A stretch of DNA of 64,000 bases from positions 69,199,292 through 69,263,291 of the forward strand of contig OZ023205.1 of NCBI GenBank assembly GCA_963995525.1, written 5' to 3'. Source of the stretch: Escarpia spicata. Taxonomy: Eukaryota > Annelida > Polychaeta > Sabellida > Siboglinidae. This document shows, in pieces, positions 1 through 64,000 of this stretch (position 1 is the first letter of the stretch; the number at the start of each line of letters is the position of its first letter). The position numbers and the translations under genes were made by a program. The notes below the pieces were generated by a model. That model was given only the letters and a program-made list of their open reading frames with translations. It did not search any database and was not told the DNA's origin.

Positions 1-51
1 GCTATGTTATGTAAGAAGGAATCTTTTACACGACCCGTGTCAACACTCCAG

Positions 52-263
52 GGAACCATGATGCCTGCGTACGTGCTGTCCTGCGAACTGTTCCCGGCCA
101 AGCAGCGGACGATGGCCGGAGTGATTGTCATGCAAATCTGGTCCTTCAGTATCGTCGCGCTCGCAGGAATCGCCTACTTCGTTCGCAACTGGCGGCACCT
201 GTTGATCATTACATCGCTACCCGGCATCGTCGTGATCCCGCTCTTCTGGTGGGTACTGGACAC
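52..263 (+). CDS. SLC22 exon (mid-membrane helices)
   Basis: Follows an acceptor ending CTCCAG and ends before GTAAAT. It encodes about 70 residues with two hydrophobic helices. The split codon joins the next exon as D-T-V-I-P-E-S, which restores the family motif. Confidence 0.85.
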
Positions 264-3200
264 GTAAATGGCGGTTATGTGTACTTCATGGGATTCGTAG
301 ATGAAAATGTAGTATACAATGTGTCAAGGAGGCGTAGAAAGGCGTTATACAACAAACTAACGTATTATATAAACATGTACAAATATGTACGCTAGCTCGA
401 TTATCAGTAACTAGGCGTCGTAATCGGGGGGAGGGGCTAGCTGAGCCCCTATACTTTGAATGGGATCTGACTATTTCGGCAAGGAGGTGCAGTTGGAAGG
501 TTATTATGAACCTCAACCCACAATTCTCCTCATTTTCCGACGCCTATATTGGTTACATTCTGATACGTGACTCTCGTCCAACAGGGTCATCCCAGAATCG
601 GTGCCTTGGCTAATTGCCAAGAACCGGCTCGAAGAGGCGAAGCAAATTTTACACAAGGCCGCTAGGTGGAACAAGGTGGAACTGCCCCATAAATATCGAC
701 CTGCCACAACCGCAGCCACGCCGAAAGTCTCGGCCGCAGAAATCGGACCGTCTCGCCCCTTGATGACCAAAGAAGAAAGGTCAACACCAGACAAAGCAAC
801 ACAACAGTACACAATGATAGATCTATTTAAGTCGCGGACACTGACTCTCAACCTCCTGGTTATGTTCTATCTCTGGTACGTTGCCTATTACACCTACATT
901 ACAAATACATTGGCACATTGCTGTAAATTGTGTAAATTCGCCAATAGCTGCATATTCTTTGGGCGGTACGTTGTCATATCGTACCAATTCCAGTAGCACA
1001 TTAATTTACACGCACGTTCGCACGCACACAGTAATTGGTTTTATGTGTTTAAAATATATCGCCATAGTAATAATTATCACCACAACCGTCATTACGTCCA
1101 CCACCAACGCCCCAACATCGGCACTACCATCACCACCATCACCACCATCACCACCATCACCACCATCACCACCATCACCACCATCACCACCATCACCACC
1201 ACCATCACCACCATCACCACCATCACCACCATCACCACCATCACCACCATCACCACCATCACCACCATCACCACCATCACCACCATCACCACCATCACCA
1301 CCATCACCACCATCACCACCATCACCACCATCACCACCATCACCACCATCACCATTTCGATTTGTTTCATGAGTAGATGTTGACAGCTATGTTTTCGTGA
1401 ACAACTGCTATTTCTGATTTCCTTAGTTGTTCTCTCGTCTGGTATACAAAACGGCTGAGCTGCTTCTATCCACAGGTTTGTCATCTGTCTCATCTACTAC
1501 GGCCTGTCTCTAACGAGCGGGACACTGGCCGGCAACATGTACCTCAATGTCTGTCTATCGGGCGCAATCGAAATACCTGCCTACACCACGAGTGCGATCG
1601 TGCTCAAGTAGTACGTATCACATGTTCTTCTTCGCTTCTCCGCTTCTCCACTTCTCCGCCTTTCGACCTCTCTGCCTCCCTACCTCCCTGCCTCCCTGCC
1701 TCCCTGCCTCCCTGCCTCTAGCTGCCCGACAGCCCGCCTGCCCGCTTGCCTGCATGTGATAAAGGCCTGCCAGCTCAACGGCACCTCCTTCTGTGACGTC
1801 ACTCACATCCGATAACCTGTTTTGTGACACGCAAATGGTAATGGTTGAACGAGCTTAGTAACATGAATTAGCAATCAGCATACATCAGATCAGATTTTGC
1901 GCGTTATTTCACAGGAGCATTATGTTTACACATGCGAAGTTTCAAAGAAATTTACACAATCATTTCACATCTTTAAAGTAGCACACAAAAGGTGCCATTT
2001 TATTAATTGCATTCTGCAGCGGAATAATAATTGTCTCCCTGCAGTTGATGATCCTGCAGTAGACATAGATATATAAATAAAATAGGTGTCGAATTTTGTC
2101 TGGTTAATAACGCCCACATATTGCATTTATTCCTGTCGCCGTTTCCATGATGTCACAATGTCTTGATTTAATTATCGTGTATTTTGTTTAGCCTCGGACG
2201 AAGATGGCCTATGTTTGTTTTCTTCATCGTCGCTGGCCTCAGTCTCCTCATCACCCTCATCGTACCTCAAACCACAGGTTAACATCCTTTATTGATCAGA
2301 CAGACGTCAGCTAAACAAAACGTCATTGGAAATAATCTTTCTCTGCTAGCAACAAACAATTTAGTCCACAATTAATTTCTGACAAAATTAATAAACAAAT
2401 AAATATAGCGGATAAACCATTGGCTGACGAACATATTGCGGGTAGACAATTAATGACGTGACGTTTTATTCAGATCCGTTCTTTATGACTGATGATGCAG
2501 TTGTAGGCCTAATATTAATTCGTAGGTAAAGTTGTTATACCACGTTTTTTCTTACAATTAATTTTATACACGAGAAATATTCCTGTAATAATATTAGCAA
2601 CAATATCCACAATAATTGTATTAAAGTCCGTTCTTTTCAACTAATGGTATGGATATAATAGCAAGGGTTGTTCTTGAAAACTAATTGTGCAATTGTACGA
2701 AATACCACCTTTTCTTTGCGATTAGGCGTGAACTATTTCCCTTAGTAAAGTTAACATTGAGTCGTCACGGGCACGTACGTTATACTAATTCGGTGTCTTT
2801 CTCCTGGTCAGCGTCAGGCATGGATCTGTCAGTGCTGATAGTCATACTTAACCTGGTCGGCAAGTTTGGAATCACGGCCGCGTTTGGCGGCATTTTCCTC
2901 TACACGACAGAAATATTCCCGACGACAATACGGTGAGTACAATAGTTATTCAATCCATAGAAATGTATGNNNNNNNNNNNNNNNNNNNNNNNNNNNNNNN
3001 NNNNNNNNNNNNNNNNNNNNNNNNNNNNNNNNNNNNNNNNNNNNNNNNNNNNNNNNNNNNNNNNNNNNNNNNNNNNNNNNNNNNNNNNNNNNNNNNNNNN
3101 NNNNNNNNNNNNNNNNNNNNNNNNNNNNNNNNNNNNNNNNNNNNNNNNNNNNNNNNNNNNNNNNNNNNNATACGCTATAGTTCGACCGTTAGCCAGTGAA

Positions 3201-6200
3201 GCGTGCATTAGGGTCCGCACGATGTTTTTTTGTTCATTTTCGTGGCCTTCTACACCTCTAGGTCAATAATCGGACGGGTTCCACCCAGGCACCCTTTAGC
3301 ATAAACCCATTAATATGCAAATTAGTCATCGTCATTAAAATAAATACTGTTTTCCTGAATATATCGAATAGTAAACATCCAAAACAATCAAAATAAGGTG
3401 ACCAAGCGAATGTTTTCATGGTCTCTTGTTATTATTACATTAATGAACACATGATAGCATGCAAATTTGTCACATGAGTATGCAAATTAACTCTGACCAG
3501 TTACCTTACTCATTATCATCGGAGTCGTCGTCACAGGCAAATGCTGCAGCTGCCCGTGTTTGTACATTCTTGCAGCCCGTTTCTCGCCGACAAGCACAGA
3601 AAACGGTGCATGGTAATTTGGCTAATGTACACCAACATTGCGCTGTGTAGCGTGCCCAGCGATACTTTGTTAAATCCAAAGTCGGTGGTTCCGACTTGAT
3701 TGCTGATTTCCATATTGCCGTCTGAATATGAGCGTGTTGCACGTTTTGTTCAAAGGTTTTGGTGGTAGCTGGCAGAACCTTCAGGTCTGGCGTTGCTGTG
3801 ACCTTTGGCTTCCCCATCTTTGTAGCTCACACGTCTCTGCGAACATCTGACATTGGCTTGCTTCCATAACACGCAGCGATAAACCCAGTGGCCTCAGCAA
3901 CCACCTCATCGATACACATGTCAACGACACCTTTGTGAAGTTTGTGAAGAGAATGGTCAGCTTCTAGCACCTTTATAACTGTGCCTTTCCCTCTGCCCCA
4001 CAGCTGTGCAACTGGGTCGCATCCGGAGAGAGCGTGTGCAGCTGGTAGTTGTCTGACGATCCTTTCATATGTTCTTGCAGTGGCCCCAATATCTATCACG
4101 GCTCGCCCTGAACTGGTGCTTTCCATTGTCAGACTGCATTGAGTTCAGTGAAGTGACACACAAGCAAGACAAGTACATATGTATCATCACAAAGGTCGTT
4201 GATGCTTTCCGCTCCGTCTTTGGCAACTTTAGTCACTTGCTGAATCATGATGACATCTGCTTCCTCGTGTTTCGTCTTCAGATCGTCACGACATCTTTGC
4301 AACCCTCGATGAATCTCCGTCGGGGAAGATTCCTGGCATGTAACGACAAGCCTGTGGTTATTTGGCTCCCCTTGTTGACTTGTCGCGATCAAAGAATGAC
4401 AATTGATTTCAATCAGATGTATCTTGTTTTCGGTCACAGTAAGAACAACCTTCTGGGGTGGCAGCGGGGTCTGCCAGCTCAGCTTGTGGCGTCTGCTAGC
4501 TTGTTGTCCAGCTCTCGCTAATCGTGTTCCGCTCTTGACGCTAAAATCATAGTACCTGTCGAATACCAAGTATACATCACACGTCTCTGCCTTCCCAAAG
4601 ACGTAGCTAAAGAAACTGTCCACAAAGTCTAGCATAGTTCCCCTGTTCGGCCAGTGAATGACCCAGAGGATCGCACAGCCGTCAATGATAGTAACGTCAG
4701 GCTTGGGAGCCAGTCTCGTTAGGGTTTCTACCTGCAGATTCTTCTTTAGTGTCGCCTTTGTCTTTGTTATTCTCATCTCTCCATTCTCTGCGAACATTGA
4801 TACCAGAACCGTTGCAAGCTCATACTGTAGAATGTCACTGAGTTTGATGTCGCGAAATTGTTGCATTCCTATCACCCTCGAGTAGATTAGATTTACATCG
4901 CATACTGCAGTAACTCCGACTCGCAAGACTTTCCGTGTCACTGCCATGGTCACGACCTCTTTAGACAAAGTAGCGTTGACTCCTTCCGGCCAGCTTTCTT
5001 CGTAGGAACACATCTGTCTTCTTCCTAATTCAAACGCATTTGGCGCATTCACATTCTCGGACCCATTTCTACTAGTGACAATGTCGATGACCCTATACGG
5101 ATGATTGGCCGGATCGAGAGGATCGATGCAGGACTGGAGCTTTCCCCTTATCCTTTCTCTGTCCTGTTTATCTGATCGTATACGAGATGGCTTCTCTTCT
5201 TTGTGGGTAGTTTCTATTACCGTGTGATTCTCCGACATATCTGTAACGTTATGGACAATCTGACTGCACATATGCATGCTGTAGGCCCATTTCTTCAGTG
5301 CAGATGGTTTCGTTGTACTGCCAATGATTCGATGTGGGCCATGACCGTAGCGCATGAAGGTTGACTCGATATACACATCGGACCAGATGCCGTTCCAGAA
5401 ACCTTTCTTGTGACGCATCACATGCTCTCTCTTCATGAACTGTTCCAAAATGTCGCCATGAAGCCTTTTCATCGAGCGAAGGTAGTACAGCCGTTACCTA
5501 GCGTACCCCATCATGATGAATACCGGCTTCACTAGGTTCTCAACCCTTAGCTTATGGTCGAGCTCTTTGCCGCATTATACTGAAGAGTGTTCATCAATTC
5601 TTCATGGGTTTTTGCTTGCGCAAAGTCTGAACGAAGAACCTTAGTCACAAGTCGCAGGGCCCTAAAATTCTGTGGAAACTTTTTTCCACCAAGCATATTT
5701 TTGTCACTGAGGCATATTTCATCAAATCATCGAGACCGCTATCAGCCATTAGTGTTCCAACACAACCGATGAAACTCATCAGCATGTGCCGCCCAACCTG
5801 GGTACGAATTGTGAGAATCGCTCGGGATAAACCCAAGTCACATTAACGGCCACTCAGTAGAGCTACTGGTCATTTGTGAAGATCGTAACGGTCTGTCCAC
5901 ACTCTTGTGTCAAACGTTGCTGTCAGCATTGTTTCGGGATCAGCAGGATCCATGTCTATGAGTGGCGTATAAATCGCCATCGTTGCAGGCTGGACACTTT
6001 GTCCGGTTTCTCTGATCCCGAAAACATGGATTGAGACACCCATTTTGAGAGATTGTCACGAATTGTTGACGATACATAAAGAAAATCGTGTTATAGTTCT
6101 AGAGATCATAGCTAATTTGCATATTCATGGGACAAATTTGCATACTATAATTTGCTCATTAATGTAATAATAACTAGAGATCATGAAAACAGTCGCTTGG

Positions 6201-7649
6201 CCACATTATTTTGATTGTTTGGGTGTTTACAATTCGATATATTCAGGAAAGCAGTATTTATTTTAAAGGCGATGACTAATTTGCATATTTGTGGGTTTAT
6301 ACAAAAACGCTCAAGGGTGCTTGAGTGGCACCCGTCGGATTATTGATCTATATGGTTAGAAGGTCACAAAAATGCAAGAAAACATCGTGCAGACCCTAAT
6401 GCACAGTCCACCTTCAAAAGGGCGTTTGACTGCCGGACTACTATTGATTTTCTCTTAGTACAAATGTTTTAACATTTACGCGTATAAAGACAATACTCCA
6501 GAAGGAGCAACATCCGGTCTCTGGATGTGGATGCCTTTGTGTTATCGGCATACCATCCATGTGTTATCTGTGATTGACATGCCCTTTTCTAGTGTCAATT
6601 TATTCATATAGCTAACATTTACAAAATCGGTATATATTTGTTTCATTCATTTGTTGGATAGGGCCTATAATATTGTGATTTATGATTGTAAACAAGCCTG
6701 ATTTCACCTCAAATGCCTCAAACATGTCATGTGGGTATTCTGGCTGCAAACATTTTACAACAAAGAATTGCTGAAACCATCTGCACAATTAAAAAGTCAT
6801 TAATTCGCTCACCAAAAGAACCTGCCGTGTTTTTTCGAAAAGGGGCTGACAGCATACCTAAAGCAAATATTAGGTGGACTCACGAAGGAAAGCGAAAACT
6901 AGGACGACAAAAATCAAACTGGAGAACTGTGGAAAGGAAATAACACTAAATGTTCCACAGCTAAAGTCAGGCTGCTAAGAATGCTGCAGACCGACATTAG
7001 ATGACTTGTTTTGCTTCTGCCTTATGCGGCAGTAGGTACGAAGACGATTAAGGAAGTAAGTAAGATATAGGAACAAATACGATGAATAAATGATCTGATA
7101 AATGAATCTGAAATCTGACTCTGACGGATGAGATCAGGGTGCAGTGCAGATGGGAAGATTTGAAAGAAGCAGGCCTCTTGACGAAAATTATACAGCCAGA
7201 CTAACGAAGACAGAAAAACAACAAGATCCCAGGAAAAAACACATCTGAGATAAGAGGTCTGCATGAAGGACCGGCCGAGGAATATGGAAGATGGAGAGAG
7301 GGGGCGCTATGTAGGGTGGGAGGGCTGCTGGTATGGAACAATACTAACTGGCATCAGCAAAGAGAGCAGTTCTACAGTGTAAAGCCTAAACGTCACGCAT
7401 GTACAAGATCATATTTTTGATATGTTTCAGATCCGCGTAGCGCCATGGTTCCCCGGTGTAGTGTTTGGTGCGATGGCCGTAATTGCAGCAATGTTGACCC
7501 TTCTACTTCCGGAAACACTCGGCCGGTCTCTTCCGCAGACAATCGAGGAGGTAGAACACTGGAACCGTCGCAAGAATAAGCCCCAGATAGAAATAACCGT
7601 AACTGTGAACGGAGATATAGAAAAATACACAATCACGGAAAACATATGA
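52..7649 (+). CDS. SLC22-family organic ion transporter, 3' part of split gene
   Basis: Multi-exon gene for a major-facilitator transporter of the SLC22 (organic cation/anion/carnitine) family, a 12-helix plasma-membrane protein. Exons seen: 52-263, 585-875, 1476-1607, 2192-2277, 2812-2932 and 7431-7649. All junctions checked are GT-AG and the codon phases of the first five agree. Family landmarks appear in order: a helix ending in [10 protein letters not shown], then [10 protein letters not shown] (the PESPRWL motif), the cytoplasmic linker, NLGRRWP, the [11 protein letters not shown] motif, and a final [17 protein letters not shown] segment. The exons for the first helices lie left of the window. 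The short segment normally found between TEIFPTTIR and the last helices is absent and is probably in the 2970-3169 gap. The substrate cannot be told from sequence, so no gene symbol is given. Confidence 0.9.
585..875 (+). CDS. SLC22 exon (PES motif and central loop)
   Basis: Acceptor CCAACAG, donor GTACGT. Encodes [18 protein letters not shown], then a hydrophilic central loop, then [18 protein letters not shown], which starts helix 7. The loop is typical of SLC22 proteins. Confidence 0.88.
1118..1353 (+). repeat. 9-bp microsatellite (ATCACCACC)n
   Basis: About 26 nearly perfect copies of ATCACCACC inside an SLC22 intron, with one unit lengthened by a CAC near 1201. It keeps several reading frames open, but these are not genes. 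Confidence 0.97.
1476..1607 (+). CDS. SLC22 exon (helices 7-8)
   Basis: Acceptor CCACAG, donor GTAGTA. Encodes [20 protein letters not shown] and continues with a second hydrophobic stretch ending in AYTTSAIVL. Both ends agree in phase with the neighbouring exons. Confidence 0.85.
1665..1722 (+). repeat. CTGCCTCC-type short tandem repeat
   Basis: Pyrimidine-rich run of CTGCCTCC and related 8-mers in the SLC22 intron after the third visible exon. About four perfect copies sit within a longer degenerate C/T tract. Confidence 0.8.
2192..2277 (+). CDS. SLC22 exon (LGRR loop and helix 9)
   Basis: Acceptor TTGTTTAG, donor GTTAAC. Encodes [19 protein letters not shown], the conserved D/N-x-LGRR loop of the major facilitator fold followed by a helix. 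Confidence 0.85.
2812..2932 (+). CDS. SLC22 exon (TEIFPT motif)
   Basis: Acceptor CTGGTCAG, strong donor GTGAGT. Encodes a helix and then [13 protein letters not shown], the SLC22 TE-L/I-xPTxxR signature. Confidence 0.88.
2970..3169. other. assembly gap (200 N)
   Basis: Run of N of exactly 200. It falls directly after the SLC22 exon ending at 2932, at the left edge of the transposon, and may hide a short SLC22 exon and the true end of the left inverted repeat. Confidence 0.99.
3190..6410 (-). mobile_element. DNA transposon with long terminal inverted repeats
   Basis: The stretch 3190-3500 reappears inverted at about 6115-6410 with roughly 85-90% identity by eye. Shared words include GTGCATTAGGGTC, AATATGCAAATTAGTCATCG and TTTTCCTGAATATATCGAAT. 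Between the arms one decayed gene runs on the minus strand. Exact ends and target-site duplication cannot be fixed, because the left arm runs into the gap and the right end fades near 6410. It sits in the last SLC22 intron. A second element with the same kind of protein is at 27506-29952. Confidence 0.85.
3506..6045 (-). pseudogene. transposon-borne FEN1/XPG-like nuclease gene, broken
   Basis: Minus-strand coding sequence, intact only from 5472 to 4129 (447 codons). The reading frame continues beyond both ends: upstream pieces (about 6045-5590) carry [20 protein letters not shown], and downstream pieces end in a Cys-rich tail. Visible breaks are a frameshift at about 4129 and an in-frame TGA at 3827-3829. 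In the 447-residue piece I see IIDG (262-265), VFDRYYD (303-309), KHEEAD (401-406) and CDDTYV (428-433). The next piece has [19 protein letters not shown]. The order DG, EAD, DxD-like, then GCD and GIGKG-like resembles FEN1/XPG nucleases of the PIN fold. The expected second Asp of the DDTDV motif is Tyr here. The family assignment is my inference from these motifs. Confidence 0.65.
6713..6943 (+). pseudogene. short non-LTR reverse transcriptase tail fragment
   Basis: The translation ends in [20 protein letters not shown]. This resembles the WTPEGKRKRGRPKTTWRRTVE tail found at the C-terminus of many non-LTR retrotransposon polymerases. Only about 25 residues are convincing, and the preceding part is not recognised. 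It lies in the last SLC22 intron, outside the long-TIR element. Confidence 0.5.
6944..7430. other. end of the last SLC22 intron, nothing recognised
   Basis: Plain AT-rich sequence with no convincing ORF or repeat up to the TATGTTTCAG acceptor. Confidence 0.6.
7431..7649 (+). CDS. SLC22 last exon
   Basis: Acceptor TATGTTTCAG. Encodes the final helix, the [19 protein letters not shown] motif and a short cytoplasmic tail ending in a TGA at 7647-7649. It lies about 4.5 kb from the previous visible exon, with a gap and a transposon between. Confidence 0.88.
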   Translation: MRVAPWFPGVVFGAMAVIAAMLTLLLPETLGRSLPQTIEEVEHWNRRKNKPQIEITVTVNGDIEKYTITENI

Positions 7650-9359
7650 TGTCGACAAAACTGTTCGTGTTCACTTTCTGATGACAATATAATAGAAAAC
7701 TGATATAATAGACAAATGTATTGCTGTTCGGTAGCACTGAAAAAAGCAAAGGCTATTGGCCAATCATTTTGCAAAGAATGCTTACAATCTATCATATCCA
7801 ACTATGTGCTGTGAGGCTAAAACTTACAGTCCACCATATCTATCGTCTATTTATGTATCACCTCCTTGCAATCCATATTATTATATTCTTATACATACAG
7901 CGTCTTTGTACAGTTTGCGTCAGGTATTACTCAAGCACAACCGATTTATTGCAAACTATTTCTATATATTAACAGGTATTAAGGTATACGGTTGTGCGAT
8001 TCGTGTGTTTTACGATTCCTACACCAGAGTTATGCTGCTACCAAAAAACTTGTACTGGTCGAACGAATAAGGTATGTTTGCGGGCTTGTTTGCACAACGG
8101 TTTTTCTTATCGCCGTAGAGTATAACTGTATAATACGCATCGTGCTGACTAATTGATGTACACCCCGCACTCTAACACCGCTCCAGCAAACCACAACTTA
8201 GCCTACACACTTATCTTCTGGTAATGCCAATCTAGTAATAGACAACGGATGCTAAATCTATATCTAAGAACGTTGTATCATGTTCAAGCTAGAACATACC
8301 TCACAAATGATCAATTCTGTCATCAGAAAGTAAACACCAGTGGCTTGAATTTAATTACTATTCAAAATAACTATTTTCACCAACTAGTTTAATAAGCCAT
8401 GCTATTTAAGAAGCCAGCCTAACTTACCAACACACAATGCTATGCGTAGCTGTGAAATACATAATATTCTGATGCATCCGGTATGTATTGCACATTGCAG
8501 TTTTCGTGCAGGTCCAGTTACTTAGAAAACTACGCAGGGGTTTACCTGAATGTTTGTGTTCAAGGGTCCTCGGGACCCTAGCCTTCTTTTGAGGGGGTCC
8601 CAAGCCTGTATCGAGGGTCCCACTTATTGCTCTCTTTAAATTATAAGTATTGTTTTCTAAAAATCAAAAATTATACAACCCATGTAAACCGGGTTATTAT
8701 TATTAGTTTGATACTAACAAGACCTTAACAACAAAATAAAGTGCCTTGTTACAATATATTTTATTTGTTGATGCTTTCCCTTGATAATCGATGTTGTTTT
8801 GGAAGTTAGAGCAACCTTCCTCACTTATGAGAGGGCATGCTAGTCTGCTAGATGCCTTGGCTTACGTGTAAATGTCACATTGGGAGATCTCTTAAGGCTA
8901 AGCCAAGGATATCGAGGAAGCCACGACTCACTTCGAAGGCTCCTGAATTTTTTCGGTGGCGGGAAACCTGACCGTGGTGATGACAGTAACATTGGAATAG
9001 CCAATAGGCAGCAGGTGGAACTGCGCATTACGTTGTGGACACTTAATTTTGACTTTGTGCAGAATCCGGTCCCACCCCGATTTCGGCATAATGACAGTTG
9101 TGCCTAAATGTTATACGTCAATGCGTTTCTTCCATCATTCCACATCGTTTCAGGAATATAATTTCCCAAATAGCGCTCGCTCAGGTTTGAATCAGTGTGC
9201 GCCGGTAGTGGTATTTAGGTATAGTATTATCCCTGAGATCCACAAAATTGAGCAAAATGAACTCTTATCTTTTAAAACGGCTCTTTTTCGGATATGGCAA
9301 ACGTCTGACGAGCTACCCGCTAGGGGCGCCACTATTGTCTGTTGAAATTAACCAATTAG
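7650..9359 (+). other. SLC22 3' flank/UTR, no gene seen
   Basis: AT-rich DNA following the SLC22 stop. No coding signal stands out. A small perfect hairpin (AGGGTCC-TC-GGGACCCT) occurs at about 8563-8580, and AATAAA-like words occur near 8733. The transcript end cannot be set. Confidence 0.5.
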
Positions 9360-9466
9360 CGACGAGTATTTAACAAGATTTAACAAGATTGCCATCCAGA
9401 AAATTACTCTGGATGGCAGTTGGACAAGGAAGCCTTTTGGCTTATCGAGAGTCCAATACTTTTTAT

Positions 9467-12350
9467 CTACATGTATCCCGCCTTTTTAAGGTGTGTGTCG
9501 ATTTTATTTTTAAACATATTCACGCTACTAGCACCAACACAATCAGGAGATAATCTGTTCCATTCATTTAGAGTCCTTTGTGAGAATGAGAACTTTCTTA
9601 TATCTAATCTACACTGCTCCTTTACTAATGTAGCTTCATGTCCTCTGGTCCTTCTATCTTTCTTAACTGAGAAAAAAAAATTTCTATCAATATTTTCATA
9701 ACCATTCAATATTTTAAACACTTCTATGTGATCTCCTCTCAATCTCCTGGTCTCTAGTGTTGTTAAACCACATTCTTTTAGGCGTATTTCGTAACTAAGA
9801 TCCCTCAGATTTGGTATCATTTTAGTCACTCTCCTCTGTACTCTTACTAGCATATCTATGTCCTTCTTGCGATATGGCCTCCATGCTTGTGTACAATATT
9901 ATAAATGAGGCCTCACTATTGTTTTGTACAGCGGTACTATTAATTCTTTTTTCTTATACGCTGTATTTCGCCTAATTAATCCAAGGATTTGATTTCCCTT
10001 TGACGCCGCAATTCCGCACTGCTCTGAAACCTTCATATCAGCACTAATGGTTAACCCTAAGTCCTTTTCTTTTACAGTAGTACTTAGAACAGTACCCCCC
10101 ATTTTATATTTTACCTCTTCATTCCCATGACCTGTGTGGAGGCATTTACATTTCCCAAAATTGAACAGCATTTGCCACTTTTCAGACCATTTGATCAACC
10201 TATCAAGATCATCTTGTAAATGCTGTCTGTCTCCATCACTTTTAATCCTTCTAAACACTTTTGTATCATCCGCAAATTTCAACACCTTGCTTGTTATATC
10301 ATCGTCCAAATCGTTGATATATATTAAGAATAATATAGGTCCTAGTACTGATCCCTGTGGTACCCTACTCAATACCGATTTCCAGTTTGAAGCCTCCCCA
10401 TCAACTACTACACGTTGTCTTCTGTCATTCAGCCATTTTTCTATCCAGTTTATTATACCATTTCCTATGCCATGGGCATTTAGCTTAAGGAGTAATCTTT
10501 GATGTGGTACTTTGTCGAAAGCTTTTTGAAAATCTAAATAGATGATATCTACTGGTGATCCCTCATCTACCCACCTAGTGATGTCTTCCAAAAAACATAA
10601 CATATTTGTTAAGCATGACCTCGCTTTTAAAAACCCATGTTGAGATGGGTTTATCAAGTTATGTTTAACAAGAAAATCCACCATGTGATCTTTAATTAGT
10701 CTTTCTAATAATTTGCAAATCACTGATGTTAAACTCACTGGTCTATAGTTCTCTGACTTGTTTCTCGAACCTTTTTTAAATAACGGTATAATGTTTGCCT
10801 CTTTCCATTCTAAAGGAACCACTCCCTCTTCTAATGACAAATTAAAAACTGTTGCAAGCGGTGCGCTAATTTGTTCTACAATTTCCAATAGTAATTTGGG
10901 CGGAATCCCGTCCACTCCAGGTGATTTATTATCCTTCATAGCCCTTATTTTCTTAGCTACCATTTCCGAGGTTACAACTAACTGTCCTAAATAGTCTGAA
11001 TCTGCCCCCTTGAACTTAGCCTCTGGTACTGGCAGTGAACTAATATCTTCCCTGGTAAACACTGAACTAAAATACTCATTCAGGTCTTCTGCCATTAAGA
11101 ATCCCTCTGATATTGTATTTCCAGCACTATCTTCTAGAGGACCGACCTTATCCTGAACTTTCTGTTTGCTTCGAATATACGCATAAAAACTCTTACTGTC
11201 ATGTTTTATATTACTAGCAAATTTTTTTTCATAGCTTCTCTTTGAATTTCTTATTTCAGCTGTAGCTTGATTAAGTGCTTCTTTATAAATGTTGTAGTCT
11301 TCATCATTTCCAGTACATCTATATGACTTCCACATAATTTGTTTATACTTAATTTTTCTAATGGCTTCTTTCGATAAGTGTTTCTTTTTAGACCGTTTCC
11401 CTTGTTTTTTGAAAGGTACAAATTTATCGACTATGCACTTAATTTCACTATTTAAGATATTCCAGCATTCGGTTGCTGTCTTATTCTTCAGTGTGTTATT
11501 CCAGTCTATCTTTGCTAAATATTTCCTCATGTCCTTATACCTTCCTTTGTGGAAATTTCTCCTATACTGCTTTTTACTATTCCTTTCTGATTTTACTTTG
11601 ATGGTAAAATGTATCTGGTTGTGATCACTACTCCCCAGTGGCTCACATATCTTGACATTGTCAACTAATTCTTTCTGTGAGGACAAAACTAAGTCTAACA
11701 CATTCTCTCCCCTGGTTGATTCTAGCACATGTTGAGAAAGGAAACTATCTTGTACTAAAACTAAAAACTTGTGGTCCTCACTCCCCATACTCTGTAGAGA
11801 TTTCCATTATATATGCCCATGGTTAAAGTCCCCCATAATAATACAGTTCCGTTTGCTTACTTCCCTTATAGCGTTTTGTATTTTTTCATTCTCTTCTATG
11901 CTTATGTTTGGACTTCGATAAACTAACCCAACTGTTAACGTTGAGTTTCCTGTAACTATGTTACACCAAACAGCTTCTTCGCAATCTGCTTTTCTTTCTA
12001 ATTTTATTTCATAAGCCTGGATAGATTCTTTAATATATAAAATAACTCCACCTCCCTTTCTTCCTATTCTATCTTTCTTAAACATTACATATCCTGTTAG
12101 TCCCAATTCGGCATCTGATATATCAGTGGTGGCCCACGATTCGGTTATACCTATTATGTGAGGGTCAATATCTTCTACCATAATGTTTAGTTCACTTCTT
12201 TTGTTTACTATGCTCCTTGCATTTAAACAAATGCATTTATATCCTGATTCAGAACAGTTTTCCAGGCTGTTCTTTGCCGATTTATTTCTGCTGTCTTTAT
12301 CTATGCCTCCAGTTTCAGGCTTCTCTGTGAATCCCCCCTGCGAATCTAGT
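9467..12350 (-). pseudogene. CR1 ORF2: APE endonuclease plus reverse transcriptase, two stops
   Basis: One continuous reading frame of about 960 codons, broken only by TAA at 11807-11809 and TAA at 9899-9901. In copy 2 these positions read Gln (HIQWKS) and Glu (HLEYCIQ), so each stop is explained by one base change. The endonuclease part has [37 protein letters not shown] and SSDHNQI. The reverse transcriptase part has [54 protein letters not shown] and KFADDTKVF. The frame overlaps the end of ORF1 and has no obvious ATG, which suggests reinitiation or readthrough. Confidence 0.9.
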
Positions 12351-13566
12351 TTAAATAGATGCAGCCTGTCCCACTGTCAACAGATTGCAGCAAGTTCTCT
12401 GAGAAAACTGCTGCCCCCTTTCCACTTAGATGTAGGCCATCTCTCATGTACATATCTTCCCTCCCAATAAAGTATCCCCATAAATCTACCAATCCCATCC
12501 CCTCTTCTTTACACATCTGCTCAACTAGTGCGTTGATCGCCATCTTCTTGCAGTTTCTATATGTCGGCCCCCTTCCTCCCATTACTGGCAAAATTCCTGA
12601 GAGGATAATCTGTTCTACTCTTGTCTTCTTTAACTTCTTCACTAACTGTCTGTACTTCTGAACTATCCCAGTTGTTCCCTCCCTCTCTGCGTTATTTGTC
12701 CCTACATGTACTAGTATAGACCCTCCCTTGCCATGCCCCAGTACCTTCTCTACCCTTTCAGTTACATGTTCTATCCTAGCCCCCGGTAGACAAACAACGA
12801 CGTCCTCCCCCTCGCTTAGAGTCTTATCTGTCTTTCTCATAATCGAATCGCCCATAAACACCCTCTCTTTCCTCATTGCCCCCTCAATCACTGCCTCAGT
12901 GTAGCTCTGTCTACGGTTTGCATCTGTCTGGTTGTAATCTTGTTCCCCTGTCTTCTGCTCTCCCGTCACAATCTCGTCCGTTCCATTCTTTCCTGACGCT
13001 GTTTCTCTTGTCACCTTTCTTCCTGTCATCGTCCCTCCCGACTTCTCTTCTGTCACATGTACTCTCACTTCCTTTCTTCCCGTCATCTTTCCTCCCATTG
13101 CATTTCCTTCTCTCCTCTCCCGTCTCTTTTTCCCTCCTACCTCTTTCTCTACGGTCACTTTATCTCCTGCCACCTTCACACCTGTCACATTTCCTGCCGT
13201 CGATCCTCCACTTTCTTCCCCTCCGATCACCTTCCCTCCTCTCAGTCTCCTTTCCTCGGTCTTGTTGCCACTACTCTGCTCCTTCAGTTTCACAGTATTC
13301 CCAACTTTATCCCTGTCGTCTCTCTCCATTCCGTCTGTCTTCTTGCTGATTCTCATCTCCATCCCCTTCACAATATCTACCAACCTAGCTACCTCTTTCT
13401 CCAGACATTTCACCTTCCAACACCCCACGCACTGAAAGGTGAATCCCTCTTCCTTGGTTTCTGTCCATGACTTCGTACAGCCGGATAAGGCAAAATCTAC
13501 CCAACTGTGGCAGTCGTCGCACACCAAGTGTCTCTTTGCCTTGACTTGCCGCTTGCAAGGCGCCAT
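12346..13566 (-). CDS. CR1 ORF1: zinc-finger plus SGNH esterase-like protein, 406 aa
   Basis: Intact ORF. The N-terminus has a Cys/His finger (VCDDCHSWVDF at 15-25, with CVGCWKVKC at about 46-54), like the PHD-type finger of CR1 ORF1 proteins. The middle is low-complexity, rich in Gly, Lys, Glu and Thr. The C-terminal part is an SGNH/GDSL hydrolase-like domain with block I FMGDSIMR, block III HVGTNN and block V DGLHLS, which supply the expected Ser, Asn and Asp/His. CR1-type ORF1 esterases are thought to help retrotransposition, possibly by acting on membranes or lipids. No break is seen. Confidence 0.88.
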   Translation of the reverse strand: MAPCKRQVKAKRHLVCDDCHSWVDFALSGCTKSWTETKEEGFTFQCVGCWKVKCLEKEVARLVDIVKGMEMRISKKTDGMERDDRDKVGNTVKLKEQSSGNKTEERRLRGGKVIGGEESGGSTAGNVTGVKVAGDKVTVEKEVGGKKRRERREGNAMGGKMTGRKEVRVHVTEEKSGGTMTGRKVTRETASGKNGTDEIVTGEQKTGEQDYNQTDANRRQSYTEAVIEGAMRKERVFMGDSIMRKTDKTLSEGEDVVVCLPGARIEHVTERVEKVLGHGKGGSILVHVGTNNAEREGTTGIVQKYRQLVKKLKKTRVEQIILSGILPVMGGRGPTYRNCKKMAINALVEQMCKEEGMGLVDLWGYFIGREDMYMRDGLHLSGKGAAVFSENLLQSVDSGTGCIYLN

Positions 13567-14180
13567 ATCAGAATTTATTTAATAATAATAATCTAATTAG
13601 CTATTTAGAGATGTGTCATCAGCGATGGCCCCGCCCTTTTTGTAGAAGATTCGGTGTGAAAGCTCGAGGTCGACTGGTTGGATGTTGCGGGGGACCCGCC
13701 ACTCCGGGGGTGCGGGAGCGAGGATATTGGTCGGTGTCGCCGCCTAGCGGTGTCGTGTGTGTTTGTTTTGTGACGGTTTGAAGTAGCGCCGCCTATCGGT
13801 TTTGGTGGGTTATGATTCGGAGGGTTTAGTGTCTCCGTGTAGCGGTGGGGTATTGTTTATAAGGCCGATGATTCTGGTGGCGCCGCCTATCGGCGTTGGT
13901 TGGTTGAGTTACCGACGGTGTTTGGCGTCGAGAGCGAGCGGTGTGACTGTCGGAGCCGAGGGTAGAAAGAGGTGTTGTGATAAGGTGCCGCGATGAACAG
14001 ATGATTTAGGAATTCGATGAATGTTGTGTATGTGGGAGCTGTCGTACGTAGGGCGTTGTTATAGTGTAAGCCGTATTAGTGTCGGGCGTCGCCGCCTGGC
14101 GCTGGTGTGGTGTTTATTTTGTGAGGCCGACGCCTATGGTGGCGCCGGCTATCGGCGTTAGTTGGATGATATTCCGACGG
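13567..14180 (-). promoter_or_regulatory. candidate CR1 5' UTR with repeated GC-rich modules
   Basis: Upstream of ORF1 a GC-rich motif close to GCGCCGCCTATCGGCG recurs about six times (near 13738, 13787, 13829, 13880, 14088 and 14140), often followed by TTGGTTGG-like sequence. Repeated promoter modules are known in some LINE 5' UTRs. That this is the CR1 5' UTR rather than older host DNA is an inference. Confidence 0.45.
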
Positions 14181-14230
14181 TGTTTGGATAGTATAATCCG
14201 TATGCGTTTTTGATCGCCATGGAAGGGAAG

Positions 14231-14660
14231 ATAGGACGGTATAGTAAGCTAAATTAATAAGTAGGAATATACTTTCCAACGTTTTATTCACGAATACAAT
14301 GCATACAACATGCGAGATCGACTTCTTTATACATAATATGTACATAATACATATAAAAATAGGATTTATGATGATAAATTCTGGACTTTTCTGTGTGGAA
14401 ATTTCCTCGCTAACTTAGAACTGACATGTATCGGTCCTAAATAGGTAGCGCTGGTAAATGGCGGGAGTAAATACGACTCTCTTAGAGGTGGTACATCCGA
14501 CGTAGACGAACAGACATGTACTGGTCCTAAATAGGTAGCGCGGGAAAACGGCGGGAGTAACTATAACTCTCTAGACGTGTTTATACTACACGTTATGATT
14601 CAGGACGATATAGTAAGCTAAATCTGTAAATAACAACCGAGTCTTCAACGTATTATTAAA
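14231..14660. repeat. diverged direct repeats, about 70-90 bp blocks
   Basis: Two block pairs. GACATGT..CGGTCCTAAATAGGTAGCGC at 14423 recurs at 14511, and TATAGTAAGCTAAAT at 14236 recurs at 14608. Together they suggest an old duplication of this stretch. Confidence 0.6.
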
Positions 14661-15244
14661 GATCACAAAGCGTACGAAATACAAAAAGGAGTACTTCATA
14701 ATAGCAACAAGAAAACTATCAGTGGCCGTACAGCCGCCAAAGTGTTCAGTCGTCGAGTCTGTGGATCGAGTAGGACGGTAAAGCGTCTCTCAGAGAGGGG
14801 GCGTTGACACAGCGAGCCCAGTGTAGCGTCAGCCACGAGGTCACCTTTCCGACGATAGCCTCCTGCGAGAGACCACCGCTGGACATCTAGTAAGTGTCGT
14901 ACAGTACTGAAAGGGTGCAAATAGCCGACGGAATAATAAGGAGACTCCCGAACTCGTACATCACAGTTCTGTAGAGGTGCATGACTAATCCGTCCGGTTT
15001 ATTCAGGCACCCGCTGAGATGGTCGCCATGGCACGCATCCGGGAAGTTACGTTTCGCCTTCGCGATGATGAGTTCGCCGATCTCCTCAGCGAACACCTGC
15101 AGCAGTCGACGCTCCATGTCGGACGACTAGGAAACGGCGGTGAGCTCGGTGTATCGCTTACGGCTGTTGTGACAGCAGGGAGCATCGTAGTGGTCCCCGA
15201 CGGAGGACGTTCCAGACGGCGGGGGCGGCAGCAGCGACGGCAAA

Positions 15245-15475
15245 GCCGGTAGGGAAGCGAACGGCAATGTCAAAGACGACGACGACGACGAAGGTCCCAG
15301 CGGCGGTGGCGGCGGCGAAGACGGCGACGACAACGGGAAGGAGTTGCTCTACGGGCACCATCGCCGGGAGAGAATCGTCCCAGAGGTCCGGCAGAGGGAG
15401 CGAACGGCGATGTCGACAGCGACGACGAATGCGGGAGCGGCGGCGGTGAAGACGGCGACGACGCGAAGGCAACGT
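15245..15475. repeat. duplicated GC-rich low-complexity segment
   Basis: Two related segments (about 15256-15335 and 15398-15465) share GCGAACGGC.ATGTC, then GA(C/G)GAC runs, GCGGCGGTG and GAAGACGGCGACGAC. Most long ORFs here come from the trinucleotide bias. Confidence 0.7.
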
Positions 15476-16072
15476 CGACTTTGTGAATCATAACAACGAA
15501 AACTTCGAAAACCCTTAAGTAGGTTCGACAAGCACTGTTCGCTCGTTACAGCAAACAACCAAACAAATAACAAAGTCCTTCGACAGCGAGGTGGACGACG
15601 ACTGGGAGCGCTAGTTGTTGTTTCCTCCTACACGAGTAGAGGGGCCATGGTAACCACGTCGTCGAGCACGCGGCGCATAGCGTAGGAGTACGTGACCGAG
15701 GCTCGCTCTTGGATGTATGTGAGCACGTTCGAGTCTTTCACTTGAAAGTCCCGGTTCCCGCAGCTACCATTCCGTCGGTCTGTCAGCACGGCGAGGAAGA
15801 TGCCTTTGTTGACGTCGTTCTGGCGCTTGCTCAACTCCTTCCTGCTGTATCTTTCGACCGAGCACAGGGCAATCATCCCTCGACTTGGATCCTTGGAGAT
15901 TCCGGGCGTTCTTTTTCACACTTGTTCAATGCATATACTGCCTTGCCAGTTTCACATCAGCTTTACAGTGTATATGTGGAAAGGTAATTATATGAACATA
16001 TAAACTACAATATAACAAATAAAATTATACTTTCAAACGTTTACCTCCGTAATATTGTTTCTGCGATTAAGA

Positions 16073-16073
<1 letters not shown>

Positions 16074-16160
<87 letters not shown>
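16074..16160. repeat. (CA)n microsatellite
   Basis: About 42 uninterrupted AC dinucleotides, followed by a looser ACACAA/GCACGCAC region to about 16200. Confidence 0.98.
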
Positions 16161-16165
<5 letters not shown>

Positions 16166-17109
16166 TGCATACGCATGCACGCACACACAAACACTCACGC
16201 ACGGATAGTCTCAAAGTTCGCAAAATCCACATCTATTCAAAACACCACCCGATTTGTGTCAGCACAGGCCAGTCATGCTGCCGATCGTGGTATCCACTAT
16301 AAAAATAATGTCAATTACATCGATGGATGTTCCACTCAATAGATGACTGTCACTAATTATTGTACCGGCGATGTTTGGTGACGACGAGACTATCGCCCAC
16401 CAATACGTGATACGCTACGTTGTTGGGGACTTTGACACGACAATTCCTAAGTTCATTACTTAAAGTAGGTATGAGCACAATTAAAACGTCTCTGTGTGTG
16501 TTTCGTTTGATCGATTGCTTTATACTGATAATCTTGGTTCGTGTGCCTTCTCTCCACAAGACCAGTGGACAGTTGTTCGTTGCATGCTCAACCACTGTAT
16601 ACATATTACAAAAGCTGTCTTCTATAAATTCTCTTGTGGTCTTATTCTCTGGATTGGGCTCAATTACAACAAAGATACAAAATTGCTTACCAAGCGAAGC
16701 TAGCTGTGCCCTCTCATCAATAATTTATTTTGTCTTTGATGTCGATGGCCCAAACGAACATCCAGTGTTTCTTTGGAAGTTTGTGATCCAAGAAAATTAC
16801 ATCATTATACACATTATATGCTGCTCTCACATTTCAAACACGAAATCGTCAAATTCTGTGCATCGAAGTTGACTACCTTATAATCTTTGGACAGTTTTGC
16901 TGAGCAGTTGCCTCTGGCATGCTACCTAATCCGTCGATGAAACGAAGTGACCATGTCGTCTGACTTTTCCGCTACGCTGCCAAGCAATGCGTCTGTGGAC
17001 TTACACCACAGTCGGATTCAGGGGGCGGCGGCGACAACTTTTCAATAGCACTCCTCGTCTTCCGATGTCACAGTCGACCATCACCTGACTACCAATCACC
17101 TGACTACTA

Positions 17110-17535
17110 TCACCACACATTACACGAAGAGCAGATTTTTGAAACTCTAGTTTCCTTGAGTACATGGTAGAGAACATGTTCAGTGTCGTCCACATCCACT
17201 GCGATGTCGTAGTGGATGTGCGTTAGTGCCAACGATGACCATCTGCTCTGGCCCATGCAGGCACGCATGTATGTGTGCAGTAGCCCGAGTGCTCTGGCGC
17301 TCCTCTCACACTCGCACGAGGTCACGGGATGGTACACGCCACCTGCAGTAGCACATGTAGATTGGGGAAGATGTCCTTCTGGCATACATACACTGATCGC
17401 TTTCACGCAGGAGTCGGGACATTTGCTTGGGTTCTTGTCCCTGAATCGAGGCTGATAACGGTGCATTTCTCTGCCAGCAGAGACGGTGTGGGCAGACAAT
17501 TCTTGTACAATTCTGCAACGGATATGACGTCATGT
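17110..17535 (-). pseudogene. hAT transposase C-terminal (dimerisation) fragment
   Basis: Across two minus-strand frames I read a sequence like LHVLLQVACTIP, then PVTSCECERSARALGLLHTY, MRACMGQSRWSSLALTHIHY and DIAVDVD. This is the C-terminal hAT dimerisation region (PVTSCECERSFS...LR..MG..RL..LALLHIH) of the ZMYM/THAP0-like group. A frameshift near 17330 separates the halves. The catalytic upstream part would lie at higher coordinates and is not recognisable. Dead fragment. Confidence 0.75.
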
Positions 17536-18430
17536 TAAAATTTTAGATTGACACGTGTATGACGGCACGTTATAAGGAATTGACACAAATGTGACAGTGT
17601 TAAAAGGAATTGACACGGTATGACGTATGAAGAAATTCCAATATGTATATAAATACCTCACATTTTGTTTAAATGGGAAGGAAGTAGGAGGTTGAGAGTA
17701 CTTGCGTCTTTAGATCAGATATGGGCGGGTTGTAACTTTACCGGGCTGCACTCGTCGTTTAGAATAAAAATATGCAAATGCCGAACGTTCCTGGATGTAC
17801 AGTGCAAGTGTAAATGGAAGAATCTCTCACACGAAATCCACGATTTTTGTCAATTCCACTTTTCCTGTTTAGCAGTACTTTCATAATGACCTCTTTCTTC
17901 ATGTTGTTTTGTTTCTTGTTCAGACCGTTTATGCTAAATATATTTGTAGGTCCGAAGCAATAAGTGTTGTAGCACAGCCAGACGAAACCAGAAGCCTCAC
18001 ATGACCCGTTCCTTTCCACTCAATTTGGAAATTACATAATTGTCTAACAACTTAGCTGCTACAGCTCTGTGTCCATTTGATGATTTCACACAACTGAAAC
18101 AAAGGTTGGAAGATGTAACAGTTTACATTGCTACCTCTTATATTACAGAGGTAGCAATCAGCCGGTTATAGATATTCCACAACACAGGATGCAGAGAATT
18201 TAAATTGCTTTCTGTCAATGTAGAATTTTAAATGCTCTTGATGCGACCTACTTGGTAAATGGAAAGAACACAGCTCCAAAGCTACAAATAAAAATCACTT
18301 ACTCAGAATTATCTATGTTTTCAACAAATGAAGAAAGTAGAGAGGCATCTAGGGTAATACAGTGTGATGATGACGGTGATGACGAAGTTGATGACGTCTT
18401 AGGTGATGGTAATGGCGATGACACCCTGGC
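17536..18430. other. no gene seen
   Basis: AT-rich sequence with short diverged repeats, such as ATTGACAC... near 17546, 17579 and 17608. Nothing coding is convincing. Confidence 0.5.
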
Positions 18431-18439
18431 TGTTGGATT

Positions 18440-20405
18440 GACAGAGGCTTCATGCAACTAACAAAGGCTGTTGATGCAATGGATATGGTGGCCCTAGGTG
18501 CAGTGGCAACAGTAACCGAGGTGACGCGCTCTTTTTCTTGCTGCTGAAACAACACAACATGACCTTCATGATATATGGACAGATGTATGTACGTACGTAC
18601 GTACGTATGCATGTATGAACAGATATATGTGCTTCGTAACAGCGTTTGAAATATTCTGAAAAGTAAGTCACCTTATTTATAACGTGGGCTGAAGACATTT
18701 GTAAAACATTTAAATTTGAAACTCACTATTACCTCTTTAGTTTTTTCTCCCACTGCTGCTGTTTCTCCACTTTCTCTGGCAACATACCTTCTTGCAGTGG
18801 TGTACACATCCTTCCTTCGCTTAGACGGTGACGATGCTGGCGGGTTGAGTGGAGTAGAGGGTGGGGACAATAATGCTGGGGGGTTGGCTGGAGTAGGGAG
18901 TGGGGACAGTGATGCTGGTGGGTTGGCTGGAGTGGGGACTCTGATGCTGGCGGGTTGGCTGGAGCAGGGAGTGGGGACAGTGATGCTGGCGGGTTGGCTG
19001 GAGTAGGGAGTGGGGACAGTGATGCTGGCGGGTTGGCTGGAGTAGGGAGTGGGGACAGTGATGCTGGCGGGTTGGCTGGAGTGGGGACTCTGATGCTGGC
19101 GGGTTGGCTGGAGCAGGGAGTGGGGACAGTGATGCTGGCGGGTTGGCTGGAGTAGGGAGTGGGGACAGTGATGCTGGGGGGTTGGCTGGAGTAGGGAATG
19201 GGGAAAGTGATGTTGGGGGATTGGCTGGGGCAGGGAGTGGGGACAGTGATGCTGGCGGGTTGGCTGGAGCAGGGAGTGGGGACAGTGATGCTGGCGGGTT
19301 GGCTGGAGCAGGGAGTGGGGACAATGATGCTGGCGGGTTGGCTGGAGCAGGGAGTGGGGACAGTGATGCTGGCGGGTTGGCTGGAGTAGGGAGTGGGGAC
19401 AGTGATGCTGGCGGTTTGGCTGGAGCAGGGAGTGGGGACAGTGATGCTGGCGGGTTGGCTAGAGTAGGGAGTGGGGACAGTGATGCTGGGGGGTTGGCTG
19501 GAGTAGGGAGTGGGGACAGTAATGCTGGGGGGTTGGCTGGAGTAGGGAGTGGGGACAATGATGCTGGGGGGTTGGCTGGAGTGGGGACTGTGATGCTGGC
19601 GGATTGGCTGGAGTAGGGAGTGGGGACAGTGATGCTGGCGGGTTGACTGGAGCAGGGAGTGGGGACAGTGATGCTGGCGGGTTGGCTGGAGCAGGGAGTG
19701 GGGACAGTGATGCTGGCGGGTTGGCTGGAGTAGGGAGTGGGGACAGTGATGCTGGGGGTTGGCTGGAGTAGGGAATGGGGAAAGTGATGTTGGGGGATTG
19801 GCTGGGGCAGGGAGTGGGGACAGTGATGCTGGCGGGTTGGCTGGAGCAGGGAGTGGGGACAGTGATGCTGGCGGGTTGGCTGGAGCAGGGAGTGGGGACA
19901 ATGATGCTGGCGGGTTGGCTGGAGCAGGGAGTGGGGACAGTGATGCTGGCGGGTTGGCTGGAGTAGGGAGTGGGGACAGTGATGCTGGCGGTTTGGCTGG
20001 AGCAGGGAGTGGAGACAGTGATGCTGGCGGGTTGGCTGGAGCAGGGAGTGGGGACAGTGATGCTGGCGGGTTGGCTGGAGTGGGGACAGTGATGCTGGTG
20101 GGTTGACTGGAGCAGGGAGTGGGGACAGTGATGCTGGTGGGTTGGCTGGAGCAGGGAATGGGGACAGTGATGCTGGCGGGTTGGCTGGAGCAGGGAGTGG
20201 GGACAGTGATGCTGGCGGGTTGGTGACTGGGGCTGCTGAGGCTGGTACTGTTCCAGTGGCTGCCCGGGTAGCTGTGACAGCGACGTCAAGCTGGATGCTG
20301 TAGACAAAGGCGGGGAATTCGGGTGGGTGACAGGGGATGCAGCGGTCGGGGCAAGAGGTGTGGCATCATACCAGCCCCCTGAAGTGGGCTGCCTCTTTGG
20401 CAGCA
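18440..20405 (-). CDS. possible proline/glutamine-rich protein gene interrupted by a minisatellite
   Basis: Low-confidence minus-strand gene. 20405-20225 is open and coding-like, with KRQPTSGGWYDATPLAP and then a Ser/Pro/Gln-rich run. 18868-18760 continues the repeat frame as LNPPASSPSKRRKDVYTTAR and reaches a good donor (AAGAAG then GTATGT). A possible next exon follows the acceptor TTGTTGTTTCAG at 18549. Between them the 39-bp array could encode 13-residue Pro-rich repeats (SPLPTPANPPASL), but units of other lengths shift the frame. It may equally be intron. I do not recognise the protein. Confidence 0.3.
18838..20225 (-). repeat. 39-bp minisatellite, about 36 copies, with higher-order duplication
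   Basis: Units start GTGGGGACAGTGATGCTGGC on the plus strand. Most are 39 bp, and a few are shortened (for example near 18935, 19080, 19585 and 20080). A rare variant containing GGGAAAGTGATGTTGG occurs at about 19203 and again at about 19780, with similar neighbours, so a block of about 577 bp was itself duplicated. 39 is a multiple of 3, which explains the long ORFs in several frames. Confidence 0.97.
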
Positions 20406-20829
20406 AAGTCCAACTGAATTTCTACGAGATGTTTACACGATTTAAAAAAAATCCAGACCCTATGGTAGCAAGCATAACGTTGATACAGTATGGTTATGCC
20501 ACTATATTAGGTAAACCTGATCAGAAGTCATGAGACAGGAACTATGGTGACAAGAATTACATGCATAAACTGAAGCTGACAAGGGCTGTAGATGAAAACA
20601 ACTAAATGATAGCAGCCACGTTTGAAGTCAACACGTGACCGGATAATATGGGACTGATTTAACCGGGAACTATAAACATAAATAACTATAAGCGACAGAA
20701 GGCGACATTAGTACGTCATAATACCTCATGAGGCACTGAAATAACCAGATATGATGTAATGATGCCCGCATAATAGTAGCACTACCAAAACAGTTCAACA
20801 CATACACAAATTGATTGATAATTTTTTAT

Positions 20830-21275
20830 TGATAATTTTATTTTCACCTGTTAACATGCTTTATATACACTACGTTTGATGGCCAAGCCATATGTACAAT
20901 GGATTACAATTTTAAAAACATTAAAATAAAAAATATTATAATAAAATAATAGTAATAATTAAAAACAAATACATAATAAACAAAAAAATGTAATCATAAC
21001 CATACACTAAGAAAAACACATAAATGTACAGTTAAAATGGAGAACAATTAAAATGGTGGTGTAGTACTCAAATATTTGTGTAGGGACTTCTGGAAGTTTG
21101 GTACAGAATGGCTGTTTTTAATGTCAATTGGTAAATGATTCCATAGTTTTAGACCGGACACATTAAAGCTGTGTTGATAGTAGACAGCTCTGGCTTTAAG
21201 TGGTTTAAAAGGGGTTCGATACCAGAAAAATGGGCCAAGAGGCCGTGAAGTTCTTTGGACTATATTGTGAGTTTA
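20830..21275 (-). mobile_element. 3' end of a non-LTR retrotransposon
   Basis: The minus strand reads RAVYYQHSFNVSGLKLWNHL, then PIDIKNSHSVPNFQKSLHKY, then a stop at 21048-21050. This matches the standard end of CR1/L2/RTE-type polymerases (SF...xWNxLP...S...F...LxxYL). AT-rich 3' UTR follows down to about 20830. The element is heavily 5'-truncated. Confidence 0.8.
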
Positions 21276-24220
21276 TAATTATTAATCAAATGTTTTTTGG
21301 TGAATCATAGTTACAGATCATTAAGGGTTATGACGGAAGTAAAATGTTTACATGTATAGTGGAGACTATAAGCATGCGAGTGAAGATACACCTGGAAATA
21401 ATATATTCGAGCACGAGACTGTTGATTATGTGTTGTTATATGAAAATTTAGTCTTTTATTATAACAAATTATTAGGTAAATATTCTAACACTATGTCAAC
21501 TCTGCTAATGATTGACATTTGGTTGTTTCAGGTGTCAAAATACCAGTGATCACAATGTCAATATATACATTGACGTGACACAGAAGCCACGTGTAAGATA
21601 ACAACAACCAAGATAGAAGTCTTATAAAGCTGGGTTTCCTGTCTACATTGATACAAAACGAACTGACATAGTACCATGTCTACACAAGGCAGGGCAAGAG
21701 TAAATAGAACAGTAGAATGCATTTGATGTCAATAAAGTGTAGGATATTTCACTCTATAGTTGTCCAGAGTATTAATTTGTCTATGTTTGTCACCTACAGG
21801 TGACAATATATCTTTAACCAACATACACCAGTCACACCATTTTAAAGATAATTAAATGAACATCAAAATAAACACAACTTGCAAATATAGAAAATCCATA
21901 GTTTTGAAATACAGCTTAAAACCTGCAGGCACCCAGAAATGTTGAAATCGGTGGCAGCAGCATGGGGAACAGGGATGCATGCCAATTTAACTGGTTAGGG
22001 TCTAATGGGTTAATGCTGTGCACACAAGCAAGTCAGTATCATAAACTTGCCTGCCCAGGTTCTGCCAGTGCAGTAGGGATTCCCATTACACATTGCCTGC
22101 ATGGAGGCATTCCTGTTGACACTGGGACAATGGCAGGCAGTGAGCCTAGGCTAGTGCAATACACAGACTTACAGCTGCCCAGGTTCTGCCAGTGCAGCAG
22201 GGAAATAGGCAAAATGCAAACATAAAGCAGTTGGGGGCCCCTGAGATGCCCTTAAAATGATTCAATCAAATACAGATTTCTTGTGTATAGTGACACTACC
22301 ACATGAAATATCTATGCAAATTCAGCGAAAAAGTTACTAAAGAGTTTTTGGAAAAATAGGCAAAATGTGAAAATTTACCTGTTTGAGGGGCCCTGTGGGG
22401 GGTAGAATGATTAAATCAAATACAGATTTCTTGTGCATAGTGGCGGTACCCTACGAAATGTCTGTACACAAAAATTAGAGAAAAAGTTGCTGAACGGTTT
22501 CTGGGATACGGCAGCTAGCGGTGGACACAGATTGATAGCATAAGTCCGTTGGACCTTCGGCTCAAAGGACAAAAAATTATCCTATCCATTACCGGAAACA
22601 ACATAATTATGCATGAGCAATGACGTATTTAATTACATCAGTGACCTGTTTAATAATGCAATTTGGCCAATTTTATAGTTCACCACCTATCTGCCAGATG
22701 GCACTTATTAACATAATTACAGGTATTTTTGTTTCTTGCTCCCACCAAGCAACAACATACTCAAATATACTGGGAAGGAATTCAAATACTTTTCAGAATA
22801 CTTTTTACAAGACAAAAACAATGGACAATTTTCTGTTGTTTATTGACATAATTTTATGATGTTATGTAGTGTACAAATATGACATGAGATATTGCTTATT
22901 GACTAGATATGTATGGCATGCTGTAAAACTACAACATTGTAGGCAAGTATTAATGGCAATTGGTGATGTCATCTGGCTTGGGCAGCCTCCAACTTGGGAC
23001 CTTCCACACACAGCAAACATGTCTTATCAGTTCACACAATACCAGCAAGGAAAGCTAGCTTGGAAAACATGACAAAAAAGACAGCCGAACAGTGCAACAG
23101 AATGGTGTTATTGCTAACTGCGCCATGGTCACGAGCGATAACAGACAAGTTGATGTTGGTTTCTCTGGTATATTCTCATACTGATCTTAATGATTTTGCA
23201 TGTAATGGCCGAACTGAAAATTTGGTAAATCGTGCCATGCAGAATCCAACTTGTCATTTATTGACACCCATGTACAAAGTATTTGAAATACTAATAAATA
23301 GTATTTGAAAATTTCCCATATTTTAAATGCTGTATTTGTATTGTATCTATTCAGATTCCAAGGACCCAGTAGCAGGACTGGTAACTGTTACAGAAAATTA
23401 ATGTCAAGAGGCACTTTGACCCACATGTCAGGACGGGTTCCCTCTACTGATATTGGATCCCGAAAGGATGACAAGTTCTCATTCAGACCCTGTAATAATC
23501 ACATATGTTACGGTAAACAATATTACGAATGACACAACCAGAAGCCTAGAACAACATTACACACAATTCTAACATCTTCCTGTCATCATGTCTAAACAAC
23601 ACAAGTAACGCTTACCACATCTCCATTGAGAAAGAATCCACAATGACAACCAGCCGACACAGTAAAGCTACATCCTTGTCACACACACATATACTATATA
23701 ATATATAAGCCTGTCAATCTCCATTACTGCGAGTTCACAGAATTGGGCGAACTCTAGACAACAAAGCCAGACCGTGACAAGTCATCGTATGTTTCCGCAG
23801 GGAGAGAACACGCGACGCAGTCTTCAAACAATGAACTGCACTGAAATCGCTTAACGACGGAAAATCAAAGCACATGTCAATGCTCTAGTCTAGATACCTG
23901 TTTATGACTTGTGCATCATGATCATGCAAACATACCTCATCAATTAGACAATCACTAAAACCCTGCTTCACAACATAAATAGTACCCAATCAATCTCACC
24001 TGGGCTTCTCCAGTGTCTATATATATAAAACATGTATCGTTACAATATATAAAAGCTGTTTCTTCTAATAAACAACAGATTTGCTGAAACACAGTTAGGC
24101 CGGAGGCTGAAGGTTAGGCTATGCCGCTATTTAGCCTATTTTCTGCCAGACACCTGGCGCCATCTTGCGACTACATTTGAACCGCTGTCTTCAGTTGACC
24201 GTCAGATGGCGATCCGCAAC
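21276..24220. other. upstream flank of CFAP210; no gene seen
   Basis: AT-rich DNA. Apart from a diverged direct repeat (22195-22510) and short TATA-rich tracts near 23690 and 24020, nothing is recognised. Confidence 0.5.
22195..22510. repeat. diverged direct repeat, about 150 bp x 2
   Basis: CAAATACAGATTTCTTGTG, with flanking AATGATT.AATCAAATACAG and GGGGCCC, occurs at about 22268 and 22418. The spacing is near 150 bp and similar sequence continues on both sides. Confidence 0.75.
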
Positions 24221-24228
24221 ACATGACA

Positions 24229-24242
24229 ACGTCTATGGCAAC
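24229..24242 (+). promoter_or_regulatory. RFX/X-box-like site upstream of CFAP210
   Basis: ACGTCTATGGCAAC resembles the X-box GTTGCCATGGCAAC: the right half (ATGGCAAC) is perfect and the left half weak. It lies about 120 bp before the predicted start codon of a ciliary gene, where functional X-boxes are usually found. Confidence 0.45.
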
Positions 24243-24363
24243 GCTTGTATTCATTGGAGATGAATTAAACTGGCCAGGGAGTTTGTTTCTATTGGACTTT
24301 TGCCACTTATTTCAAACGTACGATTAAAAATCAAGCTTTTATTTGGATAGACAATAACAAGAG

Positions 24364-24418
24364 ATGAGCAGATCGGCGCCTAAAGTTTTACACGGCCGAC
24401 GAACGGGCCAAAATCGCT
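24364..24418 (+). CDS. CFAP210: CFAP210 exon 1 (start codon)
   Basis: ATG followed by 18 codons in all (MSRSAPKVLHGRRTGQNR), then donor GTAAGT. Its one-base overhang fits exactly with the two-base start of the 25835 exon. It is predicted from phase and donor, not from homology. Confidence 0.65.
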
Positions 24419-27400
24419 GTAAGTTTGTGGATTGTTATTGAAGTCGTAATCGCCGGCATTTTGATGTTGACACTGACAGTGACTCTCCAATACCAAAATG
24501 TACACATACATACTATCTTCATATGTTATCATTGACGTGGGTAGCGGTAGGGCAGTAGTGTTACGATATAATATCATCTATTATACTGGCATTAATACGT
24601 TTGGCTTTGTGTGCGTTTACAACCGTTACGTTTAATTTAAATAACAGTAACACAGTAACACCACAGATATAGCTTATACTACAGACGTATAGTCTATAGA
24701 CTATAGTACATAATCATGCTTTAATCAAATATGACAACAATGTGAATGTTATGTCCCATTTCAAAGGCGCCGGAACTGGGGTGTCGGCTTGGGCCATACC
24801 TAAATACCATAGCTAAATATGAACCTGGAAGGGGGGAGGCGTGGGAGGTGTACCCTTATTTTGCTGAAACGAGCATCACTGGGTTTAGTTGGATGCATTT
24901 TTTGGATACTGGGTATGTGTGCAGGTGCAGTTGGAGGTTTTTGGTTAGCCTCAAAGGGGAACAATGGGTGCACTCCTCCAATGGTTAAATCCCAGGTCAG
25001 CACCTGATATATGTATATATCTATAGGTCCACTGCATGGTAGATTTGGGGGTTTCAACCTGGTATTGCATATTTCCCATAAACATCCATTTAAGCCAGAA
25101 CCTCTCATGTGTGGGTTGTGTGCGTTGCACATCTTTCATGGTCGGATGCTAGTGTGCCTACAGGGAGTAGTGTTGAAGATTTCTATGGTACCATTGGACA
25201 TCATTAAAAATATAATTTTATATGTTACAGTTTCAAACCTACCATAACTACTTCCCTCCAAGTCGAACTACGGGTACTCCCTCTGAATTTTGCCCCAATG
25301 GGGAGGAGGCACATTCATATACAGGAAAACTCCAATGCCAGTATAATGATGGAGGGAGCAGCAGGAAGTGGAGCGTTGGTTTAAAAAACAGGTGGAAATT
25401 GGGGGGTTGAATCTCCTCCGATCCTGTGACATTTGGTCATATTACCTATGTTCGCCATATTGGATATTTTCTTGTTAATGTGAAGTATGTAATCTAATGT
25501 TTCACTCTCTGTCAGTCTGTCTGTCTCTCTCAGTCTCTCTCAGTCTCTCTTTTTCTCTCTCTCTATCTATCTCATACACACACCACACACGCACACACAA
25601 AACAAATGTGCACAAACCAACACAAGATACAGTGGCAAACACTTTTACAGATACTGTGACACGGACAAATTGTGACACATATATTGACATTTTTATACAA
25701 ACATACATACACACACAAACACACACGCATGCACACATTAATATGCATGTTATTTGCACCTTGCCATGTTAGCAAGGTAAAGTCCATTTCCATTCATTAA
25801 CATTATCTTAATGACTGTGCAACATGTTTTTCAGCTGAGACTCCAGAGCGCCCTGTTGCAGAGTTCGCCGGCTTGCAGGACATAAGGCAGGTGACTGTGA
25901 TGCGCAGGGCGGAATTTGACCGGATTCAGTTCCAACTGAGGAAAAGACAGGTTCTGGAGGAAGAACGACAGAAGAGGATTGCTGCAAAAGAACGACAACA
26001 TGAACTGTCACAAGAGAGGGCGAAGGGATGGGGCAACACAATTCAGGTGTGAACGAGAATTGGGGAAATACAATCTAAGCATGCATGGGTAATTCACAGA
26101 ATGTATGGGGATTTTGAACAAACATTGCTAGAGGATATGGGAGTGGTGAGGGAAGAAAATATAGAGCACAGGAAGAAGAAATGCGATATTCCTGCGGTAA
26201 ACAAATACATATTTTATGATGAAGGGTTAAGGAGGAGCAGAAGAAGGTGCAAAAGGAGGAGATAACCATTGACAGAAATTACACAGATGAAGGGAAATTT
26301 GTCATAATACGAGAGTGGGTTGCCTATGTGGGTAACAAAAGAAATGTTGCCACATTTTTATTATTATAATAAACATTATGCGCCATCATAATGGCAATGT
26401 TATTAAAAACTATGTCTGTCTGCTAAATAAAAGGAAATGTGTTTGAGCATGTAGTGAACACCACGTGTCTAATTTAGGGTCAGCGCACACGCAGTCTGAA
26501 GGCATTCCACCAGCGCAAGGCAAAGCAGGAGGAGGAGAAGACCGCTGTCGACTTGGAGGAAGCCAAATTCCAGGCCCAGAAGAGGACAGAAGCAATCGAG
26601 AAGGCAAAGACACTGCTCTACTACCAGAGCGACCGCATCAAGGCATTCCATGTAAGTTCCACAACCATGGAACTGCTTTGGATCACATGTGTATCAGGCT
26701 ATTGACCGTGATGGTATTGTCATGACAGTAAAGAGTACTGCACTGGGATTTAGTGTCACATAATTTTGTTGGCATTCTCTCAATTATAAATCGTCAGATA
26801 TGGTCACACACACACATATGCAAGCACATACATAAATAAATGACCTTACTGTAGAGGCGCATATGCAACACGTGACATATCCCCTGATGGAAGAGCGAAA
26901 CAAGTTTGTTATATTTGTTAGAGAAGCACACTTATGATGCAAACAAATGCGTCAAATTCTTGTGCTAAAATGTACTGCAGTATTATTAGTTTTCTTATAA
27001 CCAAAGCAACAACAAAACTAACCTCTATTGTAATAAATTTACTATAACAAGCATTTTAATAAACTCCCAGTGGTTAATTGCCAGTTTGTTCAAGAGAATC
27101 ACCAAAACTATGTTGGCCATACAGCATAATTAATATATATGTTATTCACATAAAGATACATATGGAATACTCTTGTTTCGTTCGTTTTTTACCAGGGTGC
27201 ATTGGTGATGACAGAAGTGCTGAAGGAACGGGATGCCCAGCTTGAGCTCAAGGTATGTTTCGCCAATTACGATTTGTTTGGATGCTTATTCAGAATTGTT
27301 AATCACTAAATCCATCAGAATAATTATGTATTTCATATTCACAGTTTGTCATGTTTATTGACCGAATCCGATGTGTGCTTTGAAAAGATACACCGTAACA

Positions 27401-30400
27401 AACAGCAATTGTTAAACCCAAGGCAGGACCAATCTGCAAGCCATTTCACTGTATCGAATGGTTGTTATTGTTACACTAACACAAGCAAGCAGCACAAACT
27501 GTAACTAGTAGAGCAGATTAGATGAAGAATTGTTCAACTAGTGATACAAGTATGAAATGTGGCATGGATATTTCCACTTCAAATCCAGTCGACGGGCTAT
27601 TTCAAAATCCAAAATGGTGGCCATTTTTTTATTCAAATATTTTTTCTGGAATATAAATCATTAAAAAAAAAAATTCAAGCAAGCCAGTTTAAAGTTGTGT
27701 TTTCACGCTTTCCAAATATACCTGAACATCAAAAATGGTTGCTATATTTTCAAAATGACCGCCATTTTAATATTATTGTATATTTTCAGTTTTTAAAGTG
27801 ACTCGTCATGGAATAGTCTGCATTGCATTCAGTGTACATGTCAATTTATGCTTTGCACTTTATATGTTTCCTGAATATGTCCTTAATTGTACCTACACAT
27901 GTTATTCCTGATACACACTGCTTCATAATATTATAGTGCTGCACAGATGATAATACAACGAACAAAAGCATTTTAAACCTTATATTTTATAGTCCGATGC
28001 AGCTAGGGCCCTATATTTCTAGAAAAGCTTGCAATGTCTGTTTACAATCAGTTTTGGTACTGTTAGATAGCACTTGGACTCTAGATGAAATTTTGGCTGG
28101 GTGGCCACTTGCTACACATCCAAGAATCCAAGATGGCCACCGTGCAAGACCACAATCTAGATTTCGTCATAAGTTCTGTTCTAAGTTGGCCTCTATAAGT
28201 ATGTTTTCCAGGGCGAGAAATCCGATTCTGATGTGATTTTTCCATTTGGCGGCCACCTTGATGAAGTAATCACAAGATGGCAATCAAGATCACCGTAAAG
28301 CGCCTATAATCTTGTAATTTTGCATGTTTTACTCTATGAATTGGTTCAGGATAGAGCATGCTAATAGATTATTTGGGTTTAGTATTTTGTTTCTACAGTA
28401 AAATGGTGATTTGCAGTGACACCGTGTGGTGGACACGTCTTTAAATGCGGTGTCGCACAGACTTATAACGCAACATTTGAGTGTGTCTGTATCAAGCAAT
28501 CTATTCCATGGGAGACACCAGTCATTGACTACAAGGGTCCGATGAAATCTCTTATGCTATTGACTGTTACAGACCGGTTTGGGATGTCAGACAACTTTGT
28601 ACAAGCCAAACAAGTCTCACTCGATCGCTAGAGCCCGAGACGTGGACTTTGCGTTCATTAAGGACGTGCTGTTCAAAGCCAACACGCCGGAGTGCAATGG
28701 CTACAATGTCCATGGCTCTGTAGTGAGGCGGGAATGAGTCCAGTGTCTAAGTCAGCTGTTGTCTATCTTCCCCTCATCACCATGAATTAAGCCAAATGAT
28801 CCAACTACCGTCTTCACCTCAGTCACTGTAGGGGATTTGAAGTCACCCAATTAAAATTCAAACCAGGATGTTCTGGTTCTATAGGTCACCTGCGATCAGC
28901 AGATCTACAAGATCGTTGTGGACATCACCTTCCACAAACCAGAACTGCTGAGAGACATAGTGGCGATTCTCTGTGGGATGCATTTCTTTATGGATCTTGT
29001 GGGCTGCGCCGTAACTCTTATGGCGGACAATGGCTTGAAAGACGTGTTCACTCCACTGTGTCGCCATTTTAGTCTAAAAACAAGATACTCAACTCAAAGA
29101 ATCTATTAGCATGCTCTATTTAATCTGTCTGAACCAATTCAAATAGGAAACATGCAAAATTACAACATATTATAGGCATTTTATGGTCATCTTGCAATTA
29201 CATCATCAAGATGGCCGCCAAATGGTAAATCCCATCAGAATCGGATTTCTCACCCAAGAAAACATATTTATAGAGGCCGAAATCATCATTCTACTGTACT
29301 TAGAACAGAATTTACGACAAAATTTAGATTTTTATCCTGCTCAGTAGCCATCTTGAATTCTGAAAAAGTCAAGTAGATGGCAAGTGGCCATCCAGCAAAA
29401 AAATACATCTAGACTCCAAGTACTATCTAACAGTACCAAAAACTGAGTGTAAACAGACATTGCAAGCAACTCTAAAAATATGAGGTCTTGCCACAGGGCT
29501 ATAATAAAATCGAAGGTTTAAAATGCTTTAGCAGTATGTATCAGGAATACACGTGTAGGTACACGGACATATTCAGGAGACATAAAGTGCAAAGCATCCA
29601 TTGGCATGTGCTTTGAATGCAATGCAGACTATGCCATGATCAGTCACTTTGAGAACTGAAAATATACAGTAATATTAAAATGGCGGCCGTCTTTGATGTT
29701 CATGTTTATTTGGAAAGATTTAAAAAATACTTTAAACTCGACAGCTTGAAAAAAATATTAAAATATTTATATCACTCAAAATATTTGAAAAAATATCGGC
29801 CATTTTGAGGAAAAAAACCGCCATCTTGGATTTTCAAATGTCTCGTTGACTTGATTTGAAGAATGTCCCAGTAGGAATATTTATGCTAAGTTTCATGTTT
29901 GTATCACCATTTGAATGGTTGACCTCAAAATGAGCCCTAATCTGCTCTACTAAACTGTTGAAACATCAACGAAATATAACTAGTTCCTAAAACGTTAATA
30001 TGTAAGATGCCATTGATTTACACGCTTCAACATCAGACAATGAATGTACATTTGAATACGTTTATGTCTACTGCCGCAGCGCCTGATAGCCGAGGGGAGC
30101 AAGGGAGAGGACAAGGAAGAGGCGGCCAAGATCGCGAGGGACTTGGAGGAAGATATACTGCGGGACCAGGCGATTGCCGCCGCGCGTCACAATGACGCCA
30201 TGGACGCGGCACGCTTCCAGAAGCAGCAGTAAGTGCTATGTTGGTCTCCCATCTTCCCAACTTTCTTCCCTCTGTTTTTCTCTGTTCATATTTTTTCCTC
30301 TAATTTTATCTTCCCATTTCTCCCCCTCTCTGTATCCCTGTTTCTTCATGTTCTGAATCATTTTGATTTTAATTAGTTGAGTCATCAGACCCATCGGCGG

Positions 30401-30956
30401 ACAATAGGGCATATTAGGGCAGAATACATAATGAAATACAATATTAAGACAGATGCNNNNNNNNNNNNNNNNNNNNNNNNNNNNNNNNNNNNNNNNNNNN
30501 NNNNNNNNNNNNNNNNNNNNNNNNNNNNNNNNNNNNNNNNNNNNNNNNNNNNNNNNNNNNNNNNNNNNNNNNNNNNNNNNNNNNNNNNNNNNNNNNNNNN
30601 NNNNNNNNNNNNNNNNNNNNNNNNNNNNNNNNNNNNNNNNNNNNNNNNNNNNNNNNGCGTGCGTGCGTGCGTGCGTGCGTGCGTGTGAACACGTTCAAAG
30701 CATTTTACCTAAGACATTAAAAGACTATTACACTTACGTCCTTATGTATTCAGTTCACTATTATGTAATATTATGTGTATTAATTTATTATTTAAGGAAG
30801 AAGACGATGAGTGTCGTATATTCGCAGCTGCAAAGAGAAAGATGACGAAAATGAGGATTGAAAAAGAAAGAGAGATTCACAAGTACGTGTCACATGAGTA
30901 TAGAGGAAAATATATTTCTACCCGACGTGAAAGAACAATATAACAGTAACTGTATA

Positions 30957-30988
<32 letters not shown>

Positions 30989-33615
30989 CACAATTTATTA
31001 AGAAAATTCGCTACTATTTTATGACGCGCAGCCGTGGCAACATCGTAGTACTGCCATGGTGACGTCATACATGCTGTTGCAGGGAGAGGCAGGACCGTCT
31101 GGACCATATGCGGGAGAAGATCGGAAGTCTGATGAAGGAGAAAGAGGATGACGAGGACGTGAGGATCAAGAAGGCGCAGAAGGAGATGGAGGAGAAACTG
31201 GAACAAGAGTTCGCATTAAAGATGGAAAAACAGCAGAAGAGATTGAAGGAGATGGGAGAACATCGTGTTAACGAGGTAGGTCGGCTGATGGACGCGGTAC
31301 AGTGTTGCTTCTTCCTCCTCGTAACATCGTATGAGGTGGAGGCTTTGTCACGAATTTATTTCCGACCTCTAAATTATATGTCTCCGGCTCTCTTCTGCCA
31401 AACTACCTGTTCACAACCCCACTTTCCAGGTCTCTCTTAGCACTATCCTTCCAACATAATTGGTCTTCTTCTTCTGTCATTCTCTTCTGTCTGGCATGCC
31501 TCTGTTCATTTCGCCTCATTTCTATTCTGGAGATGTCTTCATAATGCGATCACTACTGCCTTCCTCTGTTGCTATTACATTAACATTTCTTCTCGTAACT
31601 TCACCACCATCTTTCTGACACTGATCTAGTTTCACGTTACATTATTGTCTTAACCCAGTTGTAATTGTACACTGTTTGATATGCGGTTGATTCGATTCGT
31701 TCCCATTCATGTACATTAGCTCACGCTGATCACGTGCAATTACACTCTCATCCCTGTTAGCAGTATATTTTGGCAGATGTATTTCATGAAGATCGATTTC
31801 ATTTACCAATGTGGCTACGGTCAGTGGTAAAAATACAATCATACATTCTAATGCACGTTACATTTCCTTGCGAATCATGCCGTAACCTTACGTAAATACT
31901 TGCTATTACATTGAGAACAACCGTTAATAATATTTTACTAACACTTTATTGCAGTGAATTTGTGTCAATGGTTGATTTTTTTAAATGCTATGTAATGCAC
32001 GCTTTCCTGTCTATGATATACTACCAGTTAACTAAATGTATGACTCATGAAATCAACAAACTGCAGTCTTATGTTTTTATACGGAAAAGAGCACACTAAC
32101 CCTCGTCTAAGATGCAAGTTCCATTACTGTGATAACCTATTGCTCTGCAGTCTCAAAAAGACGATAATAGGTGCATTGCCGACTGTAACAATAGTAAATA
32201 TGCATCGTTTGTTCAGATGAAACAAGAGGAGAAGAGGAAGGCAATGGAGCGACTTGAGGCGATACAGTCGCTGAAAGCGTGCAGTGAGGCGGACGCTCTC
32301 TTCCACGCGAACGAGGACGAGAAGAACTACCGGAAGTTCGAGGAGAAGAAGGAACTTAAGGGCTTCCACTCGAAACAGATCGTGAGTAGCTCTCGCATCC
32401 ATGAGAGTGTCGTCTCCCCGTTGCCCAAGCAGTGATCAAACTATTGATGTGATATTTATAATATCATTTATACATACAGGGTTGAGTGATATCGGCGCGA
32501 CGCCCGTGCGTCCTGAACCCCTCCTTTGATTTGTTCATGTACAACGTCCAAATATGGGAGTTCCTCTCATTAAAAGTGTTTTTATTCTTTCTAAATAGTT
32601 AAAACGATCCGTTCTACTGTCGTCGGCAAGTGTGTCGGACGAATTTGTTGGAAAGAACGAACACAAAATATGTCGTTTTGTAAAATAAATAATATGTCAT
32701 ACATTACATTTCAAGAAACCGGAAGCTTAGTTCGTTCAAGGAGCAAATAAGATGTGACAAACGTTTTGCAGTGACGTAATTTCTGCTCATTTTGAAAATT
32801 AAGGTACAACTATTACTTAACTGATAAATAATAATGATGATTATTGTTGCTATTGTCATTGTAGTAACGTTTATCAATGTTCCTTCCGTTGACAGAAAGA
32901 ACGACAAGACAACGAGAAATACATGAAGGATGAAATATATGCCCAGGACATGCGTAACCTTGAGTCGCTTGCTGTCGAGGAGGCTCAGTTCCAAGTAAGC
33001 GGATGTTTATTTTGTTAAACAATGTACACATGACATTATTTGACAAAAATAAACATATGCTATATTTATAGTTTTTATTTGAAAAAAATGTTTTAATACA
33101 TAAAAAGGGGGCTTTGAGTAAATACTAGTTGCTGATGTCACGAAATCTACAGAGCTGATGTTTACCGCTAAGAAGTGGATGTATAGTCAATAATTATTTG
33201 GGACAAAGGAAACATTAATTTAATTTTAATTTTAAGTCAAACACGTGCAACATATCTTAACCGGATTATGTTGACGTCATAAGTAAGTATTGTCGCAAAT
33301 TCCGTATGTTCAATCGGATTGAATGGACTTTATCCTGACTCCATGCTGTTGTTGTCGTTGCAGGAGTACGCCAGGCAGGTGATTGAGACGGCCGAGAAGC
33401 GAGGTCGCAACACCTACCCACTGCGAGCCGTAGCCATGCCGGGGGCGGGCGGTGGCCACGGCCCGATCTTCGAGGGTAAAGGCGGAATCCGACCGAGCTA
33501 CATGGTGAGCGATACGACTGGCTACCAACTGCCGCACTTCGACAAGGAGTCGAGCAAAGAGATACAGGAGATGCAGACAGGGCCGACAAACCGCCGGCTA
33601 GGCTTCGTCTGGTAG
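24364..33615 (+). CDS. CFAP210: CFAP210 (CCDC173), microtubule inner protein of cilia
   Basis: Split gene for a coiled-coil trichoplein/TPH-like protein that binds inside doublet microtubules of motile cilia. Exons: 24364-24418, 25835-26046, 26478-26651, 27196-27252, 30080-30228, 30797-30882, 31083-31275, 32217-32381, 32896-32994 and 33364-33615. The first-exon phase joins as T+CT (Ser) to ETPERPV. Diagnostic pieces are DIRQVTVMRRAEFDRIQ near the N-terminus, YYQSDRIKAFH, VMTEVLKERDAQLE, and the C-terminal GGHGPIFEGKGGIRPSY with RRLGFVW at the end, all as in vertebrate CFAP210. About 480 residues are visible. Some 30-60 between the 30228 and 30797 exons seem missing, probably in the gap. The charged Lys/Glu helices are typical. 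Confidence 0.9.
25835..26046 (+). CDS. CFAP210: CFAP210 exon 2
   Basis: Acceptor TTTTTCAG, donor GTGTGA. Encodes AEFAGLQDIRQVTVMRRAEF and a helical segment ending AKGWGNTIQ, matching the family's W-x-NT motif. Confidence 0.9.
26478..26651 (+). CDS. CFAP210: CFAP210 exon 3
   Basis: Exactly 58 codons between an AATTTAG acceptor and GTAAGT. Contains LLYYQSDRIKAFH, a conserved family block. Confidence 0.92.
27196..27252 (+). CDS. CFAP210: CFAP210 exon 4
   Basis: Nineteen codons, GALVMTEVLKERDAQLELK, between TTTACCAG and GTATGT. Very close to the family block LLLTEVMKERDAQ. Confidence 0.92.
27506..29952. mobile_element. second long-TIR DNA transposon (decayed), 2.45 kb
   Basis: Starts TAGTAGAGCAGATTA and ends with its reverse complement. 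The inverted arms are very long, about 27506-28400 and 29100-29952, and include matching GGCCATTTT-type stretches (ACCGCCATTTTAATATTATT near 27769 against AGTAATATTAAAATGGCGG near 29667). AACTGT flanks both ends, a possible target duplication. The unique centre holds remnants of the same protein family as the 3190-6410 element. It lies wholly inside a CFAP210 intron. Confidence 0.88.
28420..29060 (+). pseudogene. remnant of the FEN-like transposon protein (upstream region)
   Basis: Plus-strand pieces read CGVAQTYNATFECVCIKQSI (28446 onward) and, further on, CDQQIYKIVVDITFHKPELL then GMHFFMDLVGCAVTLMADNG (28978 onward). The last matches [20 protein letters not shown] of the 3190-6410 element. 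Stops and gaps separate the pieces, and the nuclease-like half is missing. Confidence 0.7.
30080..30228 (+). CDS. CFAP210: CFAP210 exon 5
   Basis: Acceptor CTGCCGCAG, donor GTAAGT. Encodes a charged helix, KEEAAKIARDLEEDILRDQA, and ends in AARFQKQ with a two-base overhang. Confidence 0.88.
30457..30656. other. assembly gap (200 N)
   Basis: Fixed-length N run inside a CFAP210 intron. It is followed directly by a (GCGT)n run, so assembly probably failed at this repeat. Confidence 0.99.
30657..30792 (+). repeat. dispersed repeat with (GCGT)n head (copy A)
   Basis: A (GCGT)n run followed by about 105 bp that recurs almost unchanged at 40838-40951. Shared words include CCTAAGACATTAAAAGACTA, TTACACTTACGTCCTTAT and GTGTATTAATTTAT. 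It ends about 6 bp before a CFAP210 exon. Confidence 0.9.
30797..30882 (+). CDS. CFAP210: CFAP210 exon (after the gap)
   Basis: Encodes EEDDECRIFAAAKRKMTKMR and KEREIHK, corresponding to the family block EEEDEKIRKFIKAKKRL. The donor is GTACGT. The acceptor (TATTTAAG) is weak and sits at the end of a dispersed repeat. At least one preceding exon is missing. Confidence 0.78.
31083..31275 (+). CDS. CFAP210: CFAP210 exon
   Basis: Acceptor CTGTTGCAG, donor GTAGGT. Encodes a coiled-coil segment from ERQDRLDHMREKIGSLMKEK to MGEHRVNE. The split Lys codon matches the preceding exon. Confidence 0.92.
32217..32381 (+). CDS. CFAP210: CFAP210 exon
   Basis: Fifty-five codons between TTGTTCAG and GTGAGT. 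Encodes KQEEKRKAMERLEAIQSLKA and onward to GFHSKQI, matching the family's EAQEQLLALKKAD...F...E region. Confidence 0.92.
32896..32994 (+). CDS. CFAP210: CFAP210 exon
   Basis: Thirty-three codons between GTTGACAG and GTAAGC. KERQDNEKYMKDEIYAQDMR continues the coiled coil. Confidence 0.9.
33364..33615 (+). CDS. CFAP210: CFAP210 last exon
   Basis: Acceptor GTTGCAG. Encodes EYARQVIETAEKRGRNTYPL, then GGGHGPIFEGKGGIRPSY, and ends RRLGFVW with a TAG stop. This tail is the most diagnostic part of the family. Confidence 0.95.
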   Translation, partial: EYARQVIETAEKRGRNTYPLRAVAMPGAGGGHGPIFEGKGGIRPSYMVSDTTGYQLPHFDKESSKEIQEMQTGPTNRRLGFVW

Positions 33616-33950
33616 ACTTATGGGGTCCGTCAGGGAGGGTGCGGGGTGAACCGATTCCAACCAAAGTGTTTGTGCCCGATTACAGAATTGAATCTTGATT
33701 GTGTAGGCAATGTGTGTCTGCGGCCACCGTGAAATGAAACAAGGAAATCGTAGCTGTTCCTCGCCGTCTCGGCTGGATATAAGACTAACGCAGCATAATT
33801 ATTATTGTCTCCATAATCCACGTCTAACGACAACGTTTTGTTCCAGTGGCGAGTGAAAGTGAGATTCAATTGACGCGAATCGCCTGCTCGCTGCGTAGTT
33901 AAGACAGACAGGATAATATTATTGTTATGTAAATTTAAGATTCCTTAGTG

Positions 33951-33956
33951 ATTAAA
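33951..33956 (+). terminator. candidate CFAP210 polyadenylation signal
   Basis: ATTAAA about 335 bp after the stop codon, the first reasonable signal on the plus strand. Not proven. Confidence 0.35.
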
Positions 33957-36900
33957 CATGTCTTTAAAATGTACAGAATCATGATTTTCAGAAGTGCAAA
34001 ACACTGCAACATGCATATCATATTTATCGCAACAAATGGGAAAGTTTACATAACCTGTTTACAGAACACGACAGGAAAATATGCACAAATGCATGGATAC
34101 ACATGCATTAACGTAGGATTTATCGTATCGTTTACAAGGATTTATGTTTAGAGCGGAGAGAGAACAACTAACAGTGACGTTGTCATAACAATGAAAACAG
34201 TAATGTGACGTGTGATATTTTAGATTGACGCAGTTCTTTTGTTGCAATGTTCAGAGACCAACAGAAGTGTGTCACATCTTTGACACAGCGACAATTAATT
34301 TGGATTTAATACTGTCACGCAAAATGCGATTACCGTCGCTTCTCGGTTGCAGAAATAAGAAGTAAAGCTGTATAATATGCACACGCATTCCAGCAGGCTA
34401 ATTGTGAGTGGTTTTAGCACAGAATCAAGCTTTGGGCAATACAATTCCTGATTGTAATCCAACAGGAAGATATGTTGAGAAAGCACAAGTTTTCCCGGGA
34501 AATTTCCCTCGAAAAATAGTATTAACCTACGTGGCCGGAGTCAATATCCAACCTTCATCCAACCTTCCGATGTGCGCGTAATCCCATGAGACATTGTTAA
34601 ACGACGGGACGTTGGCCAGCGTTTTAATTTCACAAACCTTGTCACATGTCGTGGAGGTCACCAGATGTACAGGAGTCACATCCAGTCTGCTCCGTTTTCT
34701 TCCAAGATCGTTGTTTCATACTTAAGGTCAACGCACATATACGGCTGATGGCAAAACCGGTTTGGTTTGGTGTTCTTCTAGAATAATCGTTCGCCACAAA
34801 GTCCGACGTCGACCATGGACCAGCGTGACGCTTGAGTGAAAGCTCTGTTGCAGGTATCTGCTTTGTATGGGATTAACTGTCTGCATTACTGGCAATAAAA
34901 TGGAAATTTTCTGTGGAAATGTGACGTCAAACGTTTGATTTTCATCGCCGAGTTTTATTACATACTAGACCATAACGCATCCTTGATGTATCGCGATATT
35001 TGTCCACGATACTCTGGATACATTTCGCAATACATGCAAATATATTTTCAAAAGCCTTATCGGGTTGAAATTGATATACTAATAAAAGCAAAAGGGATAT
35101 TTTATTTACGGTTATTGTTTTGGTTAAACTATTCGTAAGATAATTTATCTAATGCCTTTAAGGTTTTAATTGATGCAATCACTGTTCTCTCTACACGTTA
35201 CTTTACAGACCTCTGTAGAATGAATTGAAAATAAACTTTTTTTCTGAAACTAAGGTATTGTTACGTATCAAATTGTGACAAGTATAGCCATATTACATAC
35301 CTACTAGGAACACATATTATATGATGTAAGATACCAATTATACGAATAAAGCATGCACGTAATGTTTCCTGAAACTGATACATCACTTTCACATATGTAT
35401 CATACACAAAATACGTGTCCGTTACCCAGGCTTCAAGCGAGGCATGCTGTTACATTTCTGCGGAAACACCACATAACCTACTCTGTGTCAGTGCTTCCTT
35501 TCCAAGAAATGTGCGTATACTAACATATAAACAATTACATAAACCGAGCCCACCATATTGTACAATTAATAGAAGGTGTGTTTAATGTTTCAACTTTTGA
35601 ATTATTTATATATATTAGACGTTGTGTATAATTCATGCGAACACTGCAGGTCACTGAGTAATTAATACAAGAATCAAACCAATGCAGATATGTGATATGA
35701 CATTCAAATCATTCATATCAAAATCCCTGTATAAATGTATGCATAAGTGGATATTTCCGTAGAAAATATAGTACCCAAGATATGAAATACACGTTCTAAG
35801 AACATAGTCAAACGTTATGTTCGCACTATGTGATTATACCATTGGCATGGCAGATTAACATTTGCTTTAAGATCAACCAGCGCACGGCACATCGACATCC
35901 AAAAGAATTCCTCGCAGATTTGGCACGACGAATTGCTGCTACAAGAGACGATGAACGTGATTTCATTACTTTTGTTAAGAATATGCACGTTTTACTCAAA
36001 CCGTGTATGAGAAACTGTATTGTTAACGACAATAAATACTATTATGGAAGCGCATTACCGCTTTTGTATTGCATCATCATCTTCTTTCGAGATTTTGATT
36101 TGGAGAGGTCCCCGAGATCATCAACATCACATTCCGTATTCTTCTCCACAACCTTTGCAATCTTGCCCACCATGTCTATCGTCATTACGTCCCCCAGTCG
36201 TATCCTTTGCCGTGCACTGTTGATGTCCATCAGTATCATAGTCCTGGCACGTCCACCTTCTTTTTACATGGTCACGTCACCTTCTCTGTATCGGATTCTA
36301 TATGCTTGCAATCCATTTCCATCATTATTCAAATAAAACAAATACACAATAACAGCTGCCGGGTAAAGCCATCGTGTGTGCCATTTGGTTTAGAAAGGCG
36401 ACGTTACTTGAGCAGTGTAGCCATTGTGACGTCACCGTACAAATCACTTGTGTTTTATTTGACGTAAACGCGTATCAACAAAAGCAACAGGTTCTAGATG
36501 GCATGTGGACAAGACGCCATCAATCGGTTGAGAGTTCACTGATACAAATGTAAGCTCGCTAAACGGATTCTTTATAATAAATAAGTTACATAATAATATA
36601 AATCATTTGTTTTCTAAACGTTTATTTATTTGAAATCCCACCAGAACCGCTGACCAATGTATCCAGTCCACAGCTCGACGTCAACTGAACTACTCGTTCC
36701 GTTTTAAATTCGATTTACGCACGCTCACGTTCTCACGCGAACGCGCGCGCTTTATCGTCACGGTACGCTTCCGCGCTATTACGTTTTAAATAAGTGTCAG
36801 TTGCAGCGCCTACACAATTATTATTACATGTACTCATCGATAACGTATATTACACTTATGATTATAGTGTAAACTAATGTACGTACTATTGATACGTACG

Positions 36901-39900
36901 AATATCAAGCGCTGGTAACCTATTAAACGAAGGAAGCCGTTGCATTCTGCCTTTGGAATGCACTAAACATTATCCACACAATGTGTTAAATTCCTGCACA
37001 CCCACCCATCGAACCGCCGTATCCAGTATTGATGAGTGATGTTGCTTAGTTTTCTTTGTTTTGCACATAATACAATGTGCTCCAGTCTAGAGTGCCTAAA
37101 ATAGCAGATCACAGTACAGTAACATAGCTCGGCTGTAATCTCCAAGCCAAGTCACATTCATTAACAGTCCTAAGGACTAGATACTGCGCTATATAAGAGC
37201 TTACCTTCATGTCTTTTGCACAAGTTATTGTTTAGAAAGTGTTCATTGTCAAAAAACAACCAAAGATGGCACACAACATCTGCTGATTATGCTAGCTGTA
37301 ATAACAAGATTTGAACAAATAACCGACATATATGTGAAAGGGCAGGCTAAACACAGAGGGAAAACATTATTGGATGAACAAATGTCTCGTTTTTACGTGT
37401 CAGTTGGAACGTGTTGCATTATACCAATCTGCATAGCTCAACTCTTGTTAAAAAGAAACAACATATCCAACATGCTTTTTCAATTAAAATGCTTTAATAA
37501 CAAAACTGGCAAAACACCACCAGGTAATGAACAGAATTCTTGCAGACAAAACACACAATCAGATATGTACTGGTGTATACGTGAACATATTATGCTAATG
37601 CAACATTAAACACACACAAATTTGCTAAATTACCCACCTAACAAAACCACACATTTTTGTAATATGTAATTATAATGTGGCGATTTATGTGAAATCGTAA
37701 TCATATTTCCCTTGATTAATACTGCTACGCCATAACATATACCAAGTAAAGTGCAAAATGTGAATATCAAATGTAAGAGTTAACATCAGAGGTGCCAATT
37801 GTCCTGCTTCGGTAGGGGGATTTTGTTCCCTTTCTGTAAATTTTATCATATCTCCAGTATTCCTTCTTTTAAAATATACTTCGTTTTATAAATTCCATAT
37901 TTTCAATCAAACAGGGACACATATCAAACAAAATAGAACCACTCAGACATTAATTTTATAAATGTTTAGGGGATACTAATCCCTCCTTCATTTCTGTAAT
38001 ATCTAGTAGAGTACCTTCCTCCTATTGTTTTTAACAAGATACCTCTGAAATACCACACCGTCAATCTACACACAAAAGCATAGCTGAAACATAGCTGCAT
38101 AATTCCTTTGGAATGTAATAGTATAAACAAAACTCATTAACAGAACAAATATGACTCCTTAAAAAATATCCTCTGTATAAATACGTCCACAGGAGGCTAT
38201 GATACTACCCACCACAAATAGACAAACCCATATGCACTACATGAATTTTTTTTTATACTGCAACTGTTTTCTTTCAATGTATTACAGTATATGCACCAAT
38301 GACGATCAATTGACATTTATTTTATTTCATACAATTACCTCAAAACAATTTGCCATATAATACTATAATACATTTGGATGAAAGGTATATACAAAATATC
38401 CAAAGTTAGCAAAACATCACAGAAAAATGTATGTTTTGAATATACTGTTTGCATAATGTATTGCAATTTATTTCAAAACTAGATATTTAATTATTGCCAT
38501 TGAATGTTTAAATACTTAACCTGTGTAAAACATATGTTCATATCACTCATATGTTGTTCTCAGATAACTATATTATGCTCACCACCAATAAGCTCCGATA
38601 ATCGCAAAAAGTTACACATTTTGTATTCAGGCCACTTATGTACATACATAGCAATCATAATCAATTTGAGGTACAAAATGTAACTATTTCAATAATATGA
38701 AACTTAACAGAAACAAATAACAATTATCAGGAGAACACACAATTCTAGTAGTGTCAGTTATGGTACGATAATGTAACAACACATTTCATATATAACTAAT
38801 ACTAGCTAGTTTGGTGGTTTTGATAATTAAAATGACACAATTCTCCAGATATTTAGTTCTCAAAGTACATTATAAATGATCAATGATACATTCCATTTAT
38901 TGATGTGCATAGTATTTACTATCTGAAATAGTACAACATGAGAGTTTGACAGACCATTAAATCATCCAATAACAACAACACAAATGTTTTCACTGTAAAG
39001 ATTAATCTCTATTGTATCATCAAACTTGAAAACTTTATTTAACTGTGTATTTTTTAAATATTAAAAGTTGGAAATTCGCAGTGTTAACACACTAAATGTG
39101 GGTACAATTTGTAACCAACTAAAGGAATACATTGCGCACTGCAACGACCCAATGACAGTCTTTCATGGAACCAATGCAAGTAATTGTACACTCACTTTAA
39201 GAAACACGAGTAAGCCAGTAGCTTACAAAACAAAATGTTCTTAATCACTAGACATATTTTGCATTGTGTACAAGTAGGCAATTCTTCATGATGTACAAAT
39301 AGCCATAAAGTGTGATATGTCAATAATGTGCGGCTGCCTTTAGTTCTGCTCTTCTTCACTTACTGTTTCTATCCCCCGTGATAGAACAACAAGATATGTT
39401 CGATAAAACAACAAGATCAACTGATATTACTCCTGAGATCAATGACGCAACCAGGTGTTTTGCATGGCTGTACATAACAGGGAAGGCACCATTGATGAAA
39501 CATCCATATTCAATAAAACTAATTTGAGCATCTCAAACTGAGCAACCAGTAAAACACCCGTCCAATGAAACTACCCTGGGAAGATATCCCAGGAATCCCA
39601 TATAATTCCAGTATGACTAATACGTCATACCCTAACCTTATCTAGAACTCTTGTAATTTTTTTTTATAAAACTAGACATCTGTTCTTCAAAGTTCTCATG
39701 GCTGAAACTGGTTTCTTTATACAGTCATATAGCCTTTGATGTTTTCCTATTGAAACACCCTCCTTAGTTATGAAAAAAATATCTGAAAACCCATGCACAC
39801 TTTGTGTACTGATTTCTCAGTAATTTCATCCATATCATCACACATTGAGGGTAAGTTACATGTTTCATTCATAATTTTAAAATGCTGTGATCTATAAGAC

Positions 39901-40816
39901 ATAACCAAAACAAATACATTAAAATACCAAACTAAGTAAAGTGGAAGGAGAGTACAATTTTAAATCACAAAGCCATATAAATAAAACATTATTATTCACA
40001 ATCTAGTGATTTAAACATAAATACACTGAAAACTGTGAATTCTGAAACAAACCCTTATTAATCTGTCTGTATGTCTATTTCCCCTCAGCAAGATCAGTCA
40101 TGCAATGGACTATCACAGTGACGACATAGTTCCTGGGAAATCTTCCGAGGCGAGTTTTCAAAGGAGGCATTTGCCAAACTGTGCCCATGGATGCTCTGAT
40201 ATCACAACAGACTTGAAATAACACACTTCCCTCATCTTTTGGCAGGTTGATTGAAACATTCTATACAGATTTATAAAAAATAAATTCATTAATATGGATT
40301 CAAAGAAAACAGACATGTCTGCATGGACAGTTGAATGATACATAAAGAGGGGCTACACGAGGTAAGCATCCATGGCACTACAACTGCAACAACTATGAAA
40401 CGGAGATAAAACACTCTTCATCAAATCACACACAGTTCAACATGAAATCTTGAGAACAAAATATCACAAGCAAACACTCAACCAACAAAACAACATCAAC
40501 TTGATTTTTTTAAATAACAAGACAAAAACAGTGTATCTGTTTTGCTGCCCCACTGTTATAATCAACCATGATCACAAATAAGTATTATATTTGGTTTTTA
40601 TCATAAAACCATGTTACAATATATCAAAAACTGTATCTGTTTTATCATCTTGACTGCAAAAATTTGTTTCAGTGAACCAAATTTAAAACATAATTTGACC
40701 GATACATGTCTATAAATACCAATCTTACTGTTCAGCAGATAATGTATAGATATGATATTCAACACTAAACACCTATTGATCATATTGTAGTTGAGTTTGT
40801 GTGTTTGGTGCGTGCA

Positions 40817-40855
<39 letters not shown>

Positions 40856-42064
40856 ACGTTCACAGCATTTCACCTAAGACATTAAAAGACTATTACACTT
40901 ACGTCCTTATATATTCAGTTCACTATTATGCATAATATTATGTGTATTAATTTATCCTCTTAGATGGTTTGAATTTCGGGCACAAAACGTTTAGGGGCAC
41001 ATCTATGATCCTTTGGATGAAAAGTTACCCTTTTATTTTTTGGCCAGTTATACTGAAAATGGTGGGTCATTAAAATACACTTGAGCAATCATGATGTTAT
41101 AACAGACACAACACAACCCAACCTTAAGGATATAACCACTTCATATGTTTAACAAACTACTGCACTGCATCCAAACAAATTAGATTTTCTATAGAAATCA
41201 CACTTTCAAAGTATAAAACCAAACTTTCACACAAACAAAACACCTATAATTTCAATTAATGTGTCTGCAAGACGGAAACAATATAATCTTTCCAACTGAG
41301 ATTCAAACACATACTTGATCATCAAGTACTCATAAAAGCAATATATATACATATTATATAGCTGATACCCACACAATGAACCAATACCTGGAATGATACA
41401 GTATACCTTGGTTAATATAATACAATTCCGATTATGTAGATTAGACTAATTAAGGCCATAGCATATATTGTTCACATATACATTTGATTATGACTACAAC
41501 AAGGTAAGTCTGAATTAATTTCAAAACACATAAGTCTTTAGTTGCATAGACGAATTCCACTGAAAGTGTAAAACATGAATACCTTAGTAGCTGAAGGTGG
41601 TTGTTAAAACATATTACAATTTCAAAGTAACACCAGTATAACGACTAATAATAACATATTTTAAAGTCTCAATCTACTACCACCAATATAGACCGAAACG
41701 GCATGGACAAACATAAACTTTCCACTAAAGGGAGTGATTTCAAAGGAATTGTTCGCATCTCGTTACGCTCACTAACCTCAGATTGAAGTTGGTTTCTAAT
41801 GCTGGATGCTGCAGAAAAGTTGTCAATTACATTTTGTAGAAAGGTCTTTTATTTTGTAGTTCCTTCTACCAGTGTTCTCACTCAGCATCAACTGCTCTTT
41901 GTAGAAAGGTTGTCACTTGACTTCGATGTAAAATGTCATATCATAGCATAAATCTGTTTCAATGTAAAATGATGTATTATGACATCAATCAATCACAATC
42001 ATTTCAGACGATCGCTGTGTAGAGGTGTCAAGCATACACTACAGATAGGGTGATCTTGACCTTA
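33957..42064. other. convergent intergenic region and probable PGAP3 3' UTR
   Basis: About 8 kb of AT-rich DNA between two convergent genes. No convincing coding sequence. The part near 42 kb is probably PGAP3 3' UTR (minus strand). A short CpG-rich patch is at 36715-36780. A weak coding-like stretch at 35860-36010 (TAHRHPKEFLADLARRIAA) may be a transposon fragment. Confidence 0.5.
40806..40953 (+). repeat. dispersed repeat with (GCGT)n head (copy B)
   Basis: Second copy of the repeat at 30657-30792. It begins with (GCGT)n and carries the same 105-bp body. Similarity ends after GTGTATTAATTTAT, which sets the right boundary of the family. Confidence 0.9.
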
Positions 42065-42317
42065 TTAGTTTCTTGCTTGAGAGCTGGGCCTGCCTCTGGA
42101 CATTTTGTAGAGATTTCTATTGAATGCAGTTCTCTTTCGGACGTTGCCATCACCAGTGGTTGAACTGACACCATTTGAATGCATACCGTTGACATCGTCT
42201 AGATCATCAGTAGCTGGTGTGTCACCATTGGCTGTTGCGTCGCTGGTGTCGATTGTTGTTGCCTTGAGCTGTGAGCTTTGTAGGTCTAGCAAATAGTGGC
42301 AGTCGTCTATGACAAAA
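42065..42317 (-). CDS. PGAP3: PGAP3 exon 8 (C-terminus)
   Basis: Acceptor CATTGCAG; stop TAA at 42065-42067. Starts [14 protein letters not shown], like the mammalian end, then adds a hydrophilic Asp/Thr/Asn-rich tail of about 65 residues ending [10 protein letters not shown]. Confidence 0.9.
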
Positions 42318-44034
42318 CTGCAATGAAGAGGGTTAATGAAAAACGTTCTACAAATATAAAATAAAAAGGGTAGTATTATTTAACCCTTTAGACCTGAACT
42401 GCTCGCAACGGGTCAATCTGTCATGTGGTCTAAAGGGTTAAAGGCATAATGCCTGACTGTTACATATATACAGTTTCATACACTCATTTATCACACCAGG
42501 TATTAAGTTGCACAGGCCTATTCTGCATACAAGCCAAAAGTAGCTGTGTAGATCATCATCATGTCCCATTACAATTTTGGCACATATGTTCAGTTTACTT
42601 TTCTCGACAAATAATCCAAAACTTCTGAATCCACATAATTATTTAAAAAAAAACAGACATTACGAGTCAAAATGTTCTTGTTTGTTAAAATTTTAGCAAT
42701 AAATCAAAGACAACTGAAGATATTTTAATAATAAATGAGGAAGCACTTTCAAGTTCTTGATCTGTGGAGTCCAAAATTGTACTAATCTCCATTTCAGAAT
42801 TTTGCAACTTAATACGCACTTCACCATAGCAGGTCACAAATGTACTTGACGAATAGCAAAGTTTGTTGTTATGCCACCCACCTGTACCAGAGAAACGGTA
42901 ACCAAACCGTCCCAGCATGCCACAGTGAGTGGGCGTCGAAGATCCACAGATAAGGCGGGAAGTCTCCGAGTTCAAAGGCGAGTAGGAGCAGGAGGGATAT
43001 GGAGACGGTGGCTGCCTTCCACACGTAGGGCTGCTCCCTTCTCTTAAGGAAGCACCATGTCAACCAACAGGCGCAATTGAGTATACCTAGAACAGGAGTA
43101 GATAATAATTGCTCTTATTAAAGTGAGGCAGTCTGTACCGTATTAAACAAATATATCTAACCAAACTATAATTGATATGGAATCGATATGATATATCTAT
43201 GTATATATGGGGTAGGCTGTGGCCAGCTTCTGTCTTGAGACAATGCTTGTAAAATATGGGGGTATGTTATCGTTAACAGTTTCCTCTCGCCAAACTTTCA
43301 CATACCGATCGTTCAAAAGAAAACGTTTAAATTTTCAATATACCCCATTGGTTAAGGATTTTATTAGTGTTCATATTAGGGTCTAAAAAACGGGGTCCCA
43401 AAAACAAAAATGGGGTCCAAAGATATGGATTATTAAATGATCTAAATTAATGAGTGGCCTTGATAAATAAATAAATGTTCATAACATTAGCACAACTCCT
43501 GATATGTATCACGTTACAAAGCATTATAAGCAGCAGATACATCATATTTTATTACATACACACACACACAGACACACACAGACACACACAGACACACACA
43601 GACACACACACACAGACAGACAGACACACACAGACAAACACACACACAGACACACACACACAGACACACACAAACACACACAGACACACACACAAACACA
43701 CAGACACACACACAGACACACGCAGACACACACACACAGAGACACACACACAGACGCACACACATACACACACAGACACACACACACACAGACACACACA
43801 CAGACACACACACAAACACATACACACATACAGACACACACAAACAGACACACACAAACAGACACACACACACAAACACACACAGACACACACACAGACG
43901 CACACACAGACAGACACACACACAGACATACACACACAAACAGACACACACAGACAGACACACACACACACAAACAGACACACACAGACGCACACACAGA
44001 CACACACACAGACACACATACAGACGCACACACA

Positions 44035-44067
<33 letters not shown>

Positions 44068-47000
44068 CACACACACACAAACAGACACACACAGACAGAC
44101 ACACACACAGACACACAGACACAAACACATACAGACATACACACACACACACATACAGACACACACACACACACACACCCACACACACAGACACACTGAC
44201 ACACACACACGCACACAGACACACACAACTTACATAATCTTTACATGTAAGACTACAACTTAGCATTGTTGTAACGTTTTCTTCAAAGTTCGTGACCCTG
44301 GCTGACGGCAGCATTTGTAATGACTGTACTATTTGTGAGCCTTGGTAACAGAGGCATAATTATATGAATAATAATTAAAAATATGCTTTAATTTTTTCCC
44401 ATCTATAATGTGCCCCAATTGTAATATTTAGCAAACATATATCGTGTGGATGTATGGATGGACATTATTTGTATAGATGTATGGATGGACATTATTTGTG
44501 TAGATGTATGGATGGACATTATTTGTGTAGATGTATGGATGGACATTATTTGTGTAGATGTATGGATGGATATTATTTGTGTAGATGTATGGATGGACAT
44601 TATTTGTGTAGATGTATGGATGGACATTATTTGTGTAGATGTATGGATGGACATTATTTGTGTAGATGTATAGATGGACATTATTTGTGTAGATGTATGG
44701 ATGGACATTATTTGTATAGATGTATGGATGGACATTATTTGTGTAGATGTATGGATGGATATTATTTGTATAGATGTATGGATAGACATTATTTGTATAG
44801 ATGTTAACAGATTGCACTTTGTTGTGCCGGGTATCGACGGCAACAAACGCTGTTCGGGGTGTTTGTCTACAGCTTATAAACAATGTCAACGACAGACAAG
44901 GAGTAACCAAAGCACAATGGCATTGATTAGACTGTTCTCAATGTCCAGTCATCAATGTAAGATGTGATTTATATAAATTTTATTCAAGGAATTGTTCAAT
45001 TTGTTATCTGCACGGCCGTTGTCTGTGTTCAAGGGCCAAGAAATAACTTTGAAACAAAAGTAGTGTAGAATGGAGACCTCGAAAAACCGCATAATATCGC
45101 TCAAACCGAAGCCGCTGGATCATTATCTTATGATTGATTGTGTCAAAGGTCGCACTAAAGTCAATAAGAACTAATGCCGTGCCTTGTCTATAGCGGCTTT
45201 CATGGCATTTGTTACACACAACAGTGTGATTTCAGTTGAATGATTCTTCCGGTAGGCTGATTGGAAACAGTCCTCCATTCACAGATCGGAAATATGCGAG
45301 ATGATCCTTCGCGCAAAAACTTTCTCTATGCTTTTGACAGATGGCTTAGGATGCTAACTGGACCGTAGTTGTTGAGTATGTCCTTGTTGAGTGATTGTTT
45401 CTTGACCAATGGCCGGACAACTGCGTGCTTAAGCAGCACAGGCATGACTGCGTCCTCGAGTGAGGCGTTTACAATATGTGTGATGATAGGCACGATACTT
45501 TCCATGTTGTCATTTAGTTGCTTAGTTGGTAGTGGATCAAGTGAGCCTGTTTTATCCGTAGTGCCAAGAATATTAGTGATTTCGGCTGTAGTAGTTGGCT
45601 CAAAACACTTGAATTGGGTCAGTAAAACAAGGTGTCTCGCCCTCTGTTGGATCAACGGCAATGTGGCGGTGCATGTTAATCAGTAATTTCTCGATCTTTT
45701 CTTGGAAAAAACGTGAGAATGTATCACAACCTTCCTTCACTGAGCAGAATTCAGGAAGTTGCATTTTGTGTACGTCGAGTGATCTCAGAATGCGAAACAT
45801 GTTTTTGTTATTAGCGTTCTGTAATTGTCCGCGATAATATTCGGTTTTCTTACTGGCTATCATTGTAGTGCAGTCGTCGCGAGCGGCGACGTATAATTGG
45901 CAGTGTATTTCAAGTTTCGTTCTTCTCCACAGATTCGCCTCTTCTCTCTTGCTTCGTCGACCTCAGTGTCAAACCACGGATGCAGCGAGTTGTTCTTGAC
46001 ATGTACATAGCGCCAAGGAGCGTGCTTGTCTAAGCAGTTAGTGAGACAGGTGTTGTAGTCCGATGCTAAGACCTCCACTTGCTGACCGTCAGCGTGGGCA
46101 CACATGCCAGAACACGCAGATTTAACGTAATCATTGAACGCTGCAGCATCCATGGTGCGGAAGTTGCACTTGGCAATTACTGAAGTTTCAGCTGACGGTT
46201 TCAACACATTTAATGCCGGTTCTATGTGATAATGGTCTGTTATGGAGTCTGGATGAACAAGAACAGAAGATACTAAGTTATCGCTGTCAAGACTTTTCAC
46301 CAGGTCCAATGTATAGTGTCCTGTTTTATGGGTCGGCGAATGGACGTGTTGCAGCAAATTGTAGGAATCAAGCAGACTGTGATGCGGTTCTGATTTCGTT
46401 ACATCATCAAAATGAGTATTACAGTCTCCAGCATTGACGGTATGTATAACGGAAACAGATGCTTCTGTAAATAAGCTTTCAAGTTCAGCATAAAATTCAG
46501 AAGAAGTTCCAGATGCCTTACTTGAAGCAGGCGGATAGTAGATGACACACATGTTGAATTATACAGAATGGGCTGCAGAGAACTGCACATGGAGAAGTTC
46601 AATGGTATTCAAATGGAGAGTAGGTAGAATCTCCGTTGTAAATGTGTCATGGTGCAAGATTGCAACACCGCCACCACGACGAGAAGATCGTGCCACGTGC
46701 TGGAAGAGGAACCCGGGTGGGGTCACTTCAGCAATAACAACTTTATCACCAGTCTTCCTTAATCACGTCTCGGTTATTGCTAAGATGTCGCATTTGTGTT
46801 CGACGACGTATTGGTTGATTTTAAGAGCTTTACTGCACACGGAACGAGCATTCAGTAATGCCACATTGACGAATGGCGTGTCATGTGGCATAACAGGGGC
46901 GGCTCTTCGAGTTACCAGATCCGCCCCGACACAGCGTTGCCGACATACAATTCGTGAAGGATCTTCAAAACAGCTGGTAATCCCCGTTCGGATCGCGCAC

Positions 47001-50000
47001 TGTTTACGCGTGCCCCCACTGTGTTAGGTAATCGAGGAGTGACACCCCTGGTGGCAGGACAGAAAGCCCGAAAGACGTTCTGTAGGTATATCGTCGCCAA
47101 CGGTAGAACAATGCCTTGCTAATTACAGTTTACCAAATTAGGTCACTCACGGGCATTGTCAGTCTAAAGACCTGTAGTCCACCAGCTTCGTCAGCGACAC
47201 GGATTGTTGACGACATTAAAACATTTAAACATTGTAGACAACGTACACTACCTTGTCCTTCGATAAAAAATTCACCGAGACTGTCACTGCAGCTTCACGA
47301 GTAAATAGTGAAGTTATGATAGTTCAATTCTTCGTGAACTGGCAGAAAACATGTTAACAACACGAGCACAATTTGGCTTGCTGCCTGTTAGGCGCTACCG
47401 TAAGATCAATCCTGTCTTGCTCCTCGATCCCTTTTTAAATAATGGTGTAATGTTTGTTTCTTTCTAATCTATTGGAATGATTCCCTCTTTAAGTGACAAG
47501 TTAAATGATATAGCAAGTGGTGTACTGATTTGCTCTACAATTTCCTTAAGCAGTTTCGGTGGTATCCCATCAACTCCAGGTGATTTGTTTTCTTTCATCT
47601 TTGTAATTTTCCTCGATATCATTTCAGGAGTAATAAACAACAAGATATGACAGTTAACTAAAATATGACATTTCACCCCTGAAATGCTGCCAACTGGTGG
47701 TGTGGCTGTTTAGTCCCTTGTTGTATGGACAATGCCTACCTATAGTAATGTTAGCCTTCATGTTGTAGCCGTAGTCAAAACGGCCCTGGGCCAGATACTG
47801 CACGTGGTAAACAAAGAGAGACAGGAACAGTGTTGAGATGGCCCCTACGGTCAGCCAGTTCTCTGTCCCCAGGAACCTGAAACATGTAATACACCAAAAC
47901 AATGTGTTATTCGTAATACACACCAACGAAGACATGAATTTCATTATATTTTTTGTGCATCCTGCACTTGTAAATTGTTAGTAACACTATTTACACAAAA
48001 TATTTGTGAATGACCAATTTAGTTTAAATTGAGCCAATTACCGTACTCAATGTTACAAATGTTAAACAATTGTCAAAACATGGCATAATTTATATGCTCG
48101 TTTAGATGCTTTGCAAGTTTTTCTAGACATTGAACATACTTTGTCGCATTAAAAGGAATTTGCAAATAATGTTGATAGATTATGCAATAACTGGCCATGC
48201 ATTAATTTTATTTTTAGTGAAAAAGTGTCAACGTATTAATTAGCAATTCCATAAATAGATATTGTAATCATTGGAATTTTTCTATGTCAACATCAGAAAC
48301 CTGACGCGTGGTGGCTGATAACCACGGTAAACCACCTTTAAATATATTGTCGGTTTGTTATGGCAAAGCAGTCATTATGGATCAAAATAAAACCAACTTT
48401 AAATGTGCCATTATGGCTAAGCAACTATTGGAGAATTAACATTATGTTAGTTGGTTATGTCTAAACAGCTTTCAGGGTTGAAAATAAGACCATGTGCACA
48501 ACATGTACAACATGTACAACATGTACAACATGTACAACATGTACCTGAGCCAGAGGATGTAGAAGGAGAAGACAACAATAGAGAAGGCACAGCAGTAGTC
48601 CATCAGCTGCAAGTCATACACAGAGCATCTGGTTACTATAGGTAAGCATCAGTTACAATGGTCAGTCGCAGTGCATCGGAAAATTTTACGAAAATGATGG
48701 TGCTTCATACTGTCGACAGATGGATCCACAATCTGATGTCACAATTCCGGTTACACGTGTGACCTCCATCAAGCTTCACCTTCGCAAGAACATTATTAGG
48801 GTGGGGTACATCAAAGAAAACATTGCGGCCAGAGGTTAAAAACAATATCACAGATGGTTCATTAATCATTATATATGATGATGAGTGCATATTCCACACA
48901 GTTTTGCCCCTGACAACTCAAAATGTTCACTGTCCCCATTCCTGGTGTTTAAAAATCACAATGAAACCTCAGAATGGATACACAAACTGTTGCTAATGCA
49001 CTGATGCCATTTTTAGCATATCTTTGCACAATATGATCAAAATGGGGAAATTTGAATGTGTAAATTGGACAAGGGCATACCTCAGTAAAAGGCTTGTCTC
49101 TTGCATGGAACACTGCTGACCAGAACCATGTGTTGACTCCCACCTAACAACAAACAAAAACAGCTAAAATACTCTGCCCTAATAAAATTATACTTTATTG
49201 GTTGTGTACTAATTAAATTGACTCTTTATGTCAAAAATATATTGTTTGATTGAGCTCACAGTAATGAGTATATATTGAAACCTCACTTGAGTTATCTATA
49301 TATTAGTACGCTAACTTGGAGGCAATGTAAATGTATCTCCCCCCAGGTGGCGCAGTTCATTCGCCTCTTTCTTTATTCGTATCCTTGGACCACTGGTCTT
49401 TCATCGACCAAATGGTGATTATTAAAGAAAATGTACCAATCCAAATGGTGATTATTAAACAACATATGAAATTAAAGAAAATGTATAAAATACAAAGGCG
49501 GTTATTTAAAGTTATTTACTTATTCCAGTGGACAAATTGAATGTAAGACATTATGGTGCCATATTCGATTTACATGGAAATTCTTAGTGGCTCCGTGCAA
49601 TGTTGACAACTGGTGACAGCAGAAATTAAAAGGTCATCGGGAATTAAATTAAGATAAAAATATGGTAATACTGAATTGGTGATAAGAGTTGCCCATGGTC
49701 TGTAGTACGAGGCTCCACACGTGGGTGTAAACTAGTCCTGATAATATATATAAATAAATACATAACAATTTTCACCTCACCATATACGTCTAGTGATCTG
49801 TGATACTTTACACCAGACGGCTATTCAAAATTGAGGTGCAGTAAAACCTGTCCATAACGGTCATCGTCTGGATTGCGCAAAATTACCGTTATAGGCAGGT
49901 TGCCGTTATGGAGACTTTCCTCCAGGTGGAGTCACAATATTATGAATGGTTATGTTGATGTTCGCTAGTTGGTACTCTCGTGAACAAAACAAACATAGAG

Positions 50001-53000
50001 TTAACAATAATATTAAATAATACACTACACAACTTGCTATATTTAACAGATGTTCCTTTTTTTCTTTTGGGCCATGGTAAAATCAATCACGCCATCCAAG
50101 TAAAGGCGAACAGAAAAAGCTTTGATGTCCAAAAGGAAACAAGAGGGTGTGAACGAGTGGAAGACAAGCATTGGCCCTGTGGCAGCATGCTCATGGCTTC
50201 TCTGAGCTCACTTCCATCTGTGGCTACATGCTCATGGCTTCTCTGAGCTCACTTCCATCTGTGGCTACATGCTCATGGCTTCTCTGAGCTCACTTCCATC
50301 TGTGGCTACATGCTCATGGCTTCTCTGAGCTCACTTCCATCTGTGGCTACATGCTCATGGCTTCTCTGAGCTCACTTCCATCTGTGGCTACATGCTCATG
50401 GCTTCTCTGAGCTCACTTCCATCTGTGGCAGCATGCTCATGGCTTCTCTGAGCTCACTTCCATCTGTGGCTACATGCTCATGGCTTCTCTGAGCTCACTT
50501 CCATCTGTGGCAGCATGCTCATGGCTTCTCTGAGCTCACTTCCATCTGTGGCTACATGCTCATGGCTTCTCTGAGCTCACTTCCATCTGTGGCTACATGC
50601 TCATGGCTTCTCTGAGCTCACTTCCATCTGTGGCAGCATGCTCATGGCTTCTCTGAGCTCACTTCCATCTGTGGCAGCATGCTCATGGCTTCTCTGAGCT
50701 CACTTCCATCTGTGGCAGCATGCTCATGGCTTCTCTGAGCTCACATTGGACATCAAAGCTGATTCTACTCCTCTTTGATGGAGTAAAGGAGCCACATGGC
50801 AGCTGCAACAAGCTAATGACAACATGTGTGACTCGATTGCAATTTGATAGTCCTGTGTACATGTGATGACACCCACAGGATGATGTTTTATTCAGGGAAA
50901 TTACGGATTCCATTTGACCTGCCCAGGTTGACCATGAATGGTTCGGTTCAAATTAACTGACAATAAACAGGTTACCTTATGGACAGTGCAAACTAATAGG
51001 AAGCCATTCGGGACTTTAAAAAGTGACTGTTATATCCAGGTTATTGTTATGGACAGGTGGCCGCTATGACAGGTTTTACTGTATATCTAAAAGATACATT
51101 TATAATTAGAACAAAAAATATAAGACAAACAATTAAACAATGAATGTAAGACTATCTCAAACATTGTATATGTTTTATTTGTGAACATGATAAAAAGTAC
51201 TTACTAATATAAATGGATACAATAGACATAATTAAAAGGCTCTTTTAATAATGTTAATTATGCGCATAAGCACTCACCATAGCGTAGATGTGCCAAACAA
51301 TGTACATGGGAGACTTGGATGAAACATTCTGCCGAAATCTGAGTATCATGTAGATATGAGGCAGACCATTGAGGATGGAGAAGAGAACAGAGGCTGGCTC
51401 TTGTACGCCGTAAAAACGGATGAATGGCCACTGGAATCACAAGACATTGATAACAAGATGACACAGGCTGGCTTTGTATGCTGTAGGATGGATGAATGGC
51501 CACTGGAATCACAAGACATTGACAACAATATGACACAGGCTGGCTTTGTATGCTGTACAATGGGTGAATGGCCACTGGAATCACAATATATTGATAACAC
51601 GATGACACACTGAAGGTGCCTATGTGAGGTGGTTTCACGAGAAGCCTAGAACACCATGGCATACAACACATCCTCTATGGATCTCCCAACGACGAACAAC
51701 GTTAAATCCTGAGCCATCTCGGCTAGAACTTGCCAAGGACATAAACGAAAAGCAACGTTCAGATCGCTAAATATATCCAGCTACAATTGTAGGAACTTGA
51801 AACTTGGCTATAACAACAAGCATCACAGACACGTAACTGAACAGTTATTTAACAAATGTGACTTTGTGTGCTTACAAGAAACATGGCTCTCGAAACAGGA
51901 TTTATGTGGGCTAAACAGCATCAATGAAAACTTTCATGGAATTGGTGAATCTTGTGTTGATGAAAGAGATGGCATAATATTGAAAAAACATGGTGGTGTT
52001 GCAATATTGTGGAAATTTGACCTTGAAGCAGGCATCACCCCTCTAAAGTTTGACCTTAACTGGGTTGTTGGTGTCGAATATAATTGTGGCAACAAAAAAA
52101 TGGTAATTTTGTGTGTTTACATGCCATATGAAAGTTATCAAAATAATGATGAATATCAGGAAAAATTTGGCACATTAATATGTATTATAGAAGATTTAGA
52201 AACTACGTGTGTACTGGTGGTAGGGGATTATAACGCCGACATTTCTGACGAGACTTCGTCATTTGGAAGGTCCCTTATAAACTTCTGCACTGAATACAAT
52301 CTGGTGCTGTCCAGTAAGCAGTATCTACCACCTGATTCGTTCACCTACATCAGTGATGCATGGGGTAGCACCTCATGGCTAGATCATTGTATAGCTACAC
52401 ATGATGGTAATGATGTGATCAATGACATTAGTGATGCATGGGGTAGCACCTCATGGCTAGATCATTGTATAGCTACACATGATGGTAATGATGTGATCAA
52501 TGACATTAGTGATGCATGGGGTAGCACCTCATGGCTAGATCATTGTATAGCTACACATGATGGTAATGATGTGATCAATGACATCAGTGATGCATGGGGT
52601 AGCACCTCATGGCTAGATCATTGTATAGCTACACATGATGGTAATGATGTGATCAATGACATCAGTGATGCATGGGGTAGCACCTCATGGCTAGATCATT
52701 GTATAGCTACACATGATGGTAATGATGTGATAAATGACATTAGTGTGTGCTATAATCTTGCTACCACAGATCATATCCCTGTGATAATCGATGTCAATGT
52801 AGACAGTGTGCCAGGTGTAGTACCCGGTACTAACAATAACACTCAGCCACGTCTTAACTGGTCAAGACTTAACAAAGGTTCCATTGACAATTACTGTAGA
52901 CAGACTGATACTGAACTGAAAAACATTGTATTACCTATTGATGCTATTATATGTACTGATGTCAACTGCAATGATGAGTCTCATCAGAAAGCACTTAATA

Positions 53001-56000
53001 ACATGTATGATAATATAACCAGGTGTTTAACTGATGCTAGTGGCTGTTTGTCTACTCACAAACAAGGAAACTATACATGTCGGCCTGGGTGGACTGATTA
53101 TGTGGCAGATATCCATAAAGCTGCTAATGAAGCTTTCCAACTATGGGACAGTATAGGTAAACCTAAACAAGGTCCTGTTTTTGAGTTAAAAAAGAAAGCT
53201 GATGCTAGATGCAAATATGCAATAAGGTTTATTAAAAAACATGAAAATGAGTTGAGGCGTGAAGCCCTTGCCAAGAAGATGGCTAACCATACAAATTATC
53301 AATTTTGGAAGGAGATCAAAACTATTAACAATAGTAAAATCCTCTTGCCAACTAATATAAATGGTAACAGTGGTGAAGAAGCTATTGTGAATATGTGGAT
53401 TCAACACTTTCGTGACTTGTTTAATTGTGTAAATAACAGTAGTGCCAAAACCCTAGCATTTGATGTTAGTTATGAGAGCAGCATTAGAGTGTTACCTGAA
53501 GAAGTCAAAGATGCTATAAGAAACCTTGACTGTAACAAGAGTTGTGGCCTTGATGGTGTGTATGCAGAGCACCTGAAGTACTGCAGTGAACGCATACTGC
53601 TTTTACTGTCAATGTGCTTCACAGGTCTGTTGGTTCATGGCGTACTGCCAAGTTCTATGATTTCTGTTATATTAGTGCCCATAATCAAGGATAAATCCGG
53701 CAAGATAAACAGTAAAGACAACTATAGGCCAATAGCACTGGCAAGTGTTATGTCTAAAGTTTTTGAAAAAATCTTGCTCAACAGAATGGATGACTTTTTA
53801 ACAACCAGTGACAACCAGTTTGGTTTTAAAAAGAAGCATGGCACTGACATGTACATTTATGTACTAAAAGAGGTTATTGCTAAATATCAAGCCTTAAATA
53901 GCTGTTTGTTTATGTGTTTTCTTGATGCATCTAAGGCTTTTGACCGTGTAAACCATAGTGTACTTTTTAAAAAGCTAATAGACAGAGAGGTTCCTGGTTA
54001 CATTGTTAGAATTCTAGTGTTTTGGTATGCGAACCAACAGATGTGTGTAAGATGGGGTAGTCATGTGTCTGACAGTATTTATGTAAGTAATGGAGTTAGA
54101 CAAGGAGGTATTTTATCCCCCTATTTGTTCAGTGTTTACATGGATGGTTTATCCACTGTACTTAATAGTTGCAATACAGGATGTTATGTAGGATATAATT
54201 GTGTAAATAATATTATGTATGCTGATGATCTTGTAGTTTTTTGTCCGTCCAACAGGGGATTACAGACCCTTCTCACCATCTGTGATAAATATGGAGTATC
54301 TCATGACATAAGGTACAATGCCAAAAAGAGTATGGTCATGATAATTAGAAACAAGAGTTGTAAGAATGTTAAATTTCCAAGTTTTATGCTTGGTAACGAC
54401 AAACTATGTGAGGTAGAATCTGTAAAATATTTGGGTCATATAATTTCAAATAGTATGCTAGATGACAATGATATATCTAGACAATGTCGCCAGTTGTATG
54501 CACAAGGCAACATGATCATAAGAAAATTTCATATGTGTTCAAATGATGTAAAGAAGACATTGTTTACTACTTTTTGCTCACCTATGGTGGAATTTTCATA
54601 ACTATGCAATCAGGAAATTGTATGTCTCTTACAACAATATATTTCGAATGGTGTTAGGTTATGACAGATACTGTAGTGCTAGTGAAATGTTTGTTAACAA
54701 TAATTTACCTAACTGTGCTGCTGTTATTAGAAATCTGACATATAGGTTTATATGCCGACTGCAGTTCTCAAAAAACATATTGATTTGTAACATTATTAAT
54801 AGTGACGTGAAATACATGTCAAGAATATGGAAATATTGGTTCAATTCCCTGTACATACATTTTGTTGACAGGTGATTTTTCATTCTGTACATTGTAACTA
54901 TTGTTATAACACAAGTATAGAACCATGATAATGTACTTGTATGTTGCATGGAGTCTGTGAATAAAGCAATTATTATTATTATATATATATTACACAGGCT
55001 GGCTTTGGATGCTGTAGAATGGATGAATGGCCACTGGAATCACAAGACATTTAAAACAAGGTGACAAGATATTTTGTTGGATCTCATATTAGATACATCA
55101 TTAACCAGATATATCAGACACTAGGAGTAAAGCACGTAGACCTACAAACTTGCAACAAAGGCAATTAGCTTTTTAGATATACTTGATAGTGAATGCACAT
55201 CACTTGATGAGTCTGTTTCATTTCGGTGACAGTGATATAAATATCTGCAATATTACAATTTATGTTGGCTTTGTATGTTGTAGAATGGATGAATGGCCAC
55301 TGGATTCATAAGACCTAACAAAATGACAGAGGCTGGGTCTTTGCCATACAGTTGCAATACATTAGAGATTAGACAACATCAAATAGACTGGTTTTGGAGC
55401 AAATGTTAAAACATATTTGATCCGTCTACAGCGGATCTTGTCACAGGTCATCAGAGCGAGAACAAGATCCGCAGTAAACGGATTGAAACGTTGCATACGT
55501 TTCAACATTTGCTCCAAAGTAAGTTTATTTCTTGCTGTCTAATTTAAATTGTGCTGTCTAATTAAGGCCCGTAAACTGAAAATAATATCATAACAGATGT
55601 GCCCTCAGTTTCCACATTTTGTTCGACTAGACATCATCATCTGGAATGAGATTACATTGCCCGCAATTTAGTGTAATAATATACTATTGCATTCCAAATA
55701 AGTGTACAGGTCGGAATAACAGTATAGGGTGGACATGCCTCGGAATTTTAATAAGAGTATAGGTCGGAATAACATAGTGTAGGATGGAAATTTCTCAAAA
55801 TTATAATAAGAGTATAGGGCTGAATAATAGTATAGGGAGGACATTTCCCGAAATTAAAATAAGAGTACAAGGCAGAATCAGAGTATAGGGCAGAAATTTC
55901 TTGGAATTATAATAAAAGTACACCTTGGAATTATAGCATAAGCCAGTAGTAAGGCAGAATTAACAAGATTTTAAAAGATTTCCATCCAGAAAATTAACTC

Positions 56001-59000
56001 TAGATGGCAGGTGGATAAGGAAGTCTTTTGGCTTATCGAGAGTCCAATACTTTTTATTTACGTGTATCCCACCCTTTTAAGGTATATGTCGATTTTATTT
56101 TAAAACATATTCACGTTACTAGCACCAACACAATCAGGAGATAATCTGGTCCTTTGTGTGAATGAGAACTTTCTTATGTCTAATCTACACTGTTCCTTTA
56201 CTAATGTAACTTCATATCCTCTGATCCTTCTATGTTTCTTAACTGAGAAACTAATATTTTCATAACAATTCACTATTTTAAACACTTCTATCTGATCTCC
56301 TCTCAATCTCCTGGTCTCTAGTGTTGTTAAACCAATTTTTTTAGACGTATTTCGTAACTAAGATCCCTAAGTTTTTGTATCATTTTAGTTGCTCTCCTCT
56401 GTACTCTTTCTAGCATATCTATGTCCTTCCTGCAATATGGCCTCCACGCTTGAATACAATATTCTAAATGAGGCCTAACTATTGTTTTATACAGCGGTAT
56501 TATTAGCTCTTTTTTCTTATACATTATAGTTTGCCTAATTAATCCAAGGATTTGATTTCCCTTTCAAAATACTGCACTGCTCTGAAACCTTCATATCAGC
56601 ACTAATAACCCTAAGTCCTTTTCTTTTACAGTAGTACTTAGTACAGAACCTCCCATTATATATTGTACATCTTCGTTCCCATGTCCTGTGTGGAAGCATT
56701 AACATTTCCCAAGATTGAACAACATTTGCCATTTTTCAGACCATTTTATCAATCTGTCAAGATCATCTTGTAAATGCTGTCCATCTTCATCACGTTTAAT
56801 CATTCTAAACAATTTTGTATCATCCACAAATTTCAACACCTTGCTTGTTATATCGTCGTCCAAATCGTTGATATATAGTAAGAATAATATAGGTCTCAGT
56901 ACTGATCCCTGTGATACAACACTCAAAACTGATTTCCAGTTTTAAGCCTCCCCATCAACTACTACCTGTTGTCTTTTGTCAATTAGCCATTTTCTATCCA
57001 GTTAATTAAAATATTTCCTGTGCCATGGGTCTTTAGCTTAAGCAGTAATCTTTGATGTGGCACTTTGTCGAAAGCTTTCTGAAAATCTAAGTAGATGATA
57101 TCTACTGGTGATTGCTCGTCTACCCATTTAGTGATATCTTCCAAAAAATATAACATATTTGTTAAGCATGACCTCATCTTTAGAAACCCATGTTGAGATG
57201 GGTTTAACAAGTTATGTTTAACAAGAAAATCCACCATGTGATCTTTAATTAGTCTTTCTAATAATTTGCAAACCACTGGCGTTAAACTCACTGGAGCCGG
57301 TTTCATGAGCGTATTTACGACGTCGTAGCAACCGCTACGACGTCGTAAGTTTAGAACGTCGTAAAGTTACATTATTTGGGTTTCATGAGTATCCTAAGTG
57401 CGATTAGCCGTTGCTAGTTGGTCGTAACTTTGCGCTTGGTATATAGCAGGCGTAAGCTTACGTTATTTGAAATATTCGCAGGATGCACCCCAAGTTCTAA
57501 GATAAAAGCACACACGAGACATGTATATTTACAATCATCAATAGCTTGGTGTTTGGTGCATGAACTGCAAAGAAGACACATTAGACGAGAAAGAGTGTTC
57601 AGAGATAGGAATAACCCTCTTGATTCGTTAAACGACGATGAACAAGTTGAGCATTATAGGTTTAGAAGAAATGATATATTATTGTGGCTGACCGATGCTG
57701 CTGGTACACCTCCAATAGCACTGTCACCTTTCCGTCTGAAAAAAATTAGCTTTAAGCTGTCTATTTACTGCCGACTCGAACGCTACCGGTACTTTCGACA
57801 TTTTCCCAGCGCCGTAACTTCTTAAGTGTAGGGTTAGCAAAGCCAAAGGCAAGCGAGACGTCAGACGCTGTGATTCGCGTCTTTCATAGTTTGTTCAAAT
57901 GTGGCAGTATTCGTGCTAATTTCACTCTGTACAACTACATATACATTTTCTATGCAAAGCCACACTTAGCAATAAAATATGCATTCGTTCGAAATTACAC
58001 CATACGAACTTTTATGGCTCATTATTATTTCCTGCGTGCTTACATTTTACTGCGGACACAGGAATTCCCATCGCAACGTAACTAGGTCAATTCTACGTCG
58101 ACGTAGTTACGCGAATGTTAAATTGTTCTCATGAAACCGGTCGTAAGTCACACCAGCTAGTTGCACTTAACTACGACCAGTATAACGTCTAATTGTGCGT
58201 AAAGTTACGCCGCTTCATGAAACCGGCCCCTGGTCTGTAGTTCTCTGATTTGTTTCTGGAACCTTTCTTAAATAACAGTATAACGTTTGCTTCTTTTCAT
58301 TCTAAAGGAACCTCTCCCTCTTCCAATGACAAGTTTAAAAACTGTTGCAAGTGGTATGCTAATTTGTTCTACAATTTCCAATAGTAGTTTGGGCGGAATC
58401 CCATCCATTCCAGGTGATTTATTATCCTTCATAGCCCTAATTTTCTTAGCTACCATTTCCGGGGTTACAATTAACTGTCCTAAATAGTCTGATTATGCCC
58501 CCTTGAACTTAGCCTCTGGTACTGGCAGTGAACTAATATCTTCCCTGGTAAACACTGAACTAAAATACTCATTCAGGTCTTCTGCCATTAAGTATCCTTC
58601 TGATATTATATTTCCAGCACTATCTTCTAGAGGACCGACCTTATCCTGAACTTTCTGTTTGCTCCGAACATATGCATAAAAACTCTCGCAGCCTTGCTGT
58701 GTTGTTTTATATTAAAAGCTAATTTTTGTTTGTACCTTTTCTTCGAATTTCTAAGTTCAGTTGTGGCTTGGTTTAGTACTTCTTTATAAATGTTGTAGTC
58801 TTCGTTATTTCCGGTACATCTATATGACTTCCACATCGTTTGTTTGTACTTAATTTTTCTAATGGCTTCTTTCAATAAGTATTTCTTTCTGGACCGTTTC
58901 CCTTGTTTTTTAAGGGAACAAATTTATCGATGATGCACTCAATTTCACTCTTTAGGATAATCCAGCATTCTGTTGCTGTCTTATTCTTCAGTGTGTTATT

Positions 59001-61161
59001 CCAGACTATCTTTGCTAAATATTCCCTCATTACCTTATAACTTCCTTTGTAAAATTTCTCCTGAACTGCTTTTTATTATTTCTTTCTGATTTTACTTTGA
59101 TGGTAAATTGTATCTGGTTGTGATCACTACTCCCAGTGGCTCACATAATTCGACATTGCCAACTAATTCATTCTGGGAGGCCAAAACTATGTCTAACACA
59201 TTCTCACCCCTGGTTGGCTCTAGCACATGTTGAGAAAGAAAACTGTCTTGTACTAAAACTAAAAACTTGTGGCCCTCACTCCCTGTACTCTGTAAAGATT
59301 TCCATTGTATATGACCATGGTTAAAATCTCCCATAATAATACAGTCCCGTTTGCTAACTTCCCTTATAGCGTTTTATACTTTTTCATTCTCTTCTATGCT
59401 TATGTTTGGACTTCGATAAACTAACCCCACCTTTAACGTTAAGTTTCCTGTAACTATGTTACACCAAACAGCTTCTTAGCAATCTGCTTCTCTAATTTTA
59501 TTTCATAAACTTGGATAGATTCTTTACCATATAAGATAACTCCACCTCCCCTTTTTTCTATTCTATCTTTCCTGAACATTACATAGCCTGTTAGTCCCAA
59601 TTCGGCACCTGATATATCAGTGGTGGCCCATGATTTGGTTATATCTATTATGTGAGGGTCAATATCGTCTACCATAATGTTTAGTTCACTTCTTTTGTTT
59701 ACTATGCTCCTTGCATTTAAACAAACGCAATTATATCCTGATTCAGAACAGTTTTCCAGGCTGTTCTTTGTTGATTTATTTCTGCTGTCTTTACCTGCCT
59801 CCAGTTTCAGGCTTCTCTGTGAATCCCCCCTGAGAATCTAGTTTAAATAGATGCAGCCTGTCCCACTGTCAACAGATTGCAGCAAGTTCTCTGAGAAAAC
59901 TGCTGCCCCCTTTCCACTTAGATTGAGGCCATCTATCATATAGATATCTTCCCTCCCAACAAAGTATCCCCATAAATCTATGAATACCACCCGCACTTCT
60001 TTATACATCTGCTCAACAAGTGCGTTGATCGCCATCCTCTTGCACTTTCTATATGTTGGCCCCCTTCCTCCCATTACTGGAAAAATTCCTGAGAGACTAA
60101 TCTGTTCGACTCTTGTCTTCTTTAACTTCCTCACTAACTTAAGTTGCAAAGTGTGTATTTAGTTTAATTAGTGTCTTTTTGACAATGCAACAACATAATT
60201 ATATGCAAACAGGAGTTGCCTACATCAAGCAAACAATAATACTGTATATTAAATCAAACGTCGAAACAAAACTCCAAACATTACGCTTCATTTAGTCTGT
60301 TTCAGTGATTAGTAGTTTAACACTAACTGATATGTGTTGAAAACAGTGAACGAAATATATATATAATTGTTAGTATTATATAAATAGAAACAATGCCAAA
60401 TTCTGTGGGAAACTCTAAGATAATGTAAATAATTCCGCCAAGCCTGCCATCCCTAAATACATAAATGGAGTGATCCACTATGGCTTGTTAACCATATAGC
60501 TCTGCCGCGTAGCATCGAGGTCACTACTGCATTAAAGGTTGTCTGGTGGCGTCTCGCCATGTGAATTGGTCACATCGCAAATTTGCCTGCGAAACGTCGT
60601 TAATCACGCTTTATTACTCAGCCCTAGACTGCGAAATTCACAATTTATTAGCCATAATACCAACGTCCTGACCACAACATGATCCCAATAAAACATAACA
60701 AACCTTTATATTTAGCACACAGGTTCCCTAAGTGCTCCTTTTATGCATACGTGTAGTTTTTCAATTAGCTAGTGAAAAGATCGCCATCTGCCATGATTGG
60801 CATGGTGACCAGCGTAAACAGCGTCGCAAATAAAAACATGTAGTGCCTAATAAAAAATGTATAAGGTGGAACTAACAACAGTAAATAACCACAGACCCAA
60901 ATAAAACACATACACGGTGGAACTGCCAACATTAAATAAGCGTACAAACCCGAAAAAGACCGTATCTTTTGTCCAAATAAATAGCCATACATATACGCTT
61001 ATTTGGAATGCAATAGTAGAGATAGGACTGACCTTGCCATGAAACTGTGGAACCCGCCTCTTCTGTTGAAGTAGAGATTTGACTGTGTGCCACATGCAGT
61101 GATAGTCACACTCATCTCTGCAACTCCACTGCATCCAGCGCATGTACCACGGCTGAACAGC
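42065..61161 (-). CDS. PGAP3: PGAP3 (Per1-like), GPI-anchor lipid remodelling protein, missing exon 1
   Basis: Minus-strand split gene for the Golgi multi-pass Per1/CREST-family enzyme needed to remove an unsaturated fatty acid from GPI anchors. Exons (5' to 3'): 61161-61033, 51430-51278, 49143-49081, 48606-48545, 47876-47740, 43086-42882 and 42317-42065. All junctions are GT-AG and every phase agrees. Signature pieces: [16 protein letters not shown] with [52 protein letters not shown], and [16 protein letters not shown], which holds the conserved Asp and His of the CREST fold. About 334 residues are visible. Exon 1, with the signal peptide and Cys-rich start, lies beyond 64000. The C-terminal tail is longer than in mammals. 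The introns are full of repeats and mobile elements. Confidence 0.95.
42380..42441. mobile_element. 62-bp piggyBac-like micro-inverted-repeat
   Basis: Perfect 15-bp inverted ends, TTAACCCTTTAGACC and GGTCTAAAGGGTTAA, enclose 32 bp. TTAA at each end next to CCCT/AGGG is the piggyBac signature. It sits in the last PGAP3 intron. Confidence 0.6.
42882..43086 (-). CDS. PGAP3: PGAP3 exon 7
   Basis: Acceptor TGTTCTAG, donor GTGGGT. Encodes [20 protein letters not shown], a helix, and [20 protein letters not shown] with the conserved D and H near the active site. Confidence 0.95.
43552..44226. repeat. CACACAGA-type complex dinucleotide satellite
   Basis: About 675 bp of (CA)n interrupted by GA, AA and GC steps (CACACACAGACACA and similar). 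It lacks stops in several frames purely by composition. In a PGAP3 intron. Confidence 0.98.
44448..44804. repeat. 27-bp minisatellite, about 13 copies
   Basis: Unit begins GTATGGATGGACATTATTTG, 27 bp long. Copies differ by single bases (G/A before TAGAT, C/T in GGACAT). The multiple-of-3 length keeps frames open. Not a gene. Confidence 0.97.
45005..47110 (-). mobile_element. CR1/L2-like non-LTR retrotransposon, truncated and broken
   Basis: Minus-strand fragment. From 5' to 3' I see [25 protein letters not shown] followed by a stop where Trp is expected, [29 protein letters not shown] and TDHYHI (endonuclease), then the linker. The reverse transcriptase has [19 protein letters not shown] and [17 protein letters not shown]. 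It ends abruptly near 45005, so the YADD region is gone. Several stops and frameshifts. In a PGAP3 intron. Confidence 0.8.
47405..47640 (-). mobile_element. short CR1 reverse transcriptase fragment
   Basis: The minus strand reads [20 protein letters not shown] then [10 protein letters not shown], a stop, and further CR1-like TPLFKKGSR. It matches the fingers region of the CR1 copy at 9.4-12.3 kb. Isolated piece in a PGAP3 intron. Confidence 0.85.
47740..47876 (-). CDS. PGAP3: PGAP3 exon 6
   Basis: Acceptor TGTTTCAG, donor GTAGGC. Encodes a membrane helix and [15 protein letters not shown], the family's RFDYGYN motif. Confidence 0.94.
48500..48544 (-). repeat. 10-bp tandem repeat starting at a splice donor
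   Basis: Read on the gene strand, GTACATGTTG is repeated about five times directly after PGAP3 exon 5 (CTCAG), so each copy carries a GTACAT donor-like word. Confidence 0.93.
48545..48606 (-). CDS. PGAP3: PGAP3 exon 5
   Basis: [20 protein letters not shown] plus a split Arg codon, between CTTGCAG and GTACAT. MDYxCA is a conserved CREST motif. The donor begins a 10-bp tandem repeat. Confidence 0.93.
49081..49143 (-). CDS. PGAP3: PGAP3 exon 4
   Basis: Twenty-one codons ([20 protein letters not shown] plus E) between TTGTTAG and GTATGC. The NxWFWSxVFHxRD motif holds conserved Ser and His residues of the family. Confidence 0.95.
49839..51081. mobile_element. pogo/Tigger-like DNA element with internal minisatellite
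   Basis: Ends CAGTAAAACCTGTC and its inverse GACAGGTTTTACTG, with related sequence (CTGTCCATAACGG-like) inside both ends. TA follows the right end. The left arm encodes [11 protein letters not shown] (plus strand, about 50100). The right arm encodes a related SFDVQ segment on the minus strand (about 50760). Both resemble the start of CENP-B/pogo transposases. It lies between PGAP3 exons 3 and 4. Confidence 0.7.
50180..50745. repeat. 41-bp minisatellite, about 14 copies
   Basis: Unit contains TCATGGCTTCTCTGAGCTCA followed by CTTCCATCTGTGGC and either TAC or AGC. Spacing is exactly 41 bp (50191, 50232 and so on to 50724). Two interspersed variants (CTACATGC and CAGCATGC) form a mixed pattern. 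Confidence 0.97.
51278..51430 (-). CDS. PGAP3: PGAP3 exon 3
   Basis: Fifty-one codons between GATTCCAG and GTGAGT. Encodes [20 protein letters not shown], then a helix, then [15 protein letters not shown]. Its first ~45 bp and acceptor are the source of the 72-bp repeats. Confidence 0.95.
51421..51609 (-). repeat. 72-bp repeats copying the PGAP3 exon 3 acceptor (left block)
   Basis: The word TGAATGGCCACTGGAATCAC occurs at 51421 (real exon edge) and 51493, with a close variant at 51565. On the gene strand each copy reads TTCCAG then TGGCCATTCA, an intact 3' splice site plus exon start, followed by a decayed copy of the next exon bases. Confidence 0.93.
51700..54875 (+). pseudogene. non-LTR ORF2: APE endonuclease plus reverse transcriptase
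   Basis: Open from about 51700 to 54601. Endonuclease motifs: [45 protein letters not shown] and TDHIPVI. Reverse transcriptase motifs: [70 protein letters not shown] and [10 protein letters not shown] stop or small deletion at about 54600 shifts the frame. The C-terminal part ([20 protein letters not shown]) continues in another frame to 54875. The endonuclease carries an unusual five-fold internal repeat. Confidence 0.88.
52349..52740 (+). repeat. 78-bp tandem repeat inside the endonuclease ORF, 5 copies
   Basis: Five copies at exact 78-bp spacing (GTGATGCATGGGGTAGCACC at 52353, 52431, 52509, 52587 and 52665), 26 residues each. Every copy encodes [20 protein letters not shown]. Confidence 0.97.
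54992..55320 (-). repeat. 72-bp repeats of the PGAP3 exon 3 acceptor (right block)
   Basis: Continuation of the array beyond the retrotransposon. Copies at about 55024 and 55290 are separated by about 190 bp of other sequence. The second copy has ATTCAT in place of AATCAC. Confidence 0.88.
55395..55518. repeat. fold-back inverted repeat, about 120 bp
   Basis: GGAGCAAATGTT at the left matches AACATTTGCTCC at the right, and AGCGGATCTTGT matches ACAAGATCCGC around the centre. It could form a long hairpin or be a small foldback transposon. Confidence 0.75.
55680..55955. repeat. degenerate tandem repeat, about 60 bp unit
   Basis: Phrases like GAATAA.AGTATAGGG, GGA.ATTTC and GAATTATAATAAGAGTA recur four to five times up to the start of the CR1 tail. 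Confidence 0.75.
57294..58229. mobile_element. PIF/Harbinger-like DNA transposon, 936 bp, inside CR1
   Basis: Ends GAGCCGGTTTCATGAGCG and, inverted, GGGCCGGTTTCATGAAGCG. Flanked by CTG on both sides; the empty site in CR1 copy 1 has a single CTG (CACTGGTCT). A 3-bp CTG/CAG duplication is typical of Harbinger. Subterminal palindromes at both ends contain TACGACGTCGTA-like words. Too short to be autonomous. Confidence 0.9.
57418..57825 (+). pseudogene. Harbinger transposase N-terminal remnant
   Basis: Contains [18 protein letters not shown], then [14 protein letters not shown], the start of Harbinger nucleases (fRdRxNPLDxxxDxExxxRYRFxR). The sequence then runs out of homology with no DDE catalytic region, so this is an internal-deletion derivative. 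Confidence 0.8.
60138..61032. other. PGAP3 intron 2 end, nothing recognised
   Basis: AT-rich sequence, no ORF or repeat that I can name, ending at the PGAP3 exon 2 donor. Confidence 0.6.
61033..61161 (-). CDS. PGAP3: PGAP3 exon 2
   Basis: Forty-three codons, phase 0 at both ends, between AATTTCCAG and GTCAGT. Encodes [18 protein letters not shown] and continues to VPQFHGK. Its acceptor is copied many times in the array immediately upstream. Confidence 0.95.
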
Positions 61162-61835
61162 CTGGAAATTGGTCTCATCTGCAACCAAAGTGAGAGCATG
61201 TACCACGGCTGAACAGCCTGGAAGTTTGTCTCATCTGCAACCACAGTGAGAGCATGTACCAAGGCTGAACAGCCTGGAAGTTTGTCTCATCTGCAACCAC
61301 AGTGAGAGCATGTACCACGGCTGAACAGCCTGGAAGTTTGTCTCATCTGCAACCACAGTGCGAGCATGTACAACGGCTGAACAGCCTGGAAGTTTGTCTC
61401 ATCTGCAGCCACAGTGAGAGCATGTACAACGGCTGAACAGCCTGGAAATTTGTCTCATCTGCAACCAAAGTGAGAGCATGTACCAAGGCTGAACAGCCTG
61501 GAAGTTTGTCTCATCTGCAACCACAGTGAGAGCATGTACCACGGCTGAACAGCCTGGAAGTTTGTCTCAGCTGCAACCACAGTGAGAGCATGTACAACGG
61601 CTGAACAGCCTGGAAGTTTGTCTCATCTGCAACCAAAGTGAGAGCATGTACCACGGCTGAACAGCCTGGAAGTTTGTCTCATCTGCAACCACGGTGAGAG
61701 CATGTACCACGGATGAACAGCCTGCAAGTTTGTCTCATCTGCAACCAAAGTGAGAGCATGTACATCGGCTGAACAGCCTGGAAGTTTGTCTCATCTGCAA
61801 CCACAGTGAGAGCATGTACCAAGGTTGAATGATGC
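61162..61835 (-). repeat. 56-bp minisatellite copying the PGAP3 exon 2 acceptor, about 12 copies
   Basis: On the gene strand each 56-bp unit reads GATGAGACAAACTTCCAG then GCTGTTCAGCCGTGGTACAT, i.e. the intron end, the AG and the first ~22 bases of exon 2. It directly abuts the real exon 2. Single-base variants are scattered through the copies. Confidence 0.97.
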
Positions 61836-61856
61836 ACAATGACGCTCTTTTTGTTT

Positions 61857-62608
61857 TTAACCGCCATGACAAGTCTCCCCTTTCAGTGCGAATGTCTTGT
61901 CTGGCAGAAGGCAGATGAACAGACCAGTCTCGTCGACATTGTAAATGTCACGAGGGGAGAAGTGGAAGAACAGACCAGTCTCGTCGACATTGTAAATGTC
62001 ACGAGGGGAGAAGTGGAAGAACAGACCAGTCTCGTCGACATTGTAAATATCATGAGGGGAGAAATGGAAGAACAGACCAGTCTCGTCGACATTGTAAATG
62101 TCACGAGGGGATAAGTGGAAGAACAGACCAGTCTCGTCAATGTTGTAAATGTTACGAGGGTAGAAGTGGAAGAACAGACCAGTCTTGTCGATGTTGTAAA
62201 TGTCACGAGGGGAGAAGTGGAAGAACAGACCAGTCTCGTCGATGTTGTAAATGTCACGAGGGGAGAAGTGGTGCAACAATTCTGGAAGATCTTTCATAAA
62301 AGTATCGACGACTCTGGGAGATGGCAGCACTCTCACCACTGTTGATAAGGATGTTTTGTGGAGTACAGATGTCACAAAACAACGTGAAAAGTGCTACCTC
62401 GAACTGATCTAATTCGTTTTCTTCTGGGGCTGGCATTTGTCTCCCACTGTTGTAAAATGTTGTAGCGATTCTTCAAGATTGTGCTTAGGGAACTAGGTGC
62501 GATGCCATTTACTTCTGACACAACAGACTTTTGCCATCCGTCATCTACGGACCGAATGATGGCAATCTTAACCTCTAGATCTAAGCACTTGTATTTGAGA
62601 CCTGGCAT
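61857..62608 (-). pseudogene. pogo/Tigger (CENP-B/jerky-like) transposase, broken
   Basis: The start (62608) reads CLDLEVKIAIIRSVDDG and SSLSTILKNR, the CENP-B N-terminal DNA-binding helix-turn-helix. After frame changes near 62375-62436 it continues to DLPELLHHFSPRDIYNIDET and ends LLPDKTFALKGETCHGG. IYN-x-DETG holds the first catalytic Asp of the DDE domain and is repeated here. The rest of the DDE domain is missing. In PGAP3 intron 1. Confidence 0.82.
61918..62274 (-). repeat. 51-bp in-frame repeat of the transposase DETG motif, 7 copies
   Basis: Copies every 51 bp (61918, 61969, 62020, 62071, 62122, 62173 and 62224). Each encodes 17 residues containing DIYNVDETGLFFHFSPR. One copy has DKTG and one NIYNIDETG. 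Confidence 0.97.
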
Positions 62609-62847
62609 TGTAAATCAACGTAAACAGTATGACATTCAAACAGTCACCTCCTTAACAGGCCTATTTATACAGAATTACATATCCCAGCTGTCATAACAAA
62701 GTCTGTATCAAAGACGCTGCATAAACAAAATGTGTGAAATCTGGCTCTGCTTATTGTAATCGATTCAGTGATGTAATAAAAGCGATTCTGTAATCAGCTA
62801 ACATAAGCTGAGTACATTATATGTAGGTCACACTTCTACATGCACCA

Positions 62848-64000
62848 ATGTTTATTTAAACATAGCCTAGTGGGCAGCTAACACTCACGTTATTTAAACA
62901 TATCCTAGTGGGCAGCTAACACTCACGTTATTTAAACATAGCCTAGTGGGCAGCTAACACTCACGTTATTTAAACATAGCCTAGTGGGCAGCTAACACTC
63001 ACGTTATTTAAACATAGCCTAGTGGGGAGCTAACACTCACGTTATTTAAACATAGCCTAGTGGGCAGCTAACACTCACGTTATTTAAACATAGCCTAGTG
63101 GGCAGCTAACACTCACGTTATTTAAACATAGCCTAGTGGGCAGCTAACACTCACGTTATTTAAACATAGCCTAGTGGGCAGCTAACACTCACGTTATTTA
63201 AACATAGCCTAGTGGGCAGCTAACACTCACGTTATTTAAACATAGCCTAGTGGGGAGCTAACACTCACGTTATTTAAACATAGCCTAGTGGGCAGCTAAC
63301 ACTCACGTTATTTAAACATAGCCTAGTGGGCAGCTAACACTCACGTTATTTAAACATAGCCTAGTGGGCAGCTAACACTCACGTTATTTAAACATAGCCT
63401 AGTGGGCAGCTAACACTCACGTTATTTAAACATAGCCTAGTGGGCAGCTAACACTCACGTTATTTAAACATAGCCTAGTGGGGAGCTAACACTCACGTTA
63501 TTTAAACATAGCCTAGTGGGCAGCTAACACTCACGTTATTTAAACATAGCCTAGTGGGCAGCTAACACTCACGTTATTTAAACATAGCCTAGTGGGCAGC
63601 TAACACTCACGTTATTTAAACATAGCCTAGTGGGCAGCTAACACTCACGTTATTTAAACATAGCCTAGTGGGCAGCTAACACTCACGTTATTTAAACATA
63701 GCCTAGTGGGCAGCTAACACTCACGTTATTTAAACATAGCCTAGTGGGCAGCTAACACTCACGTTATTTAAACATAGCCTAGTGGGCAGCTAACACTCAC
63801 GTTATTTAAACATAGCCTAGTGGGCAGCTAACACTCACGTTATTTAAACATAGCCTAGTGGGCAGCTAACACTCACGTTATTTAAACATAGCCTAGTGGG
63901 CAGCTAACACTCACGTTATTTAAACATAGCCTAGTGGGCAGCTAACACTCACGTTATTTAAACATAGCCTAGTGGGCAGCTAACACTCACGTTATTTAAA
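62848..64000. repeat. 38-bp satellite, about 30 copies, runs off the window
   Basis: Unit begins TTATTTAAACATAGCCTAGT and is 38 bp. Nearly identical copies. GGGG replaces GGGC in three copies at 63024, 63252 and 63480, exactly 228 bp (6 units) apart, which shows a six-unit higher-order repeat. The minus strand of each unit contains AACGTGAGTG, a donor-like word. Confidence 0.98.

Follow-up and report, generated by a model that had tools for sequence, protein, structure and literature searches.

The window, a stretch of 64,000 nucleotides of the Escarpia spicata genome, carries on its minus strand the gene PGAP3, which matches the Pfam family Per1 (E 1e-94) and whose spliced protein has 338 residues. 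Exons 2 to 8 lie in the window, all on the minus strand, and their positions rest on open reading frame, GT/AG and homologues: exon 2 (61033..61178, 146 bp; acceptor TTGCAG/ATGAG, donor AAG/GTCAGT), exon 3 (51278..51430, 153 bp; acceptor ATTCCAG/TGGCC, donor ATG/GTGAGT), exon 4 (49081..49143), exon 5 (48545..48606, 62 bp; donor CAG/GTACAT), exon 6 (47740..47876), exon 7 (42882..43086) and the coding part of exon 8 (42065..42317). The coding part of exon 1 is found just outside the window, at C1:69264816-69264681, with the donor AGAG/GTTAGT; its final base is G, and the resulting phase 1 is compatible with the start of exon 2. Intron 1 is about 4.2 kb long and, by the coordinates, roughly three quarters of it is filled by arrays.

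Minisatellites whose unit spans an exon-intron boundary have been described in amphioxus under the name of mirages (PMC3087553, PMC3902484), and the first-pass annotation of this DNA took the window to be from a lancelet. The term and the examples are confirmed in those two papers, while the identification of the organism has to be given up. In a protein search with PGAP3, among the best 120 of 620 proteins, the top matches were two from Ridgeia piscesae (77% and 69% identity), and the gene is 71% identical to that of Lamellibrachia satsuma and 76% to P0001, a protein of 378 residues; the remaining matches of these 120 are at most 55% identical, including Branchiostoma floridae with 53% at places 92 and 97. 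Exon 1 is 91% identical to that of Ridgeia over 45 residues. A tree of 27 rows puts the window in a clade of five rows together with two Ridgeia proteins, Lamellibrachia and P0001, with a support of 100/100, and Ridgeia belongs to the family Siboglinidae of the Annelida. That mirages are known from lancelets would speak for reading the locus as simply another lancelet mirage gene, but the identities and the tubeworm clade leave this reading practically no chance of being right, and a lancelet origin was rejected.

Arrays at the exon edges of PGAP3

Arrays were called with TRF, and copies of junctions were searched by BLAST of 80-bp windows centred on the 13 exon boundaries of PGAP3 against the whole window. 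Junction-spanning copies were found at 2 of the 13 boundaries, the acceptors of exon 2 and exon 3. That the 3' splice sites of these exons lie in the units of a 56-bp and a 72-bp array, as the first-pass annotation had claimed, is borne out. The 56-bp array (61140..61829, minus strand, 12.3 copies) consists of 11 decoys and the real exon 2 acceptor, and its unit is made of 39 exon bases and 17 intron bases; the 11 copies span the junction, with 94-96% identity among the 8 matches listed by BLAST. The 72-bp array (51387..51609, minus strand, 3.1 copies) comprises the real exon 3 acceptor and two decoys. Since the TRF spans overlap the mapped exons, exon 2 contributes 39 bp to the 56-bp array and exon 3 contributes 44 bp to the 72-bp array. 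For the exon 3 acceptor, four junction-spanning copies were found in the whole window at 79-89% identity, and two of them are located beyond a LINE, at 54996..55066 (minus strand, 86% identity) and, the farthest, at 55266..55335 (minus strand, 79%). At both exons the array has the real junction as the copy at one end. The units at both acceptors span the exon-intron boundary, and the arrays are mirages in this sense.

The third case is different. What had been taken for a 10-bp array built on the 5' splice site of exon 5 is a 9-bp array (48498..48544, minus strand, unit GTACATGTT, 5.2 copies) that begins at the donor GT, and BLAST of the 80-bp window against the whole window found no junction-spanning copies of this donor. 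The array abuts exon 5 and contains zero exon bases, so its unit does not span the boundary. All three arrays do touch the real junction, two by overlapping the exon and the 9-bp array by ending at the base that adjoins exon 5, but the three independent cases proposed from the first reading come down to two junction-spanning ones and a third that merely abuts a donor. The same BLAST of 80-bp windows found no duplicated junctions at exons 4, 6 and 7 and no duplicated acceptor at exon 8.

The copies at exon 2 have diverged in a manner that sets the real exon apart from the decoys. The real exon has the same base as the decoy consensus at 37 of 39 exon positions, an agreement that shows the units to be derived from the exon, and both differences are synonymous. 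When the 11 decoys are compared with their own consensus, three synonymous and seven non-synonymous codon changes are seen. As the differences between exon and consensus are synonymous and those among the decoys mostly non-synonymous, exon 2 looks constrained and its decoy copies do not.

At exon 3, inspection by eye shows that the four decoys all differ from the exon in the same way: three CpG have become CpA, and two single bases are lost. Because the departures are common to all four, the decoys descend from one intronic founder, not from repeated copying of the exon. At a codon where the exon has GTA (V), the decoys have ATA or ATC (I); among seven aligned homologues, this residue is I in six, M in P0003 (a second Ridgeia piscesae PGAP3 gene model) and V in none. 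Since no homologue has V, the founder of the array is probably older than the change of the exon to V. We note that CpG decay of the exon's GTA could give ATA as well, as the decoys have this ATA where the exon has a CpG.

The order of later events at exon 3 can be read directly. A LINE (51610..54991, plus strand), with an open reading frame that contains an RVT_1 domain, is inserted within the exon 3 array, and its 5-bp target-site duplication, ACACA, is present at 51605-51609 and 54992-54996. The insertion split the array after the array had formed. Inside the LINE open reading frame, upstream of the reverse transcriptase domain, lies another array (52347..52745, plus strand) of 5.1 copies of a 78-bp, 26-residue in-frame unit, which indicates that tandem growth also happens away from junctions. 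Likewise, the 41-bp array at 50177..50744 (minus strand) is an array of the same kind within an intron of PGAP3, and it stands away from any junction, the nearest exon boundary being 534 bp off.

The exon 2 acceptor has a second, more diverged array, which adjoins exon 1 outside the window (L005 1339-2287; 55-bp unit, 17.2 copies) and is separated from the 56-bp array by 2.5 kb. Its homology to the exon 2 acceptor unit is supported by an alignment score of 53, compared with a maximum of 27 in 2000 shuffles. When the 55-bp consensus was compared with exon 2 peptides, the scores were 40.5 for P0003, 38.4 for P0001, 32.0 for Lamellibrachia, 29.5 for the window and 28.9 for the other Ridgeia gene. 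Judged by these scores, the 55-bp array might be a copy of an older exon 2.

Tandem copies of this kind could have been made or inflated by misassembly, and it has been reported that the lancelet genome draft was aberrantly assembled at BflGb6 (PMC3087553, PMC3902484). In the tubeworm, though, the copies of an array differ among themselves, a LINE with its target duplication interrupts one array, a diverged array of the same exon 2 junction is present 2.5 kb away, and further junction duplications occur on contigs C2, C5, C13 and C14. We consider an assembly artefact highly improbable.

Several other repeats were observed in and around the gene. Intron 1 contains a transposase-like open reading frame (61857-62393, minus strand) whose end is no more than about 30 bp from the 56-bp array and which itself harbours an array (61917..62271, minus strand) of a 51-bp, 17-residue in-frame unit. 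A Pfam scan of this reading frame gave no transposase match; its motif DIYNVDETGLF resembles pogo/Tigger elements. Between 55682 and 61018, 30-nt inverted repeats 5.3 kb apart and 90% complementary flank a LINE relic, and the outer end of one of them and the exon 2 donor are about 15 bp apart. An array of 36 copies of a 39-bp unit lies apart from PGAP3 (18833-20223), with no exon identified in its vicinity, and one of about 50 copies of a 36-bp unit, upstream of exon 1, runs to the end of the stretch L005 (8191-10000). A 38-bp array from 62852 to about 64180, with GTGAGT on the sense strand, was suspected of copying the exon 1 donor; this was rejected because that donor is GTTAGTGACAGC and exon 1 is 1.2 kb off.

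Exon edges and chance

Whether splice junctions are targeted by duplication or tolerate it, as the first-pass annotation put the choice, depends on how often arrays would reach an exon edge by chance. Ten arrays are found in the 42-64 kb part of the window, and three of them touch a PGAP3 boundary. When arrays were placed at random, with up to 50 coding bases permitted per array (a limit chosen after 44 had been observed), the mean was 0.31 boundary-touching arrays, with P(>=3)=0.0026; the probability that one or more arrays end no farther than 1 bp from a boundary was P=0.020. A null model for founder units gave an expectation of 0.25, with P(>=2)=0.027 and P(>=3)=0.0022. Both are post hoc, the gene having been selected for its pattern. 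A different answer was obtained when the boundaries were moved instead of the arrays. Sliding the 13 boundaries over the window duplicated 1.7 of them on average (P(>=2)=0.48), and sliding them within 42-64 kb gave a mean of 3.0 (P(>=2)=0.79), against the two observed. As there is no excess in the sliding-boundary test, duplication is no commoner at PGAP3 junctions than elsewhere.

We surveyed exon edges elsewhere in the same genome (1,060,511,957 bases in 1097 contigs), using exon matches of three Pfam families with 1.5 kb of flank on each, picked regardless of repeats. For CCT (PF00118), 29 of 46 matches were taken; for the myosin head (PF00063), 30 of 78, from which seven loci were dropped because they matched L047 at 85% identity or more along 1.9-3.4 kb, leaving 23; and for Sec1 (PF00995), all 12 of 12, three of them below the family cut-off. 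A search with cullin yielded positions alone. The edges were set by splice-site scores from a general consensus, and some are approximate. Neighbouring exons with overlapping flanks were retained, so that some flank points are counted twice. A GroEL-like open reading frame, L010 (C974:38794-40302, a frame of 549 residues matching the whole Cpn60 profile), is of the bacterial type and was not counted as an exon; its contig is perhaps that of a symbiont or a contaminant in the assembly.

A script flagged 8 of the 128 edges of these 64 exons, and after the sequences had been read and the edges at two loci reset, 7 of 128 remained; the flag at the L081 donor, a long match at 69% identity, was dropped. 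Duplicated junctions are present in 7 of 64 exons (95% interval, 4.5-21% of exons): acceptors in L013, L031, L038 and L081, and donors in L026, L072 and L077. We retained the L081 acceptor even though the HMM match there entered the array, contained stops and fell below the family cut-off; L079 and L080, also below it, were kept in the survey, and the count without these three loci is 6 of 61. L013 is a two-copy duplication of 345 bp, and the other six are arrays with units of 42 to 78 bp in 2 to 14 copies. By family, duplicated exons number 4 of 29 for CCT, 0 of 23 for myosin and 3 of 12 for Sec1. Both types of boundary are affected in this genome, acceptors in PGAP3 and, elsewhere, the three donors named above.

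Does this frequency reflect a process directed at junctions? Transcription-associated breaks or template switching at splice sites, for example, would duplicate exon edges preferentially, and such a process could account for three of ten PGAP3-region arrays touching a boundary where the two post hoc nulls expect 0.25-0.31, and for junction arrays in 6 of 64 surveyed exons. It would also predict a peak of duplication at the junction, and the profile over the 64 exons of three families has none. Points spanned by local duplication amount to 909 of 6400 in the flanks and to 46 of 1138 inside predicted exons, a figure that includes loci whose HMM match entered an array. The rate is 14.2% at 250-1200 bp outside the exon, 6.2% at the junction (8/128; 7 without the L081 donor) and 2.5% at 60 bp inside (3/122), with 13/128, 16/128 and 20/128 at 100, 250 and 600 bp outside; the junction rate (8 counted) minus that at 250-1200 bp has a 95% interval of -0.136 to -0.025 by bootstrap over loci. 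Because duplication declines smoothly from outside to the exon interior, junctions look tolerated rather than targeted. Tolerance is also in line with arrays of the same sort in the LINE open reading frame, in the transposase-like open reading frame and in mid-intron. Together with the sliding-boundary result, these observations make such a process very unlikely, and of the two options posed by the first reading, the survey supports toleration.

Decoy splice sites, origin and known counterparts

In the 56-bp array, AG is retained in 11 of 11 decoys, and CAG in all 11. Over eight arrays, three of them in PGAP3 (L013 and L038 were excluded), all 85 decoys have an intact AG or GT, while other dinucleotide columns of the same arrays, CpG excepted, are fully intact in 28-88% of cases, the product of the fractions being 0.0077. 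This test was devised post hoc, and as the copies are homogenised within arrays and the eight arrays include a homologous pair, it amounts to at most eight draws. The wider site also varies: the full trinucleotide or five-base core agrees with that of the real site in 3 of the 11 L031 copies and 5 of the 10 L077 copies, the real copy included. For these reasons, we regard the conservation of AG and GT as a lead rather than a result; such complete retention is not what neutral drift by itself favours.

Were the decoys under selection, as alternative acceptors, recursive steps or elements of regulation, their intact dinucleotides would be explained, and some of them could indeed be used: the nearest three of ten decoys in L031, and the nearest ones in L038 and L072, would add in-frame, stop-free sequence. 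Against this, use of any of the 11 exon 2 decoys, or of the two exon 3 decoys that adjoin the exon (two of four, those on the exon side of the LINE), is computed to give a premature stop, as is use of the nearest L026 decoy and of the other 7 of 10 in L031, and the nearest decoys of L077 and L081 would shift the frame. Moreover, P0001, encoded on a 1461-base contig from another source, has the expected junctions and zero decoy-derived residues. With the small number of independent draws and the variable wider site, selection on the decoys is, in our view, quite unlikely.

We consider it likely that the structures described here belong to the mirage type of minisatellite, in a siboglinid (vestimentiferan) annelid, and that they arose by ordinary minisatellite birth and overlap exon edges by chance. 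In a repeat-rich genome, the birth of minisatellites would sometimes overlap an exon edge. A short tandem duplication over the edge would leave the unique exon body joined to one end copy, and the gene could continue to work from that copy; junction duplications would persist since they leave the unique exon body whole. The inner copies, freed from coding constraint, would drift and amplify among themselves, and we infer that slippage or unequal exchange drives this growth. They retain AG or GT, but the spliceosome would normally pick the copy attached to the exon body, and PGAP3 would be correctly spliced in Escarpia spicata.

A bolder proposal is that about one exon in ten of this genome carries a junction minisatellite, independently of lancelets, and that the AG and GT of the decoys stay intact because the arrays serve as a reservoir of splice sites that can be used. 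We think this unlikely; if true, the genome would hold a standing supply of alternative acceptors, mini-exons and new introns.

The kind of structure is known. Amphioxus mirages are described in Adh3, the globins BflGb6 and BflGb9, troponin C and PGBD5, with repeats of 10 to about 160 bp (PMC3087553, PMC3902484). As far as the excerpts of these papers go, they have in common with the tubeworm arrays that both acceptors and donors are affected, that many copies retain AG or GT and that the exon-attached copy is unlike the inner ones. They differ in host, as the mirage range reported in the excerpts is that of cephalochordates and the tubeworm is an annelid. The tubeworm case further has an exon 3 array split by a LINE and an exon 2 acceptor with two arrays of unequal divergence in one intron, and it adds a count over the exons of three gene families.

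Tandem genomic duplication is also described as a source of introns, for instance in the RdRp gene of potato (PMC4974935, in excerpt). There, as in the tubeworm, the duplication carries splice signals; a new intron is reported in potato, whereas none is shown in the tubeworm, where the L026 array would be a substrate. L026 is a CCT-family exon (C2:27726144-27726413) with a 78-bp array, in whose units a copy of 36 exon bases is preceded by AG and followed by GTAAGT. This is near to what the excerpted globin paper proposes as raw material for new introns, and from its sequence the array is a candidate raw material for mini-exons. Among annelids, the earthworm metallothionein gene has minisatellites in its introns and duplications of exon 4 (PMC12783039), which resembles the tubeworm situation; in the excerpts of that paper, the duplicated exons are absent from the transcript, and the monomers, of about 180 bp on average, are nowhere described as exon-edge copies. 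In the excerpt of PMC3488318, the relevant terms are confined to the reference list. In the open-access literature on tubeworms and annelids, covered through titles and the openings of abstracts, we found no earlier report of junction-copying minisatellites, and the occurrence in an annelid is without an earlier case found there.

The presence of mirages in an annelid suggests that any lineage with heavy minisatellite growth may carry them. Duplicated splice sites make a testable supply for intron gain, and the decoys offer fossil copies of older exon sequence within introns. Gene models and short-read assemblies of such genomes may misplace exon edges. The Ridgeia piscesae gene model P0003 contains an insert of 14 residues, in which DET is repeated, where exons 1 and 2 meet. 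The insert is possibly a mirage copy in use; its resemblance to the array units in a degenerate-codon comparison is weak (P 0.14 and 0.024), and it counts as a lead only.
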